DNA of 64,000 nucleotides from Methylocystis echinoides (lineage in GTDB: Bacteria > Pseudomonadota > Alphaproteobacteria > Rhizobiales > Beijerinckiaceae), in the NCBI RefSeq assembly GCF_040687965.1, contig NZ_CP156085.1:1-64000 (forward strand). The letters are read 5' to 3'. Shown one piece after another: positions 1-64,000 of the stretch (its first letter is position 1; every line of letters begins with the position of its first letter). The notes under the pieces are model-generated. The model saw only the letters and a program-made list of their open reading frames with translations, was not told the DNA's origin and made no database searches. Made by a program: the position numbers and the translations under genes.

Positions 1-1186
1 ATGCTTGCCCAGAAGGAAGTCGCCGCGGAGGTTTTGTCTATCGAAAGCGACCCGATTTTCATCGCGATTGAGATGAGTCGGTCTAAGTGGCTGGTGGGAT
101 CGCATCTTCCGACATCGACCAAGGTCGGCATCTACACCTTGGACTGGGGTGACACGTCGGCGTTGTTCGCGCTGATTGATCGTCTCAAGCTGCGCGCGGC
201 GAAAACGCTCGGCATTACCGAGGTGCCGATTCTGTGCTGTTACGAGGCTGGTTATGAAGGCTTCTGGCTCCACCGCCGGCTCTCCGTAGCGGGACACCGC
301 GTGCTCGTGATCGACCCTGCTAGCCTGCTGGTCAATCGCCGAGCCAAGCGTGCAAAGACCGATCGGATAGACGCTAAGGCTATGATCCGCGCGTTAATGG
401 CCTATACCCGCGGCGAAGATCAGGTGCTGAGCGCGGTCCAGATCCCCAGTGTCGAGCAGGACGACGAGCGCCGCTTGATGCGCGAACGACAGCGCCTGGT
501 CAAGGAGCGCACGGCGCACACAAACGGCATCAAGGGATTGTTGCTGACGCAGGGGATCGTCGGTTTCGATGCGCGAGCCGATGGTGCCGACCGGCGCCTT
601 GATGAACTCGTCACCGGACGGCCGCCCGCTCGGCCCGCGGCTCAAGGACGAGGTCCGCCGTGAGATCGCACGCCTGCGGCTTGCGATGGAGCAACTTGAT
701 CATGTCAATGATGAACGTGACGCAATCGCGGTTCCAAAACGAGCTTCCGCTTGCGACGGTGCCAGGAACGAGGACAACCCTGATACCGCAATGATCGCGG
801 CGCTTGCCCGTATCAAGGGCGTCGGCTCGAACGACGCCTCGGTGCTCGTCCGCGAAGCCTTCTGGCGCAAATTCGCCAACCGCCGCGAGATTGCCGCGTG
901 GAGTGGGTTCGCGCCGACGCCGTGGGCGAGCGGCACGATAAACCGCGACCAAGGCATCACCAAAGCCGGCCCCGCCGCCTTCCGAGCTTACGTCATCCAA
1001 CTCACCTGGCGCTGGCTGCAATGGCAGCCTCAGAGCCAACTCGCGCGGTGGTTCGGGGAGCGGACGAATGGGGCATCCGGCCGCGTGCGCAGGATCATGA
1101 TCGTCGCGCTCGCTCGCAAACTGCTGGTTTCACTGTGGCGCTACGCGACGACCGGGCTGCTCCCAACCGGTGCCGTCGTCACCTGA
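1..1186 (+). pseudogene. IS110-family transposase, frameshifted
   Basis: DEDD-type transposase of the IS110 family, which carries out recombination of its own element. The N-terminal half (frame 1, from the ATG at position 1) has the RuvC-like DEDD region, including the RRAKRAKTDRIDAKAM segment typical of the family. The C-terminal half continues in frame 2 up to 1186 and holds the transposase_20 region (IKGVGSNDASVLVREAFWRKF, then AAWSGFAPTPWASG). The reading frame is lost near 613-622, where LVTG in frame 1 should continue as DGRPLGPRL in frame 2; one inserted or deleted base explains it. Together the halves make about 395 residues, normal for the family. The window starts at the ATG, so the left end of the element cannot be seen. 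Element ends were not resolved. Confidence 0.85.
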
Positions 1187-1544
1187 TATAAGTTTCCTCC
1201 GAACGCGTCGGAGGAATGCCGGGAGGACGTGTGACCGACCCTCTAACGGGTTGAAAGACGCCGCTTTCAAAGATGGGTCCCGTCCGCTCGAACGTCGAAC
1301 CCGCAGCAAACGGGATTATGGTCGCGAGGTCCGTCGAAGCCGGATACTCGAACCGGATAAAAGTCGAGCTGGCTCGATGTCAGCCTTGCATGATGACGTT
1401 CAGTCCCGGTCTATTTGCAATATCGCAACGCCGGCTTTGTTGTCGGCGACGATTCTGCGCGTACCATTAGCGAGCGAGACGCAGCCTACGTGTAAGAATG
1501 CTGGAAATGTTGGTTCTTGACTGTTCCTATAAAAGTTAGAGGGC
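1187..1544. other. Non-coding stretch after the IS110 transposase
   Basis: No convincing gene is seen; the short open frames have arginine-rich shadow composition. It probably contains the right end of the IS110 element and the upstream part of the DUF932 promoter. A TTGACT at 1517-1522 followed by an AT-rich TATAAAA at 1529-1535 lies close upstream of the leader at 1545, but the spacing is too short for a standard sigma-70 promoter. Confidence 0.4.
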
Positions 1545-1613
1545 TGCGCTTGGCGCATTGACGGGTTGAGGACCGAGAGAAGAGCCTCTCGGCGTCCGTC
1601 GCGGAGACGATCA
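1545..1613 (+). promoter_or_regulatory. Structured leader, type A, copy 1
   Basis: This leader shares a conserved pattern with the leader of the ParB-like gene at 2805-2869. It begins GCTGCGCTT, followed by an outer stem GACGGG (1560-1565) pairing with TCCGTC (1595-1600). Inside is a hairpin CCGAGAG/CTCTCGG with a six-base loop (1573-1592). The block GTCGCGGAG follows, carrying the Shine-Dalgarno GGAG seven bases before the ATG at 1614. In copy 2 the inner stem has different bases but still pairs, which argues for a selected structure. Confidence 0.6.
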
Positions 1614-2699
1614 ATGATGGAGATTTTGGACGCGGCTCGCGCGCGTGATGGCGGCTACAAGGTGGATGCAAGCCGCGGCAGTCGCACGAGGACAGTCGAC
1701 AGCACGGCAATCCGGGTCGAAGCCAGCCGCGACGACGCCGAAAGGCTTTCACTTGCAGTGCCGGGTTCCGACAGTCCGGTCGCCATGACTCATTGGAGTT
1801 TTAGCCAGCTCGCAAGCCTCGTCGGCGCTCCGGCGGCTTATCTTCGCCAGCTCCCGGCGCCGCTCGCCGGAATCAATCTGCAATATGGCTTAACCTCCCA
1901 TCGCGCAGAGCAGGTGAAGACGCTCGAGGTCGAAAACGGCCGGGTCGAATTGCGTGCGGTGACCGGCCCCGACTATGGCCGGATCTATGATCATGAGCTC
2001 GTCTCCGCGGTGCAGCGCATCGCCGGCGACGGCGTGGGCGACACGCGCTGGAAGGTGCCGGGCGTGCTGGATTGGTCGACCGGGATTTACAACCCGAAGG
2101 TCGATGTCACCGAGGAGACGACGACGCTCTACGCCTCGGACCGGGACGTCTTTCTCTTTCTCGTCGACGATCTCAATCCGATCGAAGCCGGCCGGCTTCC
2201 CGACGGCTCCCCAGACCTTTTCTTTCGAGGCTTCTACTGCTGGAATTCCGAGGTGGGCGCGAAGACGCTCGGGATCGCCAGTTTTTATCTGCGCGCCGTG
2301 TGTCAGAACCGCAATCTCTGGGGCGTCGAGGATTTCGAGGAGATCACCATCCGCCACTCCAAATACGCCGCCGCGCGGTTCGCGCATGAGGCGGCGCCGG
2401 CGCTGACCCGCTTCGCCAATTCCTCGCCGATGCCTTTCGTCGACGGGGTCAAGGCGGCGCGGCAGAAGATTGTCGCCCGCAACGATGATGACCGCACGGA
2501 ATTCCTGCGCAAGCGTGGGTTCTCGAAAGCCGAGACGGCGAAGATCATCCAGACAGTCCTCGCCGAGGAAGGCCGCAAGCCCGAGAGCGTGTTCGATTTC
2601 GTGCAGGGGATCACGGCTGTCGCGCGGGGGAAGGCCCATCAGGATGCGCGGCTTGATTTCGAGGCGCGCGCCAAGAAGCTCTTCGACCGCGCCTCCTGA
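1614..2699 (+). CDS. DUF932 domain protein
   Basis: This 361-residue protein belongs to the DUF932 family of plasmid- and phage-encoded proteins of unknown biochemical role. Family signs include the central region with YGRIYDHELV, the LYASDRDVFLFLVDD stretch, and FFRGFYCWNSEVG followed by RAVCQNRNLWG. There is no signal peptide or membrane segment, so it is cytoplasmic. I chose the ATG at 1614 because GGAG lies seven bases upstream, just after the structured leader; an upstream ATG at 1566 falls inside that leader and gives an arginine-rich N-terminus. It is the first gene of the rightward block that also encodes ParB-like, Toprim, DUF2493 and DUF736 proteins, a grouping common on rhizobial plasmids. 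Function unknown. Confidence 0.85.
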   Translation: MMEILDAARARDGGYKVDASRGSRTRTVDSTAIRVEASRDDAERLSLAVPGSDSPVAMTHWSFSQLASLVGAPAAYLRQLPAPLAGINLQYGLTSHRAEQVKTLEVENGRVELRAVTGPDYGRIYDHELVSAVQRIAGDGVGDTRWKVPGVLDWSTGIYNPKVDVTEETTTLYASDRDVFLFLVDDLNPIEAGRLPDGSPDLFFRGFYCWNSEVGAKTLGIASFYLRAVCQNRNLWGVEDFEEITIRHSKYAAARFAHEAAPALTRFANSSPMPFVDGVKAARQKIVARNDDDRTEFLRKRGFSKAETAKIIQTVLAEEGRKPESVFDFVQGITAVARGKAHQDARLDFEARAKKLFDRAS

Positions 2700-2773
2700 C
2701 ATCTACATCGTTGCGCAGCTTGCGCGCAGCCCGCAGCTGTCGCGGCGGCTCCCTACCCGATTAAGTTTCCGCG

Positions 2774-2869
2774 GCGTCGTCCTCAAGAGTCAGAGGACGG
2801 CGCTGCGCTTTGTGACGGGGTGGAGGTCGAGAAAGAGGTTCTCGGCCGCCCGTCGCGGAGTTGAAGACC
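2774..2869 (+). promoter_or_regulatory. Structured leader, type A, copy 2
   Basis: This is the second copy of the leader seen before the DUF932 gene. An extra upstream hairpin has arms GCGTCGTCCTC (2774-2784) and GAGGACGGCGC (2793-2803), with one G-T pair. The shared part follows: GCTGCGCTT, outer stem GACGGG (2814-2819) with CCCGTC (2849-2854), inner hairpin CGAGAA/TTCTCG, then GTCGCGGAG. GGAG at 2857-2860 is the ribosome-binding site for the ATG at 2870. Relative to copy 1, inner-stem pairs change on both sides (for example GAG/CTC becomes GAA/TTC). Confidence 0.6.
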
Positions 2870-5008
2870 ATGACCAAGTCGGTGCAGAAAATCCAATTGA
2901 GCGCCTCGCGCGATATTCCTTTCAACAAACTGGTTCTTTCCCAGTCCAATGTGCGGCGGATCAAGGCCGGCGTCTCGATCGAAGAGCTCGCGGAAGACAT
3001 CGCCCGCCGCACGCTCTTGCAGAGCATCACCGTGCGGCCGGTGCTCGACGATCGGGGCGCAGAGACCGGCATGTTCGAAATCCCCGCGGGCGGGCGCCGT
3101 TACCACGCGTTGGAGCTATTGGTGAAGCAGAAGCGGCTAGCGCGCAACGCCCCTATCCCTTGCGTTGTCCGGACAGACGGAATCGCGGAGGAAGACAGCC
3201 TTGCCGAGAACGTCCAGCGGGCGCCACTGCATCCGCTCGATCAGTTCCGAGTGTTCCTGACCTTGCGCAAAAAGGGGAGCAGCGAGGAGGAGATCGCCGC
3301 CGCCTTCTTCGTCAGCGTCAGCGTCGTCAAGCAGCGTTTGCGGCTCGCCTCGGTGTCGCCCGCGCTTCTCGACGTCTATGCCGAGGACGGCATGACGCTC
3401 GACCAGCTGATGGCCTTCACGGTGAACCCCGACCATGAGCGCCAGAACCAGGTCTGGGAGGCGATCCAGCGCTCCTATAACAAGGAAGCCTATCAGGTCC
3501 GCCGGCTGCTCACCGAGGAGGCTGTTCGGGCGTCTGACAAGCGGGCGCTCTATGTGACCGAGGACTACAAAGCCGCAGGCGGTCCGATCATGCGGGACCT
3601 CTTCCAGAGCGACGATGGCGGCTGGCTCCGGGATGTTCCTCTCCTCGAACGGCTTGTCGCCGAGAAACTCGCGCGCGACGCCCAGTCCATTCGGGCGGAG
3701 GGCTGGAAATGGGTCGAGACTGCGATCGACTTCCCCTACGGCCATACCTATGGGCTTCGCCATCTTCAGGGCGAACGCCAGCCTTTGGGCGACGAGGAAG
3801 CTGCGGCTCGCGAGGCGCTTCGGCACGAAGCCGAGCAACTGGAGACGACCTATTCGGAGGGGGAGGAAATCCCCGAGGAAGTGGACGCGCGCCTTGCCGA
3901 GATTGAGGCGGCGCTTGAAACGTTCGAGGATCGCCCGGTTCTCTATGCCCAGGAGGAGATCGCCCGCGCCGGCGTCTTTGTCAGCATCGACGGCGAGGGG
4001 CGTCTTCGGATCGAGCGCGGCTATGTGCGGCCGGAGGACGAGGCGCCAGTCGAAGAGCAGGAGACGCCCGAGGTCGTGAACGAAGCGGGGGAAGCCTACG
4101 CCGCGCGTTCGTCGTCGGCGTCCTCTTTCGAACCCGACGACGGCGAGACCAGGCAGTCCGCCGCCGTTGCGGAGGAGGAGGATGAGGGGTTGAGGCCCCT
4201 GCCCGACAAATTGCTCACCGAGTTGACCGCCTATCGCACGCTGGCGCTGCGCGAGGCGGTGGGCAATGAGCCGGCGATCGCGTTCCTTGCGGCCCTCCAC
4301 GCCATGTGCCTGCGGCTCTTCTATCGCTATGCCGTGGACAGTTGCCTCGAGATCGAAGCCAAGAACGTCTCCTTCGGCGCTCAGGCGCCGGGGCTCTCCG
4401 ACACGCCGCTCGCGGATAAGGTCGACGCCCGCCATCTCGACTGGTCTCAGCAATTGCCGGCGGAGCCGCAGGACCTGTGGGACGTGTTGGCGACCTTCGA
4501 CGTCGGCACGCGCCAGCGTTTGTTCGCGCATTGCGTCTCGCTGACCGTAAGCGCCGTGCACGAGCCCTGGAGCCGCCGGCCGCGGGCCATCGCCCATGCC
4601 GACCGCCTCGCCTCGGCGCTCTCCCTCGACGTCGCGGCGACGGGTTGGATGCCGACGATCGACAATTTCCTCGGCAGGGTCACCAAGGCGCGGATCGTCC
4701 AGGCGGTTCGGGAAACAAAAGGCGGCGATGTCGCCCGACGGATCGAACCGCTCAAGAAGGGCGACATGGCGCGGGAAGCCGAAGCGCTTTTGACTGGCGC
4801 GGGTTGGCTGCCCGAGCCGCTGCGATCCCCAGGCCACGGTTCGCAAGCATCATTGGAAGCGAGCTCTCTCGCCCTGACGGAAGAAGGCGCGGCGGTCGAA
4901 GAAATCGCAGCAATGGAAGGCGTCCCTGCCTTCGACGAAATCGGCGCGCCTGATGAGGATACCGAGCCGGCGCCAGTCGACGGCCCTCAAAGCGTCGCCG
5001 CCGAGTAG
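2870..5008 (+). CDS. Large ParB/RepB-like nuclease-fold protein
   Basis: This 712-residue cytoplasmic protein has an N-terminal ParB/Srx-like domain (about residues 10-120): SQSNVRR, the nucleotide-binding GGRRYHAL box, and the SLAENVQRAPLHPLDQ box. A KorB-type helix-turn-helix region follows (about 130-190). The rest is acidic and unlike chromosomal ParB. Such long ParB-like proteins are common next to DUF932 and Toprim genes on alphaproteobacterial plasmids. They are probably not the segregation ParB, because a separate ParA-ParB pair lies at 9081-10960. The ATG at 2870 is preferred over TTG at 2861 because GGAG ends nine bases upstream. It is preceded by the type A structured leader and followed by a strong terminator. 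Confidence 0.85.
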   Translation: MTKSVQKIQLSASRDIPFNKLVLSQSNVRRIKAGVSIEELAEDIARRTLLQSITVRPVLDDRGAETGMFEIPAGGRRYHALELLVKQKRLARNAPIPCVVRTDGIAEEDSLAENVQRAPLHPLDQFRVFLTLRKKGSSEEEIAAAFFVSVSVVKQRLRLASVSPALLDVYAEDGMTLDQLMAFTVNPDHERQNQVWEAIQRSYNKEAYQVRRLLTEEAVRASDKRALYVTEDYKAAGGPIMRDLFQSDDGGWLRDVPLLERLVAEKLARDAQSIRAEGWKWVETAIDFPYGHTYGLRHLQGERQPLGDEEAAAREALRHEAEQLETTYSEGEEIPEEVDARLAEIEAALETFEDRPVLYAQEEIARAGVFVSIDGEGRLRIERGYVRPEDEAPVEEQETPEVVNEAGEAYAARSSSASSFEPDDGETRQSAAVAEEEDEGLRPLPDKLLTELTAYRTLALREAVGNEPAIAFLAALHAMCLRLFYRYAVDSCLEIEAKNVSFGAQAPGLSDTPLADKVDARHLDWSQQLPAEPQDLWDVLATFDVGTRQRLFAHCVSLTVSAVHEPWSRRPRAIAHADRLASALSLDVAATGWMPTIDNFLGRVTKARIVQAVRETKGGDVARRIEPLKKGDMAREAEALLTGAGWLPEPLRSPGHGSQASLEASSLALTEEGAAVEEIAAMEGVPAFDEIGAPDEDTEPAPVDGPQSVAAE

Positions 5009-5031
5009 ACCTTCACGAGGCAGATTGCGAG

Positions 5032-5061
5032 GGGTTCGCCAGCGATGGCGGGCCCTTTTTT
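5032..5061 (+). terminator. Rho-independent terminator after the ParB-like gene
   Basis: A ten-pair stem GGGTTCGCCA (5032-5041) with TGGCGGGCCC (5046-5055), including two G-U pairs, a GCGA tetraloop, then six T residues (5056-5061). It lies 24 bases after the ParB-like stop and before the Toprim ribosome-binding site, so it should separate or attenuate the two transcription units. Confidence 0.8.
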
Positions 5062-5077
5062 CATGGAGGAAGCGCCC

Positions 5078-6118
5078 GTGTCGAGTTCAGTTGCGTCGGA
5101 ATTATCCCGACGCCTTGCGCAGGACGCCGAGGCGGTCTGCCGGTACTATTTGTCGAACGGCCGCCGCCATGGCCGTTACTGGATCGTTGGCGACGCCCGC
5201 AATACGCCAGGCCGGAGCCTTTACGTTCGGCTGACGGGTCCGGAGAGTGGCAAGGGCGCCGCCGGGCATTGGACGGATGCCGCCTCGGGCGAATTTGGCG
5301 ATCTGCTCGATATCATTCGCGAAAGCGACCGTTTGAATGATTTTTCCGACATTCTCGACGAAGCGCGGCGATTCCTCAGCCTGCCGCGCGACGAACCCCG
5401 GCACCAGCAAGCATTCTATCGCAATGAGCGGAAGACAGGCTCCCCGGATTCGGCGCGCCGACTGTTCAGCATGTCACGGCCGATCGCGGGCACATTGGCG
5501 GAGCGCTATCTGGATCACCGCGGAATTTCAACGCAGCAGGATCTCGAAAACCTCCGCTTCTATCCCCGCTGCTACTATCGGTCCGGGAACGAAGCCCCTG
5601 AGACCTGGCCTGCGATGATCGCGGGGGTTACCGACCGCAAGGGCAAGATCACCGGCGTGCATCGCACATGGCTCGACAGGATGGGGCGCGACAAGGCGCC
5701 GATCCCCTCCCCGCGACGCGCCATGGGGGAGCTGCTCGGCAACGGCGTCCGTTTTGGCGCGCCCCTCGACGTGATGGCGGCGGGTGAAGGGATCGAAACC
5801 GTGCTCTCGGCTCGATGTCTTCTGCCCAGCATGCCGATGATCGCGGCCCTGTCTTCCGCGCATCTCGCCGCCATCCTGTTCCCGAAAGGACTGCGCCGCC
5901 TCTATGTCCTGCGCGACAATGACACCGCCGGCGAAAGGGCTTCATCGACCCTTATCGACCGCGCGAGAGCCGAGCGGATTGAGGCCATCGTCCTCTCCCC
6001 CGCGTTGGGTGACTTCAACGACGATCTGCGCCGCCATCGTAAAGCCAGGTTGCAAGCGGCAGTCAGAGACCAGCTCGCTTCTCATGACATTGACCGGTTC
6101 ATGAGTCCTGCGCGGTGA
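5078..6118 (+). CDS. Toprim-domain protein (primase/helicase-like)
   Basis: This 346-residue protein resembles the Toprim-containing plasmid and phage primase-like family. An N-terminal DUF7146-like region (roughly 1-170) includes the GHWTDAASGEFGDLLDII segment, and the C-terminal Toprim domain (about 230-330) shows the acidic AAGEGIETVLS motif and the metal-binding LYVLRDNDTAG motif. There is no obvious zinc ribbon at the N-terminus. GTG at 5078 is the likely start: GGAGG at 5065-5069 sits eight bases upstream. An ATG at 5045 lies inside the terminator hairpin and is unlikely. It may help DNA synthesis on the plasmid, but priming activity is inferred only from the fold. Confidence 0.8.
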   Translation: MSSSVASELSRRLAQDAEAVCRYYLSNGRRHGRYWIVGDARNTPGRSLYVRLTGPESGKGAAGHWTDAASGEFGDLLDIIRESDRLNDFSDILDEARRFLSLPRDEPRHQQAFYRNERKTGSPDSARRLFSMSRPIAGTLAERYLDHRGISTQQDLENLRFYPRCYYRSGNEAPETWPAMIAGVTDRKGKITGVHRTWLDRMGRDKAPIPSPRRAMGELLGNGVRFGAPLDVMAAGEGIETVLSARCLLPSMPMIAALSSAHLAAILFPKGLRRLYVLRDNDTAGERASSTLIDRARAERIEAIVLSPALGDFNDDLRRHRKARLQAAVRDQLASHDIDRFMSPAR

Positions 6119-6268
6119 CCTGGCCTTGCGACGAAACGAGCGCCCGATCCCCTGTCCTCACGCGATTGCGCCAATCGCCTTCTTTCCTTTTGTCGGAGCC
6201 AGCCGCAGTCCCGGCCTTCTGAGAAGGCGACCCTTGCGTCGGGCGCTCCGGCTCGGCAATGGCTGCGG

Positions 6269-6447
6269 CCGGCTATTTTCCGTCGCGCCCTCAGGGCGCT
6301 TTACATCGCGAAGCAAAATAGCCGGACGCTTCGCCATCCTTCGCTGACGCTACGGCCGGTCGCTGCGCGCCCCGGTGCCAGCCGGTCCCGCCCGCCGCCT
6401 TCTGTCGCCACGAAGGCCGCGAGGGTCGCGGCCGATCCGACGAAGGA
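6269..6447 (+). promoter_or_regulatory. Structured leader, type B, copy 1
   Basis: An outer 11-pair stem CCGGCTATTTT (6269-6279) with AAAATAGCCGG (6315-6325) encloses an inner hairpin GCGCCC/GGGCGC (6285-6299). A conserved CGCCATCCTTCGC follows, then hairpins GCCTTC/GAAGGC (6397-6417) and GGCCGCGA/TCGCGGCC (6415-6433); the last two partly overlap and may be alternatives. The GAAGGAG ribosome-binding site of the DUF2493 gene comes next. The same layout with different stem bases precedes the DUF736 gene at 8384. Confidence 0.6.
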
Positions 6448-6455
6448 GAGCGCCA

Positions 6456-7394
6456 ATGACGACCAATCATGACAACCAAGGCATCGACACAATTCCTGCC
6501 GCTTCCCCAATTGAGCGCGTTCTTGCCGAACTTCAACTCTATGGCTATCGGCCGTTCCACGACGAGCCCGACCCCCGGCCGCTGCCCGACCCCCAAGCGA
6601 TTACCGGCGCCGTCGCCGATATCTTCGACGCCCTCCTGGCGACTCTAACCGACACGCGCCTGGAGCCCGATCTCGAGGAGTTGCTCTGGTCCACGGTCAA
6701 CCTCTTCCACCGGGCGGTGCTTCGCGTCGAGCGAGAACTCGACGACAATGAGCAGGCGCAGCGGCGCAGCCAAAAGGAACAGGACGGCTCGGAAATCCGC
6801 TCGGTGGAGCTGGAGCGCCTGATCTGCGAAGGGCAAACGCTCCTCGAACGCCGTGACAGTTTGGAGCTCTTCCGGGACCAGGCCGCCGACGCCTTCGAAG
6901 CGCACACTGGCTCGTCCTGGCGTCCCCGTTCCGGCTCGAAGGTCAACCACCGATCCTTGACCGCCGCGATGATCGACAGCCGGGACTTTCTTGCCGCCAA
7001 GCGCCGGATAGAGTCCGAGCCACTCCTTCCGGCCGGGCCACGGATCGCCTTCACCGGCGGACTCGACTTCAACGACCATCGCGCGATCTGGGATCGCCTC
7101 GACAAGGCGCTCGCCAAACATCCCGGCATGGTGCTGCTGCACGGCGGTTCGCCCAGAGGGGCCGAACTCATTGCTTCCTGCTGGGCGAATAATCGCAAAG
7201 TTACGCAAATCACCTTCAAGCCGGACTGGGCCCGCCACGCCAAGGCCGCGCCTTTCAAGCGCAACGATCAGATCCTCGAGACGCTTCCCATGGGCGTCAT
7301 CGTCTTTCCCGGCTCGGGCGTCTCCGCCAATCTTGCCGACAAGGCCCGGAAGCTCGGAATCCCGGTCTGGAGATTCGAGGACGGCGGCGCATGA
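6456..7394 (+). CDS. DUF2493 (SLOG-type nucleotide-binding) protein
   Basis: This 312-residue cytoplasmic protein has a C-terminal DUF2493 domain (about residues 195-310). The segment begins RIAFTGGLDFNDHRAIWD, continues with VLLHGGSPRGAELIASCWA and ends with VIVFPGSGVSANLADKA. This is the Rossmann-like SLOG fold that binds nucleotides or related ligands; the ligand here is unknown. The N-terminal half is helical, with charged stretches such as RVERELDDNEQAQRRS. The ATG at 6456 follows GAAGGAG at good spacing; an upstream ATG at 6375 would translate the structured leader. DUF2493 genes are frequent partners of DUF736 and Toprim genes on alphaproteobacterial plasmids. Confidence 0.85.
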   Translation: MTTNHDNQGIDTIPAASPIERVLAELQLYGYRPFHDEPDPRPLPDPQAITGAVADIFDALLATLTDTRLEPDLEELLWSTVNLFHRAVLRVERELDDNEQAQRRSQKEQDGSEIRSVELERLICEGQTLLERRDSLELFRDQAADAFEAHTGSSWRPRSGSKVNHRSLTAAMIDSRDFLAAKRRIESEPLLPAGPRIAFTGGLDFNDHRAIWDRLDKALAKHPGMVLLHGGSPRGAELIASCWANNRKVTQITFKPDWARHAKAAPFKRNDQILETLPMGVIVFPGSGVSANLADKARKLGIPVWRFEDGGA

Positions 7395-8203
7395 GCGCCG
7401 CCCTCGCTCTAATTTTTATCTTTGTCCAAGGGGGCCTCATCGACTCCTTGCAAAGCTGGTTTATTTCACCTCAACGAGAGTGCGGACTGCATTTCTTGAG
7501 CCGCTCTCTTCCATGACAACATCATTTTGATTGCATGCGTCGCTGAAGAGGCATGAGCGCATGAGATTTTGACGAGCATCAAACTTTTCGGTGCGTCAAT
7601 ATGCGAAATTGCGAAAGCCTCGGCTGCCTCTTATCCCTTGCAGATGTTTAGAAAGCCCATTTTGAACGCCCTAGTTTTCTCGATGTTGATGACATCATTT
7701 GCAGCTGGCGTCGCGATGTTTTTGACGCCGGCGCCGCTTGCAAGAGATTTCTTGGATTTTCGTCGAAAGGATAACGTGGCACGCCTCCATCAGGCGCGCT
7801 ACTCTGGTGGGTGAAGCTCTGCAAACGGCCAATTGGCGACAGCTGAGCAACCCGGGCATGCCGCCCTTGGCTCCCGCCGCCGCAAGAAACTCAGCCGCAC
7901 GTCTAGCGAGGCGAGCCCTGCCCAGCGCCCGTTAAAACGCTGAGGCCATTTGTGAACGGCATCCGTTGCGTATCGACGCAGGCCGCCGGACGCGCGCCGC
8001 TCTCCGAAGCCTCCGGGCGACGCGCCGCCCGTCAATGACCGGATATGCGAGGGGCTCTCCTGCCGGCTTTTGCCTCCTACCCTGCTCCAATCTCTCCTGA
8101 GTGATCGCTGCCGAGCCCAGCACGACCAAAGCGACCTCTTTCTTGGCTATATCTGGCCGAAGACCGGCTCCGCCTCGATCGCCTGAGACGCAACAGCGGG
8201 GAA
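7395..8203. other. Long gene-poor stretch between DUF2493 and DUF736
   Basis: No gene is well supported. A short frame at about 7644-7814 on the plus strand would encode a small protein with a hydrophobic N-terminus (VFSMLMTSFAAGVAMF) but lacks a clear ribosome-binding site and any recognisable family. The remaining frames look like GC-driven shadows. Confidence 0.4.
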
Positions 8204-8375
8204 GCGACTTTTTTCCCCTGACGCCTGCAGCGTCATTCCTCTCGAGACAAGAAAGTCGCCTCTCCGCCGTCCTTCGCGCTGCTGCGGCCCTGCGGGTGCG
8301 TCGGCGAACCGTCTTCGTCTGCGAAGCCCCATCGAGGCCGCCATGGTCGCGGGCTCGAGGCAGCAGATCAACAGG
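8204..8375 (+). promoter_or_regulatory. Structured leader, type B, copy 2
   Basis: An outer 11-pair stem GCGACTTTTTT (8204-8214) with AAGAAAGTCGC (8249-8259, one G-T pair) encloses an inner hairpin TGACGC/GCGTCA (8219-8235). The motif CGCCGTCCTTCGC follows, then hairpins CTTCG/CGAAG (8313-8326) and GAGGCCGC with GCGGGCTC (8334-8356, one mismatch). The AGGAG ribosome-binding site of DUF736 comes next. The layout matches the DUF2493 leader, while the stem bases differ and still pair. Confidence 0.6.
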
Positions 8376-8383
8376 AGATTATC

Positions 8384-8707
8384 ATGGCGAACATCGGCTC
8401 TTTCAAAAAGTCCGGCGCTGAATTCCAGGGCGAAATCGTCACCCTCAGCGTCCAGGCCCGCGGCGTCCGCATCATCCCGGAAACGAACCGCGCCAACGAG
8501 AACGCCCCGAGCTACCGCGTGTTTGTCGGCCGAGCTGAAATCGGCGCCGCCTGGACGAAGCGCTCGACTGAGGGCCGCGACTATCTCTCGCTCAAACTCG
8601 ACGATCCGAGCTTCACCGCTCCGATCTACGCCAATCTCTTCGACGACGAGGATGGCGACGGCTACAGCCTGGTCTGGTCGCGTGGCCGAAAGGCGAGTGG
8701 CGAGTGA
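8384..8707 (+). CDS. DUF736 family protein
   Basis: This small 107-residue protein covers the whole DUF736 family length. It starts MANIGSFKKSGAEFQGEI and contains the family core: RIIPETNRANENAPSYRVF, EIGAAWTKRS, YLSLKLDDPSF and PIYANLF. It is cytoplasmic with no membrane segment. The start is set by AGGAG eight bases upstream of the ATG. The family is very common on alphaproteobacterial plasmids, often just upstream of parA, as here. Its function is unknown. A GC-rich hairpin follows the gene. Confidence 0.93.
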   Translation: MANIGSFKKSGAEFQGEIVTLSVQARGVRIIPETNRANENAPSYRVFVGRAEIGAAWTKRSTEGRDYLSLKLDDPSFTAPIYANLFDDEDGDGYSLVWSRGRKASGE

Positions 8708-8716
8708 CCTCGCTCG

Positions 8717-8744
8717 GCCTCCGCCCGCAGCAGCGGGCGGAGGC
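8717..8744 (+). terminator. Terminator-like hairpin after DUF736
   Basis: A perfect 12-pair stem GCCTCCGCCCGC with GCGGGCGGAGGC and an AGCA loop begins nine bases after the DUF736 stop. It lacks a downstream T-run, so it may act in mRNA stability or as a weak terminator. Confidence 0.5.
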
Positions 8745-8814
8745 GCTCCCGACTGAACGGCTTTTTCGCCTGAGCCTGCGGCAGGCTCACAAACTCGACT
8801 CGGCGCATCGCTAG

Positions 8815-8990
8815 AAGTTTGCCCAGGGCAAACTTTTTTGAACGTGGGCAGGCTCCCTTGGGGATCCAATTCTTCTCAGAGACGCGGGCAAAGTTTGCCC
8901 CGGGCAAAGTTTCTCAGCATGGCGACGTTAGGCGCCTGCTCACCACCCTGTGCTATTTCACAGTGTCTCCTCCTGCCTCCTACGGGCAAA
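8815..8990. promoter_or_regulatory. Cluster of TTTGCCC/GGGCAAA inverted heptamers before parAB
   Basis: Six copies of one heptamer lie upstream of parA. TTTGCCC (8818-8824) and GGGCAAA (8826-8832) form part of a perfect 21-base palindrome at 8815-8835. GGGCAAA (8886-8892), TTTGCCC (8894-8900) and GGGCAAA (8902-8908) alternate with single-base spacers. A half-site lies at 8984-8990. This layout suits a ParB-bound centromere or an autoregulatory operator for parAB. The first palindrome is followed by six Ts, so it could also serve as a terminator. Confidence 0.6.
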
Positions 8991-9080
8991 CCTCCGGCAT
9001 TAGCGAGCCTCGAGTCGCTCGCGCCAAGGAGAGTAGATGGATTTCGCGGCCTATGGATTTAACCCTGGCGCCACGACCAG

Positions 9081-9830
9081 ATGAGGGTACTGGTCGTCAA
9101 CAACGAGAAGGGCGGCGTTGGCAAGAGCACGATCGCCGTGCACCTCGCCTGGTATTTCGCCGAGCGGGGCAAGCGCGTGCTCTTTCTCGATCTCGACCCG
9201 CAGAGCAACGGCACCACGACGCTCGCAGCGCATGCCAGCCATATTGACGCGGCTGCGCTATTTTCGCATCCCGTCGCTATCCCCCCGATCGCCAAGAAAG
9301 GCATTCGCGTGCTTGGCGGCAGCGCCGCTTTGCGAGGGATTGTCTCGGTCGACAGCAAGCTCGTTGAACAGTTTCGCGCCAACCTCGCGGATGCGTCGCA
9401 GAGCTTCGACATCGCGATCATCGACACGCCGCCGACGTTCGGCGTCCGAAACCTGGCGGCGTTAATCGTCGGACAGTTCGTGCTGGCGCCTATCGACCTC
9501 GACGACTACGCCATCGACGGCATCGAGACGCTGCTCAAGCACATCGTTGGCGTGCGGCAGAAATATAATCCGGGGCTCACGTTTTTGGGATTGATCCCCA
9601 ATCGGCTGCAGACGACCTCGCCCCGACAGCGGAAGAACCTGAAGAGCCTCGTGCAGAAATTCGGAACCAAATATCTGTTCGATGGGGTGATCCCCCAGCG
9701 CTCATCTATTGGTGAGGCCTTGGCGGAGAAGAAGCCGGTCTGGAGCTTGCCAAAGACGGCGGCTCGCGAGGCAGGCCGCGAACTTCGGCTCGTATTCGAC
9801 AAGCTCGCGGCGAAGATGGAGGCAGCATGA
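9081..9830 (+). CDS. parA: ParA-family partition ATPase
   Basis: This 249-residue Walker-type ATPase moves plasmid DNA together with ParB. It has the deviant Walker A motif NEKGGVGKST (residues 8-17) with the signature lysine, Walker A' LFLDLDPQSN (about 34-43) and Walker B IAIIDTPPTF (about 113-122). There is no N-terminal DNA-binding domain, so it resembles the small ParA class rather than RepA. The ATG at 9081 is the first start in frame and begins the conserved core directly. Its stop overlaps the parB start by four bases (ATGA), indicating translational coupling. The heptamer cluster upstream is the likely control or centromere site. It is separate from the RepA/RepB pair at 36.8-39.0 kb. 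Confidence 0.9.
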   Translation: MRVLVVNNEKGGVGKSTIAVHLAWYFAERGKRVLFLDLDPQSNGTTTLAAHASHIDAAALFSHPVAIPPIAKKGIRVLGGSAALRGIVSVDSKLVEQFRANLADASQSFDIAIIDTPPTFGVRNLAALIVGQFVLAPIDLDDYAIDGIETLLKHIVGVRQKYNPGLTFLGLIPNRLQTTSPRQRKNLKSLVQKFGTKYLFDGVIPQRSSIGEALAEKKPVWSLPKTAAREAGRELRLVFDKLAAKMEAA

Positions 9831-10960
9831 GCTACGCCGGGAAGCTCGACGACGTCGCGCAGTTGCTTGACCAACTGGAGGGCATGGAGGCCCCTGGGTC
9901 GAACGGGGCTCCGCTCGACATCGCTCTCTCACTGATCGAGGAAGATCCGCATCAGCCACGCCGCGCTTTCGACCCTGAGACGCTTTCTCAGCTTTCCGCC
10001 TCCATCCAGGAACGGGGCGTGCTCCAGCCGATTGGCGTGACCCCCGCCGGCGAGAATGGAATGCACAGGATCATCTTTGGCGCGCGCCGGTTTCGGGCGG
10101 CGCAGCTCGCCGGACGCACGACAATTCCAGCGTTTGTCCACCACGCCAGGGTCGCGGATCCTTACGACCAGATGATCGAAAATATTCAGAGAGACGACCT
10201 CTCTGCGGCTGATATTTCAGCCTTCATTCTGTCTCGGGTGCAGGCGGGCGAAAAGCAGAAGGACATCGCGCAACGCCTCGGCAAGGATAAGAGCTATATC
10301 GCCATGTATGCGGCCGTGAGTCAGATGGCAGCAACCCTCCGAGATCGACTGGCGACGTCGCCGATCCGCGCTGTCTACCAATTGCACCAGACGTGGAAGA
10401 AGTTCCCGCAGGAGGTAGAGGCGTTTTGCGCTGAGCATGATTCCTTTACCCGTGCGCAGGCGCTGGTTTTCTGCTCAGATTTGACGGGCGGCGCTCCGGA
10501 AATCGATCATTCTTCAAAGACCGTCATAGGAGTCGATCGCGCCTCTGCAGAGCCTATGACATACGCTGAATCACGAACGAGTGCTCCCTCTCCTAATGGC
10601 GACATCATCCCAAAGACTCGAAACGCTTCTGAGAGTGCGACGGGTAAAACAAGCCAAACTCCGCGAGTGGCATCTGATGCACGATCCCCGCGACTGCAGA
10701 TCAGAAACGGAGAGCGTCTCGGATGGCTCATTCTGGATCGCGCATCCCCATCTGGCCGAACGCACGGCCTGGTCTGTTTCCAGGATACTGGCGGAATTGA
10801 AGACCTGCCTCTCTCGGCCTTGCGACTGATGGAGCTAAATGTGAGGCCTTGCCCAGACGACGCGAAGCAACGCCTCACATGCACGGCAGCTAGCGGCTTT
10901 TCCATCCCGAAGGGACGAAGCGAAGCGGAGCGCCCGGAGGCCGAACGCGCTTCCAAATAG
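9827..10960 (+). CDS. parB: ParB-family partition protein
   Basis: This 377-residue ParB-type protein is the presumed DNA-binding partner of the upstream ParA. The N-terminal ParB/Srx CTPase-like domain (about residues 25-115) shows EEDPHQPRRAF, the GARRFRAAQL box and the ENIQRDDLS box. The helix-turn-helix region (about 120-200) contains QKDIAQRLGKDKSYIAMY. The C-terminal third is low in recognisable motifs but carries a WLILDRASPSGRTHGLV patch near residue 295. It overlaps parA by four bases. The likely binding sites are the TTTGCCC/GGGCAAA repeats at 8815-8990, inferred from position only. Confidence 0.88.
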   Translation: MSYAGKLDDVAQLLDQLEGMEAPGSNGAPLDIALSLIEEDPHQPRRAFDPETLSQLSASIQERGVLQPIGVTPAGENGMHRIIFGARRFRAAQLAGRTTIPAFVHHARVADPYDQMIENIQRDDLSAADISAFILSRVQAGEKQKDIAQRLGKDKSYIAMYAAVSQMAATLRDRLATSPIRAVYQLHQTWKKFPQEVEAFCAEHDSFTRAQALVFCSDLTGGAPEIDHSSKTVIGVDRASAEPMTYAESRTSAPSPNGDIIPKTRNASESATGKTSQTPRVASDARSPRLQIRNGERLGWLILDRASPSGRTHGLVCFQDTGGIEDLPLSALRLMELNVRPCPDDAKQRLTCTAASGFSIPKGRSEAERPEAERASK

Positions 10961-11076
10961 CGCCGTAGTGAGGCCGGAGGGTGTGGGAAAGGCGCGGGGA
11001 AATGGAAGTTGTACCCTCTCGGCTGGTCAACTAGAATCGAGGCCCCTGCTTTGCAGATGAGCCAAAATGTGTGTTT

Positions 11077-11130
11077 GAGGCTGAGTGCAGGATAGGCTTG
11101 CCGCCAGCCATTTTTAACCGTGTCAGCCTC
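11077..11130 (-). other. Candidate oriT with IncP/VirD2-type nick sequence
   Basis: On the minus strand, CCTATCCTGC (11087-11096) equals the core of the IncP (RK2) nic region, where the cut falls after CCTATCCTG. It is flanked by an eight-base inverted repeat, GAGGCTGA (11077-11084) and TCAGCCTC (11123-11130). It lies just upstream of mobC and the relaxase gene, the usual place for oriT in such systems. The match is short, so the call rests on position plus motif. Confidence 0.55.
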
Positions 11131-11151
11131 GAACGGGGATTGAGCCACCGC

Positions 11152-11673
11152 ATGGCCTTTTTGGGGTTCCATATTGACGACGCTGTCGCTGAGCGCTTCG
11201 CCGCCCTCGCCGCAGGCGAGGGCGGCAAATCCAACCTACTGCGACGCTTGGTCGAGCAGGCTGTGGGGAGCGATGCGGCGATTAAGCCTCCCGCTCCACT
11301 CTCGCAAAGTTCCGGCAAGATCACGATCAGGCTGAGGGAAGGGGAGCTTCGGCTTCTCGAGTCTGTCGCCGCACAGCGCCGAATGACCCGCACGCAATGG
11401 GTCGCGTCAGCGGTTCGCACGCGGCTTGGTTTCCCGGTTCAACAGACGCATGAAGAAGCACAGGCCTTGCGCGCTGTTGTTCGCGAGTTGAATCGCATCG
11501 GCGGCAACATCAACCAGATCGCCCATGCTTCCAATCTGAACCGCCTGATCGGTCTTCAGGGCAGGCTAGACGCTGAGGCCGTCCGCGCGGCTTCGGATGG
11601 CGTCCAAGCAGCGCTCGCCGAGGTGCGCGAAATTCTGAGGCGCAATGCGAGCTATTGGGAGGGTCGGTTGTGA
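11152..11673 (+). CDS. mobC: MobC-like relaxosome accessory protein
   Basis: This 173-residue protein is of the plasmid mobilization relaxosome MobC type, which helps the relaxase open oriT. It has an N-terminal ribbon-helix-helix-like segment (FHIDDAVAERFAALAAGE, residues 6-23), a second similar segment (KITIRLREGELRLLESVAAQ) and the family signature LNRIGGNINQIAHASN (about residues 122-137). I chose the ATG at 11152; an earlier ATG at 11071 would read through the candidate oriT. The stop codon overlaps the GTG start of the relaxase gene, so the two are translated together. Confidence 0.85.
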   Translation: MAFLGFHIDDAVAERFAALAAGEGGKSNLLRRLVEQAVGSDAAIKPPAPLSQSSGKITIRLREGELRLLESVAAQRRMTRTQWVASAVRTRLGFPVQQTHEEAQALRAVVRELNRIGGNINQIAHASNLNRLIGLQGRLDAEAVRAASDGVQAALAEVREILRRNASYWEGRL

Positions 11674-12713
11674 GCAGGGAAGATCGCGATCTCGACTTGC
11701 CGCCGATCTCCTACGTGTGGCGGACCCCGGTCAAGAAACCCAAGCGGGCAAAGTGGGAAATCCCGGATCCAGTCGAGCCGGGCAAGCTTACCCCTGCCAT
11801 GCGGGCGCGGCTCGAGCGGATTGTCGCCAAGGCGCCCGAAGTGATGGTGAAAATCACCAGCAGGACCAAGACCGTCGCCCATTTGAAGTCCCATCTCGGC
11901 TATATCACTCGCGAGGGCGAACTTGGCGCCGAAACCGAAACGGGCGCCGTCATGGAAGGCCGGCAAGGTCTGCGAGACATCCAGTCACGATGGGCCGACG
12001 ACGCGGCGCTGGACGGGAGGCGGCGGCGGGATGGTCCGCTATCGCATAACGTCGTCTTTTCCATGCCTCCCGGAACGGCGCCCACGGCGGTAAGGGATGC
12101 AGTCCGCGCCTTTGCGGTCGAGACCTTCGGCGGGAGGCATGATTTCGTGTTCGTGCAGCATCTCGACGATGCGCATCCGCATGTGCACCTCACGGTGCGG
12201 TCGCTCGGCTATGACGGGCAGCGGCTTAATCCGCGCAAAGGCGATCTCGCGACGTGGCGGGAACAGTTTGCTGCCGAATTACGGCTCCGCGGTGTAGACG
12301 CCGAAGCGACGCCGAGACGCGCGCGGGGTAAAGTGCGGAAATCGGAACGCGGCGTCATTCGCGCAATCAAGCAGCGCGGTGAGCAACCGCGCATAGAGCG
12401 GCTCGTCCGCGAAGAGGTCGTGAGGCAAGCTCGTGGGCTTGAGACATTGGCGACGCCGCAGGAAGTGAAGGGGATCGAAAGACAGGCAGTCATCCGAGAC
12501 GGTTATCGCCGGCAGGCAGAGGAGTTGAAGCGCTCACTGAGCGGGGCGGACCATGAGCTGGCGACTCAATTGGAGCAGTTCGTCGCGGACATGCCCGCAC
12601 CCGAAACAAGGCGCGGTCGACTTTTGAAAGAATTGCGTAGGGGGCTCGAAAAGGCGCAGCTACAACCGGGTGTCGAACAAAGAGAGAGAGAACGGCCGGA
12701 GCGGACCAGATAA
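11670..12713 (+). CDS. VirD2-like relaxase/mobilization nuclease
   Basis: This 347-residue relaxase should nick oriT and pilot the strand through the VirB/VirD4 channel. The HUH nuclease domain (about residues 45-200) has VMVKITSRTKTVAHLKSHLGY near its start and the histidine triad motif DDAHPHVHLTV (about 166-176). A long basic helical tail follows, with KRGEQPRIERL-like composition suited to a secretion signal. GTG at 11670 is favoured because GGAGGG lies six bases upstream and the start overlaps the mobC stop. The family is the VirD2/MobP type, consistent with the IncP-like nick sequence nearby. Confidence 0.87.
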   Translation: MSREDRDLDLPPISYVWRTPVKKPKRAKWEIPDPVEPGKLTPAMRARLERIVAKAPEVMVKITSRTKTVAHLKSHLGYITREGELGAETETGAVMEGRQGLRDIQSRWADDAALDGRRRRDGPLSHNVVFSMPPGTAPTAVRDAVRAFAVETFGGRHDFVFVQHLDDAHPHVHLTVRSLGYDGQRLNPRKGDLATWREQFAAELRLRGVDAEATPRRARGKVRKSERGVIRAIKQRGEQPRIERLVREEVVRQARGLETLATPQEVKGIERQAVIRDGYRRQAEELKRSLSGADHELATQLEQFVADMPAPETRRGRLLKELRRGLEKAQLQPGVEQRERERPERTR

Positions 12714-12791
12714 TTGTCGATTTCGGCGTTTCGTTTATGGCCCCTGGCCGGGACGATAAGGTTTTGCGAAAGGTGGCCTTGCACCTGCTCT

Positions 12792-13139
12792 TCAGCACTG
12801 CTTCCGTGCAGCCGCCAGCTCGTCCCGACAGACCCGTTCGAGGTCAAACAGATCTTCACGCGCGAGCTTCCACATGATCGCCGGGGCGACGCTCTCGTAG
12901 TTGTGGCGCAGTACGTTGCCGATGCCGGCGACTTTCTTCCAGGGAATGTTGGGATGGCGCGCTTTGAGCTCGTCGGTTAAGCGCCGGCTGGCTTCGGAAA
13001 TGATTTCGACGCCACGTTCGACCAGCCACTGTTTCTCCCAATCGGCTTCGAAGGCGTCAAGAGGCATCTCGGCCAGAACAAGGCGCACACGCTCGATCGC
13101 TTCAATAATGTCCGTGAGAGGCGCCGTCATATTTTTCAT
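12792..13139 (-). CDS. hepT: HepT-like toxin (DUF86 family)
   Basis: This 115-residue all-helical protein belongs to the HepT/DUF86 family of HEPN RNases, toxins paired with MNT-type nucleotidyltransferases. The family motif near residue 78 reads GIGNVLRHNYESV, with the conserved H-x-Y; the expected Rx4-6HxY spacing is met loosely. The gene lies downstream of and on the same strand as the MntA-like gene, ten bases apart. In studied pairs MntA adds AMP to the HepT tyrosine to silence it. The Cys-ending C-terminus abuts the convergent relaxase gene. Confidence 0.85.
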   Translation of the reverse strand: MKNMTAPLTDIIEAIERVRLVLAEMPLDAFEADWEKQWLVERGVEIISEASRRLTDELKARHPNIPWKKVAGIGNVLRHNYESVAPAIMWKLAREDLFDLERVCRDELAAARKQC

Positions 13140-13149
13140 TTGGAGGCGA

Positions 13150-13443
13150 CTAAAACACGCGCACGGCGCCGTCTTCGATGGAACGGCGCAACGTCTTATG
13201 GAGGCTGTCGCGAGTCATAATGTCCGTCTGGCGCCCAAGGATGCTTGCGGCGTATTCCTTCACGTCCATCAGCTCGAAAAGGCCGAGCTTACCCTTCTGG
13301 TAATCGAAGAAAAGATCGACGTCCGAATCGGCGCCAGCGTCCCCCCGTGCCGTGGACCCGAAAAGGTACAGGTGGTCAACGCCGAGCCGCTTGAATTCGG
13401 CTTCATGAGCCTTCAGACGGCTTATCGCTTCTTCGCATTTCAT
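13150..13443 (-). CDS. mntA: MntA-like nucleotidyltransferase antitoxin
   Basis: This 97-residue minimal nucleotidyltransferase is the predicted antitoxin of the MntA-HepT pair. It has the diagnostic GSx10DxD motif, LFGSTARGDAGADSDVDLFF (about residues 27-46), in which the two Asp residues bind metal. Its length matches the family. It comes first in the pair, as is usual, and lies on the same strand as, and downstream of, the secretion operon, so it may act as a plasmid stabilisation module. Confidence 0.9.
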   Translation of the reverse strand: MKCEEAISRLKAHEAEFKRLGVDHLYLFGSTARGDAGADSDVDLFFDYQKGKLGLFELMDVKEYAASILGRQTDIMTRDSLHKTLRRSIEDGAVRVF

Positions 13444-13571
13444 GGATTGTGTTTAGCAGATTTCGGGATTTGCTTCCACGTTTCTGTCTGGAGCTTGGCG
13501 CTTCCCCTGGATTGCCGCCTCACGGCCGTAGAGGCTGCGGAATAGCAGAGATGAAGCAGAGCGTGGTGCGG

Positions 13572-14384
13572 TTACCTGATCCTCTGGCGCCCGGCGACAT
13601 GGTTCGGGGCTTTGGTTCTCTCTGCGGACCTTCGCTGCCCGGGGCCCAGCGCAACCTTTTTTTCAATGATTTCCGCCCGATCGAAGTGCGCGCCGCTGCG
13701 CCGATGATTGGCCATGCGCTCCCTTGCGGCGTTCAGAATACGGCTGCGCGCTTCCGGGTCTTTCGGGAAGGCGGCGAGGGCCACGCGCTCGATCAGGGCG
13801 AGGTGCGAGCGGACGTTAACATCGTTCCCGCCTTTGTTCCCAGCCCGCTCGGCTGGTGGCGGTCGTCTGGGCGTCTCCCCTGCCCTTCCGCGTTCGCGGT
13901 CAGAGGCGAGAGGCCGGCCGTCGCGTACGGGGCGCCCTTTCAGCTTCGCGAGCGCAGCGCGGTCAAGCTCTGTCGGCTCGTAGCCGTTAACCTCAATCCC
14001 TCGAATTGAGGCCACGCGCCAAGCCTCTCGCCGGAATTCCAGCGCGCCAGAAAGCTCGATTTTTTCCCATCCACGGTGGGCGGCGATCGCGACCAGGTCG
14101 CGGACCACCTCCAGGTTCGCAACACGCGTCATCAGGCGGTCCGGACTGGTTTTTGCGACGAGATATTCGCCGTGAGGGTCGGCGAAGATCCTCGCATTCG
14201 CCCGGTCGTCCTCTACGACGTAGTATTTCTGACGCAGCCGCTCGGGCAGAGAGTCGGATCTCTTTTCGTCCTTGTCTTTCGGACCCGCGCGGCGGTCGTC
14301 GCTGTCCTCTAAACGCTCCTCGCCTGCTCGCCCCACGCGCCTTGCTTCGAAGACGCGGCCCTTGTCCTGTTCACCCTCACCCAC
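13572..14384 (-). CDS. LPD7-domain protein downstream of traG
   Basis: This 270-residue protein has a central LPD7 (large polyvalent protein-associated domain 7) region, about residues 50-150. It begins RLRQKYYVVEDDRANARIF and includes VRDLVAIAAHRGWEKIELSG and FRREAWRVASIRGIEVNGYEPT. LPD7 is often fused to or encoded near conjugative relaxases and primases. Both flanks are highly charged and disordered-looking. I chose GTG at 14384, which overlaps the traG stop and has GGGAG eight bases upstream; the longer open frame up to 14513 would overlap traG out of frame. It probably takes part in transfer, but its role is unknown. Confidence 0.75.
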   Translation of the reverse strand: MGEGEQDKGRVFEARRVGRAGEERLEDSDDRRAGPKDKDEKRSDSLPERLRQKYYVVEDDRANARIFADPHGEYLVAKTSPDRLMTRVANLEVVRDLVAIAAHRGWEKIELSGALEFRREAWRVASIRGIEVNGYEPTELDRAALAKLKGRPVRDGRPLASDRERGRAGETPRRPPPAERAGNKGGNDVNVRSHLALIERVALAAFPKDPEARSRILNAARERMANHRRSGAHFDRAEIIEKKVALGPGQRRSAERTKAPNHVAGRQRIR

Positions 14385-16446
14385 GGCTGAACTCCCGGGT
14401 CCGCTGGCGGCGCTTGCCGCGCCCCTGCGCGCCCTTGGCGCGGGCCTCCTCGCCTTCCTCCGGCTGTGGGACGCTCGATATTGTGGATGTATTGCTCGCC
14501 TCAGTATTCTCATCGTAGCGCGCGGCGCCGTCGATGTAGCCCGCGACCCAGGCGTTGAGCGCTTCCTCCGAGACGCCTTTAAGATCTAGGGGAATATCGG
14601 CGAGACTCGAGAGCGCGTCCGCCGGGATCGAGGCCGGGTCGTCAATTTCGGAATCGGCCAGAGGTCGGCGAATGACAAGAGCGCGCAGCTCGGCGACATC
14701 CTGTCTCAGTTGCAGGACCTGTGAGGCGAGCGTCGCCTGGTTTGGCGCGGGCATCGGTTCTATAACCGGCGGCGGCGCGAGCCGCGCGGAAAAGCGGTGG
14801 TCCTCGTAATAGACGAGCTTATCCGCGAGGATTGGCGGCGCGCCGGCCACCAGCACGAAGGATTTGCTTTTGGGCGTGAGTTTCAGCTCCTGCGGCAACA
14901 GCAACGGACGCCGGTGATCCGAAATCGTCTCGGAGCTCGCGCGGCTGGAGAAGCCCCAAGGCCGCGAGCGGCTCTTGGCCTCGACGGTCTGCGTCCCAAG
15001 GCGCTCGGAGAGCTCGACGGCCACGTCGTGCTCTTTGGGCGTGAACACGATTTCGACAGCGTGATTGGTCAGAAAGTTCTTGGCCTCGTCCGGACCATAG
15101 ATGGCGCGCAGTTGCGACGGGCTCTGCAAGATGGTGAGCAGCCGTATCCCATAGCCGGCGACGAATGCGACGCTTCTCGCCAGCACGCCGACATGGCCGA
15201 GAGAGGGGAATTCATCGAGAAGGAGCAGGAGCTGGCGCGAATAGGCGGGATTGTGCTCGGGCAGCTCGCGGGCGTTGAGGTCGACCACCTGCTGAAAGAA
15301 CAGATTGAGGAGAGGCGCCATGCGGTCGAGATTATCGGGCGTCACGGCCAAATAAATGGAGATGGGTTCTGATCGCAGCACTGCGAGATCGAAGTCGCTC
15401 GCCGAGGTCGCGGCGTCAATTCGAGGATTGAGCCAGAGCCCGAGCCGCGCGGTGACTGTCTTGCGCACCGACTGCAGCGTATTTTCCGATGCAGAAATAA
15501 AATCGTTCAGCGCCGCAACACAGGAGGCTGAGAGCGCGTCCGGCCCGCTCTGGCGCGCGCTCAGCACCTCCTCGAAATGCGCCTTAACGTCGCTCGTCGC
15601 CGTGAGCTGGCGCAGGATTTCGCCGATGGTGAAGGGCAAATGGGGCGTTTCGGCAGTATAGCCGCCAATGGCGATAAAGGCGGAGCGTGCAGCCTCCGTC
15701 CAGAACGGATCGCCGCGCAGATCGGGCGGAAACAACATGCCGGCGATCCGCTGCAGATCGTCATAAAGATCGCCTTGATCACGGCGAACCGCCGAGAGCG
15801 GATTATAGCGCGCCGTGCGGCCCTGCGGGTCGAAGGGGTCGAAAAGATAGACCTTCTGCCCATGCTGGGCCCGAAACCCCGCGGTTTTGAGGAAATTCTC
15901 CTTCTTGATGTCGAGGACGACGACGCTGTCGCTCCAGGAGAGGAGATTAGGGATGACGACTCCAACCCCCTTGCCGGATCGCGTCGGGGCGTAAACGATC
16001 ACATGCTCGGTCCCGCCGAAGGTCAGGAGCTTGCCATGCGCCTCGCCGAGCAAGAGGCCGTGCTTGGCGCGCAGCCCTGCCGCCTCGATCTCGCGCAGCG
16101 ACGCGAAACGCGCGGCCCCGTGCAGCGGCCGCGGCCGCGCGCGCAAGACCGTCCCGAGCAGGCCGAAGGCGGCTATGGCGCCTGCCAGGGCGCCAATTGT
16201 GAGCCAGCGGTCGAGGCGTTTGTCGACACCGAATTTTGGAGCCCATCTGACGAACTCAAAGAGGTGCAGTCCGCCATCATGCGCCCGAAGGCCGAGCAGC
16301 GAAACGTTCGACGCGACAAAGAGGAAGACCGCCGCCGCAAGCAGCGCGAGCCCGACATAAAGCCCGGCGCCTGGCCAGAGGCGGACGGATTGCGAGGCGC
16401 AAATTCTCAAAGAGAAAACAGGAGTCGCGCGCGGTTCAAAACCCAT
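14377..16446 (-). CDS. virD4: VirD4/TraG type IV coupling protein
   Basis: This 689-residue coupling ATPase links the relaxosome to the secretion channel at the inner membrane. Two N-terminal membrane segments (about residues 28-50 and 83-102) precede the ATPase domain. Walker A is APTRSGKG (153-160) and Walker B is the LLLLLDEFPSLGH stretch (about 415-427). The TraG/VirD4 signature regions SVVVLDIKKENF and GYGIRLLTILQSPSQL are also present. The tail past residue 610 is acidic and low in complexity. It follows virB11 with an 11-base overlap in the secretion operon. Confidence 0.95.
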   Translation of the reverse strand: MGFEPRATPVFSLRICASQSVRLWPGAGLYVGLALLAAAVFLFVASNVSLLGLRAHDGGLHLFEFVRWAPKFGVDKRLDRWLTIGALAGAIAAFGLLGTVLRARPRPLHGAARFASLREIEAAGLRAKHGLLLGEAHGKLLTFGGTEHVIVYAPTRSGKGVGVVIPNLLSWSDSVVVLDIKKENFLKTAGFRAQHGQKVYLFDPFDPQGRTARYNPLSAVRRDQGDLYDDLQRIAGMLFPPDLRGDPFWTEAARSAFIAIGGYTAETPHLPFTIGEILRQLTATSDVKAHFEEVLSARQSGPDALSASCVAALNDFISASENTLQSVRKTVTARLGLWLNPRIDAATSASDFDLAVLRSEPISIYLAVTPDNLDRMAPLLNLFFQQVVDLNARELPEHNPAYSRQLLLLLDEFPSLGHVGVLARSVAFVAGYGIRLLTILQSPSQLRAIYGPDEAKNFLTNHAVEIVFTPKEHDVAVELSERLGTQTVEAKSRSRPWGFSSRASSETISDHRRPLLLPQELKLTPKSKSFVLVAGAPPILADKLVYYEDHRFSARLAPPPVIEPMPAPNQATLASQVLQLRQDVAELRALVIRRPLADSEIDDPASIPADALSSLADIPLDLKGVSEEALNAWVAGYIDGAARYDENTEASNTSTISSVPQPEEGEEARAKGAQGRGKRRQRTREFSRG

Positions 16447-17503
16447 TACGCCGCTTTGCCTCCGGATCGTAGTAGATTTCCGTGATACGGTAACGGCCGT
16501 CGCGGCGGCTCATCTGCACGACGACATCGACCGTCAAGTGCAGCAGCCTCCTGATGTCGTCGCGGGCAAGATCGCGGCCTTCGGCGCTCTCCTTCACGAG
16601 AAGGGTCAGCTGCTCGAACGCCAGCCGCGCGCTGTCGGCATGGACGGTGGTGATCGAGCCTGGATGGCCCGAGTTGACGTTGCGCAGATAATAGAAGGCC
16701 GTGCCGTCGCGCAGCTCCTGCAGCAGGATGCGGTCCGGGCGCATTCGCAGAGCCGATTCGAGTAGCTCACGCGGGCCAATTTTGGCAACCCCTCCCCCAT
16801 CCTTGGCGTAGAGCAGGCGCACATGATTGGGCTGCGAAACGGAAAGTTCCGCTGTGTCCTCGATGGTCAGAAGGCGCTCATGACCGGGGATCAGCGCGAC
16901 CAGTCCTTTTGCCAGCGTCGTCTTTCCTGATCCCGTGGCCCCGGAAATGACGATGTTACGGCGGCTGGCGACAGCGCGCTCGAGGAACGCGCGCCACTGA
17001 CCGGCTTCTTTGAGCCGGATGAGCTCCTCTTCGTCCGCCGAGAGGCTGTCATTGGCAGGGCGGACATCCGCGAAGAGCGAGTGGCGCTCGAAGTCGTCGA
17101 GGGTCATCGTCAACGGCGCGACCTTTCGGATGGTCAGGCTGACCGTCCGGGCGGGAACCGCCGGCGGCGCGACAATCTGGCAGCGTTCGCCGAAGGGAAG
17201 CACAGTCGATACGATCGGTTGGTCGGTGGCGATGTCCTGGCGCGTGAAGGCCGCGGCGGCGGTCGCGAGATTCATCAGCTGTGGAAATTCAAGGCCCGAC
17301 CGTTCATGGCGCGTCCAGCCCTTGGGGCTTTCCGTAAAAGCTTCGCCCGGGCGGTTGATGGCGATTTCCGTCAGCTCCGGCGCCGCGAGGAGCTCGGCGA
17401 TCGGCTCGAGGCAGCGCAGAAGAACCCGCCGCTCAGCTGAGTCCGCGCCCGGTTCCGGTTGGCCTTGCTGCACACTAAAGCGCGCAGCCCCTGCTCCGCT
17501 CAT
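16436..17503 (-). CDS. virB11: VirB11 secretion ATPase
   Basis: This 355-residue hexameric traffic ATPase sits on the cytoplasmic side of the type IV secretion system. Walker A is GATGSGKT (residues 188-195). The Asp box and Walker B region contain LLTIEDTAEL, and HPGSITTVHADS carries the His box. The N-terminal domain precedes residue 150. The ATG at 17503 is preferred over one at 17530 because it begins after the virB10 stop region and matches family length. It overlaps the end of virB10 by four bases. Confidence 0.94.
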   Translation of the reverse strand: MSGAGAARFSVQQGQPEPGADSAERRVLLRCLEPIAELLAAPELTEIAINRPGEAFTESPKGWTRHERSGLEFPQLMNLATAAAAFTRQDIATDQPIVSTVLPFGERCQIVAPPAVPARTVSLTIRKVAPLTMTLDDFERHSLFADVRPANDSLSADEEELIRLKEAGQWRAFLERAVASRRNIVISGATGSGKTTLAKGLVALIPGHERLLTIEDTAELSVSQPNHVRLLYAKDGGGVAKIGPRELLESALRMRPDRILLQELRDGTAFYYLRNVNSGHPGSITTVHADSARLAFEQLTLLVKESAEGRDLARDDIRRLLHLTVDVVVQMSRRDGRYRITEIYYDPEAKRRNGF

Positions 17504-18651
17504 GGCTTGGTGACCCTTTGCCGTTCCCACCTGCCTTCCAAAACCGTCCGATCGAGAAGTTGGCTGCGACCCTCGATAAGGCGCAGGTGGTAGACGGAGG
17601 AAAAATCGAGATCACGAGCGACGAACACAGAGACGCGCTCGCCCTGGTTCTTGGAGAGCGTCGGCGGGATATTGATCGACTGCTCGGTCGCAATCGCCGC
17701 GGCGCTGCGCCCAGAGCCCTGGATCGAATTCACCTGAATGTCGGCTTGCGACAATTGCGCGGCGCCAATTTGGCCGGCGTCTGACACGATCGATAACAGC
17801 AGCGCGCCGCCGAAGCGCTCGAAAAAATGATTATCGATCTCGCCGTCGAAACCGGCGCGCCCAAGCGCATCCGTAGCTGGGCTCGAGATCGCGACGATCA
17901 CCCCGGTGGGGGTTTTGGCCCGGGTCCACAAGACAAACATGCGCCTTGAGCCCCGGCGCATATTGCCGCGATATTCTCCGACGATCTGCGTGCCTTTTTC
18001 CATCAGCACGACCTGACCGGAGTCGGACATGACGTCGCGCTCGACCACACAAGAGACGAAGCCCGCGACATCAGAGGACATGGCGGTCTCAAGGACGCAG
18101 GGGATGGCAGTTCCCTGGGCGACCAGGAGATGACGATTGGGGAGCCTCTCCGCGCGCACGCCTTCGACCGGCGTTGGCTTCAATTTGCTCGCCAGATCGT
18201 TCTGCGCTTCGGGAGAGGCAGAGGCGTTCGGGTAAATCGATCCCGTTTGCTCGAAATCCAGTCCCGGACCTTGCCCCGTAGCCGTGCCGGAGCGCGCCTG
18301 CTGCGGACGATTGAAAACGAGCACCGGGGCGCGCCGCGCGCTCTCCATGAGTTCGTCAGCCTTGGTTCGCTCGGGAGCGGCAGGGAGCGCCACGGGAAGC
18401 GGCGCCGGCTCAATTCGTGCGGCGGGGGGATCGCGCGGACGCTCGAAGGCGTTTGCGACCGAGATCGTCGGCTTTTGGCGGGCTTCGGGTTCGGCGGGCG
18501 GACGCTTCCAGCTCGCCCACAATATAAGGCTGCACAAGGTCACAAGGCCGATGACGCCCACGCCCTTGCGCCACGCCGTCGGATCGCCCTCCGCCGAGAC
18601 CGGCGTGATGCGGCGTTCCTTATCGAGAGAATGATCTGCGTCTTGATTCAT
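17500..18651 (-). CDS. virB10: VirB10 channel scaffold protein
   Basis: This 383-residue protein spans the envelope and forms the outer core complex with VirB7 and VirB9. A cytoplasmic N-terminus precedes one membrane helix (VGVIGLVTLCSLILWASW, about residues 31-48). A proline-rich periplasmic linker follows, then the conserved TrbI/VirB10 domain with GTAIPCVLETAMSSD, QVVLMEKGTQIVGEYRG and RMFVLWTRAKTPTGV. The ATG at 18651 has AGGAAAAGG upstream. An in-frame extension to 19047 only shadows virB9 and was discarded. Confidence 0.95.
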   Translation of the reverse strand: MNQDADHSLDKERRITPVSAEGDPTAWRKGVGVIGLVTLCSLILWASWKRPPAEPEARQKPTISVANAFERPRDPPAARIEPAPLPVALPAAPERTKADELMESARRAPVLVFNRPQQARSGTATGQGPGLDFEQTGSIYPNASASPEAQNDLASKLKPTPVEGVRAERLPNRHLLVAQGTAIPCVLETAMSSDVAGFVSCVVERDVMSDSGQVVLMEKGTQIVGEYRGNMRRGSRRMFVLWTRAKTPTGVIVAISSPATDALGRAGFDGEIDNHFFERFGGALLLSIVSDAGQIGAAQLSQADIQVNSIQGSGRSAAAIATEQSINIPPTLSKNQGERVSVFVARDLDFSSVYHLRLIEGRSQLLDRTVLEGRWERQRVTKP

Positions 18652-18679
18652 CCGGCCTTTTCCTGCTGTGTCACTGCCG

Positions 18680-19534
18680 TCACCTCCGCGCTCGACGCGG
18701 CAGCCGCGCGACGCTCGGACTGGTCGTGCGCGTCGCTTCATTGGCGCCGACGGGGTCGAATGCTTCGTTGAAAATGCAGAGGACCTCGGCTCCTTGGCGC
18801 AGGCGCAATTCCCGGCCGACCGCGTGGACGACGACGAGTTCGCCACGGACGTCTTTGGGAACGAGGCTCTCGGCTCCATCGGATCCCACGAGAAAAATGG
18901 CAGGAACCTCGCGATTGCCCTCAAAACGCAGCGTTGTCTCCTTGCCGTCGTCATAGACGGCGTCGGGCTCGAGGCTCGTCGTCCCTTGGGCGGAATAGCG
19001 CCAGTTGCGCGGCGCTGTGGCGTCATGCAGCGCGAAGCTCTCATCAATCGCGCGGGCCTCCATCTCGCCCCGTCGGGAGGCGGCGGCGTCGCGGCGGGCT
19101 TCCGCCTCGTCGCCTGGATAAGCGAAGCGGACCATGAAGTAGCTGTCGGCGAGCGAGCTTTCCGCGATCGTAAGCTCGAACTGATAGGATCGCTTGCGGC
19201 CGTCCCGTCGAGTCGTCACTATCTGCAAATTAGTCGGCGGGTGCTTTTCCCGCGGCTTCAGAAACAGGATGTTGCCGGCCGGCGCGACCTCCCAGGAGAC
19301 GGAATCGCCGACGGCGACATGGGCGATTTCCTCGTCCTCGGAAAAGACGATCTGGGTCGAGGCGCGAATGACGCCGTTGATCTTGACAACGTTGTAGGGG
19401 TCGTAGGCGACCATGCGCACCCGCGCGTCGCGGGCGCCCGCCGCGGGCTGCTGCAAGGCATGGCTCGGCACGGGCGCGACGCACCACAGGGAGGCGAGCA
19501 CGAGGGAGCGCATTAGAAGGGCTCGGTTTGTCAA
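18680..19534 (-). CDS. virB9: VirB9 outer-core protein
   Basis: This 284-residue secreted protein forms the outer-membrane core of the secretion channel. It has a signal peptide (SLVLASLWCVAPVPSHA near the N-terminus). The VirB9/CagX domain includes VRMVAYDPYNVVKINGV, VGDSVSWEVAPAGN and a C-terminal half with NWRYSAQGTTSLEPDAVYDDG. TTG at 19534 overlaps the virB8 stop (TTGA) and suggests coupling. An ATG at 19513, which begins exactly at the signal peptide, is the alternative start. Confidence 0.93.
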   Translation of the reverse strand: MTNRALLMRSLVLASLWCVAPVPSHALQQPAAGARDARVRMVAYDPYNVVKINGVIRASTQIVFSEDEEIAHVAVGDSVSWEVAPAGNILFLKPREKHPPTNLQIVTTRRDGRKRSYQFELTIAESSLADSYFMVRFAYPGDEAEARRDAAASRRGEMEARAIDESFALHDATAPRNWRYSAQGTTSLEPDAVYDDGKETTLRFEGNREVPAIFLVGSDGAESLVPKDVRGELVVVHAVGRELRLRQGAEVLCIFNEAFDPVGANEATRTTSPSVARLPRRARR

Positions 19535-20205
19535 GGGGCCGTCTCCGGATCGGAACGGTATTCGGAAACGAGAAAGCCAAGCGGATTGATCAGGCGGTCT
19601 GAGGAGGAGATCGTCGCTTTCTTCTCAAAGGAAAAAGTGACCGTGGCGATCCAGTGCGAGAGCTTGGTTTCGTCGCCATGCCGGACTTCACGCAAATAGC
19701 GGACGGAGGCGAGCGTCGGGCCCAGGAGCGAAATGGCCTTGATGCGGATTTCGGCGAGGCCGCTGCGGCCATAGGCCGCCTGCGGGCTTTCGGGATTGGA
19801 GCCCCGATAAAGGTGAGCAAAACGCTCCTGCTCAGTCTGCGTCGAGAGCAGCGAAACAGTTCGGAAGTTGCTGGGCGCCTCGACAAAACTGTAGCCTTCC
19901 CGAACGCGCACATATTGCGCCAGGAAATACCTGGCAATCGCCTCGTCATAGGTCTGCGGTTCGTCTTTTACCGCGGAAACCACATCCACAATGCCGGTGG
20001 CGTTATCGACGCGAATGACAAAGGGCTCGACGGTCTTGAGGGGCGTCAGCGCAGCGACCGCGCCGATGGAAGCGAAGGCAAGGAGCGAGGCCGCCGCCGC
20101 GACGCCCCAGGCGATACGCTGCGAGCGCTGCGCCGCGAGCAAGAGGTCCTGCTCCCACAGCCGCGCCCGCTCGAAATAGGTCTTCAGATCCCCGGCCTCA
20201 ACCAT
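19531..20205 (-). CDS. virB8: VirB8 inner-membrane assembly protein
   Basis: This 224-residue protein is a bitopic inner-membrane component that nucleates assembly of the secretion system. A short cytoplasmic N-terminus (MVEAGDLKTYFERARLWEQD) precedes one membrane helix (about residues 35-55), followed by the NTF2-like periplasmic domain with VRVDNATGIVDVV and EAIARYFLAQYVRVREGYSF. The ATG at 20205 overlaps the end of the VirB7-like lipoprotein gene by eight bases. A longer frame up to 20316 was rejected because it only shadows that gene. Confidence 0.94.
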   Translation of the reverse strand: MVEAGDLKTYFERARLWEQDLLLAAQRSQRIAWGVAAAASLLAFASIGAVAALTPLKTVEPFVIRVDNATGIVDVVSAVKDEPQTYDEAIARYFLAQYVRVREGYSFVEAPSNFRTVSLLSTQTEQERFAHLYRGSNPESPQAAYGRSGLAEIRIKAISLLGPTLASVRYLREVRHGDETKLSHWIATVTFSFEKKATISSSDRLINPLGFLVSEYRSDPETAP

Positions 20206-20521
20206 GGTCGGCTCCAACGCAGGAGCGCGCCGAGGCGGCGATATCGAAGACGGGCCGAACCGCCATACGTGTTGGCTTAGCGCCCCCTGCGTCGCCCTTG
20301 CGGATGATCGGTTCACGGCCTACCGACGCAGGCGGGATGGACACTGGCGTCTCTATGGGCCCGACCGCGATTAGCCTTGTATTCTCCCAAGCCCAAAGCG
20401 ACCTGTTGAGCGGTCGGCGCGCCGAACCGTCGCAACTGGGCGCGCTCGCGGCCGTAAGGCTGGCGCAGCCGGTAAGCGACGCCGCAGCTGCGAGCGCCAG
20501 AAATGCCATTCGGGTTGTCAT
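20198..20521 (-). CDS. VirB7-like lipoprotein
   Basis: This 107-residue protein has a lipoprotein signal peptide: a hydrophobic run FLALAAAASLTGC with the lipobox ending at Cys19. It lies between virB6 and virB8, the place of virB7, whose small lipoprotein anchors VirB9 in the outer membrane. It is longer than typical VirB7 (about 45-60 residues) and the mature part has no recognised domain. The assignment therefore rests on the lipobox and position. Confidence 0.75.
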   Translation of the reverse strand: MTTRMAFLALAAAASLTGCASLTAASAPSCDGSARRPLNRSLWAWENTRLIAVGPIETPVSIPPASVGREPIIRKGDAGGAKPTRMAVRPVFDIAASARSCVGADHG

Positions 20522-20556
20522 TTTCTCTCCCAGACTGATTGCAGACGACAGAGCCC

Positions 20557-21531
20557 CTATTCCGCTGGAACGTGACGGATGCTGCCGCCTGCCCGCCTTC
20601 GGCGCAGCGTGCGAGCCGCGGCGATCTGCGCGCCGGCATAGGCGCCCATTGTCGCTCCAAGGGTGGCGGTCGTGGCGTAAGCCGCCATCCAGCGGTTGAG
20701 CATATGGGCGGCGAGCGATGCGCCCCCGCCTGCGAGCGCGCCGGCGATTTCTGGCAGCTGCAGGGCGATATAGGCGGCAAGGCCTAACACTGCGCTGATC
20801 GCCACCGCGCCGACGATCAGCTGACCCCCTGTCGCGGCGTTGGCGCCATATTTATCAACAAAATGCCCGACCGTCGTCAGCATCAGCCCGATTAACGCGA
20901 CGACGAGCACATGGAGGATCACGAAATTGGCGAGCTGACGCGTCCAGGCTTCGCCAAAGGTGCGGGTCGCCTCAAACAGCATCAGCGCGATGAAAAGGGG
21001 GCCGAGGGCAAGCACCAGCGCAAGGCCAACTTTGGCGTAGAGCATGATGGCGAATTGCAGGAAGCCGCTTGCGGCTGTGAAAACGAGGAGGATCGCTGCA
21101 ACGAGCGCTGGCACGACGTCGGTCAAACCTGCTTGGTCGTATATTTTTTGTGCGACTGAGATGCCTTTGATCAGTAATTGGTCGAATGGCTGACCGGACT
21201 TCATGTCAAGCCCGCTTCCCGCGATGGCGCCGCTGATCTCCCGCGGAAGCGAGTCGAAGAAAAGTGCCTTTACGTATTGTTGGTAGGATGCGGCGTTGGT
21301 TGCAAGGAGGATGACTGTCACGATCCGGATCGTGCGCCAGGCGAAGTCGAGAATGGGTTCCTGGATCGCCCCCCGCATCACTGCGATCCCATAAATCACG
21401 ACATAGAGAATCACGGCGACGCGCAGCAGCGCGTCTACATAAGATGCAAGGTTCTGGACGGAGTTTGAGACGAAATCCGAAAGCGGCTGTTCAAATTCCC
21501 TGAGAAACTCGTCGAAAACAGCGATAGCCAT
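20557..21531 (-). CDS. virB6: VirB6 inner-membrane channel protein
   Basis: This 324-residue polytopic membrane protein has a TrbL/VirB6 core. Hydrophobic segments lie around residues 35-55, 65-80, 140-165, 170-190, 200-225 and 240-260, including ALVAAILLVFTAASGFLQF and VGLALVLALGPLFIALMLF with the family's GPLF turn. It is thought to form part of the translocation path. It starts two bases after the eexN stop, within the operon. Confidence 0.93.
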   Translation of the reverse strand: MAIAVFDEFLREFEQPLSDFVSNSVQNLASYVDALLRVAVILYVVIYGIAVMRGAIQEPILDFAWRTIRIVTVILLATNAASYQQYVKALFFDSLPREISGAIAGSGLDMKSGQPFDQLLIKGISVAQKIYDQAGLTDVVPALVAAILLVFTAASGFLQFAIMLYAKVGLALVLALGPLFIALMLFEATRTFGEAWTRQLANFVILHVLVVALIGLMLTTVGHFVDKYGANAATGGQLIVGAVAISAVLGLAAYIALQLPEIAGALAGGGASLAAHMLNRWMAAYATTATLGATMGAYAGAQIAAARTLRRRRAGGSIRHVPAE

Positions 21532-21533
21532 GA

Positions 21534-21815
21534 TCAGCGCCCCTCTCGTGCGCGGCGCAGGGCCTCTTCACGCCCCCAGACGAAAATTTGTTTTTGCGCC
21601 TGATCCGCGTTTATGCACTCAGGCGAAGTTCTCAACGTTCCGGGATCTGCCTTACAACGCGCTTTTGTTTTATCGTGTTCTGCGGAGTGCTCGAGAAACC
21701 AAGCCACGTCACGCGACTCAGTGACGCCCTCCCGTGCAGCATTCGGAGAGCTGGCTTCGTTGCCGCATCCTGCCAAGCAGTTTGCGGCGAGCAAGGCGTA
21801 GAATAGCTGCTTCAT
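21534..21815 (-). CDS. eexN: EexN-family lipoprotein (entry exclusion)
   Basis: This 93-residue lipoprotein has a short signal peptide with the lipobox LAGC (Cys at residue 17). The mature part carries the EexN signature: VAWFLEHSAEHDKTKARC, then DPGTLRTSPECINADQA. EexN-type proteins reduce transfer into cells already holding a related plasmid. It lies between virB5 and virB6, the usual site, and overlaps the end of virB5 by four bases. Confidence 0.88.
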   Translation of the reverse strand: MKQLFYALLAANCLAGCGNEASSPNAAREGVTESRDVAWFLEHSAEHDKTKARCKADPGTLRTSPECINADQAQKQIFVWGREEALRRAREGR

Positions 21816-22519
21816 TGGAGGGCGGCCTTCATCTCGTTGATAATTCGCCGGTGTTGCTCGCGTTCGCGCTCGACATCCATGTCGGCCTGGGCGCGCTGGA
21901 TCATCGCGAGGCCCTGCAGTCGAAGCACGTCGTTTTGCAAGAGAGCCTGTTCAGCCTGGAGGCGCGCAGAGAGATCCAGCACCTCCTTGGCGTCCTTGGA
22001 GACGCTGATCTGGCGACGCAGCTCCTCAAGTTGGTCAATGCGGCGAGAGGCGGTGTCGTAGACCGCCTGACCGAGCGAATGCTTGGCGCCTGTCTGGCGG
22101 GCAATGCGATCAAGCTCTGAGGCATAGAAGGAATTCCCCGGATTTTCCGGGTAGAGGCGGTTCTGCGAGAGATAGGCGTCCATGGATGACGCGAAACTTC
22201 CCGAGCCCGAGCCTTTGATGAGGCCCTCGATTTGCGAGAATTCCCCCGGCAGATATTTGCGGAATTGTGAAGAGTTCAGCAGGCTCGCGACGTCATTGGC
22301 GTTCGTGAGCTTGTTGACGGAGTTGTAGAGATCCTTGGCTTGCGCGAGCTGATCTTGCGCGACCCGGAGCTGCGAGGAGAGCGTGTCGGCCTGCTTCTTC
22401 AGCTCGATCAGTTGATCGAACTGGCGTGCGAAGACGCTGGGGTCGAACACCACCTGCGCCGGCGCTGCCGACGTCCATGCGGAGAGGCCCAGAAGGGAGA
22501 GAACTCGAACCGGTTTCAT
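21812..22519 (-). CDS. virB5: VirB5 minor pilin
   Basis: This 235-residue protein is a secreted pilus-tip component. The signal peptide spans about residues 1-22 (VLSLLGLSAWTSAAPAQ). The mature protein is mostly helical, starting FDPSVFARQFDQLIELKKQA, and contains the RLQAEQALLQNDVLRLQGL repeat-like helix common in VirB5/TrbJ proteins. The ATG at 22519 overlaps the virB4 stop (ATGA). Confidence 0.92.
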   Translation of the reverse strand: MKPVRVLSLLGLSAWTSAAPAQVVFDPSVFARQFDQLIELKKQADTLSSQLRVAQDQLAQAKDLYNSVNKLTNANDVASLLNSSQFRKYLPGEFSQIEGLIKGSGSGSFASSMDAYLSQNRLYPENPGNSFYASELDRIARQTGAKHSLGQAVYDTASRRIDQLEELRRQISVSKDAKEVLDLSARLQAEQALLQNDVLRLQGLAMIQRAQADMDVEREREQHRRIINEMKAALQ

Positions 22520-24888
22520 GCGAGACCTCGTCGGCGTTGATGAAAGAGGGGTAGCCACTCGGCCGGATTGTCGCCAACATCAGCTCGCACCTGTTCAGCG
22601 AGCTCGACGGTGGACGTTCGCCCAGAGAGGATTGCGAGAGCTTCGTCCATCCCTTCGAGATCGAGTTCGGCAACGACGGCGTCGTGGCCCTGCTTGACGA
22701 GGAAACGCCGGCTCTCGATGGAGAGCTCTTCCCTGATCAGGCGAAACTCTTTCCTGGTGAGATGGAAGCCGTCGACATAGTCGCTCGCCTGTCCCCGGGC
22801 GTTCGGAAAGAAAATCTGCGTTGGACATTGCTCGACAATCGTGTGGGCGATTGGCGAGGTCAACGCGTCTCGAGGCGACTGCGTTCCGAACACCATCACC
22901 CCGTTCATCTTGCGGATGGTTTTGAGACCGTCATTGGCGAGATCGCGAAAGGCTTCGTCACCCAGCGCTTTCCAGAATTCGTCAATGGCGATGATGATCC
23001 GGCGCCCGTCAATTAACTCTTCGACGCGCCGAAACAGGACCATCATCAGCGGCGTTCGCACGACAGGGTCGTCGAGAACATCCGTCATGTCGAAGCCGAA
23101 GGCGTGCGAATCGACATGGATGGCGTCTTCGTCGGCGTCGAGCGCCCAGCCCAAAGCCTGTCCCTTGCACCAGCGCTCGAGACGCGCGCCGATCCCTTCC
23201 GCATCGCGTTGACCGAGGAAGACGCGCAGGGCCGAAAACGACCGCTCATGTCGCGGCATCTCACGCAGCGCCAGGAGGCCGTTGTCGATCCTTTGCTCAT
23301 CTGCGACTGACAGCGGCCTGCCTTCGACGCTCACGAGCTTTCGGACGAGGCTGCCAAGGAAGGCAAGATTCGAAGGCGTCAGGTCAAAGCTCTTCAACGG
23401 CGCGCAGCCGGTCGGCCTGCCGCCCTTCAAGGTGAGGTAAGCGCCGCCGATGGCGCGGATGAAGAGCTCGGCCCCGCGATCCTTGTCGAAGAGGACCAGC
23501 TGGGCGTTGAGCTTTTCCGCCTGCGTGAGCGCAAAAGTCAGGAAGGCCGTCTTGCCCGAGCCCGAGGGCCCGCAAATGAAGGTGTTGCCCAGATCGCCGA
23601 CATGGAACGAAAAGTGGAAGGGCGACCCGGAAGCCGTCTTCAGCACGGCGACGCTTGGCCCCCAATGGTTGCCCTCAGCCTTGCCCGATAGATAGGCGTG
23701 GAAGGGTGACAACCCCGCGAAATTCCGGGACGTGATGGCGCCGGCGCGCGCCCGGTATTTGAAGAGGCCTGGTAGCTGCGCCCAAAAGGTCGCTTCTAAC
23801 CCGAGATCTTCGCGCACGACGACAGCGCCGCCGTCGGCCAATATTCGGCGGGCGAGACTCACTTTTTCGAGGAGCTCTGTCGGCGCGTCGGCAAGGACCA
23901 GAAGCGAAAGGTGATGCTCGCCCATCACGAAGCGGTTCGACTCGAGATCGTCCAGAGCGCTGTCAAGGTCGCCGATCTGCGAGGCGGCGGGGTCATTGGT
24001 GGAAAGCAGCTGGTTTTGCTTTCGCGTCATAACGGTCTTGGCTTCGCTCTTGCCAAGAAAAGCGAAGCTTTGCGACAGGACTAACTCAAATGGAGCAGCG
24101 AGCAAGCCGTCGAGCAGGCCAGGCCTGGTCGTCGCCGGATAATCCTTGAAGGCCAGCATTCCGGCAAAGCGCGAACCGCCTGGCCCGCGGATTTCGATTG
24201 TCTCGCGACCAAAGATGAGCCGATTGGCGTAAAGCGCCGGACCGATCGGGCCCTGGACCAGCGGGAAAGGCAGGCGCTCGCATGCGACGAGCGTTTGCAG
24301 GAAGGAGCCAATTTCGGAGAACGCGACGCCTTGCCGCTCGATCAGGCTGAGACGGTAAGGAGCGTAGCGGTCAAGCGCCGCCATCAGGTCGCGCGAGACA
24401 TCCTCGAGCTTTTTCAGCCCCCGCCCGTCGACTTCTCCGCCGGCGCGCCGCGCGCGGCCAAGGCGGGAGAAAAATTGTGATGCGCGTTCGGCGGCGTCGC
24501 GCCCCGGATGCCAAACGAGGGTCAGGTAGAGCTCATTGGCGTAGAGCTGTTTGGACATGAGCCGCGCCTGATAGGCTCGATCGAGCTCGTTGGCGAATTC
24601 CGAGCGAAACGCTGCTATCGGATACTCGCTTGTTGGGCGGCGAATGAGATGCGTCCACAACGCCAGGCGCTCGTCGGCGATGTTGCGGAGCGTGAGATTG
24701 AGCTTGTTGTGGAGATCGTTGAGATCCGCGGCGTCGGCCGTCTCAAAGGCCGCCCCGGCGAGACGGATCGTCGTGATCAGCGCGCGGGTCGACAGCGAGA
24801 TGAGATGCGGGGAAACGTGACGCAGATAGGGGAGGTGAACCTCAGGTCCCACCTCTCGCGCCTTGACCCTCAAGGGGACGCTAGCCAT
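22516..24888 (-). CDS. virB4: VirB4 secretion ATPase
   Basis: This 790-residue protein is the largest energising ATPase of the system. The N-terminal CagE/TrbE/VirB4 domain is followed by a P-loop ATPase domain with Walker A GPSGSGKTAF (about residues 442-451) and Walker B IIIAIDEFWKAL (about 638-649). FGTQSPRDALTSPIAHTIVEQ follows. The ATG at 24888 (MASVPLRVKAREVGPE) is preferred to an upstream one at 24978, which would run deep into virB3. It overlaps virB3 by eight bases. Confidence 0.95.
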   Translation of the reverse strand: MASVPLRVKAREVGPEVHLPYLRHVSPHLISLSTRALITTIRLAGAAFETADAADLNDLHNKLNLTLRNIADERLALWTHLIRRPTSEYPIAAFRSEFANELDRAYQARLMSKQLYANELYLTLVWHPGRDAAERASQFFSRLGRARRAGGEVDGRGLKKLEDVSRDLMAALDRYAPYRLSLIERQGVAFSEIGSFLQTLVACERLPFPLVQGPIGPALYANRLIFGRETIEIRGPGGSRFAGMLAFKDYPATTRPGLLDGLLAAPFELVLSQSFAFLGKSEAKTVMTRKQNQLLSTNDPAASQIGDLDSALDDLESNRFVMGEHHLSLLVLADAPTELLEKVSLARRILADGGAVVVREDLGLEATFWAQLPGLFKYRARAGAITSRNFAGLSPFHAYLSGKAEGNHWGPSVAVLKTASGSPFHFSFHVGDLGNTFICGPSGSGKTAFLTFALTQAEKLNAQLVLFDKDRGAELFIRAIGGAYLTLKGGRPTGCAPLKSFDLTPSNLAFLGSLVRKLVSVEGRPLSVADEQRIDNGLLALREMPRHERSFSALRVFLGQRDAEGIGARLERWCKGQALGWALDADEDAIHVDSHAFGFDMTDVLDDPVVRTPLMMVLFRRVEELIDGRRIIIAIDEFWKALGDEAFRDLANDGLKTIRKMNGVMVFGTQSPRDALTSPIAHTIVEQCPTQIFFPNARGQASDYVDGFHLTRKEFRLIREELSIESRRFLVKQGHDAVVAELDLEGMDEALAILSGRTSTVELAEQVRADVGDNPAEWLPLFHQRRRGLA

Positions 24889-25216
24889 TGGCGAGCTCCC
24901 CTGCGTTGAAGCGCCGGACGAGCCGCAGTGGTGTGCAAGAGGCGCCACCCCAGAGGCTTGCATTCCGATGGCGGCCACGTGTCTCGAGCCAGGCTAAAAT
25001 GATGCGGAACTGGTTGGCGTCTCGCCGGCAGATCAGCTGACAGGCAAAGTGAATGGGCAAGGCGACAAGGCCGTAAAACAGACTGCCCGCCAGGACGAAC
25101 AGAATGGAGGAGAAAATGACATTGAGGCCCATGGCCTCCATGGTCACGCCGTGAATCATCGCGGGCCGCGTGCAGGCGAGAAACAGCGTGTCCTCGTGGA
25201 GGCGTTCGTCGGTCAT
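24881..25216 (-). CDS. virB3: VirB3 inner-membrane protein
   Basis: This 111-residue protein is a small membrane component of the secretion system. Two hydrophobic segments lie near residues 28-50 (MGLNVIFSSILFVLAGSLFY) and 50-65, preceded by LHEDTLFLACTRPAMIHGV, a hallmark of VirB3. The ATG at 25216 starts MTDERLHEDTL. It ends within the virB4 start region. Confidence 0.93.
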   Translation of the reverse strand: MTDERLHEDTLFLACTRPAMIHGVTMEAMGLNVIFSSILFVLAGSLFYGLVALPIHFACQLICRRDANQFRIILAWLETRGRHRNASLWGGASCTPLRLVRRFNAGELANG

Positions 25217-25261
25217 AGGGGACCTCTTGTGATGGCGGAATGCGTGGAGGAACATCCGACG

Positions 25262-25558
25262 CTACTTGCCGGTCAGCGTCGAAACGATTTCCGCTGCGCC
25301 AAACAGGATAGCAATGCCGAGGATGACGTAGCCGGCGCGCCGCAAATCAAGATATCCGAACATCCAGGACATGCCGGTGATGATGATAGCCAATGTTGCG
25401 AGAAGCTTCGCGACATTGCCGGTGAGCGCGTCGACGATGTTTTGGAGGATTCGTTCGACATTGGCGCTTTGGGCGAAGGCGGGCTTGTTGAGAGCAAGGA
25501 TGGCGGCGGTGCTGGCGGATGAAAGGAATGATAGGCGGCGGGCAAGAGAGCGCATCAT
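25262..25558 (-). CDS. virB2: VirB2 major pilin
   Basis: This 98-residue pilin has a long signal peptide ending near AFAQS (about residue 30) and two hydrophobic helices in the mature part (LLATLAIIITGMSWMFGYL and AGYVILGIAILFGAAEIV) linked by the basic DLRR turn. This is the usual pilin design. Its start overlaps the virB1 stop. Confidence 0.93.
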   Translation of the reverse strand: MMRSLARRLSFLSSASTAAILALNKPAFAQSANVERILQNIVDALTGNVAKLLATLAIIITGMSWMFGYLDLRRAGYVILGIAILFGAAEIVSTLTGK

Positions 25559-26133
25559 TGATCGTCAACTCCATTCGAGAATCGGTGAGCTTGGTCGCGG
25601 CGAGCGCGCAACGTTTGTCGATAGACGAGAAGCGAGCTTGCCGACGGTCTGCCGAAGACGTCCCAAGGCTCCTTGGATGGCGGCTCTTGCTCCACAGTCC
25701 TGGGCGTCTGGTCGAGCGCGTGATCGCCGAGAGGATCAATATCCCCGTCAGCCGAACGCTTCGCTGGCAATGTTGCGTTTGAGACGCCGAGTTTTCCCGC
25801 GCCCCTACCCTGTTCGCCGTGGACTCGCGCCGCCACGCGAAGAGATGGGCAGGCGTCGAAAGCTTCAGAAACGCTGACCCCCGTTTTGTCGAGGTCGTCG
25901 AAGGTCAGGCCAGCGATTCCCAGCCGGGCGTCTTTGTGGGCGACTTTGGCCTGCATCGCGAGCGCGATCGCCTCATCTTTCGATGTCGCAAGGATTTTGA
26001 TCGGTTTGCGACCGTCTATTGTCAGTGCGAGGTTCTCAAAGCCGCTGGCGGCTCGCACGATGGGGATGAGCTCTCGTGCGTCAACGCCGGGCGCGCAGCG
26101 CTCGACAAGCGCCATGAAGGCTGAGAGGTCCAT
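25555..26133 (-). CDS. virB1: VirB1-like protein lacking the catalytic glutamate
   Basis: This 192-residue protein opens the virB operon. It aligns with VirB1 lytic transglycosylases in layout: AFMALVERCAPGVDARELIPIVRAASGF (counted from residue 6), a basic ALAMQAKVAHKDARLG segment, and the SVSEAFDACPSLRVAARV segment. The catalytic Glu normally in VRxESGF is Ala at residue 29, and the following GLxQIN stretch is not kept. It should therefore bind without cleaving peptidoglycan, or be a relic kept for its C-terminus. The ATG at 26133 is chosen; the upstream frame covers the regulatory region. Confidence 0.8.
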   Translation of the reverse strand: MDLSAFMALVERCAPGVDARELIPIVRAASGFENLALTIDGRKPIKILATSKDEAIALAMQAKVAHKDARLGIAGLTFDDLDKTGVSVSEAFDACPSLRVAARVHGEQGRGAGKLGVSNATLPAKRSADGDIDPLGDHALDQTPRTVEQEPPSKEPWDVFGRPSASSLLVYRQTLRARRDQAHRFSNGVDDQ

Positions 26134-26235
26134 TTGTGCTTCCGTTCTGTTCAAAGAGGCGTGTTGGTTGCGCGCGCTCGTCTCGAATCGCGAAGCAATG
26201 TGGCTTGAAAAGACAAAACCCGCGCCGGCGATGAA

Positions 26236-26253
26236 CCTGCGAAATTTCACAGG
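26236..26253. promoter_or_regulatory. Lux-box-like dyad between virB1 and luxR
   Basis: The 18-base sequence CCTGCGAAATTTCACAGG has nine-base arms matching at eight positions around an AAA/TTT centre. Its length and CCTG...CAGG ends resemble lux/tra boxes bound by LuxR-type regulators. It is 103 bases upstream of virB1 and 147 bases upstream of the luxR-type gene, so it could control either or both. Confidence 0.55.
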
Positions 26254-26399
26254 GCTTCGCCCGGCTCCACAAAATCGCCGCATCGCAGCCGCACACAGCG
26301 TAGGTGAAGGCCTTTTTTTTATTCAGAGTGATCAGCGATGCTCGAGGAGGAAAGACTTTAAAGAGAAAGTAGGGGATTTCGAGCAAAGGGTATGATGAG

Positions 26400-27125
26400 A
26401 TGCGGCAGTTGGAAATTGCGTATCAGGATTTTGTCGACGGCGTGCGCACGGCATCAGATGCGTCAGCCTTCCGTGCGGTGGCCGAACGCGCCGCGCAAGA
26501 GCTGGGGTTCCGATGGTTCGCATATCTTGCCTTCACGGGCGACGATCATCGCTTGATTTCGACTTATCCAAAGGAGTGGACGGAGCACTACCGCAAGAAC
26601 CGATATGATCAAATCGACCCTGTCATCCGTCGCGCAAGGCGTGATCGAGAAGTTTTTCGCTGGAGCGGCGAACAGGCGACAAGGGGAGCGAACAAAGTCC
26701 AGCAAAAGTTCTATGTTGAAGCGGCGGCGTTCGGGATCGAAAAGGGCGTCTCGATCCCTCTGCCCGCGGGTTTCGACCGATTTGCCGTCTTTACCTTCGC
26801 CTCTGACAAATGCCGCCGCGACGCATGTGAAGGCTCTGAGGAGGCGAAGGTGCTTTTGCGGCTGATGGCCACGTATTTCCATGCCCATGTCGAAGCCGCC
26901 TTGCGATCACCTCTCGCCGATGATGTGGAGTCTCCGCTCAGCCAACGCGAAGCGCAGTGCCTTAGCTGGCTTTCACGAGGGCGAACGATCGAGAAGACCG
27001 CGTGCATCATGAACATCAAACCCAGAACCGTTGCTTTTCATATCGACAACGCGCGGGCAAAGCTCGGGGCGGAGAACGTCACGCATACAGTAGCTCTCGC
27101 CATCAAGCGTGGCCTAATCCCCTAA
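26400..27125 (+). CDS. LuxR-family acyl-homoserine-lactone regulator
   Basis: This 241-residue regulator has an N-terminal autoinducer-binding domain (about residues 15-160) and a C-terminal LuxR helix-turn-helix (about 178-238, LSQREAQCLSWLSRGRTIEKTA, then NIKPRTVAFHIDNARAKLG). Residues W60, Y64, D73, P74, W88 and G116 match the six positions conserved in TraR (W57, Y61, D70, P71, W85, G113), shifted by three. It therefore looks able to bind acyl-homoserine lactones. No LuxI synthase lies in the window. It is divergent from the virB operon, which suggests quorum control of conjugation. Confidence 0.9.
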   Translation: MRQLEIAYQDFVDGVRTASDASAFRAVAERAAQELGFRWFAYLAFTGDDHRLISTYPKEWTEHYRKNRYDQIDPVIRRARRDREVFRWSGEQATRGANKVQQKFYVEAAAFGIEKGVSIPLPAGFDRFAVFTFASDKCRRDACEGSEEAKVLLRLMATYFHAHVEAALRSPLADDVESPLSQREAQCLSWLSRGRTIEKTACIMNIKPRTVAFHIDNARAKLGAENVTHTVALAIKRGLIP

Positions 27126-27182
27126 GGAGCGAACGAGCTCTTCTCGAATCATCCCAAAACCTGGCCGCCTTGGATGGCCGTC

Positions 27183-27229
27183 TGAGCTGCTGCCGGTTTC
27201 TCGGCGTCCACGAAACCGGCAGCAGCTCA
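27183..27229. terminator. Long bidirectional hairpin between convergent genes
   Basis: A perfect 18-pair inverted repeat: TGAGCTGCTGCCGGTTTC (27183-27200) and its complement (27212-27229), with an 11-base loop. It lies between the luxR-type gene and the convergent gene ending at 27235, fitting a bidirectional terminator, though there is no T-run. Confidence 0.6.
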
Positions 27230-27234
27230 GTCAG

Positions 27235-27534
27235 CTAATCGTCGATAGCAGCTAAGGCCGCAAAAGCCGCTTTCAGCTCCAGTGTCGCGGCGCCCAATGC
27301 GAGACGGATCTCTTGCAGCTGGGATACGGCGCACTCTCCGGCTTCGACGAGCTCTGCTTTGACTGCTAAGCTCTCGTCCTGGGAGATCGAAACCTCAACG
27401 CGTTGGCGCCACTCAAGTAGTGCTTGATGCGCTCTCTTCTCCGCAAACTCTATAGCCTCTACTCTGGCGAGTGCGCCACGGTAGCGGAGCAAGGCTGCTT
27501 GGGCTGTGTTTCCGAGGTCGGCATTTTCCCCCAT
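27235..27534 (-). CDS. Small coiled-coil protein, unknown
   Basis: This 99-residue protein begins MGENADLGNTAQAALLRYR and is nearly all helical and rich in Ala, Glu and Leu, with heptad-like spacing suggesting a coiled coil. There are no Cys residues beyond one and no membrane segment or known motif. It is convergent with the luxR-type gene across a long hairpin. I do not recognise the family. Confidence 0.5.
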   Translation of the reverse strand: MGENADLGNTAQAALLRYRGALARVEAIEFAEKRAHQALLEWRQRVEVSISQDESLAVKAELVEAGECAVSQLQEIRLALGAATLELKAAFAALAAIDD

Positions 27535-27657
27535 GTGGTTGCCCGTTTCGCTCCATTTCGAAATTGCCGACAACGTTACGCTGAACCCGTTAGGGAACTT
27601 TTAACGAAGTGTCGCCGCGGTGGCCTTGCGTGATATAGCTGACGGACTGCGACTGAG

Positions 27658-27950
27658 TCACTTAAGCCTCGAGCTCTCGGCCGAGGGGTCTACCAAATGT
27701 ACTGCGAGCCACACGGTCGGCTCCGTTGGATCCGTCCATTCGACTCGATGCCGACGGCGCACTGGGATCTCCACATGGTCCCCTGGGCGTAGGATGCGGG
27801 GCGTGTCCTCCCCTTCAAACACCACTCCCGCGGAGCCTGTCAGCAGGACCACCCATTCGAACTGTTCTTGGTCGTACCAGAACCCGGGTGTACCTCCTCC
27901 TCGGTCCGACGCTCGGGCAAGTTTGCGAAAAGATTACCCGCTGCGAGCAT
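27658..27950 (-). pseudogene. Cupin-domain protein, frameshifted and shortened
   Basis: The remnant begins MLAAGNLFANLPERRTEEEV in one frame and continues in another with FWYDQEQFEWVVLLTGSAGV, then GDHVEIPVRRRHRVEWTD, the typical small cupin barrel. The frame changes near 27892 within a CCCGGG run; one missing base explains it. Relatives carry about 20 more residues between the two blocks, so an internal deletion is also likely. Confidence 0.7.
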
Positions 27951-28211
27951 CGCGTCTCTCCCTGTGCCGCTATTCCGCACTTCCGCATGCAACCCATGGC
28001 CCGTCAGATGGAAGTAGTCCCGCCTTCCGGTGAGCATCAGCGCGAGGCCATCAATCGCCGCGACGACGGTCGATGAAGAATGATATAGGGGCCCGCAAAC
28101 CTCCATCCGCGCTTGTTCGCGGGTGATTTTCTCCCGGCAAGCGCCGATCGCCGCTAGGAGGCGTTCGCGATCCACGAAGCGATCCGACCGGCGGTTGGGT
28201 TTTCGGGACAT
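27840..28211 (-). CDS. Unknown small protein upstream of the cupin relic
   Basis: The open frame starts MSRKPNRRSDRFVDRERLL and contains CGPLYHSSSTVVAAIDGLALML. It then runs without a stop into the start of the cupin relic, so its natural C-terminus may have been lost. No family recognised. It is divergent from the phospholipase D relic. Confidence 0.4.
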   Translation of the reverse strand: MSRKPNRRSDRFVDRERLLAAIGACREKITREQARMEVCGPLYHSSSTVVAAIDGLALMLTGRRDYFHLTGHGLHAEVRNSGTGRDAMLAAGNLFANLPERRTEEEVHPGSGTTKNSSNGWSC

Positions 28212-28258
28212 AGACAGGGCCTCTGTTGTTCTGTATTCGTTCTTATACGAGAAGGGCT

Positions 28259-28929
28259 GTGTGGAGAAGGCCGGAATTGGGATTGCTGGCTTGGAAACGA
28301 ATTGGCGGTGGCGTGGTTCTGGCGTTTGCGGCGCTCGGCCCCCTTCCCGTGTTCGCGCCCCCGGCCAGCGCTGGGGAGGTCGAAATCCACTACGCGCCTG
28401 CTGAGAACCTCGAGCATGTGGATGTCGCCTTGCTGCGCTCGGCGCATACAAAGATCGACATGGCCGCTTATTCGCTAACCGACTGGCCGGTCATCGACGC
28501 TCTAATCGACGCCCACAGGCGTGGCGTCGCCGTTCGTATCGTCCTCGATCGGAGCCAGCAACACGCCTTCGACCAACTCCGCGAAATCGCGAGAAGCATC
28601 CGCATGAAGGCGCCAGGCCCCTACATGCATCTGAATCCTATGCGATCGACGGCCGGATCCTGCGCTCGGGGTCTGCCAACCTGTCGGCGTCAGGCCTCAA
28701 ACAGCAGGACAATGACATCCTTGTCGTGCGCGAGCCATCCGTGGCCAACGCCTTCGAGGCTCGCTTCGAGCAGATATGGGCGGGCTCCAATCCGCTGCCG
28801 GCCCCCGGCAATCAGCGCGAATCCAGCGCCTTCGCCCACGCCGAAGACGGAAACGTGCGTAGGCCGCATATTCGGGGAGCCAGATGGATGTCTGGAAGAA
28901 AAGGCGGGTCGCCATTGCAAATCCAATAG
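28259..28929 (+). pseudogene. Phospholipase D-like nuclease, frameshifted at the HKD lysine
   Basis: The remnant has a secretion signal (VVLAFAALGPLPVFAPPASA) and a phospholipase D-like domain: EVEIHYAPAENLEHVDVALL, KIDMAAYSLTD and VAVRIVLDRSQ. The catalytic HxKx4D motif begins MHL at 28625-28633. The frame then shifts, and the remainder (ESYAIDGRILRSGSANLSAS, then NDILVVREPSVANAF) continues two frames on. One A missing from the lysine codon near 28634-28636 explains the break. GTG at 28259 has AGAAGG upstream. Relatives are small secreted plasmid nucleases. Confidence 0.8.
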
Positions 28930-29057
28930 CGGCATGCCGAGATCGGAGACGGGCGACGAGGAGTCCCTTGCACTGCGTTGCGCGACACCGACCATCCTGA
29001 AGGACCCCAGCTCCTATATATGATAATGTCCTTTATCCTACATTCGAGGAAACACCC

Positions 29058-29276
29058 ATGGCTTATGGCAAGCTGAGTGAAGCCGAGATTAGATATGCGA
29101 TCAATCAAACCAAGGAGGCCATTCAACGCGGCCATGACCTCCTAAAGACGGTTGCCGAGAAACCGAAGACCAAGGGGGTCGAGCTGGTCGCGGCGTCGAC
29201 GCCGCTTCTCATCGAGAAGCTGGAGGCCGACCTTTCGAAGCTTGAAAAGGCACTGGAGAAGAAATCGAAGGCATGA
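29058..29276 (+). CDS. Small lysine-rich protein, unknown
   Basis: This 72-residue protein starts MAYGKLSEAEIRYAINQTKE and is helical and lysine-rich, ending EKALEKKSKA. A GAGGA ribosome-binding site precedes the ATG. No known domain. Confidence 0.45.
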   Translation: MAYGKLSEAEIRYAINQTKEAIQRGHDLLKTVAEKPKTKGVELVAASTPLLIEKLEADLSKLEKALEKKSKA

Positions 29277-29300
29277 ATCACCTTGTTCCGAGCTTCCCGC

Positions 29301-30206
29301 GCTCGTCCGCCGGCGAACGCGCCCGAACGCGCTTTTGGGAGTTCTTCCAACAACGCCCGCAACCCGCACACGTGCCGCGCCTATGGCCGCGCGATTGAAG
29401 AATTCCTCGCCTAATGCGAGCAGCATGGACTCGCTTTGCTCATCGACATCGAGCCGCTTCACGTCGGCGCTTATGTCGAGGCGCTAACGCGCAGCCACAG
29501 CGCGCCGACCGCCAAGCAGCGCCTCGCCGCCATCCGTAAGCTGTTCGACTGGCTGGTGACCGGCCAGATTGTCCCGACCAATCCGGCCACCAGCGTCCGG
29601 GGCCCCAAGCACGTTATCAAAGTCGGCAAGACCCCGGTGCTCGACCCACAGGAGGCGCGCGCCTTGCTCGACAGCATTGACGTGACCACGCCCGCCGACT
29701 TGCGCGACCGCGCGCTCATTGGACTGATGATCTATCCTTCGCCCGTGTCGGTGCGGCGCTCGCCATGAGGGTGGAGAATGTTTACGTACAGAACGGCCGC
29801 CTCTGGGTGCGGCTGCATGAGAAGGGCGGCAAGCGGCACGAAATGCCGTGCCACCATAACCTCGAAGCCTACCTACACGCCTATATCGACGGCTGCGACT
29901 TAGCAGGCGACCGAAAGGCGCTTTTGTTCCGCACGATCGGCCGCGGCACGGACGAGCTGACGCTGAGTCCGCTGCCCCAGGCGAACGCCTATGCGATGAT
30001 CCGCCACCGCGCCTCGGCGGCAGGCATTGCGACCAAGATCGGCAGCCATAGCTCGGGGCCACGGGGATCACCGCCTATTTGAAGAACCGGGGACGCTAGA
30101 AAAAGCAGCCAGCATGGCGAATCACGCCTCGAGGCGCACGACGCGGCTCTGTGACCGCCGGCGCGACGAGATGAGCCTGGACGAAATTGAGCGCGTGGTG
30201 ATTTGA
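29301..30206 (+). pseudogene. Tyrosine recombinase (integrase) relic
   Basis: Reading across frames gives the N-terminal SAM-like domain (HTCRAYGRAIEEFLA, a TAA stop at about 29413-29415, then EPLHVGAYVEAL), the core start (TPVLDPQEARALLDSI) and the catalytic domain up to SLDEIERVVI. At least three frame changes occur (about 29745, 30045-30060, 30090), as well as the nonsense codon. The catalytic part includes RLHEKGGKRHEMPCHHNLE. It is unrelated in detail to the intact recombinase at 41270. Confidence 0.8.
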
Positions 30207-30342
30207 GACGTCGTGCAGCTGGGGGCTGCCTTATGATGCAAAATCCATGGAACCGCTCATCCGGCATGTTATACTTTTCGCATGAAAACCCTTGGTAGCT
30301 TGGCCGACCTGAAACGAAAGCCAAACAAGAAACAAAGGGATA

Positions 30343-31341
30343 ATGTCTAACGCGAAGCAAATATTGGCGATGTTGCGGAGCCGCGCAGAGGGCGACGACG
30401 ATCTTTTTTTGTCGATTGCTTTGCAAATAGCTGCGTCAGAGGCTCGGCAAGGACATCGGTCCACTGCCGATCAAATTCGCTCAGCAGTAGAGGCGGCCCG
30501 AACCGCCAAAAAAGCAAGCAGCGTCGCGATTCCGTTCGCAAGGCCACGGGGTGATTTGGAAGGGCTGCTAGAGCATCGCAAGCCGCGTTACACCCTCAAA
30601 GACGTTGTCCTATCCGAACCCATTCGCGGGCGGTTGAATGAGTTCGTTCGAGAGCAGCTGAAACGCGCTTGGTTGCGCGAACACAGCAAGACTCCCAATC
30701 GTCGCGCCCTGTTCGTGGGGCCACCCGGCTCTGGTAAGACCATGACCGCGGAAGCCCTCGCTGGCCAGCTCTCCTTGCCCTTATTCGTTATCCGCTTAGA
30801 AGCGCTGATAACGCGGTACATGGGGGAGACTGCCGCAAAGCTACGGCTTGTCTTCGACGAAACCGCCAAGCGCCGCGCCGTGTACCTCTTTGACGAATTT
30901 GATGCAGTCGGCGGCAGGCGCACGGCCAATAACGACGTTGCAGAGATGCGCCGTGTGCTCAATTCTTTCCTCCAATATATGGAAGAAGAAAACGCCACGG
31001 ACAGCATCATTATCGGTGCGACTAACCATCCGGAATTGCTCGATAACGCGCTCGTGCGCCGTTTCGACATCGCTCTCGCTTTTGAAAAGCCCACCAAGGA
31101 TCAAGTTCGACAAATTATTCTTGCAGCTATGCGTCCCTTTAAGGCGAAGCGATTGTCTTGGACCGCTCTCTTTGAAGCCGCCGAGGGCCTAAGCCAGGCG
31201 GAGATAACCCGCGCCACCGAGGACGCAGTTAAATCCGCGATTCTCAACGAGTCGGATACAGTGACGTCGGATCAGCTCGCCAAGCGGCTCCTGGAGCGTC
31301 GCGAGATGCACCAAACATTTAGCAGTAAGAAAGACCACTAA
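30343..31341 (+). CDS. AAA+ ATPase paired with an S8 protease
   Basis: This 332-residue AAA+ ATPase has Walker A GPPGSGKT (residues 126-133), Walker B VYLFDEFDAVGG (about 180-191), sensor-like IIIGATNHPELLD and the Arg-finger region ALVRRFD. The N-terminal 90 residues carry no known domain and may bind the partner. Its stop is five bases from the start of the S8 protease gene, so the two form a unit. AAA+/subtilase pairs recur in bacterial genomes, often near defence genes. The ATPase may unfold or present targets to the protease; that role is inferred. Confidence 0.85.
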   Translation: MSNAKQILAMLRSRAEGDDDLFLSIALQIAASEARQGHRSTADQIRSAVEAARTAKKASSVAIPFARPRGDLEGLLEHRKPRYTLKDVVLSEPIRGRLNEFVREQLKRAWLREHSKTPNRRALFVGPPGSGKTMTAEALAGQLSLPLFVIRLEALITRYMGETAAKLRLVFDETAKRRAVYLFDEFDAVGGRRTANNDVAEMRRVLNSFLQYMEEENATDSIIIGATNHPELLDNALVRRFDIALAFEKPTKDQVRQIILAAMRPFKAKRLSWTALFEAAEGLSQAEITRATEDAVKSAILNESDTVTSDQLAKRLLERREMHQTFSSKKDH

Positions 31342-31346
31342 AGTGC

Positions 31347-33829
31347 ATGGCAGAATTCAATCTCCCCCACTTTGACATTTCATCTCGCAAGAAAACCCAT
31401 AGCTACACGGCCCACACCAGAAATAGAGGAAGCGGTAGCGCGCCCCGGAGTCGCGAGCAGCATGGCGCTCTCCTTCTTGAACAATTACGGGCTGCGTTCC
31501 GCGAGGTTCAGGAAACCCCCGTTCCTGACGAGCAATTCCAACGCTGTGACGGCAGTTATTACGAAGTCGAATTACAGCGAGGATCGGATGCGGAGGCTTT
31601 GGATCGCAAGAGAGCCGGGATTTACTCCGGCGCGACGAAGCAAACTGATCAAGACACTCTGACGACTGTTCTCTTTGTCCCCGACGAATCCATACCCGCC
31701 CTTGAAACAATTCTAGAGGACTATCGGTCAGGCCCACTGACCGAAGCTGGCAAGCCGCCCCGAGGCAAGTATGTCGAGCCGATCGAGCGGATACGCCGAG
31801 CGCGGCTTCTCTCCTTTTGGACAGACAAGCCGGCATTTCTTCCGGGAGATCCCCAAGCCCAAATCTGGTGGGAGGTCTGGTGTATCCGTGAACAGCAAGC
31901 CGAGATCATCGAGACGCTTCGTCGGTTGGGATGCCAGATCGCCAGAGACGACTACCATTTGTTCTTTCCAGAGGTTGTAGTGGTTCCGGTCTTTGCGCGG
32001 CGCGCCGACATTGAGATCGCCCTGTTCGCCTGCAAAGGCCTCACAGAGTTGCGGCGGGGGTCTGATACGCCAACCTTTTTCATCGAAGAAGTACGTGAAA
32101 ATCAGCACCCATGGACCGAAGACCTAGCAAACCGGACCATTTGGCCCGGCGCAGATGCGCCCAGCGTTTGTCTCCTCGATACAGGAGTCAATCGTGCCCA
32201 TGCTCTGATCGAACCCGCCCTCTCTGAAACGGACCTTCTCTCGGCAGACACCGACTGGGTGCCAACGGACAACCAGAGAGATAGCCATGGCACGGAAATG
32301 GCAGGTCTGGCCCTGCACGGCGATTTGCTTGCCGCACTGCAAGACACAGAGACTCGCCGGCTCACTCACCGCTTAGAATCTGTCCGAGTTTTGCCCGCAG
32401 ATGGATTTCCGCCGAATAAGCCGGCGCGGCTCAGCACGATCACAACCGATGCTATTGCTCTTGCAGAAATCCAGAATCCAGAGCGTAGCCGTGTTTTTTG
32501 CATGGCCATTACCAATGAAGACGTGTCGGGGGAACGTGGCACCAGTTGGAGCGCCACTATTGACCGCGCGAGCGCAGCACGGCTCCAAGGGGACGATTCC
32601 GAGAGCCCCAAGCGCCTCTTCTTCATCTCCGCGGGGAATGTTCCTGCCGTCACCAATGTTGACCAGCTGGAACCGGAGGAGGCCTATCCAATCGAGGACC
32701 CGGCCCAAGCTTGGAACGCCCTCACGGTCGGGGGCTGCACCGAGAAACAGCTGATCGACGACGAGGGCCTCGACGGCTACTTGCCTCTGCTGACATGGGC
32801 GACCTTAGCCCGTTCTCTCGCAATTCCCTCGCATGGCCGCAGGGCAAAGCGCCGATTAAACCCGAAATCGTCATGGAGGCTGGAAACCGCGCACGCTCTC
32901 CGAGCGGCCAAAATCTTATCTCCTGCCCCTCGCTCGAGTTGGTCACGACAGGCAGCGAAGTTGATCGCCTGCCGATCGTCAATTTCGCAGCGACAAGCGC
33001 TGCGACCGCCCTTGCGGCCCGCCTTGCGGCGCGCCTCCAAGCGGACCATCCAGACTATTGGCCAGAAACGATCCGCGCTCTCGTGATCCACAGCGCCGCA
33101 TGGACCGATCGCATGAAGGAACGGTTCAACGCCGCAAGTGGTCTACGCGAGCGTCAACGGCTCGCGCGTTGCTTTGGATACGGCGTGCCGTCCTACACAC
33201 GCGCAACCGCCTCTGCACGCAATCATCTAGCCTTAGTCGCGCAGCAGATGATCCAGCCTTTCGCAAAGACCTCATATGTCGCCTTCAATGAGTGCCACTA
33301 CTATCGGCTGCCTTGGCCGAAGGAGATTTTGGAGCAGCATGCGGAGCAGGAATTTGTTCTCCGAGTCACACTTTCATATTTCGTTGAGCCAAACCCGGGT
33401 CGCGCGGCGGCGATTGACCCACAGAAATACCAGTCCTTCGGTCTGCGGTTCGACCTCAGACGTGCCAACGAAACCGAGGCACAATTCCGTTACTGGATGA
33501 ACGCTGACGAAGACGCGCCTGCGTCGCTCGGCCATTCTCGCAATCAAGATGACGGCGGCTGGGTTTTCGGGCCGACGAATGTTTCCGCCGGTTCGATCCA
33601 CTGCGACGAATGGCGTGGATCAGGAGCGAAGCTCGCCGCGCGCGACATGATTTGTGTGAAACCCGTGTCTGGCTGGTGGAAAGAGCGCAGGAATATCGAG
33701 GTTTGCGAGCAGAAAACGCGTTACGCGCTTATCGTTACTCTTGCCTCACCTGAGGTCGACATAGACCTATACACACCCATTCAGACGGAGATCGCGCCGC
33801 CGGTCGAGATCACAATCCCAACCGAATAA
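31347..33829 (+). pseudogene. S8 (subtilisin-like) protease, frameshifted
   Basis: The two frames together encode about 828 residues. The N-terminal 265 residues precede the subtilase domain. The catalytic Asp lies in SVCLLDTGVN (codon 32178-32180) and the His in DSHGTEMAGL (32286-32288), both in the first frame. The Ser lies in NFAATSAATALAARLA (32996-32998) in the second frame. The frame changes near 32778-32786, between GLDGY and LASADMGDLSPFSRNS. As given, the protease cannot form its triad unless the shift is a sequencing error or is bypassed. A C-terminal region of about 270 residues follows the catalytic domain, as in related AAA-partnered subtilases. Confidence 0.8.
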
Positions 33830-33893
33830 TCCCCTGTGCAATGTTCACATAACGTTCTTGATTTTGGCGCCACTTAGGCGCCTAATTCGAATC

Positions 33894-34100
33894 ATGACTG
33901 CTATTGCAAAGAAAGATGATCGCTCCCGTCAGAGCGTCCGCCTCTATCCCGAAATATGGGAGGCGATTGATCTGCTCCGGACCAAGCGCCCGGGCGTCGT
34001 GTCGCGCAATACCTGGATTGCCGAGGCGATCCTCGAAAAGCTCGCGCGCGAGCAGGATACGCAGGCATCCACTCCCCCAGTCGGGAGCGGCCATGTTTGA
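33894..34100 (+). CDS. Small DNA-binding-like protein heading the restriction-modification unit
   Basis: This 68-residue protein contains DRSRQSVRLYPEIWEAIDLL, then SRNTWIAEAILEKLARE, a pattern resembling a ribbon-helix-helix repressor: one strand followed by two helices. The ATG at 33894 (MTAIAKKDDRSR) is the likely start. Its last eight bases overlap the methyltransferase start. It may regulate the restriction-modification genes; this is inferred from order. Confidence 0.6.
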   Translation: MTAIAKKDDRSRQSVRLYPEIWEAIDLLRTKRPGVVSRNTWIAEAILEKLAREQDTQASTPPVGSGHV

Positions 34101-35241
34101 ATTTTTCGAATTCTTCGCTGGTGGCGGCATGGTGCGCGCCGGCTTGGGTGTGCAGAATTGGCGCTGCCGCTTCGCCAATGATTTCGACCACAAGAAGAGT
34201 GCCATCTATCGCGCGAACTGGGGCGAGGGCCAACTGAGGACCGCGGACATCAAGACGCTTTCCTCCAAAGATCTTGACGGCCAGGTTGACCTTGCCTGGG
34301 CGTCGTTCCCCTGCCAAGACCTTTCGCTTGCCGGCGGCGGAGCAGGCCTCAAAGGCGATCGCTCAGGCACTTTCTGGCCCTTCTGGGACCTAATGAAGCA
34401 GCTCATCTCCGAAAACCGCGCCCCCAAGATTATCGCGCTCGAAAATGTCTGCGGCACCCTTACTTCCCACCAAGGCAAGGATTTTGCGGCCATCTGCTCG
34501 ACCTTTGAGCAGGCGGGCTACACCTTTGGGGCCCTCGTTATCGACGCGGCTCATTTCGTTCCCCAATCCAGGCCGCGGCTTTTCATCATCGGCGTGCGTG
34601 ACGGCGAAGCAATCCCAGGCGCGCTGATCCAGGATGCGCCTTCGCCCCTCTGGCATTCGCGTGGGCTGCTTACCGCCCATGAGAACACGCCGCTGCGGGG
34701 GCGCCGAAATTGGGTTTGGTGGTCCCTCCCCGAGCCCGATCCGCGCAACCAGGTTTTCGCGGATCTGATCGAGGACGACCCGGCCGACGTAGATTGGCAT
34801 ACGCCGGCCAAGACCCGGGGTCTTCTCGACATGATGAGCGAGGTCAACCGCGCCAAGGTCGATGCCGCCAAGCGCTCGAAAAGGTGCCAAGTCGGGGCGA
34901 TCTACAAGCGCACGCGCGTTGATGCAGACGGAATCAAAGTGCAGCGCGCCGAAGTCCGGTTTGATGACGTCGCCGGCTGCTTGCGTACCCCGGCCGGCGG
35001 TTCAAGCCGCCAGCTGATCCTTGTCGTGCAAGGCCAAAAGGTCCGTTCACGCCTCATCTCTGGACGAGAGACCGCGCGACTCATGGGCCTGCCCGACGAA
35101 TACCAGCTTCCGACCAATTACAACGAGGCCTATCATCTCGCCGGCGACGGTGTGGTTGTCCCGGTCGTCCGGCATTTGGCCGAGCATTTGTTCGAACCTA
35201 TTCTCAGGCAGTGGCCGACCGCCGCGAAGGTTGCGGCATGA
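34093..35241 (+). CDS. C5-cytosine DNA methyltransferase
   Basis: This 382-residue enzyme transfers a methyl group from S-adenosylmethionine to cytosine C5. Motif I is FFAGGGMVRAGLG (residues 7-19), motif IV has the catalytic SFPCQDLS (Cys at 74), motif VI is ENV (117-119), motif VIII is QSRPRLF (158-164) and motif X includes GDGVVVPVVRHLAEH. The region of about residues 195-320 is the target-recognition part. It overlaps the upstream small gene by eight bases and the downstream nuclease gene by four bases (ATGA), forming one operon. Confidence 0.94.
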   Translation: MFEFFEFFAGGGMVRAGLGVQNWRCRFANDFDHKKSAIYRANWGEGQLRTADIKTLSSKDLDGQVDLAWASFPCQDLSLAGGGAGLKGDRSGTFWPFWDLMKQLISENRAPKIIALENVCGTLTSHQGKDFAAICSTFEQAGYTFGALVIDAAHFVPQSRPRLFIIGVRDGEAIPGALIQDAPSPLWHSRGLLTAHENTPLRGRRNWVWWSLPEPDPRNQVFADLIEDDPADVDWHTPAKTRGLLDMMSEVNRAKVDAAKRSKRCQVGAIYKRTRVDADGIKVQRAEVRFDDVAGCLRTPAGGSSRQLILVVQGQKVRSRLISGRETARLMGLPDEYQLPTNYNEAYHLAGDGVVVPVVRHLAEHLFEPILRQWPTAAKVAA

Positions 35242-36095
35242 CCGTCATACCGTGCGAACAAAACCAGGCATTGCGCCAAAAAATCGAGGAATTCGCGGAG
35301 GTGCTGAAGGTCGAGTCCCACAAGCTCGGCCAACATGGGCTTTCCGAGCAAGAGTTCTACAACAGCGGTCTTTTTCGTGGCGCCATTGAGCGCATTCGCG
35401 GACAGTATTCTGCGACCATGCGCGACAAGCGCGATTTCGCGCGTCGTGTGCTCAACCACATGCAGGACCAGGGCTTCATTGCCGACTGGGAATCGGCCGG
35501 CGACGCTAACCGCCACGATTACTCCGTGCGACTGCCATCCGGAAAAATCGCGGTCATCGAGCTAAAGGGCTGCCTCGACGGAAACAACACCAACATTTTC
35601 GAGCGCCCGCCCCACGCCCATGAGTTCATCATCTGGAGCGTCTGCACCAACCCAGGTGCCGACCCGCGACATAACGCCTGGTCGGGCATTCATACCCGCC
35701 TCAGCGCCGAAATCATTTTTCGTGAACAGCGCGTCGACGGGCTGATCATCTGGGACATGGTATGCGGCACGATCGGGCGCCCCTGCCCCAAACTCGCGGC
35801 CGATCCCGCGCGCGCCACAAGCATAGGCCCGTACGCCCTGCCGCCGCCGTGCCTTTATGTGTTCCCGGCGACTATCCCCGCGCCCCGAAACAACCCCAAT
35901 CCGTCCGCGCAGGCGATCGGCGACGTCCAACTCCTCAAGGCCTTCAATGATTGCTTCGGCTGCCAACCCGAAGAGATCAACTCCGTCACTTTCGAGGTTC
36001 AGCATCGCGGCGCTGAGACGGTCCGCACCACACGGATACATCGCGCGGGTATTCTGGAGCGGGAGTCGTCCGCGACGGCTATCCAGCGGGCTTGA
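35238..36095 (+). CDS. Putative PD-(D/E)XK restriction endonuclease
   Basis: This 285-residue protein is coupled to the methyltransferase by an ATGA overlap. The segment RHDYSVRLPSGKIAVIELKG (residues 92-111) fits a PD-(D/E)XK active site, with D94 and then E108 and K110 as the ELK element. Helical N-terminal and mixed C-terminal parts flank it. It is most likely the cognate type II endonuclease. I cannot name a known specificity, and catalytic function is inferred from the motif and context. Confidence 0.72.
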   Translation: MTVIPCEQNQALRQKIEEFAEVLKVESHKLGQHGLSEQEFYNSGLFRGAIERIRGQYSATMRDKRDFARRVLNHMQDQGFIADWESAGDANRHDYSVRLPSGKIAVIELKGCLDGNNTNIFERPPHAHEFIIWSVCTNPGADPRHNAWSGIHTRLSAEIIFREQRVDGLIIWDMVCGTIGRPCPKLAADPARATSIGPYALPPPCLYVFPATIPAPRNNPNPSAQAIGDVQLLKAFNDCFGCQPEEINSVTFEVQHRGAETVRTTRIHRAGILERESSATAIQRA

Positions 36096-36171
36096 ATGTC
36101 GCGTGGCAGGGATCGATCCCCGACACGCTCCTTTCCTTGAGCCACGCCATGCGGCGCGGGTGATTGCAGCC

Positions 36172-36535
36172 CTAGTCCTTCAAGAAAGCGGTACGCATTG
36201 CGGCATTGAGGCAGCTCTGTACGGCGAGATTGGCCTGACTGACGCGTCTTCGCATCGCCTCCAATCGGTTGCACGCATCAGCGAACCTCTCTTGTACGGA
36301 GATACCAGCAGGGATCGGAATTTCAATTTCTCCCAGCTGCTGATGGTAGAGCCGAAAACGAACAGACCCCTTGGTTTTTGATTAATAGCGTGTTTGCCCG
36401 CTTCGCTCTGGAGATACTGATAGACGTAGTCCGGGCTAAGCGTGTCCTTGCAATAGATGACAACATAATCTGGGCTCGTTATCTCCCCGATCATCTTTCT
36501 TGGTAAAACCGATCGATTGTAGACTCCCGCTCGCC
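36172..36535 (-). pseudogene. Type I restriction specificity subunit (hsdS) C-terminal relic
   Basis: The reverse strand encodes VYNRSVLPRKMIGEITSPDY, then YVYQYLQSEAGKHAINQ in one frame, and from about 36380 on continues in another frame with QQLGEIEIPIPAGIS, RFADACNRLEAMRRRVSQA and a stop. This is the second target-recognition domain end and the distal conserved helix of HsdS. No hsdM or hsdR is present, and the N-terminal half is missing. Confidence 0.72.
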
Positions 36536-36559
36536 GAGCTGCTGTGTGGCGGATGGAAA

Positions 36560-36575
36560 GTTGACGGCCGTCAAA
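36560..36575. promoter_or_regulatory. parS-like site upstream of repA
   Basis: GTTGACGGCCGTCAAA matches the repABC centromere consensus GTTNNCNGCNGNNAAC at all positions but the last. RepB is expected to bind it for segregation. Confidence 0.75.
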
Positions 36576-36767
36576 GCGGCTGTAGAACGATTTGAATCAA
36601 TGAATTAAGGGTTCTTGCCGATTTGGCACCGGCTGAGGGACCCGTCAGGCCACGTTAATCTCTTGTTAACTCTATAATTCTTGCCAGCACAAACGAATCG
36701 GACATAATGGCGCTAAATCTGCGATCAGGTTCGTTCTGGCGCTATTTTCTAATCGGGCGAAAAGCAG

Positions 36768-37952
36768 ATGTTGCTTCCGGCATTCGAATTCGATGACAAG
36801 ATACTCGCTCAGGGCGCGGAAATATCCAGGAAGCTCGATCAACTTCGCCTGGAAAAGTTTCCTCCGAATGCGAAGAAGACTCTTCGGCATTTTTCGATGG
36901 CCGAGGTCGCGCATTATCTTGGCGTAAGCCCCAATAATCTAAAGCGGCTACACCTGGAAAAAAAGGGCCCGGAGCCCACGATCGCTGCCGGCGGACGCAG
37001 GATCTATTCAGCCGAGCAGATGATCGAGCTACGGCAATATCTGGACAAAAATGGCCGATCGGACGCCAAGAAATACGTCCCGCGCCGTAAATCTGGCGAG
37101 AAGCTGCAGGTTATTGCGATCGTGAATTTCAAAGGCGGGTCCGGCAAGACAACGACTGCCGCACACCTTGCTCAGCACCTCGCATTGACCGGGCATCGGA
37201 CCCTTGCCATCGACCTCGATCCGCAAGCGTCTCTTTCCGCTTTGCACGGCTTCCAGCCGGAAATAGACCGCAACCCTTCACTGTTCGATGCCATTCGTTA
37301 TGACGACGAAAGAAAGCCAATACGGAACGTCATCGCGGCCACCAATTTTCCATATCTGGATATCATTCCCGCTAACCTCGAGCTGCAGGAGTATGAATAT
37401 GCCACGCCGCTCGCGATGCAAGGTTCAGCGGAAGGGAAGAGGTTCTTCGCCCGGCTGGGTAAAGCGCTCGCCGATGTCGACGAACTCTACGACGTCATTA
37501 TCGTAGATTGCCCACCACAACTCGGATACCTGACGCTGACAGCGCTCGCAGCAGCTACCTCAGTACTGATTACAGTCCATCCGCAAATGCTGGACCTGAT
37601 GTCGATGAGTCAGTTCCTGCTCATGCTCGGCAACATCACGAAGACTATTAAGAACGTGGGTGCCCATGTGCAAATGGATTGGCTTAGGTATCTGATCACG
37701 CGCTACGAGCCCACAGATATCCCGCAGGCCCAGATGCTTGGGTTCATGCAGTCCATGTTGGCAGAAGAAATTTTGAAAAGTCCAATGCTTAAGTCAACTG
37801 CGATATCCGACGCGGGCCTCACAAAGCAGACATTGTATGAGGTCGAGAGGGCAAATTTTAATCGCGAAACTTATGATCGCGCGATCGAGTGCATGGATGC
37901 TGTTAACTTCGAGATTCAGGGCCTCATCCATCAAGCATGGGGGCGCCTATGA
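36768..37952 (+). CDS. repA: RepA, ParA-type partition ATPase of repABC
   Basis: This 394-residue RepA is the segregation ATPase and autorepressor of the repABC operon. The N-terminal winged-helix-like segment (MAEVAHYLGVSPNNLKRLH, about residues 45-63) binds DNA. The ATPase core has deviant Walker A NFKGGSGKTTTA (about 123-134), LAIDLDPQAS (about 147-156) and Walker B DVIIVDCPPQLGY (about 242-254). Length and order match RepABC operons. The parS-like site lies 190 bases upstream. Confidence 0.95.
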   Translation: MLLPAFEFDDKILAQGAEISRKLDQLRLEKFPPNAKKTLRHFSMAEVAHYLGVSPNNLKRLHLEKKGPEPTIAAGGRRIYSAEQMIELRQYLDKNGRSDAKKYVPRRKSGEKLQVIAIVNFKGGSGKTTTAAHLAQHLALTGHRTLAIDLDPQASLSALHGFQPEIDRNPSLFDAIRYDDERKPIRNVIAATNFPYLDIIPANLELQEYEYATPLAMQGSAEGKRFFARLGKALADVDELYDVIIVDCPPQLGYLTLTALAAATSVLITVHPQMLDLMSMSQFLLMLGNITKTIKNVGAHVQMDWLRYLITRYEPTDIPQAQMLGFMQSMLAEEILKSPMLKSTAISDAGLTKQTLYEVERANFNRETYDRAIECMDAVNFEIQGLIHQAWGRL

Positions 37953-37953
37953 T

Positions 37954-37969
37954 GTTGACGGCCGTAAAA
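37954..37969. promoter_or_regulatory. parS-like site between repA and repB
   Basis: GTTGACGGCCGTAAAA begins two bases after the repA stop and matches the repABC parS consensus except at its last position. Its core GTTGACGGCCGT is identical to the site at 36560. Confidence 0.75.
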
Positions 37970-38023
37970 ACTGCAAAAACACGTCTTCTTTTCAGTCAAT
38001 TAGATCAATGAGGAGGATGAACG

Positions 38024-39016
38024 GTGGCTCGTAAAAACCCATTCGCCAGCCTCATGGCTCACGACAGTCCCGAGGAAAAGGCCCCCGCGCTCGATTACAC
38101 CTTGAAAGGCGCGTCGCGCTCGATCCTAAGCTCCATTGATGAACTGGCCGCCAAAGCCGACAAACTCATGGAAGGAGAGACGATCGTCGAACTCGATCCG
38201 GAGCTTGTCGAGGTTTCATTCGTAAAAGATAGACTTGACGGCGACGATCAGGAATTCAACGAACTAGTGGAGGCGATCCGCGATCGAGGACAGGACTCTC
38301 CAATCTTAGTGCGCCCACATCCCGCCAAGATGGGCCGTTACATGATCGTGTTCGGCCACAGACGCGCCCGTGTGGCGAAGCTCCTCGGTCGGAAAGTACG
38401 TGCGGTCGTCAAAGAACTGAAGGACCGCGAACACGTTGTTGCTCAGGGCCAAGAAAACTCGGCCCGAGCCAATCTTTCCTTCATCGAAAAATCGCTCTTT
38501 GCTTCAAAGCTTTCCCGGCTTCGCTACGACGAAGATAACTCGACAATCCTTGCGGCTCTCTCGATTGACCGGGCGACACTTTCCAAGATGCTGTCCGTGG
38601 CGAGTTTGCCAGAGGAAATTCTCCGAGCGATCGGGCCGGCAAAAGGCGTGGGCCGAGATCGGTGGTATGAGCTTAAACTTTTACTCGAAAAGCCAGGTAA
38701 CCATGATGTTGCGCGGAAGGTGATCGAGGAAGGCGGCGTATCGGACCTCTCCAGCGACGAGCGATTCAACGCAATCATAACTTGTCTCAAAAGTGCGAAG
38801 TCCGCGGGCCGTCCTCGTGCGAGTCAAAAGCAGAACTGGGCCTCGGAAGATGGGGCTCTGTCTGCTGAAATGTTAGCCGAAGGCAAGCGATACACCGTAT
38901 CGCTTAAGGCAAGAGGTTCTGACGCAAAAGCGTTTGGAGAATACCTGTCTGAACACTTGGCCGATTTGTATCGAGCGTTCAAACAGGGGAAATCTGTTAT
39001 CGAGCGTGGAGATTAA
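38024..39016 (+). CDS. repB: RepB, ParB-type centromere-binding protein of repABC
   Basis: This 330-residue protein binds parS sites and works with RepA. The N-terminus carries the RepB-specific NPFASLMAH segment. The ParB/Srx-like domain (about residues 65-155) has SPILVRPHPAKMGRYMIVFG, HRRARVAKLLGRKVRAVV and QGQENSARANLSF. The helix-turn-helix (about 165-195) includes LAALSIDRATLSKMLSVA. Length is normal for RepB. Confidence 0.95.
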   Translation: MARKNPFASLMAHDSPEEKAPALDYTLKGASRSILSSIDELAAKADKLMEGETIVELDPELVEVSFVKDRLDGDDQEFNELVEAIRDRGQDSPILVRPHPAKMGRYMIVFGHRRARVAKLLGRKVRAVVKELKDREHVVAQGQENSARANLSFIEKSLFASKLSRLRYDEDNSTILAALSIDRATLSKMLSVASLPEEILRAIGPAKGVGRDRWYELKLLLEKPGNHDVARKVIEEGGVSDLSSDERFNAIITCLKSAKSAGRPRASQKQNWASEDGALSAEMLAEGKRYTVSLKARGSDAKAFGEYLSEHLADLYRAFKQGKSVIERGD

Positions 39017-39026
39017 AACGCAAAAG

Positions 39027-39077
39027 AAAAAGGCCCCCGAAACGTCACCGTCCCGGAAGCCCTTCTCGTATCTAAGC
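39027..39077 (-). ncRNA. Antisense RNA (incA/ctRNA) of repABC
   Basis: The repB-repC gap carries a minus-strand promoter, TTGACA (39107-39112) and GAATCT (39084-39089) with a 17-base spacer. A terminator follows: stem GGCTTCCG (39054-39061) with CGGGGGCC (39032-39039), then T5. This gives an RNA of about 50 bases starting near 39077. Such counter-transcribed RNAs lower RepC production and set incompatibility. The 5' end is predicted, not measured. Confidence 0.85.
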
Positions 39078-39142
39078 AATCCGAGATTCTCACTTCCGCG
39101 AATCACTGTCAAGAGTCGGCGCCGTTTCGGCGAGCAGATTTC

Positions 39143-39167
39143 TTTTGCCTAAGCGAGGCAAAAGGTC
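39143..39167 (+). promoter_or_regulatory. Hairpin hiding the repC ribosome-binding site
   Basis: TTTTGCCT (39143-39150) pairs perfectly with AGGCAAAA (39156-39163) across an AAGCG loop. The AAAAGG ribosome-binding site of repC begins in the right arm. In repABC plasmids the antisense RNA favours this closed form, which reduces RepC translation. Confidence 0.75.
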
Positions 39168-40502
39168 ATGCAAAGACAAGCAACGACGCCCTTTGGGCGG
39201 CGATCGCTGTCGCTCGCCATGGTGGCGAGCCAGGCGGCGACAAAAGAATTCGCGTCGCGCCCTAACGCGTCAGAAACCATCGTCCATAAATGGCGGCTGT
39301 TTAGGGCTCTGACGGAGGCGAAAACTCCGCTTGGCGTCACCGACCGCGCTTTGTCGGTTTTGCACGCGTTGCTGAGCTTTCATCAGGAGACGGCGCTGAC
39401 GCTCCCCGAGAAGGGCGCAAACGGCTCGGAAAGCGAGGTGGTACCGGGGATCGTTGTCTTCCCGTCGAACAAGGAGCTGTCGATTCGCGCCCACGGCATG
39501 GCGCCGGCGACGCTGCGCCGGCATATCGCGATGTTGGTCGACGCGGGCCTGATCATCCGCCGAGACTCACCAAACGGCAAACGCTTCGCGCGAAGAGGGC
39601 AGGGAGGGGAAATCGGCGAGGCCTTCGGCTTTGACCTAACGCCCCTCATCGCGCGCGCGACCGAAATCGAAAATCTCGCCGAAGAGGTGCGCGCCGAAAA
39701 CCGCGCGATGGCCTTGTTGCGTGAGAGGATCACCCTGGCGCGGCGCGATATCGCCAAGATGATCGAGACGGGGATGGAAGAGGGCGTGCCCGGGGACTGG
39801 GAGGCGCGTCACAGCGCCTATTTGGCGCTAGCCGGCTGCCAGTCGCGCAGGATGACACGGACCGATTTGGAGGCTTTGGCGGGTGAACTCGCTGCGTTTG
39901 CGGGCGAAATCAACAGTGCGTTGGAAAACCACGTTAAACGCGAAAATAAGAGCGCCAATGAGTCTCAGACTGAGCGGCACATACAGAATCAAACCACAAA
40001 CATTTCTGATCTTGAACCTAGCCTTCGAGAAGGCAGGGCCGAACCGTTGGGGCCAATCGGCGACGAAGCAGAGGCGGATGGGGCACAGGCTTCGGAACCC
40101 GAGAAACAGGAAACCGAGCCCCGTGTCCGTCCCACGCCAACCCCCAGAACCTATCCACTGGGGATGGTGCTGCAAGCTTGTCCGGATATCGTCGATTACG
40201 CCAAGGGTGGCGACATTTCATCATGGCGCGATCTCGCTTCCGCCGCCGGGACCGTGCGCTCTGCGCTGGGCGTCTCGCCCGACGCCTGGGCGCAGGCCTT
40301 GGACGCAATGGGCGAGCATGACGCCGCGATTGTCATCGCCGCCATCCTTCAGCGGGGCGAGGAGATCAGGTCCGCTGGCGGCTATCTGCGCGTTCTGACC
40401 GCCAAGGCGCGGGCAGGGGAGTTTTCACTTGGGCCGGTATTGATGGCGCTGTTGCGCGGCAAGGCCGCAAAAGGGGCGCGCGAGCGGAAGAGGGTAGGGT
40501 GA
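39168..40502 (+). CDS. repC: RepC replication initiator
   Basis: This 444-residue initiator is specific to repABC plasmids and binds the origin inside its own gene. The N-terminal domain contains KWRLFRALTEAKTPLGVTDR and IVVFPSNKELSIRAHGMAPA, then TLRRHIAMLVDAGLIIRRDS, a winged-helix pattern. The C-terminal domain (from about residue 320) contains YPLGMVLQACPDIVDYAKGG. An AT-rich stretch around 39940-40015 inside the gene is the likely oriV. The start follows the regulated AAAAGG site. Confidence 0.95.
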   Translation: MQRQATTPFGRRSLSLAMVASQAATKEFASRPNASETIVHKWRLFRALTEAKTPLGVTDRALSVLHALLSFHQETALTLPEKGANGSESEVVPGIVVFPSNKELSIRAHGMAPATLRRHIAMLVDAGLIIRRDSPNGKRFARRGQGGEIGEAFGFDLTPLIARATEIENLAEEVRAENRAMALLRERITLARRDIAKMIETGMEEGVPGDWEARHSAYLALAGCQSRRMTRTDLEALAGELAAFAGEINSALENHVKRENKSANESQTERHIQNQTTNISDLEPSLREGRAEPLGPIGDEAEADGAQASEPEKQETEPRVRPTPTPRTYPLGMVLQACPDIVDYAKGGDISSWRDLASAAGTVRSALGVSPDAWAQALDAMGEHDAAIVIAAILQRGEEIRSAGGYLRVLTAKARAGEFSLGPVLMALLRGKAAKGARERKRVG

Positions 40503-40546
40503 TGACGGGAGCGTTGCGGCCACAAGCCGGGCCTTGAACTACCTTA

Positions 40547-40842
40547 ATGGTGGCATCTAAGCTTATTGAAAAGCGGCGGCCAACCTATGATCTCGATGCC
40601 ATCAAGCAGGCGATCGGGTCGGTTGATCGGCTGGCCATCACGACGTCGGCGCTACGCGACGCTTCCGCATTGGGGTTCGATCGCGGAGCAATCGTCGAGA
40701 CGATCCATAGCGTCGACCGGCAAATGTTCATCAAGTCGATGACGACCTTTGCCGACCATCGGCTGTGGCAGGACGTCTATCACGCGCCGATGCGGCGGAT
40801 GTGCTGACCGAGTTCACGGTCGTCTCGTTCAAGGAAAAGTGA
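40547..40842 (+). pseudogene. mqsR: MqsR-type toxin, C-terminus frameshifted
   Basis: The frame starts MVASKLIEKRRPTYDLDAI and contains the MqsR motifs AIVETIHSVDRQMFIKSMTT and HRLWQDVYHAP. It then stops early at 40807. In another frame the remainder reads DAADVLTEFTVVSFKEK and ends at 40842, directly before mqsA. One lost base near 40788 explains this. MqsR is an RNase that cuts mRNA; with the frameshift the C-terminal strand would be replaced by MRRMC. Confidence 0.8.
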
Positions 40843-41265
40843 GTGATGGCCACGAAACACGAGCCGCTTCCCGCGACGATGATTTCTCCTGAAACCGGAG
40901 AGACGCTGGCGCGCGGCGTGCGTCCGTTTACGGTCGCCTATAAGGGCGAGAGCGTCGTCGTCGATCTGCCCGGTTATTATCCCGCGGGCGAAGGCGACGG
41001 CGTCCACATCGGCAAGGACATGGCCATCGTCGACCAGGCGCTACGCGGTCTCAAGGAGAAGGCGGACGGCGTGCCGTCGCCAGAAACGATCCGCCGCCTG
41101 CGTGCTAAGCTTCAGCTATCGCAGCGCGAGGCGGGGGCTCTGTTCAAGGTCGGCGAAAACGCGTTCGACAAATATGAGCGGGGCTTGGTCGAGCCGAGCG
41201 GCCCGACAATTCAGCTGATGGCCTTGCTCGACCGTCATCCCGAGCTGGCGGCGGAGCTGAAATAA
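40843..41265 (+). CDS. mqsA: MqsA-type antitoxin
   Basis: This 140-residue antitoxin has a C-terminal helix-turn-helix (LRAKLQLSQREAGALFKVGE, then AFDKYERGLVEPSGPT, about residues 84-120) matching MqsA. The N-terminal domain lacks the zinc-binding cysteines of the E. coli protein; this cysteine-free form is frequent in alphaproteobacteria. GTG at 40843 follows the toxin stop directly, and ATG at 40846 is an equal choice. It should repress its own operon. Confidence 0.88.
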   Translation: MMATKHEPLPATMISPETGETLARGVRPFTVAYKGESVVVDLPGYYPAGEGDGVHIGKDMAIVDQALRGLKEKADGVPSPETIRRLRAKLQLSQREAGALFKVGENAFDKYERGLVEPSGPTIQLMALLDRHPELAAELK

Positions 41266-41269
41266 TCGC

Positions 41270-42343
41270 TCACAACCCCGCGGCCTTGGTGAGATTGACC
41301 CTGAAGCGGTCGCGTTTGCGCTGATAGCGGCGGGTCATTTCGGGGGCGGCGTGGCCGAGGTGCCTTTGCACATGCCCTTCTTCGATTTGCGCCGAGGAAG
41401 CGAGACCGGCGCGGAGAGAGTGGCCGGAGAAGGCGCGCTTGCGCTCCCCTTCGGGAAGGTCGCCGCGCAGGCCGGCGGCCAGCGCCGTCTTCTGGACGAG
41501 GCGGGCGACATGCTTGTCGGAGAGGCGCCCGGCCGAGACGCCGCCATTCTTGCGAGCGATCGCCCGAAACACCGGACCCCGCGCGATCCTGCCGAGTTCG
41601 AGCCAGGTCTCCAGCATGGCGACGGGGCAGGTGAGGGGGGAGGAGCCGCGGCCGATCTCGACCTCGCGCCAGCCGGTCTTGCCGTTGAGGGTCAGCAGCA
41701 GGCCGCCGCCATTTTCCTGCGCGCCGACAATCTCGATCCAGCCGGCGCCGTCCGCGGTCTGATCCGGCCCGCAGTCGAGGCCGACGATTTCGGAGCGGCG
41801 CAGCCCGCCGGCGAAGCCGATGGCGAGGATAGCCTTGTCGCGCAGGCCGCGCAGGTCGTTGTCGAGGACGGCGAGCATGGCCAGCAGCTCGTCGGCGTAG
41901 ATCGCCGCTTTCTGGGCGGGCGGGCGGCCATGGGCGCGGCGGATGCCGGCAAGCACCGTGGCGATATGGGGATCGCCCGTGTCGAGCGGGAAGCCGAGCT
42001 GGCGATAGCGCCAGCAGATCCCGGAGAGCCGGCGCTCGAGCGAGGAAACAGATAACGGCGGCCGGCCTCCGGCGCCGATGGTTCGAGCGCCGGCAGAGTC
42101 TGCGCCCTCGACGCAAGCCGCGAGATAGAGGCCAACGGTCTGCGGGTCCGGGGGCAGGGGCTCGAGGCCCTGCCGGCGCAGCCAGGAGGCGAACTGCCGC
42201 CAGTCGGCGTCATAAGCCCGCTGCGTGTTCTCGGAGCGGGCGTTGCGGGCGTAGTCGCGGGCCTTTTCCGAGAGCGCCGCGAGATGGGCGGCGGGCTCGG
42301 CGAGCGCCCTGCCGCCGGTCTCGCCCTTGTCGGCTTCCGCCAT
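41270..42343 (-). CDS. Tyrosine site-specific recombinase
   Basis: This 357-residue XerC/D-like recombinase has an N-terminal SAM-like DNA-binding domain (about residues 28-125: ARNARSENTQRAYDADWRQF). The catalytic domain has Arg in FAGGLRRSEIVG (about 178), then SLRAG in GHSLRAGLASS with the HxxR, His in HLGHAAPEMTRRY and the nucleophile Tyr in TRRYQRKRDRF. All catalytic positions are present. A 12-7-12 inverted repeat 113 bases upstream of its start looks like its crossover site, so it may resolve plasmid dimers. Confidence 0.92.
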   Translation of the reverse strand: MAEADKGETGGRALAEPAAHLAALSEKARDYARNARSENTQRAYDADWRQFASWLRRQGLEPLPPDPQTVGLYLAACVEGADSAGARTIGAGGRPPLSVSSLERRLSGICWRYRQLGFPLDTGDPHIATVLAGIRRAHGRPPAQKAAIYADELLAMLAVLDNDLRGLRDKAILAIGFAGGLRRSEIVGLDCGPDQTADGAGWIEIVGAQENGGGLLLTLNGKTGWREVEIGRGSSPLTCPVAMLETWLELGRIARGPVFRAIARKNGGVSAGRLSDKHVARLVQKTALAAGLRGDLPEGERKRAFSGHSLRAGLASSAQIEEGHVQRHLGHAAPEMTRRYQRKRDRFRVNLTKAAGL

Positions 42344-42455
42344 TCTATCCTCGCTTACGCCGCCGCGCGCTCGGGGCTCGAAAAATCCGACGCCTCGGCG
42401 GGCTCTGGGGAGCCCAAATCAGCGCCTTGCGCCCAGCATAGCAGGGGTTTCCCAG

Positions 42456-42486
42456 TATGTCCGATAAGCGCACATTATCGGACATA
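42456..42486. promoter_or_regulatory. Candidate recombinase crossover site (12-7-12)
   Basis: Perfect 12-base arms TATGTCCGATAA (42456-42467) and TTATCGGACATA (42475-42486) flank a seven-base centre GCGCACA. Arms of 11-13 bases with a 6-8 base centre are the normal core site of tyrosine recombinases. It lies between the recombinase gene and DUF1403. It could alternatively be an operator for the divergent genes. Confidence 0.6.
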
Positions 42487-42562
42487 TAAACTACAGGACA
42501 AGCCCGGCGGGTTTCGGCCGAAAGCAACTGACAAAGCGCCGCTATCAGCTAAGATTCGTCCC

Positions 42563-43582
42563 ATGAACTTCGTTGATTCGATATCGACGTCCGCGCCCGC
42601 TTCCGCCACAAAGGGGCCGGCGCGCGCGCGTCGAGCCGAGGCGGTGTCGGCGACACAGGCGCTTGAAATCCAACCGCTTCCGCGCTGGGCGCGGCCGCAG
42701 AGCCCTAACCCCGGCGCGGCGATCTTTGCGGCGGGCGCCGGCCTCGCGCTGTTCGATCAGATCCTGCGCGGCGCCGACGGGGGCGAGCCGGTCTACGCCG
42801 GCTGCCTGCGCCAGCGTCTCGCCCTCAAGGCCGCAGAGTCCTGCGCGACGCTAGCGCGGCTGCGGGAGGATGCGGGCGCGCTTCGCGACGCCGAGCATCT
42901 TCCGGGTGGCGGTGAAACGAGCCCGGCCGGTCGGCTGCATCGCGTCTTCCGCCTTTATGCGCCGCAGGGCGGGCGACTCGATGCGGCGATCTTGCGCGCC
43001 GCTGAGCTTATCGGGCTGAAGGAGGCAATCGACGCCAGCGCACTCGCGGAAGTGGCGACCATGGCGCCCGATCCGGTCACTGCGGCGGCACGGGCCAGCG
43101 CCGCGGCGATGAGACTTTGTGCGCCCGCCACCGACGCCGAACTGTTTGCCTTCCTCGTAGCCGATCTCGTCCTAGCGAACCGTCTCGGCTGGGCGCGGCC
43201 GGTTCCCCTGCTCGCCCTCGCCCTCCTGCATCCGTCGCTGAGGCGCGGGGCAGGGGGCAAGCGGCCTCGGCCTTTGGACGATGACTGGTCCGCGGCCGTC
43301 GCTCTGGCCTATGGGCTCGCGGTCGCCGAGGCCCATGCGCTCGCCGTCGACCTGGCGCGGCGGGCGCAAAAGCTTCGCGCCGCTGCGCCGATGTTGCGCG
43401 CGAAAGGCGCACACCGCGTCGTCGACATGCTGCTTGCCGACGACGCCGTCACGCCCGCCGCCGCCGCGTCCCGCGCCGGCCTGTCGGATCGCGCGGCGCG
43501 CCGTCTCTTCGACCGCCTCGTCGCGCTCGGCGCCGTGCGCGAACTCACCGGGCGTGACACCTTCAGGATCTATGGTCTATGA
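42563..43582 (+). CDS. DUF1403 family protein
   Basis: This 339-residue protein belongs to DUF1403, whose function is unknown. Family features include AAGAGLALFDQILRGADGGE, RQRLALKAAESCATLARLRED and the C-terminal winged-helix-like segment AAASRAGLSDRAARRLFDRL followed by RELTGRDTFRIYGL. It is Ala- and Leu-rich and helical. The ATG at 42563 (MNFVDSISTS) is chosen; the longer frame crosses the recombinase site. The stop overlaps the ScpB start (ATGA), so the two are co-translated. Relic copies occur at 53.36 and 62.95 kb. Confidence 0.87.
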   Translation: MNFVDSISTSAPASATKGPARARRAEAVSATQALEIQPLPRWARPQSPNPGAAIFAAGAGLALFDQILRGADGGEPVYAGCLRQRLALKAAESCATLARLREDAGALRDAEHLPGGGETSPAGRLHRVFRLYAPQGGRLDAAILRAAELIGLKEAIDASALAEVATMAPDPVTAAARASAAAMRLCAPATDAELFAFLVADLVLANRLGWARPVPLLALALLHPSLRRGAGGKRPRPLDDDWSAAVALAYGLAVAEAHALAVDLARRAQKLRAAAPMLRAKGAHRVVDMLLADDAVTPAAAASRAGLSDRAARRLFDRLVALGAVRELTGRDTFRIYGL

Positions 43583-44295
43583 GCCGCGCCGGCGCCGCCC
43601 GCCTCGATCGCGGCCTTCCCGACCGCGATCTTGCCGACCTGCCGGAAGGGATGCGCTGGCGCGAATGGATGCTGCGCGCCGAGGCGGCGATCTTCGCTTC
43701 TGCGAAGCCGGTTCCGAGAGACACGCTCGCCGGACTTGTGGGCGACGCCTGCCGGCTCGACGCGCTCATCGCCGACATCAACGACGAGCTCAAAGCGCGC
43801 CCCTATGAGATCGCCTTCGTCGCGGGGGGATATCAGTTTCGCACGCGCCCCCGCCACGCCGAGACCCTACGCGCGCTCGCCGGCACAAAGGATGCGGGGC
43901 CGCCGTCCTTCACCCGACTCGAAATGCTGGCGCTCTCAGCCATCGCCTATCAGCAGCCAGTCACCCGCGCCGAACTCTCGCGTCTTGCCGGCCACGACAT
44001 CAGCCGCGACATTCTCGGGCGCCTCAAGAGCCTCGGCGTCATCGCCCCCGGCCCCCGCGCCCCTCAGCCCGGCGCGCCGATCGCCTGGGTGACGACGGCG
44101 CGCTTCCTCGAAGTCTTCGCGCTCGGGAGCCTCAACGATCTCGCCGATCTCAACGCGCTCGATGACGCCGGCGCGAGAGAACGGCACGACGATGTCGACG
44201 CAGCGCTCGACGACGCGCTCGGGCTGGTCGCGATAGAAGAGGAGCGCGCGGAGGCGGAAGATAGCGCGCTCGACGAAACGGATGTCGAAGCTTGA
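43579..44295 (+). CDS. scpB: Plasmid ScpB-like condensin subunit
   Basis: This 238-residue protein belongs to the ScpB family, winged-helix partners of the Smc-ScpA condensin. It shows EAAIFASAKPVPRDTLAGLV, FVAGGYQFRTRPRHAETL and the SFTRLEMLALSAIAYQQPVT signature followed by SRLAGHDISRDILGRLKSLG. The C-terminal 50 residues are acidic. No smc or scpA lies in the window; DUF1403, coupled to it by an ATGA overlap, is the likely functional partner. Confidence 0.88.
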   Translation: MSRAGAARLDRGLPDRDLADLPEGMRWREWMLRAEAAIFASAKPVPRDTLAGLVGDACRLDALIADINDELKARPYEIAFVAGGYQFRTRPRHAETLRALAGTKDAGPPSFTRLEMLALSAIAYQQPVTRAELSRLAGHDISRDILGRLKSLGVIAPGPRAPQPGAPIAWVTTARFLEVFALGSLNDLADLNALDDAGARERHDDVDAALDDALGLVAIEEERAEAEDSALDETDVEA

Positions 44296-44457
44296 AGAAA
44301 GCTGGCGCGTCGGGGGGACCGATTGTGGGGCGACTTTGAGACCTCTTGTGTTTTCAGGATTTTTGACGCGGCCTCATTTATCCGCCAAGAGCGGACAACG
44401 GGGCGAAGGAGCCGGAAGTCATCCATTTCGATGCCTTTGGCTCCTCACGATTTATCT

Positions 44458-47400
44458 TCACCTTTCAGTAAGGCGCCGCGTTTTCCCGAGAATGCGCCGC
44501 AATGAATTCATGTCTAGGGGCTTGACGAGATGATAATCGATGCCCGCCTCGGCGGAACGGGCGCGGTCTTGCTGTTGGCCGAATCCGGTTGCCGCGACGA
44601 GGACTGCTTTTGAGGTCGCCGCTAGGCCGCGCAATCGTCGCGCCAACTCATAGCCGTTCATATCCGGCAGACCAATGTCCAGCACGACGACTTCGGGCGC
44701 TTCCCTGGCGGCGGTCTCCAGGGCGCTTTGTCCGTCGAGCGCCTTGAACACGCTGTGCCCCTCCATTTCCAGCAGCAACTTCAGACTGTAAATTGCATCA
44801 CGATTATCATCGACCAGAAGGATGCGTCGCGGCGGGATCGGGCCAGGTTCCGAAAACGCCGCCGCCAGAGATGCGTGGGGCGCGTCCGCTGTCGCCAGCG
44901 GCAGCCTCACGACAAATTCAGCGCCTTTTCCTAACCCTTCACTATGGGCCTCGACGGCGCCGCCGTGGAGCTCAACCAGGCGCCGCACAAGCGTCAGACC
45001 CAGCCCCAGGCCGCTGACGGGATTCTCACCCGAAGGCTCAACGCGCGCAAAGACGTCGAAGACGCTCGTCAGCGCCTCTGGCGCGAGGCCGATCCCATTA
45101 TCGGCGACCGAGAGGATTGCATGGTGGCCCTCTTGACGGAGGGCGACGCGAATGCGCCCATGCTCGGGGGTGTATTTAGCGGCATTATCGAGAAGGTTCG
45201 AGACGATCTGCACAAGGCGGACCTCATCGCCCTCGACGTCTATTGGCTGGGGGGTAAGCGCGAGGGTGAGTTCGTGGCCACGCCCCTTGATCACGGAGTC
45301 TCGGTTGGTCACAGCCGCGTTGATGAGGTCTCGAAGATCAACCCGTTTGGTCTTCAGTTGCAGACGCCCCGAGCTGATCCTGGCGACATCCAGCAGCTCG
45401 TCAACGAGCCGCGTGAGATGCAGCACCTGCCGTTCGGAGATGTCCCGGATCCGCCGCAGCTCGGGATCAGGAGGCAGCCGCTTGTCGAAGATCGCCATGG
45501 CGTTGCGCAACGGTGCCAACGGATTGCGAAGCTCGTGGCCGAGCATGGCCAGAAACTCGTCCTTGCGCCGGCTGGCTTCGCGCAACGCCGCCTCCGCCTC
45601 GCGCTGGGCGAGCTCCGTCGTCTTTCGTTCCGTTACGTCGGCGTTCATTCCCACCCAGCCGCGCAGCTTGCCAGCGTCATCCCGCAACGGAACAGCGCGC
45701 GCGTGGGTCCAACGCCACTGCCCGCTTACATGTCGGATGCGAAATTCGGCCTCGAAGGGCGTCTTCGAGGCGAGGCTGTCGCGCCATTTCTTCATGGCGG
45801 CTTCACGATCGTCCGGATGCACCGCGCCGGCCCCGCCGGAACGGCGAAACTGCTTGAATGATTGCCCGGTGAAGGCGCGCCAGCTCGGGGAATCCTCAAC
45901 GACATTCCCCTCTGCGTCGGTCGTCCAGACGATCTGGGCCGACGCGGTGACGAGCGCGCGGAATTTTTCCTCGCTGTCACGCGCCGCGAGTTCGGCGTTC
46001 TTCAGCCTGGTAATCTCGACGAAGGTAAGCACCACGCCCTGAATCTGGTCGGAAGACGAGCGGTAAGGGTTAATGCGCGTGAGATACCAGTCGCCGGTTT
46101 CACACTGGATTTCCCGTTCGATGGGCGCCAATTTTTCGAGCACGCGCAGGGCGTCCTGTTCGAGCTGGTCATAGCCGAGGCGATGTCGCAATTCCGTGAA
46201 GGGCCGGCCACGGTCGCTGGCGCGGATATTGAAAAGCTCGCGGGTGCGTGGGGTCACGCGCAGGATGCGCAGCTCACGGTCGAGGAAAAGCGTTGCGATT
46301 TCGGTCGCAGCCATTAGGTTCTGCAGATCGCCGGTGAGCTGGCTTAATTCCTCGACCTTGTGCCGGTTTTCCTGATTGGCGGCCTGTAGCTCCTCATTCA
46401 TGGACTGCAGTTCTTCCTTGCTGGTCTCTAATTCCTCCAGCGTCGACCGCAGCTCCTCATTAACGGACTGCAGCTCCTCATTGCCCGCCCGCAACTCCTC
46501 CTGTGAGGTCTCATATTGCTCGACGACCGCGCGCAACCGCTCCCGGGTCGCCTCCAGCTCGGCATGCGCCTCGGCTGCTTCGGGGCCCGCGGGAGGGGAT
46601 GGCGCCGTCTCGGACGCTTCATATTCATCAAAAATTACCAGCTGGAGATTGCCTAGCTCGGGATCCGTCGAGGGCCGCACGTGCAGAACGACCTGCTTTT
46701 TCTTCCCATCCAGGTCGATGAGGATCGGAGGGGAGCGGCTGCTTTCGCCATGGTGGACCGCCGCATGCAGCGCCGCCCGCAGCTCGATGCGCAGCTATTC
46801 GCGCGCCAGACGAAAGACGCTGGCCGAGAGTTCGCCGCCGGGAACCTGCAAATACCGTCCGGCGTGCTCCGAGGCGTGAACAATCCGGAAATCCTGATCG
46901 ACCAGCAGGCTCGGCAGCGCGTAGCGTTCCACCATCTTCTGGTGGAGGGCCCCGTAGCTGCCCGTGGGCAGAGCGCGCAGGCCTGCGGCCTCGAACGGCG
47001 CGGCGCGGCGAAATGTCTGGGGAAACACCGGCAGCCGGGGTTCTGGCGCGGGCACGTTGCGCCGGCGATACAAGCAGACCTGCTTGTTTTCAACCTGAAA
47101 CAGCGCCGCCCGATCAATTGACTCTGACGGACCCAGCAACAGCAGGCCGCCCGGACTTAGCGCATAATGAAAAAGCTCGATCACGTCATTTTGCAGCTCG
47201 CGCTGCAGGTAAATGAGTAGATTACGGCAGATGACCAGGTCGAGCCGGGAGAAAGGCGGGTCGCGCAGGAGATTATGGCTGGCGAACACAATAAGTTCAC
47301 GCAGCTCCTGACGGGGACGATAACTATTGTCTTCCTTCACGAAAAATCGTCTGAGGCGCTCCGCGGACACATTGGCTTCGATCGTATCCGGGAAAAGGCC

Positions 47401-48477
47401 CTCGCGGGCCCGGCGCAGCGAAGGTTCATGCAGGTCGCTAGCGAAGATCGCGATGTGTGGCGCTCCGGCCAGGCGTCCGGCCTGTTCGAGCAACAGCATG
47501 GCGACGCTATAGGCCTCCTCGCCGGTCGCACAGCCGACCGACCAGACGCGGATGCTGTCGGAGGTGGTCTTGCCCTTGAACAGTTCCGGGACGACCTCTT
47601 TCTCGAGATGGTCGAAGACCTCCGCGTCGCGAAAGAACTGAGTGACGGTGATCAGAAACTCGTCGGCGAGCGCATTCGCCTCGCTGGGATTGTCGCGCAG
47701 GAATTTAAGATAATCCGCAAGCAATTCCTTCTGGTTGAGCTGCATACGCCGGCGGATCCGGCGCAGCACCGTCGCATGCTTATATTTTGAAAAATCCATA
47801 TTGGTCCGCGAACGGACCTGCGACATGATGTTCTGCAAAATCTCCTGGTCGGCCGCGGGCGCCTGTTCGAGCGGCTCGGCGATCTCGACGCGGGGTTGCG
47901 TGGTCGCGAAGCGCAGCATGTGCCAGGGCATATCCCGGATCGGCAGCACAAAATCGACCTGACCGGTCAGGATGGCGTTGTGGGGCATGGAATCGAACTG
48001 GGCCTCCTTCGGGTCCTGCGCGATCGTAAGCCCGCCCTGCTCCTTGATTCGTTTCAGGCCGAAGCTGCCGTCCGCGCCCGTCCCAGATAGAACGACGCCA
48101 ATGCTGCGGTGGCCGTGCGTGCTAGCCAACGTCTCGAAAAAATGATCGATCGGCGCGCGCCCTTCGTGGGCCTCCTCGATTTTCGACAAGCGAAGGCGGC
48201 TGTTGATGGTCGACAGATTGCAGCCAGGCGGGATGACATAAATATGGTTCGGCTCGACCTCCTGATCTTCGGTCACCTGAGTGACCGGCATCGAGCAAAA
48301 GGGCTGCAAAACCTCGGCCATGACGCTCGGTTGGCCGGGGCGGAGATGGACGACGATCACGAAAGCCAGGCCGCTGTCGCTCGGCAGGGCTGGCAGTAGG
48401 GTTTTGAGCGCTTCGAGCCCGCCTGCGGAGGCGCCAATTCCTACGAGCATCAAGGGTGAAGGTTCAGGCGTCGGCAT
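44458..48477 (-). pseudogene. CheB-CheR-PAS-histidine kinase-receiver fusion with an in-frame amber codon
   Basis: The single frame of 1,340 codons encodes, in order, CheB methylesterase (GIGASAGGLEALKTLLP at the N-terminus, GTGADGSFG near residue 132), CheR methyltransferase (about 210-480), a coiled coil of repeated EEL blocks (about 640-700), two PAS domains, a HisKA/HATPase kinase (phospho-His in LAMLGHELRNPLAPLRNAM, ATP site VADNGIGL and GLGLGLTLVRRLV) and a receiver (phospho-Asp in VVVLDIGLPDMNGYE). A TAG at 46795-46797 interrupts it after FRLARE; the frame continues unchanged with LRIELRAALHAAV. A CAG-to-TAG change is the simplest cause. As written, two products of 560 and about 740 residues are possible, the second needing a new start near 46680. 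Confidence 0.88.
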
Positions 48478-48725
48478 TTATGCACCCTTATCGAAGGCCA
48501 TTAGCATCTACGGCATACTTAGAGGCGTATGGAATGCCGGCCAAAGTCAATGCAACAAAGGCCAGGCGATGTTAAGCTGCTACTTAGGCAGACCCCAAGA
48601 GATCACGCGTTGGGCAGGGTCGTTGCCGCCCAGGGGCGACACTGCACGCCAATGAGGATAAGTGCCTCGAACAGCCATGGGAGCGGTCAAAATACGAAAT
48701 CGTTCTGACCGTGAGCGCTAAAGAG

Positions 48726-49023
48726 ATGAAAAAAATTGGACAGCGCTCTCACCTCGTCGGAGAATAAAGGCGCGGCCGAGCGGCTGGCGGCCCGGCAAGC
48801 GATCATTGCCGCGCGCGATGTGCGAGCGCAGAACGCGAAGCCGCTCGGCTGGCCGCTGAAGCCCGCTCGGCGGAAGACCAGGCCATAAGCGAAATGGTTC
48901 TGAAAGCTGAACAGGTCGAACGCGAAGCAAGAGCTGCCGAACAGGCAGCGTGAAGTTGCTTCTGCGGCCGAACGCAAGGCGGCCAGGGATGCCCGCTACG
49001 CCGCTCGAAAGGCCCGCAAATAA
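48726..49023 (+). pseudogene. DUF6481-like small Ala/Arg-rich protein, frameshifted
   Basis: Reading across three frames gives AERLAARQAIIAARDVRAQN, AARLAAEARSAEDQAISE and finally ASAAERKAARDARYAARKAR before TAA at 49021-49023. The ending is typical of DUF6481 proteins. Frame changes fall near 48838 and 48951. The family assignment is from memory of the C-terminus. Confidence 0.5.
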
Positions 49024-49237
49024 CGACGTTCGTAGCCGCAGGACCCCCTGCGATCTGGTCGCCGACAAAGACTACCAATCGCGCGCGGTTTTGAAAGGCC
49101 TCGACGATGGCCCATGGAAGACACGCAAAGGCCAATGGAAGCATTTCTGGAGGTAGGTTCTTCCTCGGATTGGCGATGCACATCACTCTAGTGGCGTTGC
49201 CGATCACGTCGGCAAGCGCTTTTCGCCTTTGGGCCGT

Positions 49238-49498
49238 TTAGGCACTATCGCGCATACTGGGGAATACAGGCGGAGGGATCATGCAGCTTGGCGTTGACGA
49301 TCGAGCCCATGCCGTCAAAGCTTTTTTGAACCATCCGCGCATAACTTCGCGTTCTTCATTGGAAAGCTTATGATCCATGCCGGAAATTGCTTCCGACATG
49401 CCTCTGGCAAATCCTCGACGATACGCGACTTCGCGTTCGTGATCGAAATCTCCTTGGGATATATTCACCACGATGACCTCCTGCTTTGGGCCAAGCAT
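49238..49498 (-). CDS. Small protein, unknown
   Basis: This 86-residue protein starts MLGPKQEVIVVNISQGDFDH and contains the helical EVAYRRGFARGMSEAISGMD and SNEEREVMRGWFKKALTAWA. The upstream frame extension to 49666 overlaps the divergent ABC transporter start and was not used. No family recognised. Confidence 0.5.
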   Translation of the reverse strand: MLGPKQEVIVVNISQGDFDHEREVAYRRGFARGMSEAISGMDHKLSNEEREVMRGWFKKALTAWARSSTPSCMIPPPVFPSMRDSA

Positions 49499-49608
49499 AG
49501 CAGGAAGATCGCCTCGACGCGAGGAGTTGGAGAACCGAGTGCGCCAGCCCAGCTTTTGGTCCGCTTGCGACGATAGTTTGGACGCTTCAGACCTGGGCAA
49601 CAACGAAC

Positions 49609-51327
49609 ATGTCTGAAACCCTAATTCCAACCGCCGCCGACGCGCGGCTCCTGCGCCACTTTGCAAGGGTTTCCTTCGGTTTCTGGACCGGCCCGACGCG
49701 CCGCAAGGCGATCTTGCTCTTGGTGGGGCTCTTTGCGTGCCTGCTACTGAATCTCGCCCCCGCCATCGCAGTGAACCGATGGAACAAGTTCTTCTTCGAC
49801 GCCCTGCAGAATAAGGACCAGCGCCAGATCCTGCTCAGCATCAGCCTCATGCTCGCGCTGGCAGTCGCCTCTGCGTTGGCGAGCGTCACGCTTCTGCAGG
49901 CGCGCATGCGCCTCCAGTTACGCTGGCGCGAATGGTTGACGCAGACGCTCGTGCGGCGCTGGATGGAACGCCGCCGCTTCTATCAACTCAGCGTCCTCCG
50001 GCTCGTCGATAATCCGGAAGCGCGGATCGCCGAGGATGGACGCGTTTCCATCGAGCTCTTCGTCGATTTCGCCACCGGCGTCACGAACGCTTCGCTCATG
50101 GCGGCCTCCTTCGTCAGCGTGCTGTGGTTCATCGGCGGCTCACTGACACTCGGGCACGTGACGATCCCGGGCTATCTTGTGATCGCGGTCGTGATCTATT
50201 CCGCCTCGACATCTTTCGGCATGTTGCTTTTGGGCCGCCCGCTCGTTGCGTGCGTCGAGGCGAAAGCAGCTGCCGAGGCGGACTTTCGCTTTGAACTCTC
50301 GCACACGCGAGAAAACGCCGAAACGATCGCGCTCATCGGCGGCGACGACGCCGAACGGGAGCGGCACTGTGCGAGATTTGATCAGGTCGCATTACGCTGG
50401 ACAGCGGTGATCGGGCGGCAAGCGCGCATGCTCTTCTTGTCGAGCGGCAACAACGTGCTCGCGCCCGTCATCCCGCTCATGCTCGGCGCGCCGAAATATC
50501 TCGCAGGCGAAATGTCGCTCGGCGATCTCATGCAGGCGGCGGCAGCCTTCATACAGGTGCAATCGGCGCTCAACTGGCTGGCCGATAATTCGCTGCGCCT
50601 CGCGGACTGGTTCGCCTCGGCGCGGCGCGTCGCCGCCCTTGACCTCTTCTTCGAAAACCTCGACGAGATTGCAATCGGAGCCGAGGAGAACATGATCGAT
50701 CTCGCCTTCAGCGACGATGGCGCGTTGCATCTTTGCGGACTCTCCATCGCTCAGAATGATGGCAGGTTGATGCTCGCGGAAACCGATGCTGTGATTGGAC
50801 GCGGCGAGAAGGTTCTCGTCAAGGGAGATTCTGGCGCCGGCAAGAGCACGTTGATCCGCGCGATTGCCGGTTTGTGGCCTTGGGGCAGCGGCCGCATTCT
50901 CCGTCCAAGGGATGCACGCATCGCTTTCATGCCACAGCAGCCATACATGCCGCGGGGCACGCTGCGCGGTGCGCTCGACTATCCCCACGACGACATCCCA
51001 CCCGACCCTGCGCGTATCGAAAAGATTCTCTCCGCCTGTGGCTTGGCTCATCTCGTGTCGCGGCTGGACGAGGAGCAGAGCTGGTCCGATGTGCTCTCCG
51101 GCGGGGAGCAGCAGCAGCTTGGCTTCGCCCGGGTGCTGCTGAGGCCGCCAGACATCATCATCATGGACGAGCCCGCATCGGCGCTCGACGACCTCAGCCA
51201 GACGCGGCTAATGGAACTGCTCAGCGAAGGGGCGCCGGGCTCGACCATCATACACGCCGCGCGCCGCAATGTAGACAAGCGTTTCTATCACCGCGAGATT
51301 CAGCTCAAGGCGAGACCCGCATCGTAA
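49609..51327 (+). CDS. SbmA/YddA-like ABC transporter, permease-ATPase fusion
   Basis: This 572-residue protein has an N-terminal SbmA/BacA-like membrane domain (about residues 1-330, with FLNLAP-like helix AILLLVGLFACLLLNLAPAI, the NRWNKFFFDALQNKDQRQIL segment and helices near 75, 160 and 185) and a C-terminal ABC ATPase. Walker A is GDSGAGKST (about 406-414), the signature is LSGGEQQQLGFARVLL and Walker B is IIIMDEPASALDD. It is an inner-membrane transporter of unknown substrate. The length fits the family. Confidence 0.9.
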   Translation: MSETLIPTAADARLLRHFARVSFGFWTGPTRRKAILLLVGLFACLLLNLAPAIAVNRWNKFFFDALQNKDQRQILLSISLMLALAVASALASVTLLQARMRLQLRWREWLTQTLVRRWMERRRFYQLSVLRLVDNPEARIAEDGRVSIELFVDFATGVTNASLMAASFVSVLWFIGGSLTLGHVTIPGYLVIAVVIYSASTSFGMLLLGRPLVACVEAKAAAEADFRFELSHTRENAETIALIGGDDAERERHCARFDQVALRWTAVIGRQARMLFLSSGNNVLAPVIPLMLGAPKYLAGEMSLGDLMQAAAAFIQVQSALNWLADNSLRLADWFASARRVAALDLFFENLDEIAIGAEENMIDLAFSDDGALHLCGLSIAQNDGRLMLAETDAVIGRGEKVLVKGDSGAGKSTLIRAIAGLWPWGSGRILRPRDARIAFMPQQPYMPRGTLRGALDYPHDDIPPDPARIEKILSACGLAHLVSRLDEEQSWSDVLSGGEQQQLGFARVLLRPPDIIIMDEPASALDDLSQTRLMELLSEGAPGSTIIHAARRNVDKRFYHREIQLKARPAS

Positions 51328-51729
51328 GCCCGACGAGCTATCGCGTGATAACGAACCATGCCAATATGCCGCTTTGCAGCCCTTCAGCTTCGTCGTCGTA
51401 GCCCCCGCTCAGAACGAGCCAATTACTCGGGCTCCGTAAACCTTGGCGGCTGACATAAATAGCGAGTCTGTAGCGGGGCTGGTATGGTAAGCCTTAGGCC
51501 CCCGCCGATGCAGGACCGAACCAAAGCTCATCGAACCGCTACCGAAGGGTTGAGTTCACAAAAACCCAGCCGGCTCCACGACGAGGACACAAGTCACTCA
51601 GTCAGCCAACGCCTGCACGGAGCGACGATAGGAAACGCTCGCTCGCCTACTTGCGACGGAAATATACGCGAAAGGTATTCTGATCATGTCCCTGGAATGG
51701 AAATAGATGAGAAGCTGAACGCGTTTTGC
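51328..51729. other. Gene-free stretch before the phasin promoter
   Basis: No convincing gene, repeat or RNA. The only long frame (51484-51774) is of mixed composition, has no ribosome-binding site and runs through the phasin promoter. Confidence 0.4.
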
Positions 51730-51777
51730 TGCAATGCAATGCATTTCCTTGACTTTTTTGTGCGATGCACATAAACA
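51730..51777 (+). promoter_or_regulatory. Phasin promoter with overlapping palindromes
   Basis: TTGACT (51749-51754) and TAAACA (51772-51777) are separated by exactly 17 bases, a good sigma-70 promoter. The spacer contains the perfect palindrome TGTGCGATGCACA (51759-51771), and TGCAATGCAATGCA (51730-51743) lies just upstream. TGC/GCA-rich sites near phasin genes are known targets of the PhaR repressor, so these are candidate PhaR sites. Confidence 0.65.
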
Positions 51778-51816
51778 ATATGGCGCGTGCGCAACCCAGC
51801 CCTAGAAGGAATTCTT

Positions 51817-52245
51817 ATGTCAAAAGACTTCTCGGAGATAAAAGCGTTCAGCACAACCCCGTTCGAGGCATTTGCCGCGGTGACCGCCTCGTCGACCAAA
51901 GGGCTACACGCCATCACCGCCGAAATAATCGACTTTTCGACAAAGTCATTTGAAAAGAGCCGAGTGCTCTTCGAAAAGCTGAACAGCGTGAAGAAAATCG
52001 AGGAGGCGATGCAGCTCCAGTCGGACTTCGTGAAATCCGTCTATGAGGATTACATCGCGCAAGCCACAAAGATCGGCGAAATATACGCGAGCCTCGCCAA
52101 GGAAGCTTTCAAGCCCGTCAATCTTGCGCCGGTGGCGCAGCCATCAGCAGCCGCTCCGCCATTAGCGACCATTTCACCTTCGGTGGCTGCTTCGACGCCG
52201 AAATCGAAGGTTGCTGGGAGTCAAAACGGATTCAACGCGAATTAG
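51817..52245 (+). CDS. Phasin family protein
   Basis: This 142-residue helical protein belongs to the phasins, which coat polyhydroxyalkanoate granules. The amphipathic core runs TPFEAFAAVTASSTKGLHAI to YEDYIAQATKIGEIYASLAK, followed by an Ala/Pro-rich tail. AGAAGGA precedes the ATG. It stands alone with its own promoter and terminator, so it may be a moron-like cargo gene. Confidence 0.88.
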   Translation: MSKDFSEIKAFSTTPFEAFAAVTASSTKGLHAITAEIIDFSTKSFEKSRVLFEKLNSVKKIEEAMQLQSDFVKSVYEDYIAQATKIGEIYASLAKEAFKPVNLAPVAQPSAAAPPLATISPSVAASTPKSKVAGSQNGFNAN

Positions 52246-52268
52246 CGCGGCGCTATCCGAGAAAAAAG

Positions 52269-52306
52269 AACACTCGATTTAGCGATTGGCCGATCGGGTG
52301 TTTTTT
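52269..52306 (+). terminator. Rho-independent terminator after the phasin gene
   Basis: AACACTCGAT (52269-52278) pairs with ATCGGGTGTT (52293-52302) with one G-U pair, and T-rich sequence continues to 52306. A-rich sequence upstream allows action in both directions. Confidence 0.8.
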
Positions 52307-52381
52307 CAAGGTCGTCGCGCGGGCGACCGATGTCCTAGCTACAATTTTAAGTCACCCATGAGTGAGGGCTTCGGAGTCGAA

Positions 52382-52690
52382 ATGACCAAAACAAAAAGTG
52401 CGATCAATCGACCCGATGGCGAATTGTTCCAGACACGCCAGGAGCACAGCAACAGCTGGAAGCCGCTACTGGGGTCAAGTCCTGTCATGTTCATGGCGCT
52501 TCGCGCCGGCATGTGCCGCTGGCCAATCGGTGACCCACATGATTTCAAGAAATTTCGATTTTGCGGGTGTGCTTGTTCATTGGAAATGAATTATTGCGAG
52601 ACGCACAAGAAGCTCGCATCCGCTCCGAACCGGGCCAAGACCGTTCCAGTTGCCCGAAATTCACTGATGTCTACGATCAAAACTGCGTGA
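52382..52690 (+). CDS. GcrA C-terminal-domain protein
   Basis: This 102-residue protein matches only the C-terminal part of GcrA: LRAGMCRWPIGDPHDFKKFR, then CGCACSLEMNYCETHKKLA. In GcrA this domain contacts sigma-70; the N-terminal helix-turn-helix that reads DNA is absent. It could compete with chromosomal GcrA for RNA polymerase, or be a relic. The ATG at 52382 (MTKTKSAINRPDG) is chosen over 52286, which overlaps the phasin terminator. Confidence 0.75.
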   Translation: MTKTKSAINRPDGELFQTRQEHSNSWKPLLGSSPVMFMALRAGMCRWPIGDPHDFKKFRFCGCACSLEMNYCETHKKLASAPNRAKTVPVARNSLMSTIKTA

Positions 52691-52793
52691 AGTTCGCTTC
52701 ATCCCCTGACCGCAGACTCCCTACTGCAAGGGCGGGTTCGGGGATGTCACATTCACTCTCTCAGAGCGCAGCGAAGTCCCCTTGGCCTCGATT

Positions 52794-53290
52794 TTAGGCG
52801 GATAGCGTCACGGACCTCCACTCGGCGAACGCCCTGAGGCGATGCAGATGTATGGCGATGGCGGAGTGGCGAGAAGGTTGGGGTGGGACGAAGAGGTTGC
52901 GGAGCGCTGAGGAAACGTCGACAAAACGCTGCAACCCGCGCCACGATCTGAACCCCTGCATCGCTCGCTCTCGCTTTCGTAGCGGGACATGGGAGTTCTC
53001 CGCGCGGTTGTTCAAACCCTTGTGGGATCGATGCTCGACGTTGGGCAGAGTCTTCCGTTGCGCTACGGCATAGGAACCGAGCTTGTCAGTGACCATGCGC
53101 CGAGGGCGGCAGCCCTGCCTATGAAGGAGGCGCTCTAGCAATCGCTGGGCGGCCTTGGCGTTGCGGCGAACCTGGACAATTTCGTCGAGGACGTAGCTAT
53201 CCTGGTCGACGGCCAGAGATAGCGCCTCTCGCCGTTAATCGAGACGACGACCTCGTCGAGATGCCAGACGTCGCGCCGGCCGGGCTTCTT
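52794..53290 (-). pseudogene. IS6-family transposase, truncated and frameshifted
   Basis: The reverse strand encodes the catalytic part of an IS6/IS26-type transposase: RRDVWHLDEVVVSINGERR (first Asp), then in another frame AVDQDSYVLDEIVQVRRNAK (second Asp), MVTDKLGSYAVAQRKTLPN, and HKGLNNRAENSHVPLRKRER (Glu). The frame changes near 53220. The N-terminus is missing and DUF1403-like sequence begins just beyond 53290, so this is one edge of a rearrangement. Confidence 0.82.
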
Positions 53291-53358
53291 CGCAGCTTTC
53301 GACGCCGCGACGCGCGCGCTTTCCAGCGCCGCCGAGGCCAAGGCCATCGTCGCCGATC

Positions 53359-53651
53359 CGGCGCGTCATCGACATGCTGTTCGCCGACGCCGCGCGCGAA
53401 CTCTCTGGGCGCGAGACCTTCAGGATTTATGGCTTATGAGCCGCCACCCATCAGCTATTGACCGCGACCTTTCGGACCTCCCCGAGGGGATGCGCTGGCG
53501 GGAGCAGATGGCGCGTCGAGGTGCGATCCTCGCCTCAGCGAAGCCCATTCCGCGCGAGACCTTCGCCGGGATCATCGGTGACGCCTGCCGGCTCGACGCG
53601 TTCATCGGCTCTATCGTCCGGTCCTCATCACCACCTTCCGTTGAAGCTTAG
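53359..53651 (+). pseudogene. Relic: DUF1403 C-terminus fused in order to ScpB N-terminus
   Basis: RRVIDMLFAD, then ARELSGRETFRIYGL and a stop (53437-53439), match the DUF1403 C-terminus at 43.4-43.58 kb, with a deletion of about 30 residues between the blocks. An ATG at 53436 then starts DLSDLPEGMRWREQMARRGA and ASAKPIPRETFAGIIGDACR, matching the ScpB N-terminus up to about 53606 before homology ends. The ATGA coupling is conserved. Confidence 0.8.
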
Positions 53652-53772
53652 CTGGGCGTTTTGAGCCCGATCTCGGCCTTACGCAGGAGACGCTGGAGCG
53701 TGGGGCGCTCTTGGCTGAAAAGGTGGGATATTTGTCCTTGCTGCGAAATGAGACGCGCCTGAAGATCGCGTC

Positions 53773-54798
53773 ATGGAAAAAGATTTCTCACTGTCCCATG
53801 AGGACGCCCATTTTCGTCGGATCGGGTTCCTGGTCTACCCGGACTGCCAGAGCCTTGATCTCAGCGGCCCATTTGAAGCGTTTCATTGGGCAGACCTCAT
53901 ATTGGGCGTGCTCGGGAGAGCGAAGGCCCCAACTTATCAATCTTTGGTGGTTGCAAAGGCCCCAGGGCCTGTGCGGACGATGTCCGGCCTGGAGATCGGC
54001 GCCACCGATAGCTACGAGGACATTATTGGTGGGCTGGACACCTTGATTGTAATGGGAGGGACCGGCTGCGAGGACGCAAGCCAGGACGCTTCGCTTGTCG
54101 CTTGGGTTCGGTCGATCGCGCCGAAGACTCGCCGAATTGTTTCGATTTGTTCTGGCGCCTTCATTCTGGCCGCTGCTGGTCTCCTTCATCGCAGGCGTGC
54201 GACGACGCACTGGATATATGCAGACCGTCTTGCAAAGGCCTATCCCTCGGTCGACGTGGACGCCAGTCTCCTTTTCGTCCGAGACGGGAATGTCTATACA
54301 TCAGGGGGGATTACTGCCGGAATTGACCTCGCTCTTGCTCTGGTCGAAGAGGACCTCGGCACGGAAGCGATGCTCGGTGTGGCGCGCCACCTTCTGGTCT
54401 TTCCAAGGCGCCCTGGCGGTCAATCCCAGTTCAGAGGCCATTCAAGCATCATAGAATCGCCGATCCGGCCAAACTTCAGCGAGCTTCAAGCCTGGATGTT
54501 AGCGCATCCGGAGGCAGACCTCGGTGTTCCAGCCTTGGCCAAGCGCATGGCAATGAGCGAGCGCAATTTCTCGCGGCTCTTCCGCAGCGAAACCGGACAC
54601 ACGCCCGCGGAATTCGCCGAACGGGCGCGGGCCGACGCGGCGCGCTACAAGCTCGAGCAGCGCTGCTCTACAATCGAGACAGTCGCAACTGAGTGCGGCT
54701 TCGGCAACGCCGAGCGAATGCGACGCACGTTTCAGCGCCTGTTTGAGATCAGCCCGGCCGATTACCGAGCCCGCTTCCGATCGACGCTAGACGCCTGA
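53773..54798 (+). CDS. GlxA-type AraC-family regulator
   Basis: This 341-residue regulator has a DJ-1/PfpI-like N-terminal domain (about residues 15-200: RIGFLVYPDCQSLDLSGPFE, VSICSGAFILAAAGLL, TSGGITAGIDLALAL) and a C-terminal AraC/XylS pair of helix-turn-helix motifs (about 235-335: LAKRMAMSERNFSRLFRSET, then AEFAERARADAARYKLEQRC). The DJ-1 nucleophile-like Cys is present in SICSG. It precedes hoxX in the same direction with a 74-base gap, so it could regulate it. Confidence 0.88.
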   Translation: MEKDFSLSHEDAHFRRIGFLVYPDCQSLDLSGPFEAFHWADLILGVLGRAKAPTYQSLVVAKAPGPVRTMSGLEIGATDSYEDIIGGLDTLIVMGGTGCEDASQDASLVAWVRSIAPKTRRIVSICSGAFILAAAGLLHRRRATTHWIYADRLAKAYPSVDVDASLLFVRDGNVYTSGGITAGIDLALALVEEDLGTEAMLGVARHLLVFPRRPGGQSQFRGHSSIIESPIRPNFSELQAWMLAHPEADLGVPALAKRMAMSERNFSRLFRSETGHTPAEFAERARADAARYKLEQRCSTIETVATECGFGNAERMRRTFQRLFEISPADYRARFRSTLDA

Positions 54799-54872
54799 TC
54801 CAGCCGAGCGCGCTAGTCAGACGCAGACTTCTTTCAATCAACCTGAATCAACTACAACATGGGAGAGACCCC

Positions 54873-56831
54873 GTGCGCATTCTCTTTTTGACTTCCGCCC
54901 ATAATAGCCTCAGCCAGCGGCTCTTTGTCGAACTCACTGAGCGCGGTCATGAAATTCGGGTGAGCGTTGTCGCGAATGGCGAGGAGATGATCGAAGCCGC
55001 GGCCCGGGAAGCGCCGCATTTGATTATCGCGCCTATGCTTAAGATCGCTGTTCCCCGAGAGGTCTATTCTCGCATTCGCTGTCTGATCGTGCACCCTGGC
55101 GTCAAAGGCGATCGGGGCCCGTCATCGCTTGATTGGGCCATTATCGACGAGGAGTTGGAATGGGGCGTGACCATTCTCGAGGCCGCCGAGGATTTCGACG
55201 CGGGACCCATTTGGGCGTCCCCGGAATTTGCTCTCGACTCCGATCCGCCGAGCAAAAGCGGCCTGTATCGCGGCCTAGTTACCGAAGCCGCTTTGTGCGG
55301 GGTGCTTGAAGCGATTGCGCGGATCGAGACGGGCGAAGTGCAGTCTGGAGCCTGGCGGCCGGAGCCTCTTTCGGAGGCGATGTCCTACGCGCGAGGACGC
55401 CTTCGTCCCCCGATGAAACAGGCGGACCGTGCTATTGAATGGGACAAGGACTCGGCGGCGACAATCATCCGGAAAGTGCGCGCGGCCGACAGTGCGCCGG
55501 GCGTTCTGAGCAAGCTGCTGGGCGTAGAGTGCTTCCTTTACGGCGCGCATGAAGAGGATCGTCTCAAAGGCTCGCCCGGTCGAATCCTCGCGCGACGCGA
55601 CGGGGCGATCTGCATCGGCGCCAGAGATGGCGCTGTATGGATTTCCCATCTGAAGGTCAGGAGCGAGCAGGCGCATAAGGAAATCTGCCGCCTGGCTCAG
55701 ACGGGCGTTGGCTGCGAACGATGCGCGGAAGAGTTCTGCGCCGCCGCCGGGGTCAAATTGCCTGCAATTCAAGTGTTGGGGCCCCTGCTTCGCGACGCGC
55801 CCGAGAGGCCGCTGCCCATCGCCGCGCCGGACGACCACCGGACCTTCCGGGAAATCGTCTATCGCGAAGATGACAAGGTCGGCTATCTCTCCTTTGACTT
55901 CTACAACGGCGCAATGAGCACGGAGCAATGTCAGCGTCTTCGCGACGCCTTCCTTTACACCCGCTCGCGCCCCACCCGAGTCATCGTCCTGCTTGGCGGA
56001 CGCGATTTCTGGTCGAACGGCATTCATTTAAACGTGATTGAAGCGAGCGACGACCCGGCCGAAGAGTCGTGGCGGAACATAAACGCCATGGACGATCTGG
56101 TCCATGAAGTCATCAACACCATGTCGCATGTCGTGATCGCAGGCATGCGCGGCAACGCCGGCGCGGGCGGGGCGATTCTCGCGCTAGCGGCCGATCAAGT
56201 TTTTGCGCGACCCAGCGTTGTTCTTAACCCTCACTACCGTGGCATGGGGGAACTCTATGGTTCCGAATATTGGACTTATTTGCTTCCAAAGCGCGTGGGG
56301 CAGGCGAAGGCGCTCGAACTCACACAGTCTTGTCAGCCCCTCGGCGCGCCGGTGGCGCGCAAGATCGGCTTCCTCGACGACGTCTTTGGCGAAGACATGG
56401 AGACGTTTGAAAGAGAGTTGAGGTTGCGCGCCATGGAGCTCGCGCAAGGGCCGCAATACGCCGCGCGCATCGTAGAAAAGCTCCATCGACGGCTCGAAGA
56501 TGAATTGGACAAACCATTGGCCACTTATCGCGAGGAAGAGCTCCAGCGGATGCGGGTGAATTTCTTTGGACCTGATCCTGCCTACCATGAGGCTCGCCGC
56601 CGCTTTGTCTTCAAGGGCGCCCCGCCGATGCGTTTCTCAAGCGAACAGACTTTGCCATTCCGGCGCGGCAACCGGGAATCGGCGACTTTGGCAACAGCGC
56701 CTCAGAGTGTCGATCGTAAAATGCCATCGGGGCGGTTGCCGGAGAATGACCACACATCATTTCACCTGGCGCGGGCATGGACGGATCTGCTGCAGGTCAC
56801 AATTCGGCGGCTCTTCGCAACGGCTCCATGA
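54873..56831 (+). CDS. hoxX: HoxX-like hydrogenase maturation protein
   Basis: This 652-residue protein has two enzyme domains. The N-terminal formyltransferase/hydrolase part (about residues 1-270) contains VHPGVKGDRGPSSLDWAI. The C-terminal enoyl-CoA hydratase/isomerase part (about 320-560) contains DKVGYLSFDFYNGAMS, then LLGGRDFWSNGIHLN and AGMRGNAGAGGAILALAADQ. HoxX makes CO for the active site of NiFe hydrogenase under air. GTG at 54873 follows GGGAGAG. About 80 residues at the C-terminus, from EQTLPFRRG on, extend beyond usual HoxX. No hydrogenase genes lie in the window. Confidence 0.88.
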   Translation: MRILFLTSAHNSLSQRLFVELTERGHEIRVSVVANGEEMIEAAAREAPHLIIAPMLKIAVPREVYSRIRCLIVHPGVKGDRGPSSLDWAIIDEELEWGVTILEAAEDFDAGPIWASPEFALDSDPPSKSGLYRGLVTEAALCGVLEAIARIETGEVQSGAWRPEPLSEAMSYARGRLRPPMKQADRAIEWDKDSAATIIRKVRAADSAPGVLSKLLGVECFLYGAHEEDRLKGSPGRILARRDGAICIGARDGAVWISHLKVRSEQAHKEICRLAQTGVGCERCAEEFCAAAGVKLPAIQVLGPLLRDAPERPLPIAAPDDHRTFREIVYREDDKVGYLSFDFYNGAMSTEQCQRLRDAFLYTRSRPTRVIVLLGGRDFWSNGIHLNVIEASDDPAEESWRNINAMDDLVHEVINTMSHVVIAGMRGNAGAGGAILALAADQVFARPSVVLNPHYRGMGELYGSEYWTYLLPKRVGQAKALELTQSCQPLGAPVARKIGFLDDVFGEDMETFERELRLRAMELAQGPQYAARIVEKLHRRLEDELDKPLATYREEELQRMRVNFFGPDPAYHEARRRFVFKGAPPMRFSSEQTLPFRRGNRESATLATAPQSVDRKMPSGRLPENDHTSFHLARAWTDLLQVTIRRLFATAP

Positions 56832-57183
56832 CGATCTTGTGAGCTGAGGCGTGAAGGTAGCGGAAATCCTCAGCGAAACAGCCGAGAGGTCCTTTGGGCT
56901 GATGCTTCGCTTGCAAGATCGCTTGCGGGCTGCAAGAGGCTGCGATGGCCACATGACGCAAGCGACGCCAGCAAACCCGGGGTGGTTCGCAGGTAAGAGA
57001 GTGGCGATTTGCAATGGGGCTTGTCGAGGATCCCGCGGACGCGCGCATTTTGGCCAGAGCAATAGTTATTGCTGCATGACGGGAGCCGCGCTGGCACAGT
57101 CTAGACGTTGTTCGTGAACAAACTTTTCGCACGGTAGTTTCATTGGCAGATTGTCAGGTGTCGATCCGCTGAGGGAGATGACA
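56832..57183. other. Gene-free stretch between hoxX and copC
   Basis: No gene supported. Frames on both strands are short or of shadow composition. The copC ribosome-binding site GGGAG lies at its right end. Confidence 0.4.
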
Positions 57184-57561
57184 ATGAACAGAGCAATGTT
57201 CCCCAAAGCGCGAGTGGCGGCCATAGTCGCCCTTGCCTGGGCGGCGAGTTTTCCTGCTTCCGCCCACCACCAATTCCTGCAAAAGGCTTTTCCCGCGGCG
57301 AAATCCCACGCTTCAGCTGTCAGTGAAGTGAGGCTGGTGTTCGATGGCAAAGCCGATGCTTTATTTTCCACCATGAGGCTGAGGAAAGCCGACGGCAGCG
57401 TTGTCGCCGAGATCACGCAGCCCGAAGCCTCACGAGAGATGGTATTGCCGACGCCGACGCTTTCGCAAGGGAAATACCTGGTCGAGTATCGCGTGCTCGC
57501 CACCGACGGCGAAATTGTGAAAGGCGATTTCTTCTTTACGGTCGGCAACGATCGCACGTAG
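57184..57561 (+). CDS. CopC-domain copper-binding protein
   Basis: This 125-residue periplasmic protein has a signal peptide ending SFPASA, followed by mature HHQFLQKAFPAAKSHASAVS. His at the mature N-terminus and the VSEVRLVFDGKADALFSTM and QGKYLVEYRVLATDGEIVKG blocks match CopC, which carries copper in the periplasm. No copD follows. A terminator follows the gene. Confidence 0.87.
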   Translation: MNRAMFPKARVAAIVALAWAASFPASAHHQFLQKAFPAAKSHASAVSEVRLVFDGKADALFSTMRLRKADGSVVAEITQPEASREMVLPTPTLSQGKYLVEYRVLATDGEIVKGDFFFTVGNDRT

Positions 57562-57594
57562 CGCGTGTCGCATATCCGCTACAAGGCGTTCCTG

Positions 57595-57616
57595 AAGCCC
57601 GCCGTGAGGCGGGCTT
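57595..57616 (+). terminator. Terminator after copC
   Basis: AAGCCCGCC (57595-57603) pairs with GGCGGGCTT (57608-57616) across a GTGA loop, followed by TTCGATTGT. The A-rich left arm and T-rich right arm suit a compact rho-independent terminator. Confidence 0.7.
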
Positions 57617-58158
57617 TCGATTGTCTGTGAATGACGCTGTCCTCATCTTGAGAGCTTGGGCGCTTCCCGCTGGCGTTCGCCTGATTCTTCGAACGGCGGG
57701 GGCGGTAACGACGACTCGATCGCTATGACATCCGGCAATGTTCCTCGGCGTGTGCTAGACGAAAAGGCGACTTTCGAACGTTGCTTAGCCGCGGAAGACG
57801 AGGGGGCAATCGCGCGAAAGATCGACGAAGGGGCGGCCGGCACTGTTGAGGTGCCATTCATTTGCGTCAAGCGTGAGAGCCGCCTCGACGGCATGGCGGC
57901 GTTCTGAGGTCCCGAAGTCTGAGGGTTGAAGGACACAAATCGGACGCCTGTGTCCGATGCTGTTGCAAACGCCGATAACGGCGGCGTTGCTGAAGTCGCG
58001 GCTTAAACACAGTGCAGACGTATCTTTTTCCGGAAAGACCAGCCCAGGAAGAGAACCTGTCTTGCAAGCTGGATGCCGTTAGGGCCTGAAGTGCCGTTGG
58101 CGCCGGAGGCGGCTGTGAGCCGGGGAGAGTATCGGTAACCGTAGCGTTGCCTGCACGG
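57617..58158. other. Gene-poor stretch between copC and the LdtR-like gene
   Basis: A frame at 57656-57907 could encode 83 residues but has no ribosome-binding site or known motif. Nothing else is recognised. Confidence 0.35.
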
Positions 58159-58656
58159 TCACAGCCGATATTCAATCTGGTGCGACCAGAAACGATCCAA
58201 CCGTGAGAGTGAACGGTTCACCGCGTCGAAGTCCGCGGCTTGGATGCCGCCTAGCTCTTCAACGGTCGCGGCGTGCTTCTCATAGGCCTTGGCGACCAGA
58301 GCGTGAATTTCTTTACCGCGTTCGCCAAGGCTGATGCGGACCGTGCGGCGGTCGACTCTGGACTTGGAGTAATGGAGGAAGCCGCCGTCGACCAGCTTCT
58401 TGACGTTATAGGAGCTGTTTGATCCGGTGTAATAGTCACGGGCGCGTAATTCAGAGACGGTCAGCTCCTGATCGGCAATGTTGTAGAGCATGATCGCCTG
58501 GACGGCGTTGACATCCACAATCTTGACGCGGTCAAGCGCGTCAGTCACGAGATCCATGAGGCGACGATGCAGGCGCTCCACCAGATGGATCGTATTGGCG
58601 TAAGCCGGCAGAATTTCAGCGGTGCGGATGGCAGGGCTGGTCATTGTCGGAGTCAT
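58159..58656 (-). CDS. MarR-family regulator, LdtR-like
   Basis: This 165-residue winged-helix regulator matches the LdtR group of Hyphomicrobiales. It shows LVERLHRRLMDLVTDALDRV, NAVQAIMLYNIADQELTVSE, the recognition-helix region YYTGSNSSYNVKKLVDGGFL and the wing SKSRVDRRTVRISLGERGKE. LdtR controls L,D-transpeptidase and stress genes. The ATG at 58656 is chosen over TTG at 58662. Confidence 0.85.
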   Translation of the reverse strand: MTPTMTSPAIRTAEILPAYANTIHLVERLHRRLMDLVTDALDRVKIVDVNAVQAIMLYNIADQELTVSELRARDYYTGSNSSYNVKKLVDGGFLHYSKSRVDRRTVRISLGERGKEIHALVAKAYEKHAATVEELGGIQAADFDAVNRSLSRLDRFWSHQIEYRL

Positions 58657-58870
58657 CGCCAAATCCTTTTTGCTTTATGTCGGCTCTTGGGCTCGTTGAT
58701 AGGCTCGACGTTAAGCATCGCGTCTGAACCGCGGCTTAAACAACATAGTGAATCAGAAATTCACCTGTCTGGGTGAATTCGGTTCTGAATGGTATGGTAA
58801 GAATTGCTTTAGAAAGCTAAGCGGCATGGAAGGCGCTACAGCTGCTGGTGCCACAGCTGCCGCGCGACAA

Positions 58871-59125
58871 TCATCGTGAGACAGGCACCGTCAATGTCGG
58901 AGCGATGATCTCGAGCGAGGGCAGAGATGCCGCATCTTCCTCCTCGCCGGAGGCGGCGAGCTGGGCGCGCTCCTGCATTGCTCGCGCCCGCGCCCATGAG
59001 AAGGACAGGCAGCGGGACCAACTCCAGCCGTGGCGGCGCATGGCCCCGTATTGATGGTAGTGCGCGTCACGGAGGATCGCGGCCTTATCGTAGCGGCCGT
59101 CGCGCGTGATCAGGTCAATTCTCAT
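58871..59125 (-). CDS. Small aromatic-rich protein, unknown
   Basis: This 84-residue protein starts MRIDLITRDGRYDKAAILRD and contains HYHQYGAMRRHGWSWSRCLS, rich in Trp, Tyr and His. The same frame upstream reads VEHLLDEWKMTQAARRRSHE without a start near it, and another frame upstream (59148-59363) may be its lost N-terminus, so the full gene may be frameshifted near 59240. Function unknown. Confidence 0.45.
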   Translation of the reverse strand: MRIDLITRDGRYDKAAILRDAHYHQYGAMRRHGWSWSRCLSFSWARARAMQERAQLAASGEEEDAASLPSLEIIAPTLTVPVSR

Positions 59126-59390
59126 AACCTGCCCGTCGCGTCGGCGTTCATGAGACCTTCGACGTGCTGCCTGCGTCATCTTCCATTCGTCGAGCAAGTG
59201 TTCCACACGTTCCCGCTCCGGCAGTGTCGCCGCCGCGCGTGCGATTCTCCCACAGGATCTGTCGCCCCCAACTGCCCGACGCCGCCTTCATACTCGCTGC
59301 GATCTCCAGCGGCCACGCTAGATAGGCGCGCGGCAGAGCTTCTGCGACGTCCTTGAGATGCACGCGACAGATCGCCGTTCCGGCTTTATC

Positions 59391-59624
59391 TTATTGAGCG
59401 GCGATTAGCCGCTCTAGCCTTTTTTGATCGGCGTCTTGAAGACTAACGAGCGCATGGCATTTCCTAAGGTCGCCTGTATTTGCTTCACTGCATATCCTAT
59501 ACGCAACCAGGGATTGGGATTGAGCCTCGCGAGCGTAGGCAAGATCCTCCGGGCGAACACGGCCAGAACTGCAACCGCAACCTGCCAAAATTATCAGCGC
59601 TGAAAGAAGCAAGAGGTATCGCAT
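59391..59624 (-). CDS. Small lipoprotein, unknown
   Basis: This 77-residue protein has a lipoprotein signal: MRYLLLLSALIILAGC, with the lipid-bearing Cys in the LAGC box. The mature part contains EDLAYAREAQSQSLVAYRIC and ends RLERLIAAQ, mainly helical. The ATG at 59624 is used rather than TTG at 59630. Confidence 0.7.
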   Translation of the reverse strand: MRYLLLLSALIILAGCGCSSGRVRPEDLAYAREAQSQSLVAYRICSEANTGDLRKCHALVSLQDADQKRLERLIAAQ

Positions 59625-59639
59625 ACGCAACCCTCACAA

Positions 59640-60076
59640 TCCAACCTGCTCGCCCTGCATGGGACTATACGATAGTAAACTAAGAAATGATTACTGGAAA
59701 TTGCTCATCTAGCGCCATTGCCCCTGATTTGTTGCTGCACAGTCGTGGGGTTTTCGAAAATCAAACCCGGAACGCAGTGGCGCAGCGTCAGCCTGAGCGC
59801 CCCCGACAGATCCAAGGGGCTGAGGTTTAGGCCGACGGAATATCGCTCCACAACCCTTATTCAGGTGGCAGGGTTTGAGAGCCGCCCCTCTCGGAACACA
59901 GGCTGCATCCCCCTCACGAAAAGCCAACTTTCCTAGGACTTCGATACCGCCTCGATGTCTAGCGTGGCTACAATTCCCCCAGACGGCGGATTGTCTCGGC
60001 GCCCCGTTGGGGGCTTCCAGAGCTGGCCCCGATTGATTCGAATGAGCAGATCAAACCTGCGCCTGCCTCGTTAGAG
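59640..60076. other. Stretch with no supported gene
   Basis: No convincing gene. Part of the right side (from about 59968) may hold the eroded 3' end of the phosphatase gene. Confidence 0.35.
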
Positions 60077-60711
60077 TTACTGGAGCCTCGAGAGTAGTCG
60101 ATATCGCGAATGAGGTGGAGCGTCGTCGGCGCAAGATTGTGCAGGCCTATCGGGATGGCAAGCCCATCCGAACCTCCCCTTGTGCGAAACGCCTTCAAGC
60201 GAGGTAGGTGTGTGTCCATGGACGACGTATTTTGGAAAGGCTCCCGTAAAACGCAGAAACCCACCCCTTATCCATAGTTTCGTATGGTCTGTTTGTTCAG
60301 CGAGTGGCTGCCCGGGTTTGATTCCTGCGTGGACAAAAATCCGCGTTCGTCCTCGAAGGACGTCGGCAAGTGCGACATCCAAACTTTGTCATCCTCAAAC
60401 TGGTCTTCTCGCCCCCTATAGGCTCGTTTTGTTTGAACACCCCCGTTATCGCGCCAGAGTTCCGGTTCTTCTTCACACTCGACCATCATTTGCTCATGAT
60501 TTCCGCGAAGACAAATAACCGGTGGCCCTTCAATCATTCGAAGACGGCCGACCACTTTCAAGGAGTCAGGGCCGCGATCTATATAATCGCCGAGGAAAAT
60601 GAACTTCAGAGGGGCCTTGTTTGCTCGAGCTGTGAAGGCGTCGATTTCGCTCAGCAACTGCTCCAGCATGTCATACATGCCGTGAATGTCCCCGATTGCA
60701 ACCGTTATCAT
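60077..60711 (-). pseudogene. Metallophosphoesterase (PP1/ApaH-like), frameshifted
   Basis: The N-terminal part has the metal-binding motifs AIGDIHG, LGDYIDRGPDS and CLRGNHEQMM. The frame then breaks at about 60334: GFL in one frame becomes FVHAGIKPGQPLAEQTDHTK in another, with one missing T explaining it. The second frame goes on to YVVHGHTPTSLEGVSHKGRF and loses similarity before the stop at 60077. It lies 12 bases downstream of the HTH gene, so the two were an operon. Confidence 0.82.
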
Positions 60712-60723
60712 ACCTTACCCCTC

Positions 60724-61359
60724 TTATCGCGAGAAAAGCCCTTCGGGCACTTCGTTTGTGCCAATGAATAATCTGACGCTGCCCGGGCGATAATAGCCGT
60801 CGAGCACCTCTACGAAATTGCCATCGACGTCGTATCTCTCAGCATGGTCGGGCGTATAATTGATAACGAACCCGGTTGTGGGCCCAAAGAAGGACACAAC
60901 AGGGGTTTTTCTCACGACCTCAAGAGCTTGCCTGACGAAGTCGGAGGCTGGCTGGGTCAGGTCGAGGGGTATGCGAAGGTATCCCTCAACTCCGCCTGTA
61001 ATGCCAAAGATGAAAATCTGAGATGGACGGGTGCTTGTTCCTTGAAGGTAGGCGTCCGGCTGGAAAGAAGCCCTCCATTTTGCGTCTCGGATAGCCGCCT
61101 CTTCCGCAAGCTTCGCGGCCGTGGCGTTGACCGCCTTGTTAACGGCGTCCTGATCAACCTCCAATGCTTCAGGAAGAGCCTTTAGAAGGTTTCTGGAAGG
61201 GAGAGAAGCAATGTCTCCCGCGCAGAGCTGCTCGAGCCTTCTTACCCCTTTTGATATGTTCTTGTAGCCGCAGCGGCGCGCCAATTCGCCGCGCCGGAAG
61301 CCGAGCCCTTGGAGCCGGCCGTCAATGAAGTCGTGGATAGGGTAGCGGTCAAACATCAT
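60724..61359 (-). CDS. HTH-like protein upstream of the phosphatase
   Basis: This 211-residue protein begins with a helix-turn-helix-like segment (LGFRRGELARRCGYKNISKG, about residues 19-38), followed by a helical linker and a C-terminal mixed region (SQIFIFGITGGVEGYLRIPL, then SVRLFIGTNEVPEG). Two start codons, at 61359 and 61356, follow a hairpin containing the ribosome-binding site. It is probably a regulator or sensor; the family is not recognised. Confidence 0.65.
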   Translation of the reverse strand: MMFDRYPIHDFIDGRLQGLGFRRGELARRCGYKNISKGVRRLEQLCAGDIASLPSRNLLKALPEALEVDQDAVNKAVNATAAKLAEEAAIRDAKWRASFQPDAYLQGTSTRPSQIFIFGITGGVEGYLRIPLDLTQPASDFVRQALEVVRKTPVVSFFGPTTGFVINYTPDHAERYDVDGNFVEVLDGYYRPGSVRLFIGTNEVPEGLFSR

Positions 61360-61384
61360 GCCCTCCGATTGCAGCGCGGAGGGC
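61360..61384 (-). promoter_or_regulatory. Hairpin enclosing the HTH-gene ribosome-binding site
   Basis: In the minus-strand mRNA, GCCCTCCG (61384-61377) pairs perfectly with CGGAGGGC (61367-61360) across a nine-base loop. The GGAGGG ribosome-binding site is in the second arm, directly before the start codons, so folding should block translation. It may also be a repressor-binding palindrome. Confidence 0.6.
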
Positions 61385-61851
61385 TAGAAATCCGCCTTTG
61401 TTGCCGTCATGCGGCCGCATCCCACTTTTTCGTGGAACCACCTTGCCGCGGATCGGCAGGTTGGTGAGAGCGCTAGCCCTCGTCTCGATGCAAATCTGAG
61501 ATGGGAGTTGGCTTGCGCGTCTTCAAGAAGAGCTCGTAGAGAAAATCTCCCGAACGGTCGGACGGCGCGGTCTCCAATATCAACCCGAGATCTTCGCGAA
61601 AACTGAGGTTCAAGATCTCGTCGGGCCTTGTCCAAAAACGATGGCAGCGACCTTCTTCATGTTCAACCCGGCCCGCTCGATATGTCGTCCAGGCGTCCGG
61701 GCTTCCTCGACTACAATATGAGCCTCTCGCACGGCGATCGAGTTCCAAGCGGCGGCGTTTGTAAGTTAACCCGTTATAGCCAAGCTTGCTAATAACAGAT
61801 GAAGTTCGTATTTCACTTCAACATTCTCAAGCAGGAAAGGCAAATAGACTG
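61385..61851. other. Stretch with no supported gene
   Basis: No convincing gene. One minus-strand frame near 61630-61745 gives a short AREAHIVVEEARTPGRHI-like stretch that could be a relic, not identified. Confidence 0.35.
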
Positions 61852-62043
61852 ATGGACTATAAAACCACTGATAAGCGTCTTAAGTATGGTTTCGGCGAGT
61901 TCAATCGGGGCGATGCGTGGCGCTACTACAATGTTCCACTGGAGCGCATCCGCAGCGCCGCTCAAATGTTCGGCCAGCGCCACGGCATGAAGTTCCGGGT
62001 CCGGCAGAATGCGAAAGCAGTGCTCGTGGAGCGGCTGGCGTAA
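61852..62043 (+). CDS. Small basic protein, unknown
   Basis: This 63-residue protein starts MDYKTTDKRLKYGFGEFNRG and ends RVRQNAKAVLVERLA. It is basic and aromatic, of a size seen for small DNA-associated plasmid proteins. An AGGAAAGG lies 12 bases upstream. No family recognised. Confidence 0.5.
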   Translation: MDYKTTDKRLKYGFGEFNRGDAWRYYNVPLERIRSAAQMFGQRHGMKFRVRQNAKAVLVERLA

Positions 62044-62274
62044 AGACCTATAAAATTAGAGACCGCCATCAAGGGCCCGCGCCGAAGCGGTCTGGGCTTT
62101 TGATTTGTGCGCCTATGATAGGCAAGCGGCTTGAGATCGCGAAGTCAGGGTCTGCAAATGGCGCATTGCTGCCTTCGACATTTCCACGTTCTCCACTTAG
62201 AGCGTAGATAGAACTGGCTTCGGGCGTTTCACACCGCTTCTCAGCCGCGAGCCGATTTAAGCCGGCGCATGATC

Positions 62275-62577
62275 CTAATAGTCCTCCGCCTGGCAGCGCG
62301 CAGCGCGTTCCCGCATACCGACTGGGACCCGCGCTTCGCACGCCTCTCGCGCCTGCTTCCCGGTGGGCGCCGTGCCGGCTCCCCCGTTGAAGGGCGTTCC
62401 GTCCGGCGCGATATGGACAAACCACGACCAGCACCCGGCATTCGATCCGTAAAGGTAGCGGTAGATGCGCGCGAGCGGCTTGCCGTCGTCGTCGAGCAGG
62501 GTCCAGTCGTCGGGCGCGAATTCAACGGAGCCATCGAGGCGGCGGAATGAGGTTCGGCGCCAGTTACGGTTGGTCAT
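62275..62577 (-). CDS. Small tryptophan-rich protein, unknown
   Basis: This 100-residue protein starts MTNRNWRRTSFRRLDGSVEF and has YRYLYGSNAGCWSWFVHIAP. It is a compact, aromatic, cytoplasmic protein with no motif I recognise. The ATG at 62577 is chosen; an upstream frame to 62712 crosses the inverted repeats at 62681-62760. Confidence 0.55.
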   Translation of the reverse strand: MTNRNWRRTSFRRLDGSVEFAPDDWTLLDDDGKPLARIYRYLYGSNAGCWSWFVHIAPDGTPFNGGAGTAPTGKQAREACEARVPVGMRERAARCQAEDY

Positions 62578-62680
62578 GGACGAAGCCGGTCGCGCGAAGA
62601 CAAAAGCAAACGCCCCGCCGATACATCCACGGTCGAGGCGTTTCGTGCCGGGGCCTGGCTCTCGGGAGCCATCTTGGCTT

Positions 62681-62893
62681 GAGAATATCCGATTTCGAAT
62701 CGAAAAAGCCATGAAACGTGATAATATCAGGCAACGATATTCTCACGTTTGATGGCTTCTCACGTCGCTTTAGCCGCAAAAACTGGCCGGCATCGTCCGT
62801 CGCTGTTCCCAGTTCTATAAAAAGGTTGGAACAACAAAATCTCGAATTAGCTGGCTTCGGCAAGCCAAATTGTCGAATTAGATGGATATTCTC
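62681..62893. repeat. Four GAGAATATC-type motifs with a long inverted repeat
   Basis: GAGAATATCC (62681-62690), GATAATATC (62720-62728), GATATTCTC (62736-62744) and GGATATTCTC (62884-62893) are variants of one motif in both orientations. The middle two belong to 23-base arms, with two mismatches, around a seven-base centre AGGCAAC (62729-62735). The shape fits a recombinase core with accessory sites, or operators. Confidence 0.6.
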
Positions 62894-62950
62894 AAGCACC
62901 GGCTTTCCATTAAGCCATTGAGTTTCTTCATATCAAATTCTCACGCCAAA

Positions 62951-63547
62951 ATGGCTCCTGACACCCAGGGCGCCGATCCGGGTGCGGCCGCCTTTTCCGC
63001 CGGCGCCGGCCTGGCGCTGTTTGATCAGATTCTGCGGGGCGCCGACGGGGGCGAGCCGGTCTATGCCGGTTGCCTGCGCCAGCGCCTTGCGCTGCGCGCC
63101 GCCGATTCCTGCGCGACGCTTTGCCGGCTGCGCGAGGATGCGGCCGCGCTGCGCGACGCCGAACATCTGGCCACGGAAGGCGAGACCAGTCCCGCCGGCC
63201 GTCTTCATCGCGCCTTTCGCCTCTCAGCGGCGCAGCCCGCGCGCCGCGACGCAGGGCTCCTGCGCGCAGCGGAGTTTCTCGGCCTCGAGGCGGCGATCGA
63301 CGCCGGCGCGCTCGCGGAAGTCGCGGCTGCGGCGCCCGATCCGATCAGCGCGGCGGCGCAGGCGAGCGCTGCGGCGGCGAAACTCTGTCCGCGCGCCGAC
63401 GTCGCCGAATTCTTCGCCTTCGTCGTCGCCGATCTCGTGCTGGCGCGCCGTCTCGACTGTGAATCGGCGTCAGCGAGTGACCCCTCTGGAACATGCGCTT
63501 TCAGCTACTTGCCGTGCCGATCGGCGTCGAGACCCCACGCCGAATGA
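62951..63547 (+). pseudogene. Relic: DUF1403 N-terminal two thirds
   Basis: From MAPDTQGADPG on, the frame follows the intact DUF1403: SAGAGLALFDQILRGADGGE, RQRLALRAADSCATLCRLRE, then FFAFVVADLVLARRLD at about 63411-63458. Beyond that it diverges and stops at 63547. The missing C-terminal part resembles the relic at 53359-53439. Confidence 0.82.
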
Positions 63548-64000
63548 CAGCTTGTGCTGCGACAAGCTCAATCATCTCTTTCGTCGGCTCCGCAAGCGAT
63601 TCGCGAGTCATCCCATGCTTGAATCGCGAAACCCTGGAAGCGTCCAGAAAAAACCCAGCTTAATCCTAGCCTATGACCCTAAGGGGACCTGGGCAGTTAC
63701 TTCTGGTAGCTGAAATCGGCGCCGTTTCGTGCCCATTTCACAGTGGCGTTGTGTTCGGACATGATGCGTTGCTCCTTGCAGGGCGTCGGCAGGAAATTGG
63801 ATTCCCTGGCTTCGAAATTACAGACGCTAAGGCCGATCTGCATAAACGATTTGCCGACTTCCAGACATGGGACAACCCCGCGAACCGGGACATGACGACG
63901 CGCAAGATGCACCGTTTGGAGATTTACGGCCCGCCGTGAGTTCGCGGAATTTTCGCGCGAAATGAGCGCCTTCGCAGCGCGGACGCCCGGGCCCAATACG
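63460..64000. other. Right end: junction sequence with no intact gene
   Basis: After the DUF1403 homology ends, no intact gene is seen. On the minus strand, 63762-63697 encodes MSEHNATVKWARNGADFSY before a stop, resembling the start of an OsmC-family protein; it is probably a relic. Confidence 0.35.

Follow-up and report, generated by a model that had tools for sequence, protein, structure and literature searches.

Structured leaders and single-stranded promoters

Long, conserved and structured leaders 5' of genes are familiar from processive antiterminators and riboswitches, and hairpins that are recognised by primase and active on single-stranded plasmid DNA are familiar from the ssiA and ssiB sites of RSF1010. 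The leading region of the F plasmid carries antirestriction, ssb, ParB-like and psiB genes that are directed at traM, beside which oriT lies. Single-stranded promoters are known from enterobacterial plasmids, where they were searched for both by similarity to Frpo and by -35/-10 boxes; in that work, Samuel and colleagues found leading-region anti-defence, methylase and SSB families on one strand and read this as enabling transcription off the entering strand (PMC11541004). A further survey searched by Frpo similarity only (PMC12826799). ArdC binds single-stranded DNA, and one R388 conjugation route reportedly required the recipient to express it (PMC7213743); DUF736 genes are reported, often duplicated, on all elements of a Mesorhizobium survey (PMC8627217).

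The leader element described here has neither Frpo similarity nor such boxes and was therefore probably missed by both search routes. Its family is real, widespread and without an Rfam match. The titles and abstract openings of open-access papers on DUF736, rhizobial leading regions and single-stranded-DNA promoters contained no description of it, which is a weak kind of absence.

Two leaders in one gene run

The window, a stretch of 64,000 nt from a plasmid of Methylocystis echinoides, carries both leaders in a plus-strand gene run that points at a NikA-like gene and a relaxase at 11.1-12.7 kb, and in which a 377-aa protein without assignment is followed by ParB-like, toprim/DUF7146, DUF2493, DUF736, ParA and ParB-KorB genes. 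The features are as follows.

6244..6455, plus: leader element of the DUF2493 gene; model match 6244-6390, extending up to the start codon
6269..6279, plus: P2 outer stem, left arm CCGGCTATTTT; in the sequence, kept in DUF2493 homologues
6285..6299, plus: P3 inner hairpin GCGCCC/GGGCGC; in the sequence
6315..6325, plus: P2 outer stem, right arm AAAATAGCCGG; in the sequence, kept in DUF2493 homologues
6332..6344, plus: conserved linker CGCCATCCTTCGC; consensus also in homologues
6443..6449, plus: ribosome-binding site AAGGAGA; in the sequence
6456..7394, plus: DUF2493 / YspA-type SLOG gene, PF10686
8145..8383, plus: leader element of the DUF736 gene; model match 8172-8316
8204..8214, plus: P2 left arm GCGACTTTTTT; the stem runs further down in homologues
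8219..8235, plus: P3 inner hairpin TGACGC/GCGTCA; length varies among relatives
8249..8259, plus: P2 right arm AAGAAAGTCGC; one G.T pair with 8204-8214
8265..8277, plus: conserved linker CGCCGTCCTTCGC
8332..8358, plus: 3' hairpin 5' of the ribosome-binding site, closing pairs TCGAG/CTCGA; beyond the reach of covariation because nearly invariant
8373..8377, plus: ribosome-binding site AGGAG; in the sequence
8384..8707, plus: DUF736 gene, PF05284
11087..11094, minus: putative nic TATCCTGC, between the ParB gene and NikA
11655..12713, plus: MobP1/VirD2-type relaxase, separated from the leaders by the putative oriT; MobP1 model score below the curated cut-off

The sequence-only reading, made from the letters of this DNA, had correctly placed an outer stem, an inner hairpin and the linker CGCC(A/G)TCCTTCGC in both leaders, the other parts it named are present as well, and its spacings between parts (5 versus 4 and 15 versus 13 bases) were accurate too. 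By themselves, the two sequences do not go beyond chance: a stem of equal length arises in 45/300 and 26/300 dinucleotide shuffles, the folding z-scores are -1.49 (DUF2493 leader) and -2.03 (DUF736 leader) as RNA and -1.56 and -0.74, neither of them significant, as minus-strand DNA, and the outer stem is absent from the RNA minimum-energy fold of the DUF2493 leader. It is the comparison with homologues that settles the conservation of the leaders.

The window has other features of its own. Between the DUF736 gene and the ParA/ParB-KorB genes, 5' of the latter, stands a near-identical palindrome pair, AAGTTTGCCC(A/C)GGGCAAA(C/G)TTT, at 8815-8836 and 8890-8911, 53 nt apart, possibly partition or operator sites. 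A repABC plasmid copy-control region with ctRNA_p42d and S-element matches is found at 39020-39170, and a SAM-I/IV riboswitch match at 61387-61496 (minus strand). The gene at the window edge (1-1186), which we take to resemble a transposase, seems to be split over two reading frames.

A widespread family in front of a few genes

BLAST against plasmid records returned the DUF736 leader in 310 of them and the DUF2493 leader in 52. A covariance model, R1, was trained on 39 DUF736 leaders, the DUF2493 leader being withheld on purpose. In the window it recovers that withheld DUF2493 leader at E 3.9e-8, ahead of the next-best place at E 0.079; both leaders thus belong to one family. A third copy (C4, E 1.6e-5) is present in the window's own genome. 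With a cut-off of E <= 1e-4, R1 has matches in 92 of the 397 genomes searched within the order and in 27 of the 385 within the class; at E <= 1e-5, 27 of 299 genomes drawn by phylum have the family, three of the 27 lying outside the class. The most copies seen in a genome of the class are eight (G380), which fall within 47 kb and on one strand. Rfam gave three matches over the whole window at the gathering cut-off, none on the leaders, and at E up to 5 over 6000-9100 only two (E 1.9 and 3.2), on the minus strand and off the hairpins of the leaders.

Which genes does the family serve? On genome contigs, among the matches listed, a model match lies directly 5' of the gene at 78 of 80 DUF736 loci, 38 of the 78 having served in model building; the two misses are a locus cut short (L080) and a masked one (L104). 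Having been retrieved through DUF736 itself, these 78 matches do not enter the counts that follow; neither do 16 weak minus-strand matches of palindromic type at these loci. At 135 other places, made up of 94 out of 100 matches, 39 out of 42 second matches and the window's own two (four duplicate places, two weak antisense matches and three identical second matches being left out), the next gene is DUF736 at 62 and DUF2493 at 50, the latter being over-represented because the 39 second matches stem from DUF736-fetched loci. The other 23 consist of four DUF736 genes in the wrong frame (relabelled by the analyst), one remote DUF736, one ArdC by Pfam, four genes ArdC-like by sequence, one place without an ORF, and twelve short genes or genes without assignment. 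The claim that both DUF2493 and DUF736 have the leader therefore stands, and its two-gene scope has to be widened, since the family also precedes other genes (ArdC). The distance from the end of the model to the start codon is nearly fixed, mostly 60-90 nt. In L183 (1510-1737), L181 (5870-6097) and L199 (3254-3481), each on the minus strand, the element is followed by a short protein of 76 aa; two of the three were scanned, with no Pfam match, and they may be unrecognised leading-region proteins.

A fold kept by compensatory change

Across 40 leaders, mean column identity rises from about 0.68 to 0.86 at 240 nt 5' of the start codon, remains at 0.83-0.94 until the last 20 nt (0.75) and is 0.92 in the first codons, so that the conserved element measures about 240 nt instead of the roughly 170 bases first proposed. 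For the structure, 53 non-redundant leaders were taken from 81; 13 were removed for long inserts, masked bases or divergence or, in the case of the DUF2493 leader, purposely, and L058 was removed before alignment A2. On the resulting 39-leader alignment a structure was set by hand, with P1a (GATCG/CGATC), P1b (CGCA/TGCG), a 20-pair P2, the inner hairpin P3 and the second hairpin P4. In it 90.0% of cells pair, against at most 52% when the structure is slid by 1-3 columns. Sixteen of its 39 pairs change on both sides, eleven covarying pairs belong to P2, and the 94 covarying cells compare with 30.4 in shuffles, of which 0/500 reach 94. P1b stands outside this test because it never varies, and the P2 pairs 32-97 and 33-96 are unpaired in 16 and 19 of the 39 rows. 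The 20-pair hairpin, the junction and the second hairpin are thus kept by compensatory change.

The A+T tract of P2 even flips in some distant members yet stays complementary, TTTCTT/AAGAAA becoming AGAAAATT/AATTTTCT (L191 14407) or AAGAAAACTT/AAGTTTTCTT (L175). The DUF2493 leaders (40 non-redundant of 45) follow the same plan, mostly with a CTATTTT/AAAATAG core, and their longest perfect Watson-Crick arms extend from 7 to 21 pairs; base-shuffled rows average 6.35 and reach 12 at most. Homologous leaders that lose the stems would speak against the sequence-only reading; the stems are kept in most, and in 6/40 DUF2493 leaders the longest arm reaches just 7 pairs, close to the average after shuffling. 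Covariation and the model match across paralogues bear out its central claim, a duplicated and structurally conserved leader 5' of DUF2493 and DUF736. Its further view that shape and not stem sequence is conserved is right when one paralogue is compared with the other, and for the lower stem; within each paralogue, the core of the upper stem (ACTTTCTT, CTATTTT) is itself well conserved. A hairpin-like insert of 21-37 nt, mostly CACCCC...GGGGACCCC, occupies the P3 loop of seven leaders (L042, L066, L069, L077, L085, L092 and L095) and may be a small mobile palindrome.

Orientation towards relaxase and nic

In 6/6 annotated plasmids (p42a, pRi1724, pCHQ1, pMpar-1, a Roseibium plasmid and pHCG3), the gene behind the leader points at traC/traA or the relaxase, and all 13 model matches at E < 0.01 in these plasmids are on that strand. 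Of 62 long loci, 38 include a relaxase, and of the 66 elements in these 38 loci, 64 share its strand and have it downstream; for L207-L246, 'downstream', but not strand, is biased, since these 20-kb windows span roughly -4 to +16 kb along the element. Of 20 centred windows, two being short, 13 contain a relaxase, and it is downstream on the same strand in 13/13. Since the elements stand on the relaxase strand and face the relaxase, the T-strand would be the template of these genes. The two exceptions among the 66 (L184 13984 and L198 12828) are inverted, each scoring the same as another copy 3.6-3.7 kb off. Such equal-scoring inverted DUF736 leaders, located beside a third copy, are seen in two different genomes (L184 10378-10513, minus, and 13984-14119, plus; L198 9090-9229, minus, and 12828-12967, plus), and an inversion or duplication between leaders is a possible origin.

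All nic-like sites, including TATCCTGC at 11087-11094, are putative, being called by general motif rules. With 11 TATCCTGC-like motifs in the window against 5.64 expected, the one at 11087-11094 counts by its place. In three of the four Ti-type plasmids, the interval from traC to traA contains a nic-like motif on the opposite strand; the annotated plasmids p42a, pRi1724, pHCG3 and pCHQ1 have such motifs on the expected strand, in pCHQ1 at 156 nt 5' of the relaxase, with one more on the other strand 1.9 kb 5'; pMpar-1 and the Roseibium plasmid, two of the six, have none. Of the 38 relaxase loci, 13 have the motif near the relaxase on the expected strand, 4 have it on the wrong one and 21 lack it; all six TATCCTGC that lie 148-156 nt 5' of a relaxase are on the expected strand. 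The nic motif and the gene order suggest that the leaders of the window lie in the leading region and that the minus strand is the T-strand. The arrangement found is that of leading-region genes read from the T-strand towards the putative oriT, which was placed by nic-like motifs, by the relaxase and by the order of the tra genes.

Does the fold work as RNA or as DNA?

A fold acting as RNA should tolerate G.U pairs, not A.C mismatches. In the pooled alignments A3 and A4 (69+44 non-redundant rows, L244-L246 left out of A4), 85 G.T and 93 A.C were counted where column independence predicts 276 and 257, a log2 odds of -0.23 (bootstrap -1.18 to 0.38). In genomes of the same order, the same count gave 51:5 and +1.53 (0.22 to 4.83) for SRP RNA (23/30 rows kept); for RNase P RNA, in 29 rows after one of the 30 loci (L282) was left out, it gave 145:12 and +2.79 (1.62 to 4.61). 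The pooled element equals or exceeds SRP in 0.25% of 400 bootstraps and RNase P in 0/400, and RNA-like tolerance of G.U over A.C is thus absent from the pooled set when it is compared with the two RNA controls; the separation exists in the pooled set only, the single sets being wide and overlapping SRP (A2 -1.73 to 1.92, A3 -1.01 to 0.95, A4 -3.03 to 0.41). In the 39 DUF736 leaders, near-duplicates included, there are 13 G.T and 37 A.C, nine of the 37 from one badly aligned pair. Frpo2 of F and relatives (8 sequences, identity >= 0.88, L311 and L317 left out) has 2 G.T and 8 A.C, or 1 and 13, depending on the folding strand, which are small numbers.

The strands also differ in how well they fold. 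RNAalifold gave -50.4 and -27.2 for DUF736 leaders on the minus strand versus -32.5 and -13.1 on the plus strand, and -25.5 versus -17.3 for DUF2493 leaders; Frpo2 likewise folds better on the T-strand (-182 versus -154), whereas the RNA controls are reversed (SRP -39 sense, -14 antisense; RNase P -149 sense, -99 antisense). A conserved stem-loop fold of the T-strand was found in the family alignments and in L121, whose T-strand has a 22-pair stem (z -8.13). Inserts of at least 10 nt in A3+A4 fall in the apical loops of P3/P4 in 42 of 45 cases and in the internal loop in 3, a count in which the rows are partly dependent and the alignment method favours loops. The covariance-model alignments A3 and A4 were fitted to the model structure. 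Such fitting gives G.T an advantage over A.C and tends to place inserts in loops; hence the pooled wobble count is conservative and the insert count is not. In a MAFFT alignment of the 53 leaders, inserts fall seven times in the P3 loop and once each in the P4 loop and the internal loop, and contrary inserts of 20-21 nt lie inside the P2 right arm of 3/53 leaders (L058, L066 and L082). Insert placement is a supporting argument only. The sequence-only reading had left both transcript and single-stranded DNA open as the acting form; the absent G.U preference and the fixed orientation to relaxase and oriT point to DNA.

A proposed mechanism and its rivals

On balance, the leaders are probably copies of one Frpo-like element that acts on single-stranded plasmid DNA, the alphaproteobacterial counterpart of F Frpo, whose promoter activity we infer. 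During conjugation, the minus strand would enter the new cell first as the T-strand, to judge by the nic motif and gene order. Each copy on it would fold there into a long hairpin that has an upper stem rich in A+T, an asymmetric loop and, further in, a variable hairpin; a junction would connect it to the second hairpin. Covariation reveals this pairing. The folded DNA may then recruit a transcribing enzyme, be it host RNA polymerase or another or plasmid-borne factor, which would copy the template strand towards oriT and yield the mRNA of the gene that begins about 65 nt past the modelled part. DUF736, DUF2493 and ArdC would thereby be made ahead of the second strand, like ssb and other genes under Frpo in F, and the same RNA could possibly also be a primer for second-strand synthesis. 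There are no -35/-10 boxes: in 40 leaders the best sigma-70 score averages 5.67 versus 5.94 in shuffled sequences, and its commonest 10-nt position bin (12/40 leaders) is at the start codon. R1 has no match in the F leading region (50.0-67.5 kb) at E up to 10. Without boxes and without a match to F, the element is not filed as Frpo. It is conceivable, and we put this forward more tentatively, that it represents a separate, box-less type of promoter on single-stranded DNA, widespread on plasmids of alphaproteobacteria and probably also on integrative elements. Such a promoter would be recognised by the shape of its fold, with the A+T-rich stem, the asymmetric loop and the junction, and the factor that reads it might be encoded on the plasmid and either travel with the T-strand or be made early from it.

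Could the leader instead work once it has been transcribed, its mRNA hairpins controlling termination, translation or stability in the manner of a riboswitch, an antiterminator or a protein-bound leader? Its place directly 5' of the ribosome-binding site, at a near-fixed distance and with the last hairpin just before the site, is what a cis-regulatory RNA would require; yet the pooled G.T count does not exceed that of A.C as it does in SRP and RNase P RNAs handled alike, the antisense strand folds better than the sense strand, the orientation is tied to the relaxase and Rfam has no match, all of which makes this reading unlikely. The wobble count does not bear in the same way on a double-stranded operator, whose arms would be half-sites for the dimeric regulator of a plasmid regulon, as a palindromic duplex site would equally give equal G.T and A.C; the many copies in front of several genes and the inverted-repeat arms with an A+T core conserved in most rows also suit it. 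Conserved half-sites at constant spacing were not found, however: the upper core is conserved in most rows, while the lower arms and the spacing are not, the lower stem varying freely but remaining complementary. The flips of the A+T tract, the inserts of up to 48 nt between the arms, which would alter their phase, and the further covarying helices P1a and P4 also argue against an operator, which we regard as improbable.

Single-stranded DNA would be the acting form also if the fold were an initiation site (ssi) that primes second-strand DNA synthesis only, with toprim as a possible partner and no mRNA. A toprim gene is in the same cluster in the window and in 5/6 annotated plasmids, none being seen near the Roseibium element, and the title of the 1997 Frpo paper of Masai and Arai reportedly speaks of primer RNA synthesis; priming alone, on the other hand, hardly explains a single copy per gene, several genes and a near-fixed distance to the start codon, and its chances appear small. 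A mobile hairpin repeat of REP or MITE type without a role for its neighbours would account for several copies per genome, but given the near-fixed place, distance and orientation 5' of few gene families, it is very improbable.

Comparison with known systems

If the reading as an Frpo-like promoter on the entering strand is true, rhizobial, sphingomonad and methanotroph plasmids would also express genes early off entering DNA, and the family would supply a map of establishment genes, including DUF736 and DUF2493, two families of unknown role, together with a model to find more. Comparing G.T with A.C counts alongside RNA controls, as in this wobble test, offers a general means to ask whether a conserved fold works as RNA or DNA.

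With the leaders of processive antiterminators and riboswitches, the element shares length, structure and conservation; unlike in the two RNA controls, its pairing has no G.U excess. With ssiA and ssiB of RSF1010, it would share hairpins acting on single-stranded plasmid DNA; these sites are not known to stand in front of individual genes. From Frpo1 and Frpo2 (ssi) of F and its relatives it differs in having no detectable match to them, no -35/-10 boxes, other hosts and other genes, and a junction with variable apical hairpins. The likenesses to Frpo1 and Frpo2 are a noncoding fold of hundreds of nt in the leading region, repeated 5' of several genes, with the template on the T-strand and the genes facing oriT; and in Frpo2, as here, the T-strand folds better and there is no G.T excess.
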